This document shows positions 1 through 64,000 of a DNA stretch of 64,000 bases, one piece after another. Numbering within the stretch: the first letter of the stretch is position 1; every line of letters begins with the position of its first letter. The notes beneath the pieces are model-generated. The model was given only the letters and a program-made list of their open reading frames with translations. It did not search any database and was not told where the DNA came from. The DNA is from Brachionus koreanus (Eukaryota > Rotifera > Eurotatoria > Ploima > Brachionidae), in the NCBI GenBank assembly GCA_016987375.1, contig PJRA01000509.1:1408295-1472294 (forward strand). Direction: 5' to 3'. The position numbers were made by a program, and so were the translations under genes.

Positions 1-2152
1 ATATTCTTGATTTATTATGGTTGTCCCATACAATGACCAATGGACACATTTTTGCCTTATGCAGTTTTAAAATTATTATTTTTAATTTCTTTTTTGGAAA
101 ATTTTTTTTTATTTTCTTTTTCAAAGTCTGGCGACGTTTTACGCCAAATCTGAGACAAAATATTTTAATATTAATCAAGAAAAAAATTAGACATAGGCAA
201 TTAGGGTGAGCTATCGATAATGAGCTTTTTTTTTGAGAACTAAAAGTGTCCTTTTGTGTCCTATTTGTTTTTTTAATTTCTTCTATAAAATATATTTCAA
301 TTTTTTGTATAATTTTGATACAAAAAAGTTTGGAATTTTTGATTAATTTTGCTGGATTAAAAATTAGTTAAATTTTGTTAAGTTTTGTTAATTGAAAAAA
401 TAAAAATGACACAGTTAACTTACTTTGGTTCTAAATTTTCTAAGCCTGATTTTTATTTCTAGGTTTAAAAAAAAAAGTTTTAAGTTTTTGATTTATGGTG
501 CTAGATTAAAAAATCAAGAAAATTAAATTAAAAATAAATCAAAATAATTTTGTTTTGATAAAATACAACCTTAGTTATGGTTCGGAGTTAAAATTAAAGA
601 TTTTCATAAAAGTGCTTTTAAACCTTTTTCTGTCTTTTATACATCGGTTAACTTTGATCTATAGACTTTTTTATAAAGAAATTTATATTTTCATATATTT
701 TTTTTTTATTATTTAGAAAATTAAAGTTTTAGGTCAAATTTTGTTTAAAAGTACATAATTAAATCTTAATGATTTTGAGTTTTTTAATTTTTTTACATAA
801 GTTTACGACCAATTTTTTCACAATTACTATACGCCTTACGAAAATTAGAATAAAAATACTTTTCGCTGATTTTTCTATTCATTTAGTTAATCAAAATGAT
901 AAATGAGTATCAATCTTTTTTTTAATCTTTTTTAATTAAGTTTTTCCAATCGATCTATTCTACTGAATTAATTTATCTAAAGTCATTTAAAAGTCAAAAA
1001 ATCTAATAAAGCTAAAAAATTTTTCACTCAATTTTCGAATAAACTCCCACTGGTCAAATAAAAGTTTTTAGAGGATTCACGCAAAGAGGACAAAATCACT
1101 ATTCAAACTTTAGCGTAGAATTTAGCTTAACTAATGAAAACAAAGTTTTTTCATGCCTTTATATAAAAATTTTTCAATTTAATATTTAGTAATTAATTAA
1201 GAATTTTGTTAGAAATTGGAGAAGTTTTTTATCTGAAGTTTTTTTCAAATCTTCTTTGTCTATTTATTTTGTTCTTATAAACTTAAGATATAATTTGCAA
1301 TTGGATTCAAAAAACTTTAATTTCTGTATTAATAAATATTTTAAATAAATTTTTTTCCCTATTTTAATAATAATGAACCGATGTTTCATTTAAATTTAAA
1401 AAATAAATTAATCAATACACCTTTTAACAGACTTTTTGAAGATGTTTCTATTTTAAAATTTTTATTCAAGATTTGAATGATATTCGAGAATTTCGAGTTT
1501 TTAAAAAATTATAGAATAAGTTTTTATTGTTAAAAATTTCTTTCATAAACAAATATCTCAAGAAAAAATATTCAAAACCTCAATGCCTAAAATTTATGTA
1601 ATAAATTTTTATTTGCTATTCAAATTATTCTATTATTTTAAACAAAGATTGATTTGTTTGTTTATCATGATTCAAGTTTTGTTTGAATTTTTAAACTAAA
1701 ATCGATTTCAAGATATTTTTGCTAGAATTAAATCCAATAATTTTATTATTATGCAAAAACAATTTTTTAAAAATAGTTTTATGTAGCTTATTTAATAAAT
1801 GCCTAGTTACTATAAATAAATAGTCATTAACGATGAATTCTATTTAATTTTTTTTTAATTAAGTAAATTTGATATTTCATAATTTCAAATAATTATTTTT
1901 CTATTTTTTATAAAGAATGAAATTATTATAAATTTTTAATTAGCATGATAATTCAAATCCAAAAATAAACTTCTATCGATTTTTTTAAGAGTCTATTTTT
2001 AAGATTTTATTTTGAAAAAATGACATTATTTCTTTATCCGTTGAATAAAATAATTTTTTAATTAAAAAAAAATTAAAATTGAAAATGAGACTGAACAAGA
2101 ATATAAATTATTATTAAACTAAATGGAATCTAAAATTTAATAATTTTAGTTT
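1..2152. other. Intergenic, AT-rich, no gene seen
   Basis: No reading frame here has family similarity or believable codon use; the longest one near the left edge is poly-T/poly-A driven. A small inverted repeat (TGGCG...CGCCA) lies near position 130. The 3' side abuts the end of TMED2. Confidence 0.7.
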
Positions 2153-2863
2153 TCAAACAACACGTCTTATTTCGAAAAATCTCTTCAGATAATAGACCTG
2201 TCCAACGGTCATAGTTAGCAAAACAGCAGCTTCGAAAAATGACCACATTACTACTCTAGAATTGGTGTTATCATTGACTAAAGAAAAGAATTAAGAACCA
2301 AATTTATAAAGTTCTCATCTAATTACTTGCTCTGTGAATTCGCTCTCTGATTTCCATATACTCCTGCTCATGCTTTACTGCAGTTAACGAATTTGATAGT
2401 TCGTTAATCATTTCCTCCAATTTATTATGATCAGCTAATATAAACTTAAATGTCAAGATATTTGAATTAAATTATGTTTATTACCCGTGGCGTTAACGTT
2501 TCCATTATTAACCTGTGGTTGACTTTCGGTTACATCCATTGAGAACATAATAATCTTGGGAGTCATTGTAGACATTTTGTTACTGAAACAATATTTGTAA
2601 ATACCGTCCATGTGTGTAGCAAATGTGTACTTTCCGTTCGATTCTCTGTCTCCTTGATAAATAACTTTGTTATCTGGTCCGGTAATTTTAACATCAATAT
2701 CCAAAAATCCACCCTCAACAACCTCGAACATGAGACCAAGTTTGGTACCGGCTACTGCCCGGTCGAAAAAGCATTCTTCTGAATGTGCGTCTACTGTAAT
2801 GAAGTATTGAATTGATTCTTTTATCAATAAACCCAATAAAATTGTGTACAAAAAAATCTTCAT
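2153..2863 (-). CDS. TMED2: p24 family cargo receptor TMED2 (p24 beta 1)
   Basis: Type I membrane protein of the p24 family, which cycles between ER and Golgi in COPI/COPII vesicles and helps select cargo, notably GPI-anchored proteins. Three exons: 2863-2485, about 2434-2327 and 2277-2153, joined by two GT-AG introns of about 50 nt, giving 203 residues (human TMED2 has 201). The start at MKIFLY is chosen because a signal peptide follows it; the open frame further upstream is 5' UTR. The GOLD domain contains the family signature with [15 protein letters not shown] and [12 protein letters not shown] coiled coil follows ([19 protein letters not shown]), then one transmembrane helix and the tail FFEIRRVV with the FF/RR sorting residues. 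All three exons match TMED2 closely; no oddity seen. Confidence 0.96.
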
Positions 2864-5800
2864 CTCAAGTCTATTCTGTTTTTTATTGATCAAAATAAAT
2901 AATTTGAGTTGTATTTTAAATTGAATGCTACGTGGTATAAAGAATGTTCGTGTAAAATATGAGCAAATATAATTTTTTTTTATAAAATTAAAATTCTCAA
3001 TTTTTGCACAATGCAATTGTGTGCAAAAATTGGCAAAGATTTATAATTGTCTTCGAGTTTTTTTTTTGTATATTTAAAATAAAATAAAAAAATCATAAAA
3101 AAATTTATTATTTTGATTGAATTTTACATAAAATAAGAAAATTTATTATTTTTTTATTTCGAATAAACATATTAGATTAGTTGTATGAAAATTTTATTTA
3201 TTGATTCTAACTTTTTGAGATACACAATACTTTTAGAACTAGATAGCATATCGATCGTCTAATCGAAACAACTCAAAATTCTAAATACATTATACGATAT
3301 TATGTTTTTTTTTTCCACAGAATTAACAATAAAAATAATTTTTTTTTAAGAAATTAATTTAATTCATTCAAATATAATTTTTTTTATTAATAAAAAGAGG
3401 ATCGGCTCAAATATTATAAAGCCAGTGCATCAAATTTCCTTAATTTATATTCATCAACTACATATAAAATTATTTATGATTTAAATTTTTTTAAGGCTAT
3501 AATCTTGTTTTTAATATTTAGCTTATTAAGTAATACAGGCAATTAGATTAAATAAAAAGGCAATATCGCTCTAAATTTCCATTAATTATAGTATTCTGAG
3601 TACTTTTTAATTTCGAATTTTTTTTCAAATCAATCAATGTTTTTTCAAGGCAAAAAAAGAACCAATTTTTTTAATAAATTATAAAAATAGTATAATTTAT
3701 TAAGAGACAAGAGAGAATAAGGAATCAACATAAATATGAAATAAAAAGATTATATGAAGCAAAAGTATCTATTGATTGTAGAGTTTTTTATTTTATTTTC
3801 TATCTTTTTATCTTTTTTTTTTGGAATAATTTTCAACATTTAATTTTAGAGTTAAATTTTATTTGCATCTCCAATTACTATCAAGATTAAATATCACTTT
3901 TTTCAAGTAAATTCTTTATTAAATAGAAACTAGTATAATATTAAGATAATTAAACTTAAGCATTTTTATGATTGTAAAATAAAAAAGTAATTTTAAACAA
4001 CAATGAAAAATTAGAATAAATTCAATTATAGATAAAATAAAATCTCTGTCATAATTTATATATGCTTTCAAAATTACTTTAATTCAAGTAGAAAGAAAAA
4101 TATTTGCGAAAAAATTAGTCAAAGATAAATTTTGATTTTATTTTTTTTTTCCTAATAAAAATTTCTTTTGAGCAAATTTTTCGATAATTTTGTTTTTTAT
4201 TTGCATTTTTATATTTAGGATTAAAAAACATGCTTTCAAGCAATTAAAAAACTGAAATATTCATCGATTGTTTGTTTAGATTTATATTTAAATTTAATTT
4301 TTTTTTCTCAAAAAAAAAAAATATATAAAATAAAAATAAAACAAACACTAGATCTTAAAAAATATTTTATTTTTAATAGAAAAAAAATCTTAAAAGTCAA
4401 TTTACGTAATAAAAAAAAATTAATTTTATTTTTCAAATTTTATTAAAACTTCTAATAATAATTTCCAAAATCAAATAACAATGCTGAATTAGCGGAAAAA
4501 TGAATGGTATCCCGGTTAATTTTAAGTAAGTAAAAAAAATTCAAAGCCTTTAAAAAATCTCTCCTAATTCCCTAAAAATTTAAACTTTTTCCTATTGGTT
4601 TCGAAAAACAAATTCGAATTATTTGAAGGCATAATTTCAATTCCTCAATCTCAATTTCAAATTAAATATTCAAAGTTTTTCGATAAAATGAACAAGGACT
4701 CAAATTAGGTTTGCAACTAGAATAAAAAAAAAACCCAAGCGACTCAAGTTTTAAGATCAGATAATTTTCTAAATGTTTTCTATAAACTAATTTTCTATTT
4801 GAAAAAAAAAATAATAAAAATTAAAATTTTCAATTTAAATTATGAATATAAATCGAGTTTGAAGCATACATTCAAGTGTTTTTCAAATGAAATGCCGAGA
4901 GCTTTCGAAAATAAATTTTTAAAAATATAATAAGAAACAAAATAATTTCGAAAAAGTAATTACCAAATTATAAAAAAAAAAATTATACTAAAATATTCGT
5001 CCTAAGAACCGATTAACTTTTACTTTAAATTTTTTCTTGATTTCGATTATTATTATTTTTTCTGTTTGTTTTAAATGAATCACTATACTATAATCATTTC
5101 TCAACAAAAAAAAAAAGGTTAAAACGAACATTATTTTAATTAAAAATTGTTGCTGTTTACCAGGTAACATATTTCAATTTATTTCATAAAAATAGACATA
5201 TTGGAGTTTTTAATTTTAATTTTTTTTTATTATTTTAAAACGAATATACATTAATTTATTTTTCTATTATTTTTTTTTGTTTTGCATTTAAATTAAATTA
5301 ATAATTGCATTTTTAAGCTCGAATAATGCTTTTATTTAGACTAGTTTTTTCTCTAAAAGTAAATTGTATGCTCAAATGTTTTTAAATCAATAATTTTCTC
5401 GGCTTTGGTTGTTTCTTTAGTCAAATAGAGTTTCAAAATGTTAAAATTTATAGTTTTATTGTAATCTTTTTAATATTTGCAATCATTGTTTTCACATAAA
5501 GCAATAAAAATAATTCTTAAATTTCTCTAAGCCAATCATATAGATGAATTTGGGAAATTGTAAGATAGTAAAAATCGAATCTAATAAAATAATAAATAGT
5601 TTTTAAATGTTAAGACCAAAAACTAATAGAAAACAATATAAAATGTAATAGTAATAATCATAATTTTGGCAAAAATATAATTTTTTTCATAGAGGAAAAA
5701 CAAACAAGTTTTGTTTCGATAGAGCTAGAAACTAAAGTTATTACGTAATTCATTCACATTATCATAACCTACATTTAACTTTAGAAGTAAAAAATAAAAT

Positions 5801-7490
5801 TTTTATATATATATCTAAAATAAAAAATTGCAATTCTATTCGAGATAAATATTTTACGTAATGATAATTGGAAATAATAGTGCCTAGAGTGTGTGGAAAT
5901 AATGTTAACCTTAGTTCGAATTTTTTCTTATTCAAATTTAATGCTCAACAATATAAATTAATATTAATAATTTACATTAATTATTTTTATTAAATATATA
6001 CAAAAGAACACTTTTTTTGTTGTGTTGAAATTTCATTTGAATATTAAGCTCTAGTTTTCCTTGTTTGCATTTTGAAAATAAAAAAGAGATTTTTCGTTTT
6101 TATTTTATTTTATTGTTAAGTTATGTAATTCGCCAAAAATGAATTTTCGTGTATAACTCATAATAGAGAAAAGTTTAAAAATTTACAATAAAGATCTATT
6201 TAATAGAAATAATAATATAATACTTCATATTAAATTTAATATTTCTTTTTTTTCTCTTTCTCTCTCTCTCTCTCTATATATATTTTTTTTTTCTCCCTCT
6301 CTCTTTCTCTTTCTCGTTTTAATTTTCAAGCTCTCGGTCTTGTTTTGATATTTAGTTATTTAAATGAATGATTTTTAAAAAAATAAAACAAAAATATTTC
6401 AAATTATTTAAATTTTAGCTAATGTTGATTTTTTTCTAAATAGTTTTTATTCAATCTTTCATATTTTTGCATAGGAGCGCTTACCTTTGATTATCAAAAG
6501 ACAGCAATCTTGGCATATATTCAAATCTATGCAATCAAAATAAAATCGTATTTTTTTAAGCGAGAAAGAGTTTTATCGTTAGTTAATTCATCAACTTATT
6601 TAAATATAGTTTCATATTATTTTATATTTGGATATTTATTAATTTAGATTAGAACAAGTTAGACTAAATATTTAGGCACTAAGGAACAGTTTAGTCACCA
6701 CCTAGTTCCAAATCAATCCACATCAAGGCCGAATAAGCTAAAAATATTGCCAGCTTATCCAAGTTCCTAGAGGCTAGTTAGTTTTAGCCAAAAAAACAAA
6801 AAAATTCACCGTGAAAGCAAGATTAAAAGGGATATAGAGATAAATTAATTTACTCGATATACCCATAGTCTTATTGTATTTTTTGGAAGCTTTTTATTTT
6901 TTTTAAATTATTGAGCTAGTCAAGCTTTTGCACGCAAAGTTCTCTGACGCCTATTTTTGCAATTATATTTTTTAAAAAAACTTTCAAATATTAAAACATA
7001 ATTATTTCTCATTATTTTTGTAGTGATAAGAGAGAAATAAAAATTGAAAATAAATTAAATTTTGAGCCTGAAAAGCTCTGTTTAGCTTTTTTTTCTTATT
7101 TTAATTTACAATAGACTTTTCAGGTTCATAATTATATTCTAGAAAAAAAAAATAATAATGTTCAATGTTAGGTTTTGGGGTGCGAGAATTAATTTAAGAA
7201 ATTTAATTTGAACAAGATACAAACATGGTTTAGATTTAAAAAAAATTTATTCTAATCAAACTATTAGTTTTTTTTTTTTTAATTCGTTTTTTTTTTAACA
7301 AAAAAAAACCTAATTGCTATATATCAGTGAATTATTTATAACTAATGGGTGTTAAAATAAGATTATGTTATTAAAAATCCTCATCTATATTCTTAAGAAT
7401 CAAGATTATTAATTGAGCATTTGTTTTTAAATAAAAATATGCAATATTTATCTAGATAATAAAATTATGCTATTTTGAATTATCAAAGAA
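2864..7490. other. Long AT-rich intergenic region upstream of TMED2 and SALL
   Basis: No supported gene in about 4.6 kb between two divergent genes. It contains a CT/TA-rich simple repeat near 6,245-6,320. A compositional island at about 6,460-6,960 has visibly more G+C than its surroundings and lies 0.5-1 kb upstream of the SALL start codon, so it is a candidate promoter or 5' UTR region for that gene (inference). Confidence 0.6.
6245..6320. repeat. CT/TA-rich microsatellite
   Basis: A pyrimidine-rich tract made of repeated CT units, a short TA run, then more CTTT/CTCC units. Confidence 0.85.
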
Positions 7491-9002
7491 ATGATAATTG
7501 ATTCAACAAGTTCGTCTTATAGCACTGAAACCGAGCAAGAAGTAGCTGTTTCTGGTTCAAACACGAACTCACAGTTCGTGTATGTTCCAAAAGAATACTT
7601 GAGCAAACTTGAAAAGTCTATTGAGACAATTCAATTGCAGCAAGAACTGCAGCTTAATTTGATCAAAAAATTGCAAGATAAAGTGGAAAAATGTTCCTGC
7701 TCTATCAATAATACAGAATCAAGTGAAGTTGCTGAAGAGATCAAGTCAGAAAATCAAAGCATGCCTGGTTTGGAAAATGAAAGTGATCTGATTGAAAATT
7801 CTCCTGAAAAAAATGACCAAAAGGACTTGGAAATAGTTGAGCCAGAAATAAAAAAAGTAAAGATTGAGGCCAATGATGATGGCCAGATAAAAGAAAAAGA
7901 ATGTGTTGAACCAACATTGTCAATGCCTTCGGCATCACCAATTCATTCTTTGTCAAGCTCGCCGTCTCATAATGCACCATCACAGCCCTCTTCAGCATCC
8001 AACTCTTCTTCGTCATCATTTAGACACAAATGTCAGCTATGTGGCAAAGTTTTCGGCAGTGATTCGGCTGTACAAATTCATATTAGATCCCATACTGGCG
8101 AAAGACCCTTCAAGTGCAGCATTTGCGGTAATCGGTTCTCAACTAAAGGAAACTTAAAGGTTCATTTTCAGCGTTTGCATAAAAACAAAGAATTCAGCTC
8201 GAATAATGAAGATTCAGACAATGAGTCAATATCAAACAATACCGTTAAATCATGCACATCGATGTCAAGCTACAATCCGGCAAACTTGACTCACATCAGT
8301 CAACCGATGACCCATCAACTTCATCAAGAGACTTTTAAGTCAAATGTGGTTGAAAATAGCACCTTTCCTTCGACTCACATGACAAATTATTCTAATTATT
8401 ATGAGACTAGCAGAATGCCAAGCCAACACTTGTCCCAAAATGGGTATTCAAGCAGCAATCCAACCCAGGATCCAACTTCACAAATAATCCAGTCAATGAT
8501 ATGCAAAATTCTAAAACAAGAAAATCCGAATTTGGATGAAAATATACTGAGAACTGTGCTTAGTACAGTTTTTAATTCAAGGACTGACTTTAATTTGAAT
8601 GATCAGGCTTCTATTCAAGAAATGAACAACATCTTGTCGGTTATCCTAAGCAAATTATCTCACACTCAGCCCGAAAATAACAGTTCTAAAATTCAGCAAT
8701 CGAATTCAATAAATACGACGAGTCAATTGTCATGGCAATCAAGTTCGAGTCCAGTTCAGCAGCCGCAGCAAGTACAGCACAATACAATCCATGCTTCAAA
8801 TGACCACAATTGTTCCTTTTGCTCAAAAAAATTTTCAAGTGCCAGCGCTTTAGATATTCACATGAGGACACATACCGGAGAAAAACCGTTCAAATGCGAA
8901 ATATGCTCGAGAGCATTTACAACAAAAGGAAATCTGAAGGTTCACATGGGAACCCATGGTCTTACATTTGCGTCTCGGAATCAACTACAGCATAGTTTAT
9001 GA
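7491..9002 (+). CDS. SALL: Spalt-like (SALL) C2H2 zinc-finger transcription factor
   Basis: Nuclear transcription factor of the Spalt/SALL family. Uninterrupted 503-residue frame; an in-frame TGA 13 nt upstream of the ATG supports this start. Two tandem finger pairs are seen: residues about 179-230 ([20 protein letters not shown], then [15 protein letters not shown]) and about 439-489 ([19 protein letters not shown], then [14 protein letters not shown]). [20 protein letters not shown] in the second finger of each pair is the SALL signature. A glutamine/leucine-rich helix (residues 34-66) matches the SALL oligomerisation segment, and serine-rich linkers separate the parts. Insect and vertebrate SALL proteins are usually over 1,000 residues with three pairs plus an N-terminal C2HC finger; here the C2HC finger and the central pair are absent. 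This is either a reduced SALL or missing upstream exons. Faces TXNDC17 tail to tail. Confidence 0.92.
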
Positions 9003-9298
9003 AAATATTTTAAAAATTTTTGATACATACCTCAAATGATTTTATTTTTATTTTATGATAATATTTAAAATTTATATATATAAATCAGGCTGGTGATTTG
9101 TAAATACCTTATAAGAAAAGGTTAATTGATTTTTTTTAATAAAAATATACGAAAAAAAATTAAATCTTTTTTAAAAAATTTTTTTCATTTTTTATTTGAT
9201 TTTCAAAGTAGATCAATTGAAAGATTTTAATAGTTTGAATAAAAATATTTTGTTTTATATTCTAAAATTTTATTCAAATAATATAAGAGAAATTTAGC
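9003..9298. terminator. Shared 3' region of convergent SALL and TXNDC17
   Basis: About 300 nt of AT-rich DNA between two convergent stop codons. An AATAAA hexamer at about 9,138 could serve as the SALL polyadenylation signal. Confidence 0.45.
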
Positions 9299-9790
9299 TT
9301 AATCCTCAAATAACATTTGCAAGAGAGCTTCATCAGCACACTGATCCTCTTTTAAAACTTTGTTCTTAAAAGAAATTATTTAAATTAATTTGAAAATCAA
9401 GTCTAAAATGTAAAACTTTTTTCCATTGAATCAAAGTTGGAATGCACTTTAATTGAATCTCTTTATCAGTTCTGAAATCGTTTTGAGGATTTTTCCATCT
9501 AACAAAGTAGTTTTTTAAAATTAAAACATAAATGAAGGATTTATTCTAGATTACGTTGGTCTATCTCCGACAAAACAAGTTATAAATTCAGCATCATCTG
9601 ATAAATACTGAAAACATTTTTTTATCACCGGATCGGCGACGTTGCAATCTGGACACCAGCTTTGTTCATTCGGTTGATCTTTGTTACCAGTAAAAAGAAT
9701 GAATGTTGAACGCTTCAGGCTCTCAATTGAAGCCAAATAAGCTTTCAGGTCAGATAAGCTATAAAAAACGCTTTGTTTAGCCATTCTCAA
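9299..9790 (-). CDS. TXNDC17: Thioredoxin domain-containing protein 17 (TRP14)
   Basis: Cytosolic 14-kDa thioredoxin-like disulfide reductase, reduced by thioredoxin reductase and acting on selected targets (family knowledge). Three exons: 9790-9555, 9498-9417, 9364-9299, GT-AG introns of 56 and 52 nt, 127 residues (human 123). The active site WCPDC is at residues 45-49, with the family's TG-K stretch before it and CFVGDR after it. Exon 2 gives the PTWKNP segment and the CIPTLIQW strand with its cis-proline, and exon 3 ends in MLFED, matching the vertebrate C-terminus. Two Mets (residues 1 and 3) are both plausible starts. Confidence 0.95.
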
Positions 9791-12700
9791 TCAAAAAATT
9801 TTGAACGCTAGAAATAATTTTTTTAATATAAATTATTATCTTAATATGTTATCTCAATAATTTTTTTAAATCATTTCAAGAAATTTTTTTAATTAGCATA
9901 AATTTTATGCTTAATTCTATTTTTTCTTTTGCAAATATTATGAAAAATTTGGTTTAAAAAACCAAAGAAATGTGAGATTTTTTGTAAAAAAAACTAAACA
10001 AAAAAAATCAAGTTTAATATAATATAAAATAATATAATCATTTTTAATTTTATTTGAAATATTTATGAATTATGAAAATATTTTGCGATTAACCTAAACA
10101 GTTAATATCAACAAACATTAAATTCAAGAATTATGAATATAGTAAAAAGGTTTAAAAAATTACTTCAATACGATTTTTGATTTGAATTATAAATATAATT
10201 TAATTTAGAATTTTTTTTCAAATGATTATTCAATGAATGAATTTTCAATCAGAGAAATTAATAGCTTTTTTAATATTATTTTTTCAATTTTTTTTAAATT
10301 GAGTTTTTTTATACCATTTCATGACAAAAATTTTAAAATATAAATTAGAAAATATTTTTCGTCGTTTATAAATTTTACATATTGTTTAAGAAAAAACAGG
10401 TTGATTCTCTTTATTATAATTGAAAAGCATTTAAATAACTAAGCAACTCAACATTTGTTTAAGTTTATTTTTTTTATTTTTCTTTTATTAAAATTTAAAA
10501 TTTTATTTATTCTAGAATTTTTGCCTAAAATAGTTTTTAATGGATATCAGTCAAAACTTTAATTAAAATAAAATCTGAAAAACACTTTTAATTAAAACTA
10601 GATTTTTTCTCTTCAAAATTCTATACGTAAATAAATTAAAGAAAAAGTTTGCAAAAAATTTTCGTTTAAATGTGCATCCTGAATATAATCTTCTATTTTT
10701 TTATTTGTTTATATTGCTTGCGCATTTTAAACCATTTTGTTTTAATGAATAAGATTTATTAAATTTGAAAGTACTAAAATAGAAAAATAAAGAAATATTG
10801 ATAGATGCTATTACATTCAAGCCTTTGGAATATCAAGATCTTAATTATTTCCTTCATATACGTCAGTTTTTATTAGTTCAAAAGAATAAAAAATCAAAAT
10901 ATTTATTTCAAGTCTAATTAATTGCAGAAAACTTAAAAATTAAATATCAGAATGTAGCTAAGTTTAAAAAAATAAAAAACATTCAGTTCTTTTTATATCC
11001 ATTCAAGTTTTACTTGAAAGAGACTCATGATAAAAATTTGATTTTTTTTCTAATTAATAAAAAAATTAATATCTAGAATCAAAATTATAAATTATGATAA
11101 AAATTTTTAAGCTTATTTGCGCTGAATTTTAAATTAGAAATTAGAAAAACTTTAAATTTCTATACTATTTGCATTCAAAATAGCAGTCTTAATGATAAAA
11201 ACCCATCAGTTCAACCAAAATTAATACTACCATATTCCCTTGTTCGATAATGCAGCTTCATAAACCCTGAAAACAACTTTTGCGTATGCATTGTACATAA
11301 TCTTTCCCATGTTAAAAAATTCTTAAAATATTCTGCAGCTCCAAAGCCTTATTTTAGATCTTGGGTCTTCATGGATGAAGTTTTGCAGCATTAATGTTTG
11401 AGATTTTTGCCGACAAAATCCAAATTAAAATAATCAGTTTTTCTAATTTCTCTTTAGATTCAACTTCTAATGCTGAATCAAATATATTATTTGAAAAATT
11501 GATTTTTATCTTTCATAAAAATTGTGATTTTTTTTTAATTAAATATAAAATTTTGATCTAAATTATAATTTAATTAGGTATTTAAATTCTTCTCAAATGA
11601 AAAAAATAATTTTGTTTGGCAATGAAACGAAATGAGTGCTTTGGTTTTTCTAGTGTGTAAAAATACACTAGTTATGGTTCTAGTCAACGTTTTTTTTTAA
11701 ATAAAATCAATCAATGTAAATAAATTTTTAAATCGACCTGATTTTCACTTGAAATTTTATTGAAAAAAATCTCGTTAATATAATTTAAGAAAATTAAAAA
11801 TAAAAACTAATTATTAAAGAGCAATGTTTAAGTGTTTTATGATGATGATAATCTATTAAAATTAATCTAAAAATTAAAATCTTGACTATTTTTTTGCGTT
11901 CATTTTTTTTAAAACTAGAAATTATTTGAAATCAAATAAATCAATAACAATCAATTTAATTAATTGAAAATAAAGTTTAATAATTTTTGCCAATTTAAAA
12001 ATTTTAATTAAAATAAAAGCTTAAAAAATTTTTTGTTCTTTTTATATGCATTAAATTTTCGTTCAACCGATATTAAATAAAAACTTAGCCTTTTGAAAAT
12101 CAAATTTGATAAATAAATCCAACAAAAAAATAAAAAAAAAAAGCAAATTTAAAAGGTTAATTTCTTAGTATCATTTATAATCTCATAAATTTCTATTAAT
12201 CAAAATATAATGACATGAAAAAAAAAAAACAAAGAAAATTTTTTTTTCTAAATCTAACATTACTTGACCGAAAAATAAAATCAACGATTAACAATAAAAA
12301 TATTTGTTTCATATAAAAGCAGCCTAAGGATGCGGCGTGCTAATAATTAAGCGAGGTGAACAATAGAAAACATGTGAGTAGTACGGGCCCGAAGCTCGCG
12401 CAAAAGTGAGCAAAATATATTTAGGTTAAATCCAACATTAATGAAAAATTAGCCATTCATTTGTTTTGATTCATAAACACAATTTGAAGTTTTAGTGAAA
12501 TCTTATTTTAATCAAAATCTTAATTTCTATTGACCTTATTAGAAAAATATTAGAAAGTATATGTGTTGGCTACTTGGTTATAGAGTGGCGACACCATTGA
12601 TTTATCACTTTTAAATCCTCCGTGAGCAATTTAGAGATGGCTTGCTGTCACTTGTTGTCAATCGATTAATTGATAAAATTAAGAGCCATCGGAGAGCAAC

Positions 12701-14543
12701 TATTTAAAAGAATGCAACTAGAATGGGTCTTTAATTAGAATTTTAAGCTCTTAAATTTCGTTCGGCGCTCTTATATTTTTAAATTGCACTTGAAGTGAAA
12801 CATTCGAAATATGCATCCGATCATTTATTGAATGCAAATTCGATTAAAAACTCGGTAATTAGCGCGTATAAATTCGTACTGTGTAAATATTTTTTAGCTC
12901 GAATTCCAATAAGTCTATTAATAAGTGTTTCAGGTCATAAGACTTAAATTTAAATTAGCGTTCAATGGAGTTATTCCAAAATCTGGTCTTAAAGAATTTC
13001 TAGACGAGAGAGCATTTCGATTAGGCTCATTGCGAACTTGAAGAATTAATTCATCTTTTGATCAATACACGAAATAAAAAGCTGAGAGCCTCAAATTTTC
13101 TATTTAAACCGGTTTTCCTTTGCCTAATAAAAAAAAATTTTCTCTTTCAGATACAAAAATAAATGGAAATTAGAGCGGATTTGTGTCTTAATAAGCTAAA
13201 TAAACTGAAGCAATTCACTTGGTCAATCGATTGTGCTCTGATTAGGCCTCGTCGATTTATTTTCATTTGAAGTACGGAATCTCTAAATAAACTCTTATTT
13301 AGTACTAATCTAATATTCAATTATCAATACTTGTCTACAAGTAGCTTCCGTATTGGTTTTTCTGAGCAGAATTATATTATAATCCATCAAGTTTGTGCCC
13401 AAGGCATGCAAACTTGATTTTTTTATAGAAAATAAGTTTAAGTTTAGAGAATAATTGAACAGATATTTTTCTTTTTTTTTGAGTGGAATTATAAACTAAG
13501 AGTTCAATGGTTTTTTTTTTTCTAAAATAAGATCAATTTCATTTTTAGACGAATTTTCTTTTACATTTTATGAAAAATCATGGTTCAAAAATCAATCTAA
13601 TTTTTATATTTAAAAAAATAGTTTATATAAAGCCTTGGTTAATTGAAATGAAAATTTAGTCCCTCTTTTTAGACATTATTTTAATTGGAAATTAGAAAAA
13701 AAATTCCAACCAAAAAGCTTTTTCTTCTTATTTGTCTATATTTAGAAAATGACTTAATTCGTTGTTTTTAAAATAATTAAGATAATAGATTTTTACTTTT
13801 TACACTTTTTATTCAATTTAATGTCAATTTTTCTTCATATTTCATATTAAAATAGAAATTTTTGAAATTTATTCCAACATAACAAGCAATCTCTGTTTCT
13901 AGATAAATGTGTTTAAAACGAGTTGGAAAAATATTTTCTCATTTATTTTAAAAAAATATCTAAAGATGGTTATAAAAATTTTTTTACCCTTTTTTGTATA
14001 TAAATTCTAATTAATAGATAAAAAAAAAATATATGTTGATTTTATTTAGGAAATTTTGACTTTTGGTCTGAATCTTTGTCCTAATTATTTAATCAATACT
14101 TAAAAAAAATAATTTAAAATCAATTATTTATTTAAATAAAACAAAATTAAATGTTTATAATAAATAATAATTTAAAAAAAAAAAACAAATAAATTCCATT
14201 TGATTAATTTAATTGTGGCAGTTCATCTGTTTATAAATTAAGTTTATTATTTCTAATTAATTTTGATTCGGATGACTAGAATTAATAAATATTTAGATTT
14301 GGATGATAAATTTTTTAGTGATGATCCTAGACTTAATTTTAGAAAATGAGGCGATTTTATTTAACTTAGATAAATTTTTGCATAATTATAATCGCCAGTT
14401 ATAAGAATGGTCAGATTTAGCTCAAATGATTAATGAATATGAGTCAAATATTTATTTAAATTGTTTCAATTGATGAAATAGTTTTTCGACGGATATTAAT
14501 AGGATTATGTTTCGACTCGTTTCTAAATCGAGCTTTTCTATTA
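9791..14543. other. Gene desert with one GC-raised noncoding island
   Basis: About 4.7 kb without a supported gene. Most is extremely AT-rich. Exception: about 12,310-13,430, described separately. A stretch near 11,170-11,400 has mildly raised G+C and a 22-codon open frame on the minus strand but nothing recognisable. Confidence 0.6.
12310..13430. promoter_or_regulatory. GC-raised noncoding island, putative cis-regulatory DNA
   Basis: Base composition changes visibly: sample lines such as 12,601-12,660 are near 38% G+C against roughly 15-20% on either side. No frame stays open long enough to be an exon, and no tRNA or known RNA was recognised. It includes the GC-rich string at 12,384-12,412 and palindromic homeodomain-like sites near 12,660. 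It lies between the SALL/TXNDC17 pair and the PAP-like gene. An enhancer, a long noncoding RNA or an old insertion are all possible. Confidence 0.35.
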
Positions 14544-14660
14544 ATGCTAACCATGTCTACAATTCAAAATATTATATTTATCTGGTCTATTTTTGTTTTT
14601 TTCACTATTTTATTAATTGCTTCAATAAATTATCAAAATAATCCTCTATTATTTTTTTAA
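14544..14660 (+). other. Small hydrophobic open frame upstream of the PAP-like gene
   Basis: A 38-codon frame begins MLTMSTIQNI, continues as one hydrophobic membrane-like segment and ends in NPLLFF. The same frame is open without an ATG from about 14,460. Upstream (14,273-14,460), other frames give protein-like but interrupted text. I do not recognise the family; it may be a decayed gene or 5' sequence of the next gene. Confidence 0.2.
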
Positions 14661-14696
14661 AATAGATATACACTAGAGCATGAATAAGTATCAAAA

Positions 14697-16268
14697 ATGA
14701 ATTTCTTAGTCAATTTTTTAATTATAGCAAATTTAAAATGGGTCATGCTGCAGCAGATCAGTGACCAAGAGCCTAAAGGAATTCATCTTTTAGCAGCAAA
14801 TCAAACAGAGATCGATATAGTCTGGTGGACAAAGGGCCCCATTACGTCAGCCATAGTATTCTACAGTTTAGTGGACTCTAATGATGACCAAATTGCGAGC
14901 GATTCTCTTTTTTGCCGACATGATCAATCCCAAAAAGGCTACATTAGTCGAACAGACACTCTTGGAAAATTTACACATCGAGTCAGGCTTCACAATTTAA
15001 TTCCTAATCGACGCTACTGTTATGAAATACAATCAGGCATAGCTAGTAGCCATATTTACTCTTTTCGCACTTCAGATTTGTCTATTAACATTGCTAGTTT
15101 GGAGCAGTTAAAACAAGACGATGATCAAGATTTCATCAATTCCTATTTCATTGTCAATTCGAACAATTTTGAAAAAAATAAAATTCAAATAGATTATTTT
15201 AAAGATGAAGAAATCAAAGAGAACATTTCTTTTCTAAAAGAAAGCTTTAAGTATCAAATATTGAATAAAAAAATTTTATCATTTATTGATCTTCAATCGA
15301 ACATCAAATTAAGCGAATATGTTCAAATTGGAAGTGAATTTGATCCAAGAGCTGAAGGACCGTATGAAAAAGATTTTCTTGATTACTTTAGTGATATTTT
15401 GAGTCAAACACCAATATTAAATGTTTATCAACGAAAAGAAACAGTCTTACAAAAGTTGATGTTTGGTACCAAAAAAAATCTGGTCTATAGTATTGATTTA
15501 GACGGTGTTCATTTTATAACCTACGATCAAAGTTCAGATTCTGATGAAATTATGGAGGAAATGGAAAATGATTTAATAAAGGCTAACAAAAACAGACATT
15601 TTTTTCCATGGATTATTCTTTATTTACCAAAAAATTTAGTATCCAAAAAAATTGAAGCTGTTTTGTATGAATACAATGTTGATTTGATATTAGTGGCTAG
15701 TGATTCTTTGTACGAACGATCATTTCCTGTGCTTGAAACCGTTGAGAAATATAAATTGAATTATCAAGAGTCAGAAATGCCAATTAAAATATCACTACCT
15801 AACAGATCACTGAACAAAAGCAAAGATGGTATAGTGCCAAAAAATTGGACAAGTTTTCTTTATCAACCTGTGAACGACTACACATACGGAATAATCAAAG
15901 TTGTCAATAATACATTTTTAAAATGGATTTATATGCACTCGAATGAGAGTGTAATAGACGAATTTAATTTTGTCAAAAACCACAACGATGCTTTCGAGAG
16001 GATCTACAACCATCGTATTGAATTCTTGAACAAAAATTTCGGTCTTAATCTCCAACGCAAAATTGAACCAAACATCTATTACACTAGGCCTTCTGATATA
16101 CAATACACCCGAATTACTCTCATTGTTCTATTTACTATTTTTATGCTGTGCTCAATTGCCTATTTAATGCACTACATTTACAAGCGAAATCTGCGTCTTA
16201 AATTAGAAATGAAGTATAAGTTCACCAACTACACAAACCTAATTGAAAGTGAATTTGATCATAATTAA
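14697..16268 (+). CDS. Membrane-anchored purple acid phosphatase-like protein, metal site lost (pseudoenzyme)
   Basis: Single-exon 523-residue protein with the fold order of animal purple acid phosphatases (ACP7 type). Hydrophobic signal peptide (residues 1-20); N-terminal Fn3-like domain about 25-126 (GIHLLAAN, VFYSL, HNLIPNRRYCYEI, YSFRT); metallophosphatase-like domain about 195-350; family C-terminal strand at 396-425 (YGIIKVVNNT...VIDEF). In active enzymes the five metal motifs are GDxG, GDxxY, GNH(E/D), VxxH and GHxH. At the matching places here I read no GDxG, IGSEF (211-215), NVYQRKE (242-248), IILYLPK (306-312) and VASDSLYER (333-341), so Asp, Asn and His ligands are replaced. Unlike secreted PAPs it has a transmembrane helix (about 472-493) and a basic, short cytoplasmic tail. 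Likely a non-catalytic surface or endosomal protein; ligand unknown. Confidence 0.8.
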   Translation: MNFLVNFLIIANLKWVMLQQISDQEPKGIHLLAANQTEIDIVWWTKGPITSAIVFYSLVDSNDDQIASDSLFCRHDQSQKGYISRTDTLGKFTHRVRLHNLIPNRRYCYEIQSGIASSHIYSFRTSDLSINIASLEQLKQDDDQDFINSYFIVNSNNFEKNKIQIDYFKDEEIKENISFLKESFKYQILNKKILSFIDLQSNIKLSEYVQIGSEFDPRAEGPYEKDFLDYFSDILSQTPILNVYQRKETVLQKLMFGTKKNLVYSIDLDGVHFITYDQSSDSDEIMEEMENDLIKANKNRHFFPWIILYLPKNLVSKKIEAVLYEYNVDLILVASDSLYERSFPVLETVEKYKLNYQESEMPIKISLPNRSLNKSKDGIVPKNWTSFLYQPVNDYTYGIIKVVNNTFLKWIYMHSNESVIDEFNFVKNHNDAFERIYNHRIEFLNKNFGLNLQRKIEPNIYYTRPSDIQYTRITLIVLFTIFMLCSIAYLMHYIYKRNLRLKLEMKYKFTNYTNLIESEFDHN

Positions 16269-18676
16269 AAATATTCATTAATGTAAATTTTAGCTATATT
16301 CAATTTTGTATTTAAACTTTGTTAAATAAAAATATATGATGAAAATTTTGTTAAAATTTAAATTAAAAAAAAAACTAACGCAAAAAATAAATTTCGTAAT
16401 TATGAAACAGATTTATCTTTAATTTAACAATAAAATTTAATTTGTGACGTAAATAGTTTACTTAGAATTTGCGTATTTAATTCAAAGAAACTATAAGTGT
16501 GCCAAAATAAAGAATTAAAGTATTTTAACAGAAATTCGGCTTGTGTTCAAGGATTAAAAAATTATTCGCTTTTTATTTTTAAATCACGAAATATCTATTT
16601 AAGTTTCATTCAAAGCTGATTAGAGTATTTTTTTTCAAAAAGGAAATTTTTTAAATTCTAAAAGCATACTCATTATTTTAGTTAATATTTAAAAAATTAA
16701 AGAAATTAATTGCTTATTATACTAATGAAATATTTCTGAATTATTAGCATTTATAAAAAGCATTTGCTATCAGTTTTTCTTGACACAAATTCAATTAACT
16801 AAACTAAATTCTAATTAGTATTTTAATTTACTTATATGATAGATTAAAAAATAATAAAAATAAAAATGGTAAAAATAAGTCTCATTTGGTAAGGCATCAT
16901 CAAAATTAATGCTTTTTTATTTAAATTTTTTTCATTGATTCACTATCTATAAGAAAATTTTTATGCTAAGATCTAAACTTCCAAGAAGAAAAAAACAATC
17001 ATCTATAAATAAGTTAAATTTTGATAAAAAAATTTTAATTTTATAATAATAATAATAATAGTTAAATATTCTACGGTCAAGTTTAGTTTATCTAAACTGA
17101 GAAAGCAGGAAGACTAACGGACTCCCGCTATAGTAGACTTTTCGTTTTTTTTGTTTCTAACGACATTGTCCAGTCTGTTTTTGAACTGGTTGAAAATGAA
17201 AAATTATTTTTTCTTTTTCAAGCGATAAGTGAGTGATTTTTTTTGAGCCTCATCTAGGGCATAATATAGGACCTTTTATCAATACTCTGATCATTAAGTG
17301 AGAAAATGAAATAATAGCATATATTAAAAAATTTGTTTTTAATTTTACATTTTATTTTAAGAGTTATGAGCTATTAAATTCTTGTATGTTTGTAGTTTAA
17401 TCTTGATTATAAAAGGCTTCATAGTTTTTAAAATAATAAGCAGCGGTGATTAAAATAAATATTGAATTTCATTTAAAATTTTAAACCTTTTTATAATCCT
17501 AGCTACTTAACTTGGATTCATATTTTTTTGTCAATCAACTTCTTTGGAGATTTTCTACAATTTCTATACAAGTAAAATCAATTTTGAAATGAGGAAGAAA
17601 TTAGCTTAATTTATCAGTATAAATAAATATAATCAGCTTAAATTATCAAGAGCAAGTACTGAATGAAATAATCAAGCATGTTTTTGAAACTAAAAATTCA
17701 AGTGGGTCATTCTTTAAATTACCTTTAATCAAAGAAAATAAATAAAAAGCAATCAATTTTTAAATTAAGTATTTTAAAACATGAATTTTATTGAGACATC
17801 TAGACAGAAATTCTACTGTTTTTTTTTTTTTTTGAAAACGATTAAGCTATTTGGCATGTTCTCGCTTTTCAATCATTATTAAAAATAAATTAAATCTATC
17901 ATAACTTAACTTCTCGTTGCTTCATTTAATTGTTAATCGGCCCTATTTTTAAAGCGTAACATGATGTAGGCTGAATTTAAGCTTTTGGCATATTCCATTT
18001 TCCTAATTTCTTTCTATTGGGGTATATGTGAGAAAAATACTCGAAACAAATTCTAAAATATTAAAATGCTTTATATTTTGGTGGTTCAGTTCTTGTTAAC
18101 ATAGTAACACTTTTTATTATTCAAAGAAAATTAATTTTAAATTTCAAGCATAATGTATGGGCTTTTCCATATTTCTTATTTTCTAGCTTTATAGTTTTTG
18201 TTTAGTTTCGTCGTTTAAAATTAAAACTTAAACGATTGTTGTCAACAATAAGTTTAGAAAAAATAAGTAAATCTCTGGCCACTAAGCGAAAATTCTTAAC
18301 AATTACAAATGTGCTTTAATTAATATTGATTTGGCTAAAGGCTAGCTATTTCAATAAGCAGGAAATTCTAATCCAAGCACATACCTTCTTAATTGTATAC
18401 ACCCATATTTGTTTATTCAAAGATTTTTCTTTCATTTTTTTTCAACATGTATATGATCCAAGAGCTAATTTTAAATTTATCTAGAACATAACAATTATGA
18501 TATTGATGATAAACTCTGGACATTTTATCAACTTGAATATTTAGTTTTTTATTTTTGATTTTTTTATAGAAAAATCCGATGCTTTGTATGTCCAGCTCGA
18601 TTTAAAATTGTGTTCACCTGATATGATATTTTAACAACCACAATTCAATCAGTGAATAGAAGCAAAACTCAACAAA
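16269..18676. other. Intergenic, AT-rich, with a LINE 3' remnant
   Basis: Contains an AATAAA at about 16,326 after the PAP-like gene and the LINE tail at 17,040-17,240. No gene is supported in the rest. Confidence 0.6.
17040..17240 (-). mobile_element. LINE 3'-end fragment
   Basis: The minus strand reads a decayed LINE C-terminus (FKNRLD-like, then RNKKNEKSTIAGVR) followed by a 3' UTR ending in a (TTA)n tail at 17,044-17,060. The UTR is about 80% identical by eye to that at 21,001-21,110, including the shared GCAGGAAGACTAACG. It is a 5'-truncated copy. Confidence 0.5.
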
Positions 18677-21600
18677 ATGCCCAAAACATCAAGTTCTAGT
18701 GAACAGTCGTCTAAATTTGACGCTTCAAGGCTCAAAAAAGTACTTAGCATTAAAATATTTTTATTATAATTTTTTTCTTTATTTTTAAGCAATCCGGTTT
18801 ATCTAATTCTTCTCTTGGACATGAGTCCAAAACAAGCAAGTCAAACCAAAACTTATCTAGCTCAATTAATCAACCAAACCATTTATCAAATTCACATGAA
18901 GATGTAAGTTCTTATTTTGTGGATTTTTAAAAAAAAACTTTGTATTCATGTTAAATTAGTATTTAAAAAGAATCATTTTAAATAATGTTTTATAACAAAT
19001 GCAAATTTAAACTGATGCATTAATAAGTTTTCTTGCTATTAAATAAAAAAATATTTTTTATTTAATAAAATAATTATTTCATATTTGCGAAAGGTCTTCA
19101 CTGATTCCCGATAAAAACATTGTTTTTTTTTTTAATTAATTTAATGATGGCGTTTTATCTACAAGTTCAAATTTGTTGCACACATTTTTTTAGCATAAAA
19201 GTATCTCTTTAAGAAATATTTAATCTGGAATATTTTTCTAAGTTTTAAAAAAAAATTTTAAATTAAATCAGAAAATTGAAATGACCTAATCAATTAAATT
19301 AATCATTTTATTAATTTTAATATCAAGCAAAGTAAGAAATTAATTTTACTTGTACAAAAAATAAATTTAGTCTTTTTTAAAATTTGATTTATTAATTATT
19401 TAAAAATCTAATTAAAAATTTAAAAATATAATTATATTTTGATTACTTATCAGTTAAAATAAAATTTTCATTTTTATTTTTATTTTTTGCTACCTTGACT
19501 GATTTATTATGAATATGTAAAGGTAATAAGCCAATATGACATAATAAATCAGTTTTAATGTATTTTTTTCTAAAAAATATTTTTCAAAAGCAAACATTCT
19601 AATCAAAATTTTATTCATTCAAAAATAAGCTAGCTTTTCAGATGCGTCTAAAATGCGCATTCTTGAAAAAAAATAAAATTCAATAATTTAGTCATTAAAA
19701 ATGCTTTTTTAAGGAATTTAATCAGATAACGACAAGAAAATTTTATCAATATTCTAAATTTTTGGTAGAAATTTTCATAGTATTGTTGCAATTTTGTCGA
19801 TGTATTAGAAAACAAAATATTTAAATTTTAATATTAAAATTTTAATTATTTGGATTTTCAATAGAACTAAAAATTTATTTAATTTAATTCACTAGATTAA
19901 GTGAGTTCCTATGTTTTTTTTGGTTTGGTTATTCCATAATGAAGTTTACCAAAATAAATTTTATATTCAGAAAAACTTACGGCTCAAATAATCAAGTAAA
20001 TTTCTTTTATTTTATCTGTTAATTTAAAAGCAAAGAAAAACAATAGAAAATAAGAAAGCAATAGAAATTATTCTTTTAGGATATGTAAATATTATTTTTA
20101 AGATTTTAGGTGAGCTTTTTTTTGTCTTTTGATTTTGAATATAGATTTCAATTAAAGTCCTTGAAGATTCTTAATATTTATGGCAAAATTTCAAATTTCG
20201 ATTTAAATAATATGTCTTCTAAGGAAAATAAAATCAACTACTAATTATGAAAAAAAATGAATAAATTTTTATTCAGGATTAAATTGTTTTCGCTAAATTA
20301 AATCAAGTGTATTAAGCATCTAATTAATGCAGAAGAGTTTTTTTTTAAATAGAAAACATTATCGATGAAAACTAAGCAAATGATCTTTAATCTAGAAAAA
20401 AAGTTCAAGTATTTTTATGACTTATTCTTACTCTTTTGAAAAATTTAATTGCCATGAATCTTAAGTGGTTGTAAAGATTAATTAAATAAATGTTTTCAGC
20501 ATAATATTGTATTTTTAATCAAATAAATAATTTTGTTTAATAAATAAAAAAATATAAGAACTTAAGACTTTTTTATTTTTATAAAAGATTTAGGTAAATA
20601 ACGTAGATTCTTTTTGATGTTAAATGTCACTTCCTCAACTGTACCAGATACATAATTAAATATTATTTATATGAGGAAAATTAGTCGTGGAAATAAATTT
20701 TTTTGAATAAAATTTGACTTTTAAATCATAAAATTAACTGAAATTTAGAATAGCTTTTTATCCTAAAATTTTGTTATATTTAAATGAAAAATAAAGAAAG
20801 ATAAAGGCTAATTCATGATTTATTTTTGAATAATTCAATAAAAGATAATTTACGGTTAACTATTTTTAATTTACATAAATTCATGTTTAAATTTTTTATT
20901 TAAAAAATCTTCAAGGTGGCAAAACAAATAAATCACTTAGTAAACGCTTGAAATTTTTGTTTTATATTTTCTTGAATTTTGGAATTTAAATCCTCTGATT
21001 AATAATAATATAATAATAGTTAATATTCTAAGGTCAAGTTTGGTTTAACTAAACTGACAAAGCAGGAAGACTAACGTAGTCCCGCTATTCGCTAGACGTT
21101 GGCAGCACGTTCTTTTTGTTCACCACTCGGTTTGATAGAAAGTTTTGCCTTGCTTCAGATTTTGTTAGTTGTGAGCAAATTCAATGCTTTGCTCCTCTTA
21201 CTCCTCCACTTGGTCTTTCGTTATTTGCTGAACTCATAAGTGTCGCATCGTACCAATTGACATGATTGTAACTGTTGTGAATTTTATAGAATTTTATAAA
21301 ATTTAATCATTCGTATTTAAAACTACCATGAAAATTATCAGTTTTAAAATGTATAGACATATATTTTGCATGTCAACTTGCCTAGATATATTTATGTTAT
21401 GTTAAAAAAATGAAAACTTGAATTAAATTTAAAATGAAGTTAAGATTCATTTATTGTTTTATAAAAGGAAAAATTCAATAGATGGAAATTATCAATTTAA
21501 TTTTTTAACAATTAGATAAGTACTAATATAAATTTGTACGCATTTAATTGAGAAACTAATCATAATTATCTTAGATTTAAAGAAAAAAAAATTTTGGCTT

Positions 21601-24600
21601 CGACTATACAATCATGATTTTTAGATTATTAATTATTTTCTTATAATGAATTTGATATAAAGAATCACTAAAAAAATTTTAATTATTTAGAAAAATTCTT
21701 AAAAAAAATTTGGGAAAAATCTTAGACATAGTTAAATTGCTAAGCTAAAAGATATTATTTTTTTATAATTATTAAAGGTAATTTTTTTCACATTAGATAA
21801 ATATGCTTTATTTTTCAAAGAGTCCAATTTTAAATCTTGAATCTAATTTTCAAAATGTTTACACACGTTTTTATTTTAAATAAATTATAAAGATATTAAA
21901 GTTATAAAAGTAAAAATTTGATTTTAAAATTTTCAATTCAAAATATTTAGTTAAAACAATAATTTTTATTTTTTGTTAAAATAAATTGTAATTTAGAGAA
22001 TTTATATGAATTTTTAATTACATCATTTAAGATTAAACATTAATTTATGTATCAGATGGACAGTTCAAGAATTTAAACTATTTAAATCAAAACAAAGATT
22101 ATAAAAACTCTCTTAAAAAGAATATTTTAAAACTGTACTTTCATCTCCTCTTATTCATTGTTCTAGTTTTTATGATTTTGAAAATTCAAATTTTTTTTAA
22201 TGCAAGGCACAGAAAAAGCTTTTGTCGCAGTTTTTTTCTCTATGCTAAAATATCTCTAGACAGAATCAACTTTAATTTTAAATTAATAAATTTTAGAAAA
22301 AATTTTGTGATAATAAATTAAGAAAAAACAAAATTATTTTGTGCAGTTTTATTTTATTTTATTTTGAAAGCCCTGGCTGTTCAAATGGATGGGCCTGGTT
22401 AGATTTTTAAGTTAGCAAAAAAAATTTCCTAGCGATTAATTTCTCAAACAAATTTCTATTGATTAAGACTAAACACTTAAACTCATACACAGAACACTAT
22501 AAACATACATATTCGCATTAATATATATATAAAATTTAATATATATATATATATATTTATGTATACATTGACTTTGTACGAACAATCACAGCACTAACTA
22601 GAGCAACAAGAACAACTAGATGGAAAAATTCATAAATTAAACCACATTATATTATAATATTATTTTTATGATTATCTGTGTTTGCTCGAAAGTTAGTTTG
22701 TTCGTATAGATTTCTAACTGAACAACTAAATCCCGTTTCTAACTGGCCATTGCATATAAATATTCTATATTAGGATTTGTTTTTTCTTATAGGTAAAAGC
22801 TAGATCAGCCAACACAGGCGCAAATCACAACCGAGGCATTACACAATCATCTTCGAATGGTGGTAGTCAGGCTATCATTCAGTCGAGTCTACATAATCAA
22901 CATACCGATACGCCCAATATGAGTCAAGCGAACTCAAACAGCAGCAATAGCAACAGCAATTCGACGATGACAACGACAAACAACCAAACAAAACCGGCAA
23001 CGCACTCGTCTCAAGGCAAGCAAACTCAAGCATCTGTCAACTCAAAAGGGTCCAATAAGTTGGGCAAACCGGTGGCGAATAGCACTCATGCGAGCGTCCA
23101 GCCCATGAGCAAAGAGCTGACCAAGCTGCCGAATTTGAAAGAGGCAGTGGCAAACGAACGCGAGCGTCTCTTTCTCGAAAAAATCCAACAATGCTCGACT
23201 TTGTTCGACTTCAACGAGCCGCTGAGCGACCTAAAGTCCAAAGAGGTGAAACGGCTAACTCTTAACGAGCTAGTCGAGTACATAACTTCGAATCGAGGCG
23301 TTCTCACCGAGGCGATCTATGACGAAATCATAAAAATGTTCTCCATAAATATGTTTCGCACGCTGCCGCCGTGCTCGAATCCGACGGGCACTGAGTTCGA
23401 TCCCGAGGAAGACGAGCCCAATCTAGAGGCCTCGTGGCCCCACTTACAAATAATCTACGACTTTTTCCTACGCTTTCTAGAATCGCCCGACTTTCAGCCA
23501 AACATTGCCAAAAAGTACATTGACCAAAAGTTTCTCCTCCAATTACTCGAACTGTTCGACAGTGAGGACCCGCGCGAGCGCGACTTTCTCAAGACCATAC
23601 TGCATCGCATATACGGCAAATTCTTAGGTTTACGCGCCTATATACGCAAACAAATAAACAACACATTTCACCGCTTTATATACGAAACCGAGCGGCACAA
23701 CGGCATTGCTGAGCTGCTCGAAATACTCGGCAGCATCATAAACGGGTTCGCTCTGCCGCTTAAAGAAGAGCACAAACATTTCTTGGTCAAGGTACTATTA
23801 CCATTGCACAAAGTTAAACTATTGAGTGTTTATCATCCACAATTGGCCTATTGTGTTGTACAATTTCTCGAAAAAGATCCCAGCTTGACCGAGCAAGTAA
23901 TAAAAGGCTTGCTTAAGTTTTGGCCCAAAACACACAGCCCCAAAGAGGTTATGTTCTTGAACGAACTGGAAGAAATACTAGACGTCATAGAGCCGGTCGA
24001 GTTTCAGAAAGTAATGGTGCCTTTGTTCAAACAGCTTGCGCGTTGCGTCTCATCGCCTCATTTTCAAGTGGCCGAGCGTGCTCTCTACTACTGGAACAAC
24101 GAGTACATTATGAGTCTAATTGGCGAAAATGCCAATGTTATTTTGCCAATTATGTTTCCGGCTTTGTACAAAAACACCAAGTCTCATTGGAACAAGACAA
24201 TACACGGACTGATTTACAATGCGCTCAAGCTTTTTATGGAAATGAATCAGAAGTTGTTCGATGAGTGCTCGCAAAAGTACAGGGCCGAGAGACAGAGAGA
24301 AAAAGAAAAGCTGAGAGAACGAGACGAGCTTTGGAGCAAAATTGAGAATGTAGCCAAAAAAAATCCCAAATACAAGGACTATGCACCAAGTGCAGGACCA
24401 GGATTTTGTTTTCAGACGTTGAGTGGAACTAACAGAAATGACATGGACGATTTGGATGACGTCACTGCTGTGTCAAAAAAAGACATTGAAAACGAGGCCA
24501 AAGAAGTAAGTTTTGTTTATTTTTTAAATTAGATTTTTATTCAAAAATTATTTTATCTATTTGCTTATAATTGTTAAATTAAGTTTAAAAAATCAAATAG

Positions 24601-26635
24601 CAGAAATGTGTTTAATTTATCAGGTAAATCACCTTAAATCTGTCATGCACGAATCTATCGCTAAAATTCCAAATTTGCTTTGCAATAAATTATTTATGTA
24701 TAGGTCAATTGATGTTCTCGTTAATTAATTTGATAACTGGACGCTTTTTTTCTCTTTATTAATTGCATTTTTCTTTTTAAAATAAAAAAAAATTAAAACA
24801 AAAACAAAAAGGTAATTTAATACTCTCACGTAAATATTGACTATTTGAGTCAATTCAATTCAAATCAAAGTAATTATATTTACAATTTGAAAAATAATTT
24901 TCTTGTTTGATTAAAATTTTTAACCCGTGTCGTCAATTTTTGATTTTTCAAATTTAAACTGTCTGTTTTAGTTAACAAATTTTTTGTTGTCTAGCTTGTT
25001 TTGAGCTTGATTTGGTTTTCAAAATTTTATTGAATTAAAATAAAAAATATAAAAGCAAATTTTCGAGTAAAATTAAAATAAGTATAATTTTTTTTATTTT
25101 AGAGTCAAAAATAAGAAGCATCTCCAGTTTATTTAGTTTTCTTTTTCTTTTGAATCAAATTTAAAAAAAATTTGCTAATGAAAAAAAAAATTTGATTAAA
25201 TTAAATTTTAAATAATACGCTAATGCTTTGCATAGTACTCTTCAAAATCGAAAATTAAACCAAATTCTAAGGGATATAAATTAGAAAAAAAAAATCATTT
25301 TTTTCTAGAATAAAGGCGAATTTTAATGAATTATGAATGAAAGATAAAATAAATATAGGCTTATTTCAATATAGAAATTTTATCTATTCTGTCATAGAGG
25401 CTCTAGGTCTTAAATTTCAAAATTATTGTCAGTCATTCTCTCATCAACTACAGCTATTTTCTTTTAGACAACTTTCAAAAATTAAAATTTAACACTCTAA
25501 TCCGACTTATTATTAAAGATTTCCAATTTAGTTTTTAAGACAAATTTTTTAAAAGAATTAAAAACAAGATGCTTAGTTTTTAAAAGCTCCTCTTCAAAAT
25601 TTTATTTCAATCAGAAAATTTTTAAGTTTCAATTTTTTAAAATGGAGGTTCAAAAAACTCCTCGCACTATTGTTAAGCAAACTAACTAGAGAATACACTA
25701 AAAATGTAGGTTTTCAATTTAAAAACATTCAACATGACTTGTGAAAAAATAAAAAAATCTAAAAAAATATCAGTCACTTTCATTTATTTAATTTTCAAAT
25801 AATGGGATATTTAAATTAGATTTTATTGTTTCAAAAAGAATCTTCTATGCTTAAAAATAGAAATATAAGAGGAAATAACATCCAATTAATCAAGCAGTAA
25901 TAAAAACTCTTCAGTATCTCTATTTGTTCAATAAAGTCATGCAAGAATAGCCTACCAATGTAGCTTGTTTTATGAAATCATGAAAACAATTTCTCATGCG
26001 ACAAGCAAATTTAAATATTTATTCAGAAAACATCTTGCATGTGATGTAAGAAAATAAGTAAAAAAATTAAATGTTGCATCAGAGACTCAAATATTTGATT
26101 TTCAGCTCATAGATAACTAAATAAAAATAATTATACCATAAAGAAAGATAAAAAATATTTAACATAAATCTATTAATTACAACAAAAAAACACACCTATA
26201 AAATTTTTAATTTTAGAAATTCAAATTTCACAATACTAATTTTTTTGACAATCCTTTGTTAGAATAAAATGCTTTTAATCCCTATTTCCAGTTATCCTGA
26301 TCAAAATCAATACTAAATTTTAGCACTCTAATTAGTCAGATTAAATTAATCATGATTTAGAAACCCAAAATTTATCTTAATTATTTTTTGCTTGCTTAAA
26401 TTTATTTTTTTTAATTTGTTCCAAGCGGCAAAAGAAAATCAAGACAGTCATAATTTTTTTTTAATATTAACTTAATTTATCTTTTTAGGCAAGTAAATTA
26501 ATCGGAAAAGGTAAATCTCAAATATTCCGACGAAAATCCGAATTACCGCAAGATATAACAACAACAACCGCTATTGACAAATTTCAAAAACGAGCAATTA
26601 CTTCAACTTTTGACCATACAGCACCAAAAACTTGA
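18677..26635 (+). CDS. PPP2R5: PP2A regulatory subunit B56 (PPP2R5 family)
   Basis: Regulatory B56/B' subunit that directs the PP2A phosphatase to LxxIxE-containing substrates. Exons 18677-18739, 18790-18903, 22793-24505 and 26489-26635, all GT-AG and in phase, giving 678 residues. Exons 1-2 and the start of exon 3 encode a Ser/Asn/Gln-rich disordered N-terminus. The HEAT-like B56 core begins near residue 166 ([12 protein letters not shown]) and is almost identical to vertebrate B56 over long stretches ([92 protein letters not shown]). A short basic tail ends in TFDHTAPKT. The introns of 3.9 and 2.0 kb are far larger than those of neighbours. The first 850 nt of the core use unusually GC-rich codons. 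Which vertebrate paralogue it matches best (delta/gamma/epsilon) cannot be settled by eye. Confidence 0.95.
21001..21290 (-). mobile_element. LINE 3'-end fragment
   Basis: The minus strand shows [11 protein letters not shown], the conserved C-terminal motif of LINE reverse transcriptase polyproteins, then a 3' UTR closed by an ATT-rich tail. Its coding part matches 40,700-40,765 (shared CTCGGTTTGATAGAAAGTTT on the plus strand) and its UTR matches 17,044-17,130, which ties the three copies to one family. Confidence 0.6.
22518..22556. repeat. (TA)n microsatellite
   Basis: Two nearly pure TA runs separated by a short AAATTT spacer inside B56 intron 2. Confidence 0.8.
24506..26488 (+). other. 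B56 intron 3, no feature seen
   Basis: A 2.0-kb AT-rich intron with donor GTAAGT and acceptor TTTTTAG. No open frame or repeat is supported. Confidence 0.6.
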
Positions 26636-28245
26636 GATAAACATCCAAACACTCCATTAAACTCGTCTAATTCTTTTTTATTACTTTATTTAAAAAAAAA
26701 TAATTCTTTATTTTTTTCCCTAATTCTTTTGTGATTATTTTTTTTTCTGGATTTTTTAAATAAACTAAAGAATTTATTGATAAAGCTATCTATATCATTT
26801 TTCTTTATCTTTTTTTTTTTGCTCGTAATAAATCAAGCAATTTTCATCAATCTTACATTTATATTTATTTTCAGCTTTATTTTTCTCAAATTTTATAATT
26901 TTAACTTTTGATTATTTGTTGTGAAATTTTTTCCTCTGTCTTTAAATGATAAAATGTTAATTTAAGAGTTGCCACAATGAGATAAGTTGTTCGATCCAAA
27001 TTTTTTTCAATCGAACAAGATCATTTGGAATAATGTTTGTTGGATCAACTTGAGTGCTTTTCTTTTATGTAATTATTTTTATATCTATAAAAAAAAACTT
27101 TCTCAACAAAACACGACTTATCTTTTTATTTTTTTTATTTTTTTTTCAAATAAAATTTGCAATATTTTAGTTTAAATTTTTTAGTCCACATGTCATGAAT
27201 AGTTTTTTTAGATAACTGAAATTTTCAATTCGGTAAATTATCTAATGAAAGCTATTTGAACAAGGTTGCTATCAAATGAAAAATTCCAATACTTTTATTT
27301 GAATTTTCCAAAAAAAATTGCCAAATATTATTTTTGGAGAGGGTAAAAAAAAAGCATAGTAATAATGATTTATTAAAAATATTTTATAATCTAAAAATTT
27401 AAATTATTTTCAAGGCAACGCTTAAATTTTATTTTTATTTATTAATTATGCCTCGAACAATTCATTAGTTTATTAGGAACCAATTTAATTGCTAACTAAG
27501 CCAAAAAGTAACACACCCTCAACAATTTTGTTTCTTAATAAATTAAGCGTCAAAAAAAAAGATTTTTATGAAAAAAATTATTTAGCATTCATTTAAAAAT
27601 AATTGATTACTCAAAATGTTGAATGCATTTTTCAATATTAAATAAATAATAGGCCATGTCAGCAAAGATTTTCCTAAAAGATTTCAACTTGTATAAACTA
27701 GACTTTTTTTTTTACAAAGACGCTAAAATTTATTGCTAAAAAATCATTTTTTTGTCTTTAAATTTTTTAACATAAACAAATTTGATTTTTTCTAAACTAA
27801 GGGTGCATGGTTTCTCATACAGATGCGAGTATGTGTCTAATGTTTTCAAAAACTTAGAACAATATTAAAATGCATTTAAAACCATTCAAGCAAAAGATAA
27901 TTCAAGTTTTCTAGTCCTTTGCATGAGTTCATAAACTGGACGTCAATTGACCTTAGTTCATTAGTAATTTTTTATCTGACCAAAAACAATTTAATTTTGA
28001 ATAAAAGTCAAAGAAAAATGCTTATCTTAAATTTTTTGCTTTGCATAGAGCAATTTTACAATTTTTTATGTTTTGTTTTCAAGCTAATATTTTATAAAAT
28101 GCTTGAATTTTTTTCAATTTGAATTTTCATACCTTGCAATACCTCAACAAAAATTATTTGTGTTGATAATATTTAAGATTCAAACTTCTATCAGTTGATT
28201 GAATTAAATAAAAAAACAACAACATATTTTTGATTTAGACCCAAG
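26636..28245. other. B56 3' region and intergenic DNA upstream of GCSH
   Basis: T-rich 3' UTR-like sequence with an AATAAA-type hexamer near 26,760. Open frames near 26,990 and 27,920 are low-complexity Phe/Asn/Lys and are not accepted as genes. Confidence 0.6.
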
Positions 28246-28777
28246 ATGTCTTTAATTTTCCGATCGAATCGATTATTTACTTTGGGCGTCCAGTTAGCCA
28301 AATCTAACCTCATTCCAAACAAGCAATTTTCAATTTCTCATAGACTTGCTCAATTAAAGTTCACTAATCAACACGAATGGGTGAAGGTAAACGGAAATAT
28401 TGGAACCATTGGCATCACTGATTATGCTCAAGACAAGCTAGGAGAAGTAGTTTACCTTGAGCTTCCCGAAGTTGGTGCTGAATTTGAACAATCAAGTTAC
28501 ACAAAATGCAAATTAAATATTTTTTTATTTCAAATATTTGTTTTAAGGTCAATTCGCTACTTTAGAAAGTGTAAAAGCTGTCAGTGAATGTTACATACCA
28601 GTTAGTGGTAAAGTTGTTGAAGTAAACGAGCCTCTAAAAGATAATCCATCCACAGTGAACTCTTCGCCTTTGGAAGAAGGTTGGTTGGCGAAAGTCGAAC
28701 TAACTAATCCGGCTGAAATCGATAAATTGATGGATCAAAATCAATACGAAGAATTTCTTAAATCAGATGATCATTAA
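28246..28777 (+). CDS. GCSH: Glycine cleavage system H protein, mitochondrial
   Basis: Lipoyl carrier of the mitochondrial glycine cleavage complex; it shuttles the aminomethyl group from P protein to T protein and is reoxidised by L protein. Two exons, 28246-28495 and 28548-28777 (52-nt GT-AG intron), 159 residues. Residues 1-36 are an Arg/Ser/Leu-rich transit peptide without acids. The mature domain starts KFTNQHEWV and has [20 protein letters not shown]. The lipoylation motif ESVKA puts the modified lysine at residue 93. The family segments [20 protein letters not shown] and [10 protein letters not shown] follow. AATAAA lies about 50 nt after the stop. A T-rich tract ending in AG sits 7 nt before the ATG, resembling a splice acceptor. 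Confidence 0.97.
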
Positions 28778-28942
28778 AATTTTGGCTCTTTTATTTTTTT
28801 TTCTAATTTTAAATAATAATTTTAGACTTAATAAATTATAGAATTGACAATTCTTTTATTTTATTGTTCCAAGAGGTTCGTAATTAACCTTTGAAATTTT
28901 TTTAATTTTTTTGAAATTTAAGTCCCATATTTAATAAAAGTA

Positions 28943-31258
28943 ATGAGCAAATTGGCTAAAAGTGTCTCGATTCCGTACAAAATTAAACGTTCGCCCACAG
29001 ACTTGCTTAGAGCTTTGTCGAACACAGTTCAATTGGATACAAATAGACCAAATTACGCTTTAATTGATGACACATTATTAACTCCTCTGAATCCTAATGA
29101 TGCCAGACGGTTTTCTTTGGCCAAAGCTTCGGGCATAAAAGCCGCTCGCTTTATGATTCAAAAGTATCCGCAGGCATTTATGAAAGAGGATTGTGTCCCT
29201 CATGTTCAAGTATGTTTTGATTAACCAATCTTAGCTCTCAAATAGATAAAAATTTTTCAAGAGTTTTTTTCCGGTAAAAGATTTTACCGAAGAAGAATTA
29301 AAGTATCCAAGCGAAGATCTTATTTACTCGCTTATGAATTGGGGAAAATTTTTTCATGCTTACGACACTTATTTGAGATGCAAAGATCAAAGTAATTAAA
29401 AGTCTTATTCCGAAAAAAAATTAATTTTAAAATTTTTGTAAGATATTCAAGTTTCAGAAGAGTGCAAGCATATTTTACTTGATTTATTGTGTATAAATAA
29501 TAGTGGAGATATGAAAGAAAGGCCGCCGGCCGAAGAACAATGGTATATGAAGGGACAAGCTCGAGACATGGAAAACAAACCGAGATATGCGCCAATAAAT
29601 ACATGGAAGTAATAATTAGAATTAAAATTAGAAATAGACCTAATTTTTTGCTTCAGAAAAGGTGGTGAAGCAGAGCAAATGTTCAATGAATTAAAATCAA
29701 AATCGAGCCAGGCCTATTGCTCGCTGATCAAAGGCATGGAAATGTATAACGAATACCAAGGTGCTTGGGATTTGTATGATCAAATGAAACATTATAACTT
29801 GATACCAGACTTGAACACAATTAATGCTATGATAAAACTAATTAAGTTGGCACCCAGTAGTGTTAATAATGAAAAAAAAATTGACCTAATGAAAGAAAAA
29901 TTAAATGAGATTAAAAATTATGGGCTTATGCCCAACTTGAGAACGTTTAACTCGTGTTTTGAGCTAATTAGATCGTTCAACATGTTTCAAGACAGCATTC
30001 CATTGACACTTGACTTGTATAAAGATATGAAAAATTTGAAAATTGAGCCCAGCTTGTCTACTTATAGCCATTTAATATCCATATTTTATCCACATAGAGA
30101 CATTGGCTCTAAAACAGGAATTTTGAAGCAAGTTATTACCGAAGTTGAGTCGATGGCTAATCGTGTTGATACTATTGAATGGAAAGACATTGATGATGGA
30201 ACATTTTTTTTAGTAGCTATGCAAAAACTATTTTTAGGTTCAAAACAAGAACATCTGTTCTTAGCCAAAAAGTTGCATTCAATTTTACTCAAAAATAATA
30301 ACATCGGCTTTCTAAATGATAGCCATTTGTTCAACAAATATTTGTGAGAATATTTATTTTTAAATTTATCAAATAATTGAAAATAATTAAATTGTATTTT
30401 TTTAAGTGAATTTTATCTAAGCACTTTGATTAAGTTTGATATTAGTGAAAATGTGATAGATGAATGGCGCAAATTTACACCTTATGTAATTTTTAATTTA
30501 AAATTTAGTCATATTTTTCTACTTTTTTGTATTTAGATTTTTAATAGATCAATAGTTATTTTTGATAGAATGATCGATTTTGTATACAATAACTGTTGCT
30601 ATGATTTTGTGCCCGAAATTTGGTCAAATTTTGTCGAATTTAGAGCAAAACGGTCTACTGAATTTTGTTCTAATTTTATTGAGATTATTTTAAAAACAAT
30701 GGTTCAATATAATGAAAATAATTCAGAAGTAAGCAAAAAAATAAAATTTTTATTTAGTAATTCTGATTAAATTAAAAGCTAATTTCTCAATATGGCACAA
30801 TTGCTGAAGCAATCGCAAAAAACTATCCATACTATGTCGAAAAAGTTGAATCTAGTGAAGAATCGTAGGATTTTGATCGATTTTAGTTTTTCTTTTTGTA
30901 TTTAATTTTATTAAGGAGTTATGTTCCAACAACTTACTACTGGAATGCTAAAATGCTCAGCAATTTGTTCATGATACTATTAAAATGTGAAAAATTGGAT
31001 TTGGCATACACCGAATTTGAAAATTTTATCGAAAATCAAAACAAAATACCCGGAGAATTAAATGAAAAATGTGTGACAACTTTGTGTGAAGCATTTATAA
31101 ATGCGGATCAAAATGACCGTGCCTTTGAAGTTTTGAATTTGGCTGTATCGTTACAGTTGCCATCATTAAAAGAGCTAATACCAAAACTAAAAGCAATGAA
31201 TCTCGATTTGGATAAAAGAGACATTTTGATGAAATTACAATCAAAGCTAAGAATATAA
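28943..31258 (+). CDS. PTCD3: Pentatricopeptide repeat domain 3, mitoribosomal small-subunit protein mS39
   Basis: PTCD3/mS39 is a PPR protein of the mitochondrial small ribosomal subunit, needed for mRNA engagement and translation. Eight exons: 28943-29209, 29262-29391, 29443-29608, 29657-30343, 30407-30485, 30537-30728, 30779-30864, 30916-31258; all GT-AG and phase-consistent, 649 residues (human 689). Matches along its length: SIPYKIKRSPTDLLRAL, FSLAKASGIKAARFMI, AEQMFNEL, SLIKGMEMYNEYQGAWDLYD, MPNLRTFNSCFELIRSF, IEPSLSTYSHLISIF and the C-terminal AFEVLNLAVSLQLPS. PPR-like helical pairs lie at about 190-340. The N-terminus is shorter than in vertebrates and has only a weak transit-peptide look, so a 5' exon may be missing. 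It lies 165 nt downstream of GCSH on the same strand, with a T-rich tract ending in AG 21 nt before the ATG. Confidence 0.92.
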
Positions 31259-31894
31259 TTGAAAAAGAGTTTATGTTACTTTTTATGCTAAATAAAACTA
31301 TAAAAAAATATATTAAAGTAATTTTATGATTATTTAATCAATGATAAAAATTTCCAAACTATTTCATTTGATTTATTCATATGGTTTTTCTCAACTATTA
31401 TTTATATTTTTAAACTATGAAACTGATCTAAAAAGCTTAAATTAAAATATTCTTATCATAAGAAATACAATCTAATGACTATTCTGACAGACCAATATTA
31501 CTTTTAAATAGTTTTGACAAGTTTATTGAAAGAATTATTGACTCCACAATTGGTCTGAAAAAAAAACAAATCTATCGGGACTTCTCAAACCAAAATAGAT
31601 AGCTCAGTGTTTATGAAACTTGAAAAAAAATTATTTAAGACTAAAGAGACTCATTTTCAAGTTGATTAGAGCTCTGTGTAAATTTGATTAGAGCAATCCT
31701 AAGCTTAGCACTCGCCATTAATCAAGTGATCTTTAAAAATTACGATTGACGATATTTCGTCACCTTCATTTGATCAGCAAAGCTAAGTTGGTAAGTTGTT
31801 CTTCATGATTTGACTCAGCTAGTCGTGAAAAGAGGAATAAGAAAAGAAAAATATGGTTTTTTCATTAACTGAAAATTAGCTTTGTTTCTTCAAG
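31259..31894. other. Intergenic after PTCD3
   Basis: AATAAA at about 31,290 fits the PTCD3 polyadenylation signal. From about 31,640 the sequence is less AT-rich and holds a donor-like GGTAAGTT near 31,790. No coding frame continues through it, so it may be a noncoding first exon of the next item. Confidence 0.5.
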
Positions 31895-32071
31895 AAAACG
31901 CTAGACTCCATACAGCTAGAAGAAATTAGAACAAAAATAGAACGATTGGAAGAGATGGAGCTTCTTTATCATCCAGATCATATGAACCAGATCATTCTCC
32001 TTCTGATTATCATCCTTTTCGCTCAATTGCTCATTTTATTAACCAAGACCAAGTTGAAAAATGAACCTTGA
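31895..32071 (+). CDS. Possible single-pass membrane micropeptide or terminal exon
   Basis: After a strong acceptor-like tract (GTTTCTTCAAG) an open frame of 58 codons reads an acidic/basic amphipathic helix (LEEIRTKIERLEEM), then one strongly hydrophobic helix (IILLLIIILFAQLLILL) and a basic tail ending KLKNEP, stop at 32,069. The only in-frame ATG is at 31,955, which would give a 38-residue peptide starting MELLYHPDHM. An in-frame TAG lies 16 nt before the acceptor, so the part before the ATG is coding only if an upstream exon joins here. The layout (short helix, one membrane span) resembles phospholamban/sarcolipin-type or other small regulators, but no family motif is recognised. Codon use and G+C are gene-like compared with the flanks. 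Confidence 0.4.
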   Translation, partial: KTLDSIQLEEIRTKIERLEEMELLYHPDHMNQIILLLIIILFAQLLILLTKTKLKNEP

Positions 32072-32806
32072 GTATTTAACTTCAACTTTTTTTATTTTAT
32101 TAAATTTATTTAAAAAGTTAATAAAAAAAATTTAATAAATTAGAAAAATGAATAAATTAGAAAATTTAAAAAAATTTATATAAAAATTAATTTAAAAATT
32201 TAAAAATAAAATATTTTTGCTTGATAGTTCAAACAGTCTATTTGGAAAGAATTACTTTATAAAAGCATATCATTGACAATAAAACGGTTAAAATATTAAG
32301 CATGAAATAAATAATTCTCTCACGCTTATTCTGTAAAATTATAGCGAATGTAGACATGATTGGTAAAAAAGAGGAATAAAACTACACGCTGACAGATGGT
32401 TCAAGATTAAAGATAATAATGATTTATATTTTGAAGATTAGCAAACTTATAATGGTTTTTACAGATAAATTAAAAAATAAGTTTAAAAATGATCAAAATT
32501 TTTTTGCTTAGCCTAATAAGATAAGCATTTAAACATTATTTTATTTAATGGTAGTTTAGAAATATTTGAAATTTTTTTCACATTGGTTTTTTAGAATCTA
32601 AAGTTTAAATAAATTATTTTTTATCATTTTTCTGTTTAATTTATATTGATAATCTAAAATATTCAATTTTTCTCTGAAATAAAGAAAAAAAAATTGACTT
32701 CGGTAGAATTTTGTATCATAGCAACCAATTGTCCTCGGATTAAAACATTAAATATGCACATCTAGGAGAAAATAATTTCTAATTTAAAAAATTTAAATTC
32801 TTGCAA
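32072..32806. other. AT-rich intergenic DNA
   Basis: Nothing recognised between the small membrane frame and the CCDC191-like start. Confidence 0.6.
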
Positions 32807-35800
32807 ATGATGAACGAAATAGAAAAAAATCATCAAGAACTCTATAAATGGAAAAAACCAGACAAGCATGACTCTAAGTTGAGCTCAAAAATAAAAGAAT
32901 CTGATAACATTCGTAAAAAATTTTATTATTTTTTTTTAAATCTTAATGAAATATTTATATTAAGAACTGATTCATCAATGGTTACGTAAAATAGAAGATG
33001 TTTCCGAAGCAGCTATTAACCAAACGCTTTATACCAAGTCACAGAATCAAAATATGACCAAGAATTCTAAATCAAACATTTCTATAAATGTAAGTGAAAA
33101 AAAAAAACCAATTCAATTAAAACATGATCCTTATAGTGGTAATAGTTTGTGGCTAAATTATATCTTTTCTCAAAGTTAAAAGTCTAAAAATTTAAGATGC
33201 TCATGATTTAATTAATGAATGGATGACTGATAAAATAAGACTTGATTTGGATGATGATTTTTACGACTATGTCAACATAACTGAAGTCAACAAATTTTCA
33301 AATAATGAAAAATTTCTGAATGAAATGAGAGCTGAGCTTCTTGACAATAACGATTCCTCTTTGGACATTAAAGGTATCGACTATGACAAATATGACGAAA
33401 ATTATATAGCCAAAGATATTCTAAATAATATCATGAAAAAGAATATAGTCGATCCAAAAAAACTGATTTACATGGATAATCACAAGCCGAAAACTAAAGA
33501 TTTTAGAATGCAAATTGAAATGAGACATCAGGCAGTCAAAGAAAACAGGGAAAAGCGGGCAAAAGAGTTGGAAAATCGAAGAAAAGAAAATCTAAAGCGA
33601 AAAGAAATTGAATATGAAGCAAGACAAATGGTTCTTAAAGAGGAAAATGAAAGAAAAAATCGTGAAAATTTGGAAAAACAACTTATTGAACAAGAAGCGC
33701 AAAAGATTCGGGCTGAAATAAATGAAAAAAGGAAAAAAGATGAAGAAAAGAGAAAGGAGTACTTAAATTTTTACTTTCTTTTTTTGAAAAATATTTTTTT
33801 TTTTTATTTAGACTCTTAGAGCAAATTAGAAATAAAGAAAAGCAAGAATTGATGGAATTGAAAAAAAATTTTGAAAATGAACAGTCAAAAAATTTGATAG
33901 AAATGAAGAGAATGGAGATAGCAGAAAAACGAGCAAATGACCTCGCAGATTCTTTAATTAAAACAAAGCAGTTGAGATTACAACAGAAAACATTCTCAGC
34001 TTGGTATGGAATGATTTTAGATTTACGTCTCAAAAGTGGTAAAGCTAAAGCACTTTCAGATTGGAAATGTTCATACAGGTTAGTTTATCGATTATTATAT
34101 TAGGTTATTATATTAAAGACTTCGGTAATTCTCATTGTCTTTTATTTAATAAGCTCATTTACTTTCAATATTTTTCTTATTTGTAAAATCATTAAAATAA
34201 AATTAAGCTTTTTCAAAGATAAATTAAATTTCATCAATTTAAGAGCATTTAATGGATGGAAAAAACTTGTGATTACTGAAAGAATTCGTAGAGAACAACA
34301 GAATCATCAAAATGAAATTAGAATTGATAATTTGAGCAATAAAAAAGCCATAGATTTCTATCAAAAAAATTTAAAAGAAAAGTACAATTTTAAATGATTA
34401 AATTCATTATTATTATTATTGAAAATTTTTTGTTTTAGAAAGTTTTTTAATAATTAAAATGACAGACTATAAATCAATGAATAATATTTTTAGCAAAAAA
34501 AATTGTATTAGTCTTAAATCATAGTTTTTCAAAAGTCTTAAATCAAGTCAAAGTCATGACTTCAATAATTTTAGTTTCGATGGCTGAAAAACAACCATAG
34601 AATATTAATATAATTATTATAGTTAAATTAAAATCTTTAATACTAAATAAAAAATAAGAATGTAATGATTAATTTAAACAAATTAAGAATTTATTTAGCA
34701 TTAAAAAATATCTTATAAAATTAAAGAGGATTTATTGAGTTGATTCATTACAGTATTTGTCCATTCGATAATTGAGACTGTCAAAAATAATGTCACTCAA
34801 ATTTTTAAATTATTCTATCACAGAGTGTAAAGAAGAATAAAAAAATATATTTGATTTTTTATCACTTTATTTAGAAAATAATTAAGTAATAACTTAAAAT
34901 TTTTTTTTTTTTACTTTAAGACTTTTTAAAATAATCTTTGCTTTAATTTTAAATTTTTCTAACGTTAATTCCTAACTTTTCTTAATTCCTTTGTTGATTC
35001 CTTTTATTCTAAGTTTTTTTATTTTGGAAATTTTTTTATCTAAAATCTAAATTCATAAAAATAAAAAAACAATTAATTTTTGACAAAAAATATTATTATT
35101 TTAATTGAAAAAAAATTTAAAAAAAGGATTGAAAACCATCCGTCTTTTAAATATATTATGGCTTAGTAGGAATCAACGTTAGAGCAATTTTGAATAAAAG
35201 CATAGGTTCAGTGTCAATTTGGCACGTTTTTTTGGGACCGTTCACCAAATTCCCATAAATCGAATTTTATTTTATAAAATTTATTCACAAAAACAGATTC
35301 ACAAAGTTTTAGATGATTTATTTTTTTAGAAGATATATGAGAATTAAGAAACTTTCTAATTGCTTCCGGTCTTTTGATTGCTAAGTAATCAAAAAATTTA
35401 ATTTTAATTTTATTTTTAAAAAAATCTAGAATATTCGTTTCAGATTAACTTTTCTATTAATAAAATTTTTTAGACTTTTTGGCATCTGGAAAAAATATAT
35501 TAAAAATGAATTGTTGAAGAAGAAAATAAACCAAGATAAAAACAATGTAAAGAGTAGAATGCAGCATTTTTTAGAAGCTGCCAAAGATGGAAGTTCTTTA
35601 GTTGATGAAACAATCGAAAAAGAGGATGACGCTTTAACTAATAGAACTGCAAAAACAACTAAGTCTAATTCATATAGAAGACCAAGATCAAGAATAACAC
35701 TACCTAAAAAAGCCAATAAAGACACTGAATTTGTTCAAGAGGACGATGTTGAATTAGAAAGCTTTAGATTTAAACAACCTCCCGTTGATTATGAGAAAAA

Positions 35801-37127
35801 GGTAAAAAATATGCTGCAACCTTGGCTTAAAAATCAGACAGCTGAAATTTTTGATAATCGCTTTAAAGCACAGGAAAAAATTTTAAACGAACAGTCTAAA
35901 ATGATAAAAGGTATTTATCCTTTATTGATGAGAAATAAAAGGTATCAGGTTTTTTAATTCTAGAGCAAAAAAGAATGATTGAAGAGTTGAAGTTTCAACA
36001 GAATCAGCTTGCTTTCAAAGAACAGATATCTCTATTGGAAGATATCAAAGCACGTCAAATTGAATTGGAAAAACTGCAAAAAGCTGAGTATGCACAGGAG
36101 AAAAAGCTCTTGAGAATAAAAGCTCAAGTTAAAAAAAATGAAATTAAACAAGAAAATAAAACTGAGCGAAATAGTGACAATGAAGATTTGACAAAAATCA
36201 TTGAAGTTGAAAACAAAGATGAATCAGAACTATCTGCTCGACCGGTTAAACAAACTTTTAATAAGATAGCTATAAAAATGGACGAAAGAGCAAAGCTGAG
36301 AGAACAGTTAAAAAAAGAAAGAGAAGAAAGAAGAAGACAAGCTGAAAAGGAGAAAATGGAACTAATTAAAGCCCAAGAGGAAGAAAGATTGAAAATTGAA
36401 GAGGAGGAAAAACGAAAAAAGATGGAAGAATTAAGAGAAAAGAAAAAAATTCAAAAATTACAAGAGGAAAAAAAAAATTTAGAATTGCAAAAAGAGAAAG
36501 AACTTAATCAAAAGGCAGATGAATTTTATAAGTATTTTAAATTATTATATAAAATTCACTAAAAATTTTAATTTTTTTCATTCTCAATTTTAAAGAAAAC
36601 ACTTGATAAGATTTTATGGTTTGAATGGATTAAAAAAATTAATTGAGCAAAAAAATAAAAAAATAGCTTTAGCAAATGACCACTATGCCAAGAAAGCAAT
36701 GAACTTGGTATTCTCAAATTGGAGCATTTTGATAAGAGGTGCAGTTATTGTCAAGCAAAAAAAAGCGGATCAATTCTTTCAAAAACTGTTGATAAAGCAT
36801 GCATTTTTTAATGGTTTGAAACAATTTAAACAGTCTTTGTTGATTGGAAACGCCAAGGCTATTCGATTTTATAACTACAATATAAAATTAAAATTGTTTC
36901 AAAATTGGCAAATTTATGTAGCTGTTGAAAGAGAAAAAAAGCAAAATTATGAGATTATGCTTGCTGAACACAATTACTTAAGAATTAAAAAAAAGTATTT
37001 TAAGATGTTTAAAGAATATCCAGAAGAGATGAAAAAATTTAGAGCTCGTCAAAAACGATTAGATCAATTGAGAAGCAAAGTTAAAGAATTGATACCGGAT
37101 TATCAAATTTCTGAAACACCAAGTTAA
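32807..37127 (+). CDS. CCDC191-like coiled-coil protein with SFI1-like Trp repeats
   Basis: Eight exons: 32807-32912, 32965-33138, 33197-33758, 33812-34078, 34208-34381, 35474-35910, 35964-36531, 36596-37127; GT-AG, consistent phases, 939 residues. Long charged coiled coils (residues about 180-320 and 590-750, rich in E/K/R/Q) alternate with Trp-centred helical repeats such as FSAWYGMILDLRLKSGKAKA, FNGWKKLVITERIRREQQ, FGIWKKYIKN, FSNWSILIRG and FQNWQIYV, the spacing seen in SFI1/CCDC191 proteins. The motif ADEFYKKHLIRFYGLNGLKK precedes the last repeats, as I recall for CCDC191. Such proteins are usually centrosomal or ciliary, but no function is proven here. Exon 2 is read through an internal GTAAGT because the frame stays open and joins well at 33138/33197; a shorter splice form is possible. 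Confidence 0.7.
34382..35473 (+). other. Large intron of the CCDC191-like gene
   Basis: A 1.1-kb intron, much longer than the gene's others. No repeat or internal exon is recognised. The joined frame (GAAAA|A, then LFGIWKKYIKN) is continuous across it. Confidence 0.6.
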
Positions 37128-39112
37128 ATAGACAATTAATTGAAGCAGTTAAATTTTCAAGAAATTTTTTTTTGTGTTTTAAGTATTGAATATTTTAAAA
37201 AAAATTTTTATTTTTTAATTTTTTTTTTTTATAAAAATTAAAAAAAAATTATTTGGAATTTTGAAGTTTGCTTTGACTCTCTCGAAAGTTATCTAATTTT
37301 TTTTTTAATTATATGATATGAGTGGATTTGAAATTTAGTTCAACTTTTAGTGAATTTAAGATATCAAAAAGCATTTTTGATTGAAGTTTGATAGTTTTTG
37401 AAAACAGTGGTTTAGGTTTTTGAAATTTTTAAGATGAGTTTTCATTCAAAAGTTACTATATCTATATGTAATATTAAAGAAATATTAAAGAGCGCAAAAT
37501 TCTCTATTAAATGATATATTTTTCAAGTATTTTAAGGGTTTAAGAATTAAGTTGCACTTTAAACCAAAAAAACACATTTTTTTTGCTTTTTCAAGTTTTT
37601 TTCATTCTTCTCTTAGTATTGATTTTATATGATCTTAATTTAAAGATGAAAGCTTATAAAAATGGATTAAGCTACGGTCAAATTATACTTCCTTAAAACA
37701 TACTTCCTTGGCAAATCTAGTGCTAAAACAAAATAGCATCTAAGAATTTCTAATAGTTTATTAATAAAAACGATGAAAATTAAATTTTAATGATTTTTTT
37801 TAGAAATTGAACTTTATTTTGAATTTTTTTTTGGATTAATTAAGCATTAAATATAAAAGTTAGGGTCTTGGGTCATTACTCCGAGGAGAATCAAAAAAAA
37901 CTTGAAAAAAGCAAAAAAAATATGCTTTTTAGGTTTAAAGTGTAACTTTTTTTTTTAATAAATAATTGTGGGGGAATGCCCCTGGGTTTGTCCGAATAGC
38001 CTTCACTTTCGTTTAATTCCTCAAATTTGAAAATTTTGAATTTTTACAAAAGAAAAAAGGAAAAAAAGAATAATAGATACAATTTACTTAAATGTATTAA
38101 AAGATACATTTTTTTAAAAGAATTGAATAAAGTGCAACTTGATTCCACATAAAATACTTGAAAAATATATCATTTAATAGAAAATTTTGCGCTCTTTACT
38201 ATTTCTTTAATATCACATATAGATATAGTAACTTTTGAATGAAAACTAATCTTAAGAATTTCAAAAACCTAAACCACTGTTTTCAAAAACTATCAAACTT
38301 CAAGACCTTCTTGTCAAAAATCAATTAAATTGAATTTATATTGTTATTTCCAGCATAAAGAAATTAAAGAAAAAATTCCATGTTTAAATTTTCAAAATTG
38401 ACCTTTAAAAACACTAATTTTGTTATAATTCTAAAGTATAGTATAGTATAGAATAATAAAGTGGTTTATTGCAACGCACAAAATGCGTAATCAAACACAA
38501 AGTCACCATCTGATTTTATCAGCTTATTCTTATTGTGGCTGAATAACGCGCAAACGCAGATATGGTGGCAATTAAGCAGTTATATCTGCCATCTCTGTAT
38601 TTTAGTTTGTATTCGCATGCGTTAGTCAATCACAAAACTATTTAAATTTTAAAATCTAATTCGAACAACATTTTATACTGAATTTTATACTTGGACTGAA
38701 TAAACAATTTTATTTTTTACTTCAGCCAAGGCTTAAATATTTCTAACCCTAACCCTGTATTTTTTTAAAATAATTTTCTTTACAAATAAAAAACCCTTTG
38801 GTAACGTGAGTTATCACAATCTGACCAAAGATTATGTTCAAATAATATTATCAAAGTTTTAATCTATTTTTGCTTTAAAAATATCGCTTTAATTATTTGA
38901 ATTAAGTCACCTTACCTTACCTTGTCATTAAAATTAATTTTAATTGTTAATTTAAAACATTTACTGTCATAAATCTGAAATAATCTCAAGAGAGATTGTC
39001 TATACAAAAATAGTTATACCAAAATTTTCAAAATCAAATTAAAAAAGAATAAATTTAAAAAATTAAAGGCAAACAAAATAATTTATTTAAAAAATAAAAT
39101 ATTAACAATTTT
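37128..39112. other. Intergenic between CCDC191-like and HSPBP1
   Basis: Apart from the foldback element, about 38,400-38,830 is less AT-rich, with a TATAG short tandem repeat at about 38,433 and two TAACCC units near 38,743. No gene recognised. Confidence 0.55.
37381..38302. mobile_element. Foldback / inverted-repeat element (MITE-like)
   Basis: Two long arms are near-perfect reverse complements: 37381-37560 and 38129-38302 (about 90% by eye; the arms begin TTGAAGTTTGATAG and end TATCAAACTTCAA). A second, inner pair is nested inside: 37549-37613 with about 37884-37948. The 12-nt string AAGTTGCACTTT at 37549 pairs with both right-hand copies, so the right side looks duplicated or split by an insertion (about 37,949-38,128, which has its own GGGG-AATG-CCCC hairpin). 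There is no coding capacity. This fits a non-autonomous foldback DNA transposon. Confidence 0.75.
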
Positions 39113-40076
39113 TCAATTTTCAAACAAGCTTTGTTTCATTTTAGAAGCCATGTCTCTTTCTTCCTAAAAAAAAGAAAATTAAATTTTTATAAAAAATTAA
39201 ATTAAAACTCTTTAATACATCATGTCTTGAGTCTCCAGCTATATTTTGAAGTCGATCAGTCAATAATTGTTTAAAATTAATATTTTCTAATTCTTTAGCT
39301 TGACTAATGGCTTCTGGATTGTCGTCAATCAAAACATTAATGGCAGAAAGAATGTGTTCATGTATGTCGTGGTTTTCTTTTTGATAGATGTCAATTAAAC
39401 TACAAATTAACTTTCTTTTTGTAAGAGCACTTTTTATAGCTGTATTGCTGCAAATCGATGATATTAAAAAACAACACTTGATTTTAATTTTTTCCAATGG
39501 ACAGTTTAGAGTTTTTACGAGAATATCCAAAGAGTTTCCTTCAAGTAGTTTTTGCTGACCAGGTTCATAATCTCGAATTAAACAAGAAATTGCAAATAGT
39601 GTTTTTACTTTGACAGTATCGCAATCTTTGTCAAGTTTATAAAACAAAATAGGCAAAAATTTGGCATTAATTAAAGTTTCCTGGCAATACGGGTTATTTT
39701 GAGCCAATGTTCCAATTAATTCACAAGTTAGAGCTCGAATTTCTGAATTTTTATCATTTAGTAAATTACTGATCAATTTATAGTCATTTATTTTGTGAAA
39801 ATCAATAGCAAAATTAATATCCTCACACCAATCTCTTAAAGTTTCCATTGCTTCAATACGTCGATCTTCATTATCTTGTTCATTTTCGGCAACTTTAATA
39901 CATTTTTTAATTTCATCTAATGGATTTATAGACATTGAATCTAGTGCTTCGGAAAGCCACTTTTTGCGTTCAGGGCTCATTTCACGCTCAAGTTTTTCTT
40001 CAGTGCTAGTTTCTTCGCTATGAGATGCTGTGTAACGAAGTACATTTTGCAAAAATGTCAATTTACTATCATCCAT
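39113..40076 (-). CDS. HSPBP1: Hsp70-binding protein 1 (Fes1/HSPBP1 nucleotide-exchange factor)
   Basis: Cytosolic armadillo-type exchange factor that opens the Hsp70 ATPase lobe and releases ADP and substrate. Two exons, 40076-39219 and 39163-39113, separated by a 55-nt GT-AG intron; 302 residues. The N-terminal Fes1 segment has PERKKWLSEALDSM. Four ARM-like repeats span about 85-260 (RRIEAMETLRDWCEDINFA; LISNLLNDKNSEIRALTCEL; FLPILFYKLDKDCDTVKVK; LLEGNSLDILVKTLNCP). The last exon gives an EERDMASKMKQ tail. Length is close to the 310-360 of animal homologues. The start is the first ATG of the frame. Confidence 0.9.
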
Positions 40077-41744
40077 TTCTAATAATCGTTTTTTTTAGAA
40101 GATTTTTTTTTATATATTCAAATAGATTTTTCTGGTTTAAAGGAGACTTTTCTGGAAAGGTTTCGACGATAATTTCAAAAATTTTACTCAAAACTAAGTT
40201 AAATTTTAAACTTAAAATTAAGAATTTATTATTATTTGTCTTATTTTACTTCTTCCAAATTCAATATTTTATTTCAATTCAGTTAAATTAGTTTGAAAAT
40301 TTTTTTAATTCTCAAGCTTTTATATCCCTTGAAATATTTTATTTTACTATTTATTATCTTGTTTGTCAAGCTGTTTTTTTTTGCTAAAATTAAATAATTA
40401 AGAAGATTAAATGTTGAGTGTGGTTTGGTACAAAAATTATCTGAGATCAAGCAAAACAATGTATTGACTTCTTTGGATTTGTTTGCATTTTGGACAAAAT
40501 AGATTTAAAATGTTTTAAAATTATGAATAAATAATTTGCAAAAATCCATAATATAATAAAAAAAAAGCTTAATCAAATAATTAGTGATAAAATTAGAATT
40601 CAGTTGTAAGAGATTTTTTATTTTTTTTTATTTCTTTCGACAATATCAAATTTTTTATTTGGACTGGTTAATCGAACTTACTCTGACATTCAAGCTATTT
40701 ACTACTCGGTTTGATAGAAAGTTTCGCTTTGCTTTACATTTTTTTAGCTGCGAGCAAATTTTAGCTCATTCTTATTTGTGGAACAAGTTTCGTTCCTTGT
40801 CTTTGTACTTGTTCTAGTTTAAATATATCCTTTTAAGGATTCCGGGACAGGCGCACAGTAATATGTATTGTAAAGTTGCAAAAATGATTGAGCATCCCAA
40901 TACACAAATGTTTTCAGAATTCCAAGCATGTTGTTGGCTTTTTTAACACAACTTTCAATTTGATCATTCCATTTGAGTTTGTTGTACACTGTTACACCAA
41001 GATCGCGCTCGGTAGTAGTTAATTCAACTCTGATATCATTTGCATTTACCATTGAAATTTATTGCATAGTAATCTTTGAGTTCGGGTTGAGCTAACTACC
41101 CAACCGTTCAAGAAAAGTTACAAAGAAATCACGATAGCAGATAGAAACTCAAGGGAATAGACTTGAGAGGAAATCACAGAGTAAGGATTCTATGTTCCAC
41201 AAGGAGTGAATAAGGAAATAAAAATTTTTGAGGTGTCAATATAATTTTTATAAATATCTTAAGTTTTGTGTCAATGATTCAAAAATCTAAATAAAGAATT
41301 TTTTTCTTAACTAGATCAGTAAACTTATGGTAAGTAAATTAGTTTGAAGCGTCAACAGTTTAAGGCAAGAGTATTGTATTTCTAGGAAAGGATTTAATTG
41401 GATTTGAATTTGTACTCTATTGTGAAAGAAAGTATATTTTTATGCTTAACAATTATTCAAACAGTTTCAAGCTTTAGTAGCATTCAAGCTAATCGGCTGT
41501 CAAAATGTGCATAACATCACAATAGCTGGTTTTTTGATAAAAGCATTGCCTTTATCAATATTGCTCCAACTACTTACTATTTATTTTCTATTTAATCTGA
41601 TTAAATAATTTTATTAAATTTATTATATTTTAAAAAAAAAATAATAAGAAAGAATATACTTTTGATAAGAATATTTCTAAAAAAAATACATTTTTTTTTC
41701 AAAGGAATAGTTTGAAAAATTAACTGTGTGCTAAAAATGAATGT
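40077..41744. other. Intergenic with LINE fragment
   Basis: Between HSPBP1 and the tRNA. It holds the reverse-transcriptase fragment at 40,690-41,060 and a motif at 41,188-41,220 repeated in inverted orientation at 46,558-46,590. The rest is AT-rich without genes. Confidence 0.55.
40690..41060 (-). mobile_element. LINE reverse-transcriptase C-terminal fragment
   Basis: On the minus strand a 77-codon frame (41052-40819) reads TERDLGVTVYNKLKWNDQIE, ANNMLGILKTF and SFLQLYNTYYCAPV, the thumb/C-terminal part of jockey/CR1/RTE-type reverse transcriptases. The usual VRPHLE before YCAPV is missing, an internal deletion. Downstream, EQVQRQGTKLVPQIR and [12 protein letters not shown] text continues in other frames with stops. 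5'-truncated and dead. Confidence 0.75.
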
Positions 41745-41817
41745 GCCCGGTTAGCTCAGTCGGTAGAGCGTGAGACTTTTAATCTCAAGGCCAAGGGTTC
41801 GAGCCCCTTATCGGGCG
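41745..41817 (+). tRNA. tRNA-Lys (anticodon TTT)
   Basis: A 73-nt cloverleaf: acceptor GCCCGGT/ATCGGGC with G discriminator, D arm TTAGCTCAGTCGGTAGAGC (A box), anticodon stem GAGAC/GTCTC-like with loop TTTTAAT giving TTT, and T arm GGGTTCGAGCCCC (B box). It matches the conserved animal tRNA-Lys(UUU), has no intron and a T-run shortly after the end. Confidence 0.97.
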
Positions 41818-41877
41818 AATTTTTTAAAACAATTAATAATTTTTAGATATTTCACAAAATTGAAAAATAAAAAAAAC

Positions 41878-43173
41878 TTATTCTCTCTTTCTAATCACAA
41901 GATCAAGAATTTGATCCAAAAACAAAGTTAACTTTCCATAGTAGCTTCGAGTAAATAATATCCTGAAATCAAATAATTTAAGAGTATTTTGGTTTTTTCT
42001 TCTGTAAAACTTAACATCATTCATAGCCAAAAGTTTCAATCTAAGCAATTCGTCTTCAGTCACCGAATTCAAACTTGACTTGAGAACCGATTCGAGATGA
42101 TCAAAACTCAAAAAATAAATTTCATTTTCCTCTCTCAAATCAAAGTAAAAATCAAATTTTTCAGGAATTTCAACTTTTTTATCTGACATAAAATTACTAA
42201 AAAATTCATAAGCCTTTAAATATTTTTCAGAATCATTCTGAATTTTTAAATATTTTTCAAATTGAATGTACAATTCAAGAACAGTTGTTTGAAATTGAAT
42301 GAAAAAATTTAAATCAATTGAATCATTGATTAAATTGCCGAGAAATGAAGCATATTTTGGCATTGATGCATCCTGAGCCTTGTAAATTATGCTGAGACAC
42401 CAGCTAATTGAGTCATATAAGCTCAATTCAGTTTGATTAGGAAAATTTGTTGAATATTTATACAAAAAGTCGCCCATTTTGGATAATTTTTTATTCTCAT
42501 TATCTTGAAGAATTTTTTTATAAACTAAATTTTCTGATATTACAAAAAAATCTCTATTGCTAAATAAGATTTGTTTAATTTTTTTCAAATTTTCGTTTTT
42601 AAAGAAACGAAAATTGGAATGCTTCATCACATTAGTAAATTTGATATCTTCTAAATTTTTTGTTTTAATCAAAGAATTTTTGTAAAATGTGTTCGAAATT
42701 AAGTTCACTTTTTCATTTGTTGACAAAAATTCATTCTGTAGATTTTCTTCTAGATTTAGTTCATTGTTATCAAAATTGATGAAATATTGGGAATACAACT
42801 TCCAATTAGGTCTAGGTGTTCTAGATCGTTTGGCTTTATTTAAATTGTTTTCAAGCAAATTTTTTTCATTGTTTAAATTGATGCATTCCGCATAAAGTTC
42901 TGTCAAATTTTGCTTGATTATCATAAAATTTTGTTTTAATTCATCAATGTTTGATGTTATTTTTTCTTGTTTTTCTTTTAAAATCAAAAATTTTTTTTTA
43001 GGAACAAAATTTTCATATTGTTTTTGCTTTTCCGAAAGCTGATTTTGATAGAGTTCTAGATCGCGTTTTGACTGAATTATAGCTAATTTCAAAGATAAGG
43101 AATCAAGTTTTACTGCTGAGGTTTCATGAGCACTAAGCCTATCTGAAAGGCTTAGACTTTGTCGATCTTCCAT
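41878..43173 (-). CDS. Coiled-coil protein, family not recognised
   Basis: Intronless frame of 431 residues. Residues about 20-115 form a Lys/Glu/Asn-rich coiled coil (SKRDLELYQNQLSEKQKQYE; ILKEKQEKITSNIDELKQNF). Then comes the motif SRTPRPNWKLYSQYF, which recalls axonemal/ciliary coiled-coil proteins such as TSNAXIP1 (weak guess), and a largely helical C-terminal half (LYDSISWCLSIIYKAQD; SVTEDELLRLKLLAMNDVKF). No signal peptide, membrane segment or catalytic motif. Codon use is biased as in the neighbouring genes and the frame is long and free of repeats, so it is very probably real. It ends 60 nt from the tRNA-Lys gene. Confidence 0.75.
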   Translation of the reverse strand: MEDRQSLSLSDRLSAHETSAVKLDSLSLKLAIIQSKRDLELYQNQLSEKQKQYENFVPKKKFLILKEKQEKITSNIDELKQNFMIIKQNLTELYAECINLNNEKNLLENNLNKAKRSRTPRPNWKLYSQYFINFDNNELNLEENLQNEFLSTNEKVNLISNTFYKNSLIKTKNLEDIKFTNVMKHSNFRFFKNENLKKIKQILFSNRDFFVISENLVYKKILQDNENKKLSKMGDFLYKYSTNFPNQTELSLYDSISWCLSIIYKAQDASMPKYASFLGNLINDSIDLNFFIQFQTTVLELYIQFEKYLKIQNDSEKYLKAYEFFSNFMSDKKVEIPEKFDFYFDLREENEIYFLSFDHLESVLKSSLNSVTEDELLRLKLLAMNDVKFYRRKNQNTLKLFDFRILFTRSYYGKLTLFLDQILDLVIRKRE

Positions 43174-44093
43174 CTTTTGTTTGATCTAAAATATTCTCAA
43201 ATTTTTTTTTTTTTAATTTGACAAATTTAATCTCAACTAAAACCTTAGTAACAAATTGATTATTTAGAAATTAATTTAAGGTTTCTCGAATAAAATCAAT
43301 CTACAAAATTAGTTTTTGATTTTTAAAAAAATAAATTCCTTAAATTAACTCTGTAAATTAAATTTTTCTAATGTGTTTAGCTCAATAAATAAAAAGAAAT
43401 AAATAATTCAGCTAAAAAATAAATATTTAATCGTAAGATCAAAAAATCATAAAAATTCTTAATAACTAGAACAAAAGCTTTTCTAAATCGCATTAAATGA
43501 ATACATTTGACTGTTGAGTTTTCTTAAAAATCAATAGATTAGTGATTCTTTTTTAAATTTAATTATTTATTTAAAAAATCTTCTTGAGTAATCACTATTT
43601 TTCAATTCTCTAAAAATTAAATTCAAAATTTATTTCTAAACATTCAATTTTAATAAGGTTTATTAAAGCTTTTTTAAATTATTATTAAATTTATTAAGAA
43701 CAGTCAGACTATTCTACATATAAAAGACAAATGAAATGGCAGAAAAAAATCCAAAATTTTTGATTTTTTAGTTTTTAATTTATTTCAGACGCTACTAAAT
43801 TTGCTGAAAGTTGATTTAGCATTGAATTATACTCATGTTCTGTTATGATTAGATTTGTTTTAGATGTGATTTACAAATGAAAAAAATGATATGTCTTTCC
43901 TTTATTTTTTAAAGTCTCCATTAGTTAGAACAATAATTTATCTTAATTATTAAATTATATTTTTAATTTTAATAAAAAAAGTAGAATTTTTGAAAAAAAT
44001 TTTATTAATTAGTGAAAAATTTAAAATATCAAATTTTCTAATCTAGCTAAATTGATTTGCACGATGTAAATGAGGGTTTAAAACCAAATGACT
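43174..44093. other. AT-rich intergenic region downstream of HSBP1
   Basis: No gene. Holds the left copy (about 43,785-43,840) of a roughly 50-nt direct repeat whose other copy lies at about 44,735-44,790, on the other side of HSBP1. Confidence 0.6.
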
Positions 44094-44200
44094 TTAATTG
44101 CTGGATGACTGAATTTCGTTTGTTTCTATTGATTTGGATTGTTTGATGCTTGAGTCTAAATTTTTTTCTAATTCATTTAATGAAGAGTCTATGTCTCCGA
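44094..44200 (-). CDS. HSBP1: Alternative (duplicated) HSBP1 terminal exon with its own U12 acceptor
   Basis: The sequence reads TC GGA GAC... and, joined to HSBP1 exon 1, encodes IGDIDSSLNELEKNLDSSIK, then QSKSIETNEIQSSSN and stop (TAA at 44096-44094): 34 codons after the shared Ile, an 80-residue isoform. It aligns with the normal exon ([19 protein letters not shown]), sharing the NELEKN/DELEKN heptads, so it appears to be a diverged tandem copy. Upstream of it the minus strand has TTTTCTTAAC (an almost perfect U12 branch site), a T-rich 14-nt spacer and terminal AC, the same non-canonical acceptor and the same phase as the normal exon. The intron would be 225 nt (44425-44201). Unlike exon 2, its C-terminus is Ser/Thr/Asn-rich. 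Expression is not proven. Confidence 0.65.
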
Positions 44201-44274
44201 GTAAGAATAAAAAAGTTAAGAAAAATTAAATCTTTAATAATTGAAAAGTTTGATTTAAAATGGGTTTATGGAAT

Positions 44275-44561
44275 CTATTTGTGGTGCTCTTCGCCTGACT
44301 GATTAATCAAATCAGCAATATTCTTCTCCAACTCGTCGATTCTATTACCCATTTCATCGAGTAGAAAAGAATTAAGGCTAATAATTAAAAAAATTAAAAT
44401 TAAAAAATAATTTTTAAAAGGATATTTCTATTAATTATTTGATCTGACATTGTTTGAAATTTATCTTGCATTTGTTGAAGTGTCAATTGGACAAAATTGG
44501 TCAATTCTTGGACATTTTTTGGATCAGTTGGTTGCTGGAACGAAGAAACGTGATCAGTCAT
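44275..44561 (-). CDS. HSBP1: Heat shock factor-binding protein 1, main form, spliced by a U12 AT-AC intron
   Basis: Small nuclear coiled-coil trimer that binds the HSF1 trimerisation domain and damps the heat-shock response. Exon 1 44561-44426 (45 codons + 1 nt) contains [20 protein letters not shown] and [13 protein letters not shown]; exon 2 44360-44275 completes [20 protein letters not shown]. Total 73 residues (human 76). No GT-AG border can join them: the 65-nt intron (44425-44361) starts ATATCCTTTT, the U12 5' consensus, has the branch-like CCTTAAT 11-13 nt from the end, and ends in AC (TTTTCTAC). The resulting codon ATC restores the conserved Ile of RIDxM. The start at MTDH is preferred; an upstream in-frame ATG (MRKKKE) adds ten residues without family support. 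Confidence 0.93.
44361..44425 (-). other. U12-type AT-AC intron
   Basis: Minor-class intron of HSBP1: donor ATATCCTT, branch-like CCTTAAT, acceptor TTCTAC. No GT occurs near the exon junction that could give a normal splice preserving the protein. Confidence 0.88.
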
Positions 44562-45480
44562 TGTAAAATTTTCTTTTTTTTTTCTCAAATCTAAAATTTT
44601 TACGCTAAAAATTTTGAATATAAATTCTTTAATTTTCTCATTTTTCTAGTCTTTTTGCTTAGTTACAACTCAATTTGTGTTCAGGCTTCAATTTATTTAT
44701 AATTAAAGTATACGAATTATTCAGCCTCTTAAGTTATTTAGGACGCTAGTATATTTGCTGAAAGTGGTTTTAGCATTGAACTCTATTCATAAAATAACTA
44801 AATTTTATAATTTAAAAAAATATACGAGCGAATTAGATTTCACCGGTTCAATTTCAGATGATTACTCTTTTTGCTAATTATTTTCAGTAAAATACTTGAG
44901 GTAAAGTTTGTCGAGAATATATGCAAATAGCTTAGGAAAAATGAAGCAAATAAAACTTGATAGTCTAGATATTGAATTAATAGCGGATTTATTTACGGAT
45001 AAACTTAGAGAAATGTAAAATAAAAATCGATTTTATGGTAGAAAAATTGTTTTTTTTTCAATTTCAAACGAAATAAGTTTTGAATTTTTCAGCCAACTTA
45101 ACTTATCATAATTTAACATTTTAAAAAAAAGATAGACAAAATTAATGTCTGCTCATTTATTATCAATCTAGTTAAAATTAATTCTGCTTTAAAAAAAATT
45201 GTAAATTAAAAATTGTTAATTTTTAAAATATTAATAAATTAGGCTCAAATAACTTGAATTAAATTGAATTACTTTGGGCCTGATTTTAGATAATTTTTTC
45301 ATTCAAGTAAATTTTAAACTTGTAGTTCTTTGATTTCTTTTGATCAGTTTATTTTCTCTTTTATTCATATTAGCTAAGCAGTTAATAAAAATTTTTATTT
45401 GATTCTATTTGAAAACTAAAAATTTATTTAATAAATTATTTTCGACAAAATTTTTTTTTAAAGACTAGTAGTAATTATAT
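44562..45480. other. AT-rich intergenic region upstream of HSBP1
   Basis: HSBP1 promoter side. Includes the right copy of the flanking direct repeat (about 44,735-44,790). No heat-shock element (nGAAn arrays) stood out. Confidence 0.5.
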
Positions 45481-45589
45481 TAGTCGTAGTAGTAAAAAAT
45501 ATTTAAATCCTTTTGGCTTCTTCGAAGCTATGGCAGTTAATTAAACTGTTTTTTTGAGCAATTTGTTTAGATTATTATTGAATGAATGA

Positions 45590-46300
45590 CTATTTACTGA
45601 GGTAGGCTATATTTTCTGAATGAAAATATTATCTTTGTTGCTCTTCTTTGGACTTTTTCAATTTGAGAAGCATCTTTCTCAATGGACACCAAAAACTTAT
45701 GACAAGCTCTAAATGAGGTTTAACCAGTACAACATATTCAATAGATAAATTTTAACTTGAAACTTTTTGAAAATCATTCTAAAAATTCAATTTGTGCAGT
45801 ATTTTATTTGGTTATTTTACTTCAGGTCATTTTGAATATAAATGCCTAGATTCATCTGTAGATCTATTTTAGCTATAGTTTTTTGTAACATATCCATAAA
45901 AAATTTTATACTTGAAGAGATTTTTGAGCCAAATACATTATACTGCATTTTCAATATTTTAATCCAGAGACCAAATAAGTGATCAGGTTGAAAAACGTCT
46001 ATATCTCTTTGAGGTAAAGAATATTTTAAGACAAAATTTTAGTATCATCGGCATATTTATCAACTAGACGAGTCTAAAGATCATAATATATAAATTACAT
46101 GTAACCAATTCGATATGGGTTAACCCTTTTTGAAATGACTCTTACCATATTCCTTAAGTTTAAATAATGAAAGTCTATGAGCAACTCTTTCAACTAATAG
46201 AGCTCGGTTAAAAGCTGACTTGATTGAATACAAAGATTATAGTAAATTTGTTGAACATGAACTTTTTGACATGAATCCGTGTGGTGCATCTAATTATAGA
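45590..46300 (-). mobile_element. Highly decayed LINE reverse transcriptase
   Basis: On the minus strand, frame-shifting text keeps LINE landmarks in the right order: VDKYADDTKIL (catalytic YADD-type box, about 46,065-46,035), a weak NLGIYIQNDLK-like segment (about 45,860-45,825), VLVKPHLELVISFW (about 45,740) and IEKVQRRATKII (about 45,667-45,630). Many stops and frameshifts mean a dead, old copy. The order runs as in jockey/CR1/RTE elements, and EKVQRRATK corresponds to EQVQRQGTK in the copy at 40.7 kb. Confidence 0.6.
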
Positions 46301-46789
46301 TCATGATTTAAAAGATAGCTCAACATATAATCTTTTAGTATACTCTCAATAATCTCACAAATACCACTTGCTAAAGAAACCAGGCAGTAATTACTTGCAT
46401 ATAGTCTACGTTTATTTGAAAGTGAATAAGAATAAAAAATTCTTTAAGAATAGATTATTAATAGCAGATTATTCCTTTTAATAACTTTTTTTTTTACTTT
46501 AAATTAATAATTATTTTTCTGATCGGATATATTTAAACGATGCATTAAAATTTTTTTTTTCCTTATTCACTCCTTGTGGAGCATAGGGTCATGATGTATT
46601 AAAATGGTTTCCAAAAATTTTTGATCAGTTAATTTAATTATTTTTGAAAGCTTCAGCATCTCCTAATTTTATAAAAATTATATCAGAAATTAATGATTTG
46701 ATAATTTTTTTAAAAATTTTATTATATTAAGATAAAAAAATAAAAAACTTCAAAAAAAATATAAAAGTAAGTAAGAAATATTAATTAAT

Positions 46790-47270
46790 TTTTTTAGGAC
46801 GACCTCGTCTTTAGTAAATTCTGGTACCTTTTCAGCTTTATTAATAGTATCCTTTTCAATTGTTTTCACTCTTTGTTTTTTGCTCGGACGACCCTTGTTG
46901 ACTTTTTTTGCAATTGAGAATCAGCTATTTTAATTTCATTTGAGCCGATTTCTTCATCATCTGTTGTTTAATCTAATATCAGTTGATATTGCAGTAATTT
47001 TGTTCTTTGGAATCAGAGTCAGTATTAAGTCGCAGTATTAAGTCCATGTAGTTTGATTTTTAAGACATTCATGAGCAGATCCTATGATATCAAAAACCTT
47101 TTTGCAAATCCAATTTTTCTTTTTTCTTAATTCTGGAGTTTCAATAATATCATTTTCTGATAAAGAAGTTTATTGAGATTCATATTGTTGAATCTCAGAT
47201 AGCGAATTAAATCATATCTTTGTTTTTTTTTACATAAAATAGACTCAGGTCATAATTATATGCCAAACTT
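46790..47270 (-). mobile_element. Fragment of MULE-like element (AT-hook tail and terminal repeat)
   Basis: The minus strand reads KGRPSKKQRVKTIEKD with frameshifts, resembling the AT-hook-like tails (GRPK/GRPVGSK) at the end of the MULE pseudogene at 48.1 kb. On its high-coordinate side lies a terminal inverted repeat (about 47,220-47,263) matching, in reverse, 47,942-47,990. Probably an internally deleted relative of that element. Confidence 0.4.
47220..47263 (+). repeat. Terminal inverted repeat, left copy
   Basis: Contains ATAGACTCAGGTCATAATTA followed by TATGCC, the reverse complement of the copy at 47,942-47,990, over about 40 nt with at most a couple of differences, including the flanking oligo-T. 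Confidence 0.85.
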
Positions 47271-47941
47271 TTATCCTTTTAATTATTTATTTCTTAAAAA
47301 ACTTAAAATTAATTTAAAAAGGAACTTTGTCTCTTTTTTATCAAATTTTTGGTATCATTTTGAATTAATTAATTTTTTATTTAAATATTTATATCAATAA
47401 TTTAAATAAATTTAAAAAATAGATTTAGAGCTTTAAATAATGAGCATAAGACCAATACTTGATTTTAAATGAGCCAATTTCATAGTAATTTGTAAAGCTG
47501 GTTTAAAGATTCAAGAGAACTATGTTTTATTTTGGCCTTGTTAGAAAATCGAATTGAATTCATAAAATAGAATTATTTTGATTATTTTTACACTTGTATA
47601 TTTAAATCTAAGAAAGCAGCTTGGCAGAATTCTATTTAATGGATAAACAATCTAAAACATAACTTATGTAGTTATTGATTTATTCAAATTAATAATATTT
47701 TATTCATTTAAGAAACGAATATTAATATTTTTGAGCCTTTGAAACACCAATAATTCATAGAAAAACAAAAAATATAAATTCTCTGAAAGGATTATACACG
47801 CTTCGTATTCATCGCCTACTTCTTTATTTTTGAAATATCATTTTAAAAATATTTAAAATAATTCTTGCAAAATTTTATCAACCTTTCTCAACGAAATATG
47901 ATGAAAAAAAAGGGTGGTATTAAATCGATCTCTAGAATTAG

Positions 47942-47990
47942 TTAATGGCATATAATTATGACCTGAGTCTATTTTATGCAAAAAAAAACA
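47942..47990 (-). repeat. Terminal inverted repeat, right copy
   Basis: Reverse complement of 47,220-47,263. It lies about 110 nt beyond the 3' end of the MULE transposase pseudogene, where a TIR is expected. Confidence 0.85.
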
Positions 47991-48103
47991 AAAATACTGA
48001 ATTTAGACCAAATTATTTTATTTAATGCTATTTCTAAGAAGAAAGTAACACAAATTTACTAATTAGAACAAAAAAATAAAAAAATAATCAAAAATAACTT
48101 AAT

Positions 48104-49720
48104 TTATTTATTTTTGTTTTTTGATCCGACTGGTCTTCCGTGCTTATTTTTCGATAATTTTTCAATAAATTCAAATCTTCCTTTTTTTGCTAATGGCTCT
48201 GCTATCTCTTCTGTTTCAGAATTTTCGCAAATACTGATAGCTTTTTCATTTATTGCTTGAGTTTCATTTGGCTGTTTTGTCAATCCTTTTGTTGTAAGTT
48301 TCGGACGTCCTGGACGTCTTTTTCTTTCGAGAGGAATGTTCATTGCAATTTCTTTGAAGTTACAGAGTTCTAAAATAAGATAAATTAGATATTCATATTA
48401 AAAAAAAATTTAAATACTTACTTAATCGAGAGCTTATGGCAATCACATGATCACATTTATAGTTTTTTAACCATCCTCCGCAAGTGCATCTACTCAATTC
48501 CCATTCTTCTTGGTTTATATTCACTTGATAGAATGAGTTGATAAAATCAATAAAATCATCGAAATTATATATTGTCTCAAAACTTTGACTGGAGTTACGC
48601 TTTGCTTCAGAATTTTGAACGTTAATTGATCTTTTGATGGAATATAATATTTGCCCTCAATTTTCAAAACTCGTTTATCAAGCCGTTGCCACTTGTAAGC
48701 ATGTGTCCAATCCTGTGTTGTTATTACTGGCTTAGCATAGAATTCTAAATAATTGTAATTTTTGACTTGAGTCATCTCACCCATTGACTCAACAACTGAG
48801 ACTTTTGAGTGATTCTTTGACCATTTAGACACTAAGTCGAACATCTCTTGTAGGCATTGCTTTAATGGTAATCTCTTGCGCAAACCGCCATTGTGAAAAT
48901 CTTTTATAACACGATGTGATGACTCTAGACCATTACTTGTACTTGGCTTTCCAATCAAATAACCTTCAAACCATCCGTTTCTACCTTCAACGCACCATTG
49001 TCTATTAAAATACTCCAAAAATTCTGTAACTTTCTGATCATTGATTGTTTTCCATTTTTCTTGGAACAGCTGAGTCAAACTTATCTACTGAGTCAACAAC
49101 TTGAATTGCCAAAATATCTCATCGTATTTTTTGTCTTAATGTTAATTCGATACGATTTAATTCGCTATCAATATTTCGTATAACATGTGCCCAGCAATTT
49201 ACACGCTAAAAAAATTAATTTACGAAAATTACTTTTTACTAAAAAACTAAAAATTACTAAAAAAATCTTTAAAACCATTAGTAATTTCAGGTGCATTGTC
49301 TGCTATTAGGGAATCAGGCTCGTATTCGACTCCTATAATATTTTCCACAGTTCTTTTGACTGTTCTGAAAATAAATGCGAAATCTTCTTGTTTTTCGTTT
49401 GTGGTTATTCCGATGCGGAAATGATGAAATTTCTTGTTGTTGTCTGTAGTTCCAATTGTTAAAGACGGATACCCTTCATATACAAGTTTGTATGTCGCAT
49501 CGGCAAAAATATGTTTCGTTTAAATAGCTAAGCTCATAAGTCTCTTAGTCGTAATAAACAATCTAAATCATTTTTTTTCGATGCTTGGATCATGCATTTT
49601 CCAAGGAAAGAAAACTACAGAAAGGAAAATAAGTTTTACCTTTTCCTCTGGTTATTCTCTTAGAATTAGGTACAAAAACCTGATTTTGAGATATGTTATT
49701 GGGGATTTCTTGGATTAAGG
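48104..49720 (-). pseudogene. MULE (Mutator-like) DDE transposase, broken
   Basis: Minus-strand pieces in order: a start-like MSLIQEIPNN (about 49,724); PWKMHDPSIEKK (about 49,600) before a frameshift; IFADATYKLVYEGYPSLTIG (first DDE Asp in FADATY, about 49,505); PDSLIADNAPEITNGF (second Asp, about 49,300); NCWAHVIRNIDSELNRI (about 49,190) with a frameshift and stop near 49,100; a 185-codon open frame 49078-48521 with STSNGLESSHRVIKDF (third acidic region); and a last exon 48343-48104 with basic AT-hook-like motifs RPGRPK and HGRPVGSKNKNK. The order FADATY...ADNAPE...NCWAH...STSNGLE is that of MULE transposases. The zinc-finger N-terminus is missing or lies in the assembly gap. At least two disruptions make it non-functional as assembled. 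Confidence 0.7.
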
Positions 49721-49879
49721 ACATATTTTTTAAATTTGTAAATGGATTTAGGGTATAAAATTACATTGGTATATAAATGGTGAAGAGTTGATAATAAAAA
49801 AGAAGCATTAAAGATTAAAAGCGGAAATTTCCATTGAACATTATTGGATTAGTTAATATTTAGTTTTGTTTTTTTTTTG

Positions 49880-50544
49880 NNNNNNNNNNNNNNNNNNNNN
49901 NNNNNNNNNNNNNNNNNNNNNNNNNNNNNNNNNNNNNNNNNNNNNNNNNNNNNNNNNNNNNNNNNNNNNNNNNNNNNNNNNNNNNNNNNNNNNNNNNNNN
50001 NNNNNNNNNNNNNNNNNNNNNNNNNNNNNNNNNNNNNNNNNNNNNNNNNNNNNNNNNNNNNNNNNNNNNNNNNNNNNNNNNNNNNNNNNNNNNNNNNNNN
50101 NNNNNNNNNNNNNNNNNNNNNNNNNNNNNNNNNNNNNNNNNNNNNNNNNNNNNNNNNNNNNNNNNNNNNNNNNNNNNNNNNNNNNNNNNNNNNNNNNNNN
50201 NNNNNNNNNNNNNNNNNNNNNNNNNNNNNNNNNNNNNNNNNNNNNNNNNNNNNNNNNNNNNNNNNNNNNNNNNNNNNNNNNNNNNNNNNNNNNNNNNNNN
50301 NNNNNNNNNNNNNNNNNNNNNNNNNNNNNNNNNNNNNNNNNNNNNNNNNNNNNNNNNNNNNNNNNNNNNNNNNNNNNNNNNNNNNNNNNNNNNNNNNNNN
50401 NNNNNNNNNNNNNNNNNNNNNNNNNNNNNNNNNNNNNNNNNNNNNNNNNNNNNNNNNNNNNNNNNNNNNNNNNNNNNNNNNNNNNNNNNNNNNNNNNNNN
50501 NNNNNNNNNNNNNNNNNNNNNNNNNNNNNNNNNNNNNNNNNNNN
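49880..50544. other. Assembly gap (Ns)
   Basis: 665 undetermined bases directly beyond the MULE pseudogene; repeats probably prevented assembly. Confidence 1.
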
Positions 50545-52430
50545 TTATGGTTTAGTTAATAATTTGTTTGATCTTTGGTTAATTCTTTAAATTTGATTTC
50601 AGATTACTAGCTGATTAACCTTAAAATTTAAGAAAACTGCATCTGATTTTTTTGTTGAAATATAGAGCAATAGTTTTTTTGATCGTAGTATTTGTCCTTG
50701 TGCTAATTTAATCTTTTGTATCAAAATTCGACTAAGCAGTCATTTATCAAGATTATCATTAATTATTATCTCAATTATATTTGTTTATTTAAATTGAACC
50801 TCATAAGCAAGTCATCTTATTGTGCAATTTTGTAAAAAGCAAAAAGCTGTAATCTAATGTATCAATGAGTATTATTTTGTTCATACTTTGTAATCATTGC
50901 AAAATGAGACATTTTTAAGACCAAAGAAATTCTAATGATTTTTCAAAAAAAAATATTAAATAATTGCACAGTTTCCTTTGACGTGTGTTGTTTCAAGAAG
51001 ATCACATGTTTAATTATAGACAAGTTATTAATTAAGAGATTATAAGAATTTCAAAATACACAAAATAAAGAATAAAAGTATGACAAAGGATTTTCATTCA
51101 AATAGATAAATAAAAATTCTTTGAAAAATATCATTTTAAAATGCATTGTTTAATTTGAGATAAACAAATTTAAAAATTGTTTACCTAAAATGGTTGAAAA
51201 TTTTTTGACTTTCTCTGAAAATAATTGTATTTAAATTTTGATTATTAATAAAAAGATCCTTGATGACGTAATAACTAAAAATTTTAATCATTGAATTATT
51301 TGAATAAAATAAAATTTTAACGTTTACGATTTATATACTTAAATAAATAGATTTTTATAAAATTCAATGAAAAAGGCTTTGAATATTTATTAAATACAAA
51401 TGTCTAGAATTAAATAAAACCTTAAATTTTGTGATAAAATATCAATGCTGATCCAGGATTATCAGAAGAGCTAATATTGTATATGAACAATTTAGTATTA
51501 AATTGAACTAATTTTCCTCTTTTTTATTTGATTTAAAAATAAAAACTTAAGAAATAATAAAGGTCGAAAATCTAAAGACTATTTTTAAACAAAGAAATCT
51601 TAGCAGATTAAAACTTTATTGATAAAACTTTTAAATGAATGCTAAATAATTAGAAGTCAAAAGTCAAGTGATGCTACTTTGTAGTCGGCTTAATAGATAA
51701 ACATGTCCATTGTATCTTTTTGGCTAATATTCATCATTTAATCTTTAGTAATTATTCTAATAAAAAAAATAAAACTTTATAAAAAAGATTTTCAATCAAA
51801 ATAAGCTAGTCATCAAAACAAAAATAATATTTGATATACAATGGAAACTTGGCGCACGTCACAAAAATAACAACCAAGATAGAGTATTTAACCCATTTGT
51901 AAGTATTAATAATTTCCGTATTTAAAAAGTGTGTTTAATTACTATACGACTGTTGACCAAAAACTCAACGAAAAGCAATATTTTTACCAACACTACTTTA
52001 ATTATAACAATTAATACAAAATAAACAAGCAAACTCTCATTTTTGTCTCTAACCTTAAAATTCATAGACTAAATCCAATCTTTAGCCAATTTGTATTCAT
52101 CAATTTAAAGGTCAATTTTTAATTATTCAAAAAGAACAATACAAACAAACTATTGGGCTTTTAGTTCGTCAATTTTGTTCGCTTAGAACGGTTAATTTAA
52201 ATAAAATAGTCAATTTACCTTTTGATTTTTGTTCCAATTTTTGAAAATTATTTTAATTCTATAAAGAAATCACATCTGATTCAATTAATCCAATATTAAC
52301 CTAATTTAAGGAATCGATTTCCAAAAACAAAAAGTTCAAAGATTTTTGATGCTATTTAATTCCATTAGAGTAAAATAAAAAAATCAAACTGAAGTTACAT
52401 ATTTTAAAACGACTTAAAAATCTGTTCAAA
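50545..52430. other. AT-rich intergenic region, nothing recognised
   Basis: About 1.9 kb between the gap and the TIR gene without a supported frame or repeat. Confidence 0.6.
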
Positions 52431-55400
52431 ATGAATTCTCAATCACTTACAATTGTCATTAAAATTGGAAACATTATTAAATCGCTTAAAAAGCTGCCTG
52501 AAAGTGAATATGAAAGCGATCAGTGCTTGGAATATTTTAAAAAAATTGACAATTCATTTAATGATGAGAAAAGTTTGCGAGCTGACATCGCCAAAACAAT
52601 GATCGAGCATCAATATCCTGGTAATTTTTAAAAAACAAATTTCTTTTATTTTTCTAGTTTTTTTTTTTTTCATTTAATTGTTAACTTTTAAGATATTGCT
52701 TTTAAATGTCTTAAATTTTATACGCGCAAGAACCTTTTTGAAAATGAGCAGACTTGGCCATGTTCATTCTACCTTCTCCGATCTATTTGGAACTATTCGG
52801 ACATCAATCCCGACTTGGCTACTGTATGAATCTATCCAAATATTCATGTATTTTATATTGTTAGCTAACTTACCTTTTTTTGTAGGCATGCACCGGTTTT
52901 ATTCCTATTTTACTTGACTTTTTGACCAACGAATGTTTATTATCTTCGGATGAAGAGGTTAATTTAAGTGATAAATATAAATCTTTGATTATAAAATCAT
53001 CTAAATTACGCGGGCTTTATTTAAAGGATGAAAAGTTGTACAAATTATCATTAAATATACTAAACAATATTGCTCATCAGCCGGAGACCAAGATAGCCTT
53101 TCAACAAAATCAGGCTTCAAAAGTATTTCTATCACACGAGTTTATTAAGAAATAATTTTTTATTTTCTTTTTATTTTACTCAAAGATATTAAAAAATTTA
53201 ACTCATTCAATTCACAGTGAACATCTAAAAGTGTTGATATATTTAATATTGGCTCAAATAGTCAATGAAAATGAATTTGACAAACTAAATGATCCTTCAG
53301 GTGAATAAATTTTTTGAATAAAAGTTTAGTATAATAATTTTTTTTATTTTAAGCGGAAGTAATTGACTCAATTGCGTCTTACGTAAAGGAGTCACTTAAA
53401 AAAGACAGGCGCTACAAAGGGATTAGCACAAACGAATATTTGGAGTGTTTGGCTAAGCTTGCAGTGACAAAATCTAACAAAATAAAAGTATTTTTTACCT
53501 CTTTTTATTTTTATTTTATACGTTGAAGCTTCTATGCTCAAATTTTGAAACAAAAGCATCTGTTTTGAATAAAAGTACAATGGCTGATTTTATCTGCATA
53601 ATAAATCTGAAAAATTTTAAAACAATTTTTCAAAAATTCCCTAATTCAATAAAAAAATAATGTCTAAAAGTTATCTAAAATAATAAAATTTAACTAAAAT
53701 CATTTAAGGACCATTTGTGGCCTTCCATTAGACTAATTTCAGTTAAGTTTATTAGAGAAATTCATAAATATTGAGTCATTATTTGATTTATTTATTATAA
53801 AATTATTTATTAAACCATTTTATTAGATATTTATTGATTTATTTTCTAAATAAAGGTCTTTCCTTTTAACCCAGCGTTAGTAAACCCTTAATATTTTTGA
53901 AAATATAATAAATGGTAAATATTAAGTCATTATTAAATTGTTTTTACGATCATTTTAGAATGTTATCAATAAAATTTTATTATAAACTTAAATTTACATT
54001 ATAGACAAAGCAATCTCCTAACAATATAATCAGAGGTGTCCAGTTATTTAAACTTTCTGATCAGCAAAAATGTGTTTTTTTAGAATAAAAAAAATTTTCT
54101 TGAAAAATTAAAAAGCGAAAAAACGGAAAATTAATTGAATAAAATAGCCTTTGAAGATTGTTTTAAAAAATTTCCTTTTTTTCGTATTTTAAAGAAAATT
54201 CTATTTAATGGAATATTTGATTAGTGATTTCTTTTATTTTTTAATAATATGATCATATTTTGACGATCTTCTTTATGATATTTTAATTTCAAAATATCAT
54301 ATTTTTTTGTCAAAAACCGATCATTTAATTATCAATATTAAAATATGATCAAAATTTATTTTTTACAAAGGTTTATGAAACTGGAATATTAGTTGTTTTG
54401 AAACAAATATTGACCAGCTCAAGTGTAATTGATGAACAAGTTCATATTCTAACATGTTTGTGGAATTTATGCTTTGACGAAAAACTAGGAGAAGTGATTA
54501 AAAAGGATAAAGAACTTAACCAAATTTTAGGAAATATTCGCAATATATCACCATGTGAGGAGATGCAAAAAAAAGCGGATGGTATTATGTTCACTTTAAA
54601 TGATCTGGGCAAGAAAGTAGATCCTAAAGTTCAACTGAGACAAAATCATGTGATGATTAGTTATAATTGGGCCTCAAGAGACATGTGCATTAGAATCAAG
54701 GATGAACTAAAAGTAAAATTTAAAAAATGTTTCTATATTTTTATTTGAAATATTTTTAAAATATTTAAGGCCAGAGGAGTTCAAGTTTGGATCGATGTGG
54801 AGCAAATATATGGAAGCACACTCTCAAGTATGGCTGAAGCTGTGGAAAACGCGAGCGTTTTTTTAATGTGTGTGAGCGAAAAATACTACCAAAGTCCAAA
54901 TTGCAGACTGGAGGCCGAGTACGCAGTTAAATTGCAAAAGCCAATCATACCACTAATAATGCAGCAAGATTATACACCTTTGGGCTGGTTGGGAATCACA
55001 ATTGGTGGAAAAATTTACTACAAATTTTATGGTGCTAGATTCAATTTTGATCATACAATTTCCAGTGTAATGAAAGAGATAAACCGATATTACCAGGACG
55101 ATAAGCCAAAATCAAGACAATCAACCAGTTCTAACAATTCTAGCTCAGTATGCAACAATTTATCGATAACATACAACAATAATCTAAATGGATCGAATTG
55201 TATTGAATACCATCGAAAAGGAGGGTCGTTTTCGACCAGGCAATCCAACGAATCAATGAACTCGAAGCAATCAAATTTGATTGAATGGTCATCTAAGGAT
55301 GTTAAATCTTGGCTTATATCGCTGAACATGTCGACTTGGATCAGCGATTCGGACATATTTGACAATGTTAATGGAAGTTTGCTTAAAGAGCTCTATGAAA

Positions 55401-55632
55401 TAAAAAAAACTGTATGAGCAATATTTTTATTTAATTTTTAAGAACAATTTTTATTTATACTTTTTTTAAGGCACCAGAATTTTTTTACTCAATGATAAAA
55501 TCAAAATTAACAAATAATAGTCATACACTCAAGCATAAACCGAATGGGTCCTATTCAATGAACGATTTTAGTCTAGCAGATCTTTTGAAACTGTCTCACG
55601 AGCTAGATGAATTGTTTAAGTCTAAATATTAA
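52431..55632 (+). CDS. ARM-TIR-SAM protein (putative NAD+-cleaving TIR immune or stress protein)
   Basis: Eight exons: 52431-52620, 52693-52823, 52886-53122, 53186-53300, 53354-53487, 54371-54712, 54770-55411, 55471-55632; all GT-AG and in phase, 650 residues. Residues about 50-350 are Leu-rich helical repeats of armadillo type (YKLSLNILNNIAHQPETKIA; HILTCLWNLCFDEKLGEVIK). A TIR domain spans about 361-471: box 1 VMISYNWASRDMCIRIKDEL, ARGVQVWIDVEQI, VFLMCVSEKYYQSPNCRLEA, KPIIPLIM, LGWLGITIGGK. The glutamate in CRLEAEYA (residue 431) sits where SARM1 and plant TIRs have their NADase catalytic Glu. A Ser/Asn-rich linker (480-545) leads to a SAM-like domain (about 555-640: WSSKDVKSWLISLNM, NGSLLKELYEI, FSLADLLKLSHELDELF). 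SARM1 is ARM-SAM-SAM-TIR, so the order is rearranged. No signal peptide or membrane segment: cytosolic. Confidence 0.85.
53488..54370 (+). other. Large intron in the TIR gene
   Basis: An 883-nt AT-rich intron just before the exon carrying the first part of the TIR domain. It contains a small inverted repeat around 54,247-54,347 (two ATGATCATATTTTGA-like arms). Confidence 0.55.
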
Positions 55633-57000
55633 CTCTTAATTTATATTTATTGATGAATTTAATACATTTAGTTGTAAAAATTTAATTTCAAATCAATTTT
55701 TTTATTTATATTAAAATAAAAAATTTATAGCTAATTTACTTTTTAAATTAGAATATTTTTTTCTAAGGATCAATAAATATTTAAAATAGATTTGTACAAA
55801 AATCGATTAATAATGCCTCATTTTTATAATTTATCATCAATGAAAAATGTTATCTTTTTTTCCTGAATGATAACAGTTAAATATAAAATAGGAAAAATTT
55901 AATAAAAATATTTTTAAAAGCAACTTTAAATTTGACCATTTTTTACTTAAAGATCACTTTTAAATTAAGGTAAAATTTCTTTTTTGCGCTGATTATGTAA
56001 CAAAAGATAAATATTGAAACAATATTTGAGTTTATTTAAGAAAAAATTTAATTTGTTTTGTATCAAAATTAAATTTTGTAGTCTAAGCAACAATAATTTG
56101 CCATTATACAACAATATCTTAAGCATTAAAGTTAATCTAATAGTTTTTTTTTGTTTTGTCATAACGGGAGTATCTTATGATGTCAAAATCATATTTCAAA
56201 TGAAAAAATTTTTTGAACGCGCAAATATTTGCATGACTAATTTTCTGATTTTTTGCTTTATAACCTGGTATTAAATTTTAGCTGAAAATGACAAGTCTCT
56301 TCAAGCAGGTAATTTTAAACAAATTCTTATTTTGAGATTCTATTTTTTTCTCTTAAAAAAATCATACAGAACATATTTAATTTTGAGATTTAATTTCAGG
56401 CAGAACATAACCATTTGTTTTTACTATTGTTATTAGTGTTAAATTTTTGATGGATATTTAATTTTACTTTGAACAAAACAGCTGAAATGAATGAATAGGT
56501 GAATTTTCGAAAAGAATAATTTTTATCTTTATGAAAATGTATCGAGAGAAAGGAGTTAAGAATCTTATCGAGTAAAGAATAATTAAGTTGAGCAAATAAT
56601 AAACAATAATTAGGAATGAAGACTGATTAGATTTTTTTCTTATCAACTCATTTAAACATAATAATTAGTGATTAGATTGAAATAATCTAGTCCTTCCTGA
56701 ATTCTTAACTATAATTAAATCTTGAAATCTTTTAATTAGCATTGTGAATATTTCATAGTAATTTTGATATTTTGAACTAAATTTTAACCAGCATATATTC
56801 ACACAAATTAAATAAAATTTTCTTTTCATAAATCAATAAAATTTTATTGTATAATTTTATTAAATAAATAAATAAATAAAAAACCAAGTGTTGCAAATGT
56901 GCTAAGTCCCTGCAGAGATTTAAGTGTTCAATTAAAAATATGGCATTATTTTATCCAAATGTCAGTCATTTTTCTAATTTCAAATTAACTTTAGTTGAAA
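55633..57000. other. AT-rich region 3' of the TIR gene
   Basis: No gene recognised; open frames near 56,020 are Leu/Asn/Phe low-complexity. Confidence 0.6.
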
Positions 57001-59000
57001 AAAAAATATTATTGCTTATTTTGTCGACAATATGAGCCCATCCACAGGAGGTCAATAGCCTATTCCCAATAAGTCCTAATTGTTTGTTACATAAGATCGC
57101 TTAAAAGGGCAAAATATGCTAGTGCTTAATGCGCTTCCAATTTTTTCAATTAGGATTTAAAATGCTTCAAGAGAAAAAACAATTGAAACAATTAAGCACT
57201 CGAAAGATTACACAATTTATTTACTCTGATAGTTATTCTTAAAGTTTAGTCGGAAGAGTAAATTTCAAGAGACTCTGATGATTTTGTTTTTGTGCTCGAT
57301 AAAACTCTTAAAGGAACATATTTGAGATAATTGACTTAATTAAAGTTTGCACGGGGAAACAGCCCCGTGACATGCAAGAACAGTTTGAAATAGATAAGCA
57401 AATAATCGATAAAAATCGATTTTATTATTTGCATGATAAAATTCAATAAGTAAGCATGTGTGTTAATTTTCATTTTTTTTTAAATAGCTCTAATATCGGT
57501 TTAGATTTCAATTGAGGAAAACTAGAATACATAAGGCATGGTTCTCGCGTGAATATAAACACATCCGTTCGAGACCCATGATTCGTGAATAATAATAATA
57601 ATAATCGATTCACTTAACCGAATTTATGTCAATCAATCAATTTTTGAAATCATTTGAAATCAAGGTGGCCTCTATTTCAAAAATGATCTCTCTATTCTTT
57701 TTGTTGCTGGCCTATTCAACAACAAAAAATTAATTCAAATCTAATTTTCCTCATTTGAATTCGAATAGTGGCAATTAGGCGCATTATTTTTTTTGAATAT
57801 TTTTTTTTGATTTAAAAAAAAGAAAAAAATTTTTTTTTTAATTACATTTTTAGAATTTTCAGCATTAGCCACAACTAGTAGCTTTTGGCTATTTGTTAGT
57901 CGAGTAAATACTATTAAATGAATCGAAACAGTCCTTCCTGTATTCGATTTCGAGAAAAAGAGCTTTCAAAATTGTTTGTTTTCTACTCTTAATTAGTTGG
58001 CTCAAATTCCACTCTCAACTCTCTGTTTTATTAGTTCTTTTTCTCTCTCTGTTTTAGTCTATTTGGAAACCGAAACCATCCATTCAAGAATGTTTCTAAT
58101 TGTTTACACTGGACTCAAATTTCTTTAGCAAATTATCTTTAAATGTTGACATGGTTTCTATTTATTTCGCCCTTAATGGCACCGTCCATCTAATTTAAAC
58201 ACTCTAAGCTGTTAAGAAACTCAAGTTTTTTAATTTTATCTTTTGAGAGAAAAAAAAAGTTAAATAAAATTGACACAAAAAAAAGTTCAAAAATTTATCA
58301 GTTAGGATAGATTTTTTTTAATGCGATCATAGAAATATAGTGATCGAAACTGTTTTAGATTAGTTGTTTTCAACAAGAAGATTAAAAGCCTCATTTGATC
58401 TAAATGCTTTGAGCTTTAATTGAGCTTTAGTTGCATAATAATTATAGTTGTAAAAGAGAAAATTTAAAACAGAATTCAAAACTATTTTTGTGCAGAGCAA
58501 GAGAATTTAGAGCGAGCGCACTTAAATCCTGGTTTATAAAGCTCTTCAGTAATAGTTGTTTTTATCGTTTGGAATGTTTTTGTTTGTTTTTGTTTGAGTC
58601 TCTTCGGTATTTTTACAATCGATGTCTTTAAAAAACTTGGTCAGATAAAGAGGGTAGTTCGCTTTCTAGAATTAATTTAGAACAAACAAATTAAATGATA
58701 TAATAGAAGGCGATTTGTGACGATGAATTCTTGTTTCTTGTTCAAATATTTGTTTTATTTTAAAATTACTTCGCTTTTCAAATTTAAAAAATCTAGTTTT
58801 TAATTTTTTCTTTTATTTTCTAGAGAAGCAATGCTACTACAAATAATGAGTATTTTACTAATCTCCAGAGTCGGAGTTTTATTTAAGATTTTGCAATTAT
58901 TTTTTTTTTGTTGACCATGTTTACCGATATTTCATTCAGTTCTCTTTGCAATATTATCAGCAAACTCTCATTAATTTTCCGATCGTCAGAGAAATAACTT
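57000..59000. promoter_or_regulatory. GC-raised noncoding block
   Basis: Less AT-rich than the flanks, with no sustained coding frame. Contains the GC-rich hairpin at 57,350-57,369, an (AAT)n repeat at about 57,588-57,606 and short runs of CTCTCT. Putative regulatory or noncoding transcribed DNA (inference). Confidence 0.3.
57350..57369. repeat. GC-rich perfect hairpin
   Basis: CACGGGG and CCCCGTG separated by AAACA(G), a 7-bp G/C stem in DNA that is otherwise about 80% A+T. Flanking TTGC/GCAA can extend it with a bulge. Confidence 0.7.
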
Positions 59001-59977
59001 GAAATTGAGTAAATAGTTGTGTTAATAATTTAATTATTTTAGTTCTTAGCCACTGGGTTATATAAAGCTAGAATGATTGAGCAATAGTTCATCGGAATAT
59101 TTCACAGACTTACTATGGGCACAATAAAGGATAAGCAAAATATCATTCAATTCAAATATTTTTGAGAAAATTATTATTTTTACTCTGCATAAGAGTGTAT
59201 TTTTTTTTTTGATGGAAATTTAAAAAATCAAAGATTTAAGTCCTATAGAATTGAATATTGGTATGGTATCTGCATTTTTCTCTTTTGCTAATTTATTTGA
59301 GTGTATTTGATTAGGAAAATGAAAGAATTAACCTAATTGAAACCTGAATCTTTTTTTTGGTAATAAAAAACTTTTTTTTTTTTAATTATTAATAAATTTG
59401 TAAGTCATTTTTTTTTCTATTTGTGTTTAAGTAACAATAAAATACGCAAATAAAAAAATTGAGGGCTTTTAACTTATGCATTTTCAATAAATGACAATAC
59501 AAATGTTTAATTTTGTTTAGAATTAACTTGAACAATCTTTGAACTTTGACTTTAATCGTTAAAACATCAATAAATCTTGATATGAACAATCTATCAATAC
59601 TTAAAAGATTTCTCAAGCTTTAAGTTTGATTAAATCAAAACAAAATAGAACATCAACTAAAATTTTCTTACTAACAACATGCTCAATACTCAGTAAGAGC
59701 TTATCAAGCCTATATAACATTGTTTTGTATTTAAGTGATTCAAAAGTTTGATTTAGCTTGGGAGGCCAATCAAATCGACCAGGTAAATAGCTGAGGGTTT
59801 CCGATTTGATCTTGTGAGAAAGTAAATAAGCAAGGCTAGATTAGAATTCATTTGAATATTGACGATTATATCAAATGCTTAGCGGTAGAGCGCATCTTTA
59901 GAAAAAAAAAGAAGTTGTTATTTCAAATATTTGGTTAAAACTCGCGTGATTTCCTAACCCAGGGGTGTTAACGTTTG

Positions 59978-60000
59978 TTGTTCAAGTAGCACTTGAACAA
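59978..60000. repeat. Perfect 10-bp inverted repeat
   Basis: TTGTTCAAGT, AGC, ACTTGAACAA: a 10-bp perfect stem with a 3-nt loop. Confidence 0.8.
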
Positions 60001-60232
60001 AAAACAATAAAGCTCGTTACACAATTGTTTAATCACATCAGGAATTCTAAATTCTATTTTTCTGTCAAACTCGGATACAAAATTCTCATTTTATTTTAAA
60101 TTGTGATTAAAAAAAATATGAAAAAGAGACCGTCTGGCTTACCAGGCGATTTTGAGACACAAGCCAGCTCGATAATCTTCGCAGAATATGTGCTCGTATT
60201 GGAATTTTTATTAATTCCTTGTTTAAACTCAC

Positions 60233-60274
60233 CGTCGTCCGTGTAGTAGTTGTCCAAACATAGCCATCGGTCAT
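60233..60274 (-). CDS. Candidate first coding exon (14 codons)
   Basis: Minus strand: ATG opens MTDGYVWTTTTRTT and runs to an excellent donor G|GTGAGT at 60,232. Upstream text (CATCCAAGCTTAG) also looks like an acceptor. The frame stays open on both sides (60,319-60,107). G+C is raised relative to the flanks. No partner exon was identified at lower coordinates and the peptide is not recognised, so this is tentative. Confidence 0.28.
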
Positions 60275-60899
60275 GTGATTATTTCTAAGCTTGGATGAAA
60301 ATGAAATCAATTTAGCCACAATAATCGAGTCAAGTCAGTGTTATTTTTTAAATATCCTCCAAAATAAGGTTAATAAAATTTCGAGAATAATTTCGATTTT
60401 AATTAAATTAAATGGCCATAACTAGGCGACGCAGATCAAACATGCAAGGCAAGTCGACAAATTTTCTAAAAAGTTAATTATTTTTGCCTAAATTATCTTT
60501 TACCTTGAAACAAACAAAAAAAGTAAAAAAAAAAAAAAGCAATTTGATATTTATTGTTTAGTTTTTGATTTTTTTTTTATTTTCAAATTTAACTAAAATA
60601 AAGTAAAATTTTGTGCGGACAAAATCTTAATTTTTTTTTCTTAAGCTTAAATTAATTAATTTATCTTGTAGAATGAAAAGAATCAGATTTTTCTTTTGTT
60701 CAATTTGTGTGTATAGATTTGATCAGTAATGTTCTAGTTAAGTAAATGTCGAAAAATATGAAGTGTTTTTGTTTCGGCATTAAGATCACAAACATGATGT
60801 GATCAGATAATTGTTTGAAAGTAACATGCCATTTGGATAAGCTAGTCTAGTACTAGGTTTATCATTATTTCTAATTGGATCCGTCGCTTGGTCAACCGA

Positions 60900-63620
60900 A
60901 GCTTGATCAAAATTAATAACTTTAGTAAATATTACAAATTTTAAAATGCAATTTAATACTCAACAAATTTAGTCGACTGATTTTTTTGCTTTTTTCTCTC
61001 TCTTGGCTTGCTATTCTCGGCCTATGTGTGTGTATGTATATGTGTGCTAGTGTTTGATTTTCTCAACTTACAAATTTAATAAAACAACTAGTCAGAATAG
61101 AGTTTATCAGTTTGTGTTTATCTTCAAGTATTAAATTTTTATTAAATAAATTTCAAATAATACATGATTTTTCTAGGCTCGACTCAATTAAGCCTCATTT
61201 ATTAAAAAAAAATTCCTTCTAAATTCCAAATAAATATTTGACTGCAAGCCTGTGTATTTTATCTGTCAAATTTTGATAAAATACACTTTGAATCTAGCTA
61301 AGAAATAAGCGAGGTATCTAACAATTTCGAAATAAAATATTTAGCTGTAGGTTAGTCTGTGTCTTTGGGCCATGTGGTTGAGCAATGTTATTCGCAGGCA
61401 ACAATAGCTGTGCCACTTATTTGAATATGAATAGGCTGAATGAATTTTAATTTTGTTTTTTAAAAAAAATTAAAAATCAAGTGAATTGGAATTAATTAGA
61501 GATTATTGAGTATGTAAAATAGAGTCATGATTGCTAATAATGTGAGTCTGTGACTTATCCTTGCATAGAATACAATCACTTTTCGAATAATATTTATTTT
61601 CAATTAAAAGAAAAATTTTAAGAAATAATTTAGTTCATGTTTATTTTTCATAAAACGCTTCTCTTAGAAAACCGGAAAAATTTTTTTCTACTTGTAGAGC
61701 TTCGTAGAAAAAAAAAAGAAGGGAATTCTTACAATGCTCGATCGAATGACATTAAGAATTTTAATTAACTCCGTGATGAATGCAGCACACAAACAATTTT
61801 AGTTTTAATAAAATTTGATCGATAAAATTAAAGGCTTTAAATGAAAAAAATAAAAAAAGAAAAGAGAAAGCTATTCAAGTCAAATTCTATTAGAGTTTTC
61901 AATATCTTTTTCATTGTCCATTAAAGACGGAAATTTTTAAAAAAATTCTCGTGAGGCTCCTACTGGTCTATAGAAATATGCCATGACTGTTAGAAACTAT
62001 TCAATCCAATAGAGACTCAAGAGCAATTTTTTTTTTTAATATTTTCAGGATCTGTTTACAGAGCAGATGAGCACAATCTCTCAATAAAAATAATGATAAA
62101 TTGAAATTTATTTCCGTTTTTAATATTTATTTCATGATCAACACGTCTGGGAATATATCCTAAAATAAGTCCGGTTTTTACATCAACTCAGGACCTTTCA
62201 ATTTTTTATTCTTTGATTACAAATGGTCATAGCCGCTACACAACTTTTGAATGTAGCCAATTCAACTAAAACTCGGATTAGCTTGTTTTCTCATTAAAAA
62301 TCAAAGTTAAACTATTTTGGGATTATGTTGATAAGGCAAGAGGAAATAAAGTGAATAGTAACTATTTACTCAAAAATAATTGTCATTTTTTCTTAAGATT
62401 TTTGACTTAAAAAAAAAGAAAAAAATTTATTTATTTATTAAAGTTAAGATATAGTTGATAGTATATGAAAATATTTTTTTTAAATATAGTAGTAGACGAC
62501 GGTGAGTAGTCGAATTAGAATTTCATATATATATATATTTTTTTGGTCATTTTGTCTCTTGAAAAAAATTAAAAAGCTAAATATTTAAGATTGTTGAAAT
62601 CCTCTTTTCGCCATAGTGAACGAGTGTGTGTGTGTATATGTATGCGTATTAGATTAGGATTTATCTACTTTGTTTAGCCCGGTAACTTTTGCTAGAACTT
62701 AAAAACTTTTAGTCAAGGAAGAAAACTTATAGCTGCTTTGTTTCTAATGGTAATTGTTTGTAGTTCTAGTTTTTTTTTAAGTATTCGCCAAACTAATTTA
62801 ATAGGCTCAATTAGCTTTTTTTTTTAAAGTTTTTCTGTAGTCATTAGGCCAAGCGAATATACAAATAATAAAAAAAAAATTGCATAACACTAAAAACGAA
62901 TAAGAGTGACGAAAACTCTAAGTTGTTATTTTGACAGTAATGATTGATATGGCTAAAATTATTCAGTGCTAATGTAAACAAATTAAATTAGTTTTATTTT
63001 TTTATAATTTGTTGTTAATAAATTCACAATCAATCGAGTGTTAAATCACTTTTGGCCATTTGGTTTTTATTTTAGTTTATTTAGCAACCCCTGTAGTTCT
63101 TTCTTTTTTTTTTATCAGTGATGTAACTCGACGCTCAAGTCGAGCATTAAGTTCGAACTCAAGGCAAGGCTAGGAGTATTAAATTTCAAACAATTGTATC
63201 GAAATGGCAATCATTGAATCGCTTTATTAAAAATTCAAATTACTTTGTTTCGGATATGCAAAAATTGGCTCACACATCTAAGGGGAATATCAAAAAAATA
63301 TCAAGAGAACTCTACGGATAATAAAATTAAATAATTTTTTCTCTTATCTATTTTTTTTTAATTATTTTTTTTGTTTCTTTTTTTATCTTTGATTTAAATA
63401 TCTATAAAAAATAAAATCTAAAAATCGACCGAAATGGTCAGACATGGTCATGAGCCAAAGAACACTTGTCGATGAGAGGCATACCATTTGGTCTTAATAT
63501 TAGCTTCAAGGCCTGTACTAAGCACTCGGTATTTCTTATCAGCCATTACTTAATCGCTAAGATAGCTTTACTAGATAAAAGTACCCGTGGTTTACTCGGT
63601 ATAAAATAATTATTTTGTTT
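60900..63620. promoter_or_regulatory. Noncoding region with GC-raised patches and GT-rich repeats
   Basis: Patches such as 61,000-61,050, 61,930-62,000, 62,610-62,650 and 63,120-63,175 have more G+C than the surroundings, with GTGTGT/GTATAT repeats and a CTCGAC...GTCGAG hairpin (63,128-63,145). Similar in look to promoter or first-intron DNA of a gene beyond the right edge. Inference only. Confidence 0.3.
63448..63546 (-). other. Short open frame, possible 5' exon
   Basis: Minus strand reads MADKKYRVLSTGLEANIKTK then WYASHRQVFFGS and stop (32 codons). The residue mix is protein-like and the ATG context (GTAATGG) is fair; a weak GT donor follows SHRQ. No family recognised. Confidence 0.22.
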
Positions 63621-64000
63621 GTTTCTTTTCTAAATCTAAAGAAAATCTAGAGCCAAAAATTTTTTCTATTTATTTTGAATCTATTTAAAAAATAGAATTA
63701 TCCCATTTTAAGTACTAAAACTATAGAAAATATATATATCTCACTTTGTTTAACCTTTAAAAAAAGAAGTTTATCAATAATCATTAATGATTCTTGGGTA
63801 GCGGTGTTATTAAATATTATCTAGTATTTATGTTCGGTCAAGTTGTTAATAGTTAGTCATTTAAAAAAAAACTAATCAAATAAATTTTTTTGTTCATACA
63901 ACTTTTGGCATTTATTAATTTTAATTGTTTAAGAAATTAAAAAAATTTTTTTTTTTTATTTTATTTTTAGGAAAAAAATTTTAAATTTTATTTTCAAGTA
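63620..64000. other. AT-rich edge of window
   Basis: Nothing recognised up to the right end. Confidence 0.6.

Follow-up and report, generated by a model that had tools for sequence, protein, structure and literature searches.

HSBP1 of Brachionus koreanus has one AT-AC donor and a candidate pair of tandem-duplicated terminal exons

The HSBP1 gene of the rotifer Brachionus koreanus carries, behind a single U12-type AT-AC donor, a canonical terminal exon (2a) followed by a candidate terminal exon (2b), which is very probably a coding duplicate of 2a. The best explanation of the locus, and in our judgement a probable one, is a tandem duplication that left two alternative terminal exons, between which the minor spliceosome chooses. 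The gene lies in a window of 64,000 nt (the whole stretch of DNA analyzed), within an assembly of 83.3 Mb in 92 contigs. The splice to 2b, its regulation and any change of protein function are inferred. The features of the locus are collected in Table 1.

Table 1. HSBP1 locus features by window position; a slash marks a splice junction.
Feature	Position	Strand	Details
HSBP1 exon 1	44426..44561	(-)	136 nt; ATG to phase-1 junction, 45 codons + 1 nt
U12-type AT-AC 5' splice site ATATCCTTTT	44416..44425	(-)	Perfect donor, directly after exon 1
AT-AC intron a, exon 1 to exon 2a	44361..44425	(-)	65 nt, ATATCCTTTT...GCCTTAATTCTTTTCTAC
Branch site of intron a, CCTTAAT	44371..44377	(-)	11 nt from branch AA to AC end
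Terminal exon 2a, canonical C-terminal half of HSBP1, 28 residues	44275..44360	(-)	86 nt, stop TAG
Putative AT-AC intron b, same donor to exon 2b	44201..44425	(-)	225 nt, ends TTTTCTTAACTTTTTTATTCTTAC; predicted from sequence
Branch site of intron b, TTTTCTTAAC	44215..44224	(-)	U12-like; 15 nt from branch AA to AC end
Candidate terminal exon 2b, diverged duplicate of 2a (IGDIDSSLNELEKNLDSSIKQSKSIETNEIQSSSN)	44094..44200	(-)	107 nt, stop TAA
ATTAAA, possible poly(A) signal between 2a and 2b	44233..44238	(-)	Motif match
AATAAA, first of four possible poly(A) signals 3' of 2b	44001..44006	(-)	Motif match
Rival GT-AG intron	44189..44348	(-)	Donor TGG/GTAATA within 2a, acceptor CATAG/ACT within 2b; in frame, heptad register kept

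Exons 2a and 2b both lie in one reading frame with exon 1, giving proteins of 73 aa (isoform A) and 80 aa (isoform B). Exon 1 ends at A/ATATCCTTTT in phase 1, and 2b starts 160 nt past the start of 2a in the same phase. An earlier note on this DNA had given the junctions as 44426/44360 and 44426/44200, and both are exact in the sequence. It had also described a second 3' exon about 160 nt further on, in the same phase and with diverged heptads and another tail, with which the coordinates, the phase and the codon-position constraint agree, and had credited 2b with a U12 branch site and AC of its own, which are indeed there (TTTTCTTAAC before the AC, 15 nt). Exon 2a carries its own stop codon, and an mRNA with both 2a and 2b would still encode isoform A. 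The ATTAAA and AATAAA motifs are possible poly(A) signals; the AATAAA at 44006 could serve both isoforms alike, and the ATTAAA at 44238 could end isoform A early.

Intron a has the donor of a U12-type AT-AC intron, ATATCCTTT. Its branch site, AGCCTTAAT, differs from TTCCTTAAY at two of nine positions with the CCTTAAT core exact, and lies 11 nt before the AC, inside the range of 8-20 nt used for this class. We judge this intron to be real because donor, branch site and distance fit and because its removal yields a complete HSBP1 protein (93.6 bits). The 30-mer beginning with the donor has one match genome-wide. The earlier note's statement that exon 1 and the conserved half of the protein can be joined by an AT-AC intron alone concerns 2a; it does not extend to 2b, which is also brought into frame by GT-AG introns starting inside 2a. 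Among 53 database HSBP1 matches, 37 continue with RNI after the end of exon 1, and 34 of these read RNIL and then L or F (protein records only). Such a tail would result from reading through A/ATATCCTTTT. Proteins of a thrips (P0051, NILY) and of a hagfish (P0053, NILC) are among the 37, so the AT-AC donor seems to be old within animals. The HSBP1 annotated for Brachionus plicatilis (P0006) is without the residues on both sides of the intron, those that end exon 1 and those that begin exon 2, and is apparently a wrong gene model, as would be expected were the AT-AC intron avoided.

We compared 2b with every comparable frame in the window. Among 4481 AC sites on both strands, 514 frames are open for 35 codons in the needed phase, and when these are scored over 22 residues for likeness to 2a, 2b alone reaches 44, which is 5.3 sd above the mean of -19 (sd 12); the runner-up has 20. 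In the window, 23 of 4485 AC sites have a branch site 8-20 nt upstream that departs from the consensus at no more than one position, and the acceptor of 2b is the sole one of those 23 between 44430 and 43400 on the HSBP1 strand; an AC with such a branch site occurs at a frequency of 1.8e-4 of positions. The branch site of intron b, TTTCTTAAC, has one mismatch in nine to the U12 consensus at a distance of 15 nt, and the intron would use the same donor with its own AC. Exons 2a (86 nt) and 2b (107 nt) are neighboring homologous exons of the same phase and similar length, as tandem duplicates are. Their similarity is confined to about the first 22 residues. Over codons 2-22, identities at codon positions 1, 2 and 3 are 14/21, 14/21 and 3/21 (hypergeometric P 8e-5 for position 3), a test that rests on 21 codons of an exon noticed through its protein similarity, which favors positions 1 and 2. 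The NG86 method gave pS 1.07 (saturated, dS undefined) and pN 0.38, and the shared ELEKN has silent changes in four of its five codons. In neutral simulations run from each copy to the same nucleotide identity, 0 of 20000 per copy kept an open frame and were as similar in protein as the two exons are. Position 3 has diverged far more than positions 1 and 2, and this pattern indicates long purifying selection on both copies as protein; we regard the case as strong but not final, and it does not imply that both are in current use.

Chance resemblance in A-rich DNA, another reading of 2b, is highly improbable. ELEKN can be read from A-rich sequence and the aligned part is short, but the scan singles out 1 of 514 frames, and neither set of 20000 simulations reproduces the similarity; with the branch-site scan also against it, we rejected this reading. 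A second HSBP1 gene as the source of 2b was rejected too, as one locus was found in the 83.3 Mb (best candidates scored), and the next protein matches after it had E values of 0.58 or worse among the candidates scored. It is also rather improbable that 2b is a relic, that is, a once-used coding duplicate which is no longer spliced and now lies in the 3' UTR of isoform A. Such a fate would agree with the lack of an isoform B protein record among the database matches and with the error-prone choice of U12 3' sites reported in an excerpt of a review, but the frame of 2b is open for 35 codons, and branch site and AC are intact despite saturated silent sites.

A further possibility accepts 2b as a real coding exon and reaches it by a U2-type GT-AG intron from inside 2a (44348 to 44189), so that both isoforms would use the AT-AC splice and include the initial 12 nt of 2a. 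From 44348, in-frame introns can be drawn to acceptors ending at 44189, 44195 or 44168, and the one to 44189 keeps the heptad register exactly (RIDEM/DSSLNELEKN), with a pyrimidine-rich stretch before the acceptor. The general GT-AG donor consensus is CAGGTAAGT. The donor at 44348 has no G at +5 and is off at four of nine positions of that consensus, which may not be the consensus of this species; its GT falls in a Gly-Asn codon pair of a conserved protein, and 6 nt before the acceptor there is a competing in-frame AG (GAG, 44195). From the U12 AC to the end of the rival AG, 2b has 12 nt that are identical to 2a at 8 of 12 positions, and codons 2-5 share 4/4, 2/4 and 0/4 bases at positions 1, 2 and 3, which favors these 12 nt as coding. 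The GT-AG intron leaves this identity, the U12 branch site and the AC/TCG at the boundary of 2b without explanation, and we consider it unlikely, although both routes might be in use. AC/TCG stands at the homologous boundary in both exons despite saturated silent sites. The placing of a rare AC and branch site exactly there argues that the U12 3' end of 2b has itself been under selection. The best reading is that exon 1 is probably joined to 2b by the minor spliceosome.

At the protein level, isoform A matches the Pfam HSBP1 family (PF06825, cut-off 28.6 bits) with 93.6 bits and isoform B with 66.4 bits. Exon 1 alone already exceeds the cut-off in the genome search, with 43.8 bits; the higher score of B indicates that 2b itself adds to the family match. 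Isoform A aligns to the human HSBP1 crystal chain 3ci9, and B aligns to it gap-free over residues 14-60. In the core positions, as assigned here, A has I/M/I/L/I/L and B has I/I/L/L/L/S in the same register, one core Leu of 2a being Ser in 2b. With such a core, the coil of isoform B should form, with a changed surface and a weaker end.

The earlier note had proposed a genome check for minor-spliceosome snRNAs, and three of the four were found. U6atac (92.6 and 89.8 bits), U11 (79.1 and 78.6 bits) and U4atac (73.9 and 70.3 bits) are each present in two copies above the Rfam cut-offs. U12 snRNA, which recognizes the branch site, was not found in the Rfam family search at E 0.001 and 10, in which the best 42 of 7013 candidates were scored; the best of these gave 21.4 bits (E 1.63), below the cut-off. 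Two pattern searches did not find it either, the first giving no match and the second 8 against 7 in the reversed control. A diverged or unscored U12 seems likelier than none, given the presence of the other three snRNAs. The two copies of U11 (L022/L023), of U4atac (L024/L025), of U6atac (L020/L021) and of a ThiF-family gene (L008/L016) lie in matching stretches of 1.5-2.2 kb with 86-93% identity between copies; U11 and U4atac are 29 kb apart on contig C35 and 22 kb apart on C21. Divergent haplotypes left uncollapsed in the assembly, or homeologous segments, may account for these doubled stretches; for HSBP1 the searches gave one locus.

Other AT-AC introns were sought with the pattern ATATCCTTTN{20,45}CCTTAAY, which matches at 16 places in the genome, one of them HSBP1, and at 4 in the reversed control. 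For 9 of the 15 other loci the joined flanks were compared with Pfam; all but those of L017 matched a family at E 0.01 or better, six above the curated cut-off (WD40, cullin, ThiF, XPG_N, OST3/OST6 and CLP1) and two, Urb2 and LRR, below it. From branch AA to AC end, the chosen acceptors of the other loci lie at 8-18 nt, with 22 in L017, as compared with 11 and 15 in HSBP1. Of HSBP1 and eight of these other loci scanned over 1000 nt for a further U12 acceptor of similar kind, HSBP1 alone has one, a count that leaves out L008, L010 and L016 (empty reference frame), L009 and L019 (no matching open frames), L018 (AG only) and L013 (phase-matched AC, short frames). At L018, positions 1501-2466 hold a U2AF35-like gene with an apparent intron starting ATATCCTTTG and a branch site TCCTTAAC. 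Its best PDB match is the U2AF 23 kDa subunit (E 4e-22), and we presume it to be a relative of ZRSR2, the factor recognizing U12 3' sites. Two more strings resembling U12 donors, ATATCCTTTTAAGG and GTATCCTTTTCAAT, lie on the plus strand of the window at 40825 and 46847.

Searches for 2b elsewhere gave no relatives. A protein search with the 2b frame returned no candidate sharing three words, and no HSBP1 relative was confirmed among 10 pattern matches in viral contigs or 99 in contigs of prokaryote genomes. Around the gene, a 62-nt direct repeat (44790-44729 and 43836-43775, minus strand, 52/62 identical) contains CTTTCAGCAAATNTANTAGCGTC and has one copy upstream and one downstream of HSBP1, with no other strong match in the window; it may be a promoter element shared with the next gene or else a trace of tandem duplication. 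The neighboring ORF (41878-43185, minus strand, 435 aa) has at least five homologs, the named ones from Brachionus and one labeled Translin-associated factor X-interacting, and no Pfam match at E 0.01. It is 67% identical over 82% to a B. plicatilis protein and 43% over 97% to one of B. calyciflorus, and 74, 66 and 62% identical to three further records among the matches listed. Together with the HSBP1 match to P0006, these identities point to a Brachionus-like monogonont rotifer distinct from the B. plicatilis and B. calyciflorus records.

The following mechanism is proposed. In a lineage of Brachionus-like rotifers, the 3' end of the ancient AT-AC intron of HSBP1 would have been duplicated in tandem together with the last exon, so that one U12 donor faces two complete U12 3' ends. 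According to excerpts of the literature on minor introns and HSBP1 (PMC8329584, PMC5473595, PMC3584512, PMC6717393, PMC6865273, PMC10639083, PMC7367187, PMC5740500, PMC8047104), the U11/U12 di-snRNP touches both the donor and the branch site, with its 65K protein as the bridge between them. The di-snRNP would therefore choose the isoform by the branch site that it binds along with the donor: the near one, with a 65-nt intron, would give canonical HSBP1 (A), and the far one, with a 225-nt intron, would skip 2a and give isoform B. The same excerpts describe HSBP1 as a coiled-coil trimer, an inhibitor of HSF1 that also helps to convert CCDC53 from homotrimers to heterotrimers in the assembly of WASH. 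Isoform B would retain exon 1 and most of the heptad core, with other surface residues and a longer tail. It would probably still trimerize, with altered partners or stability (HSF1, CCDC53/WASH assembly), and possibly act through mixed trimers.

We give about even weight to the stronger proposal, a regulated switch wholly inside the minor spliceosome, made of one AT-AC donor, two U12 branch-site/acceptor units and separately selected terminal exons. If it is true, branch-site choice by the di-snRNP would set the C-terminal coiled coil of a trimeric regulator of heat shock and WASH assembly, and a very conserved small coiled coil would have been diversified. The mutually exclusive U12 cases described in the excerpts (JNK, TMEM87) pit major against minor sites. 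HSBP1, a 0.5-kb gene of minigene size, would then be a natural place to ask whether the minor spliceosome can by itself make a regulated choice that reaches the protein.

That no such case is described for HSBP1, as the earlier note had supposed, agrees with the open-license PMC full text, in which we found no described alternative exon of HSBP1 at a minor intron; subscription literature may hold one. Beside HSBP1 of other animals, isoform A is ordinary, and the C-terminal end of 2b is found in none of the 53 database matches, a weak negative in a set that has no correctly spliced isoform A of this species. A 2012 review, in the part available, holds alternative splicing of U12-type introns to be almost entirely absent, with alternative 3' sites seen and perhaps errors. 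U12 donors joined to alternative 3' sites, as proposed here, are thus on record; that review leaves open whether those sites are regulated or errors, whereas each site in HSBP1 has a branch site and a homologous coding exon. In the excerpt of a survey of mutually exclusive exons in human, five clusters are reported as U2/U12-incompatible, and terminal exons are left out of account. Exons 6a/6b (7a/7b) of the JNK genes MAPK8/9 adjoin a U12 intron and are mutually exclusive, as we propose for HSBP1, and are regulated by tissue; as described there, U2-type 3' and U12-type 5' sites compete in an interlocked arrangement, whereas HSBP1 has one U12 5' site, two U12 3' ends and terminal exons. Exons 11/11a of TMEM87a/b, equal in length, are likewise mutually exclusive around a minor intron, but they are internal exons chosen by competition of the major and minor pathways, and two U12 acceptors do not figure in the excerpted account. 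In RNPC3, which encodes U11/U12-65K, minor-spliceosome factors decide between the 3' ends of one gene, as they may in HSBP1; unlike HSBP1, U11 on a tandem U12 5'-site enhancer is there described as activating a U2 3' site, with consequences for 3' UTR length and nuclear retention. Twintron genes, in the excerpts, resemble HSBP1 in making an isoform choice at a U12 intron. The prospero twintron differs from HSBP1 in that a U2 intron is nested with a U12 intron without exon duplication. Alternative splicing at U12 introns is known from JNK, TMEM87 and twintrons, and what would be new in HSBP1 is the arrangement, not the principle.
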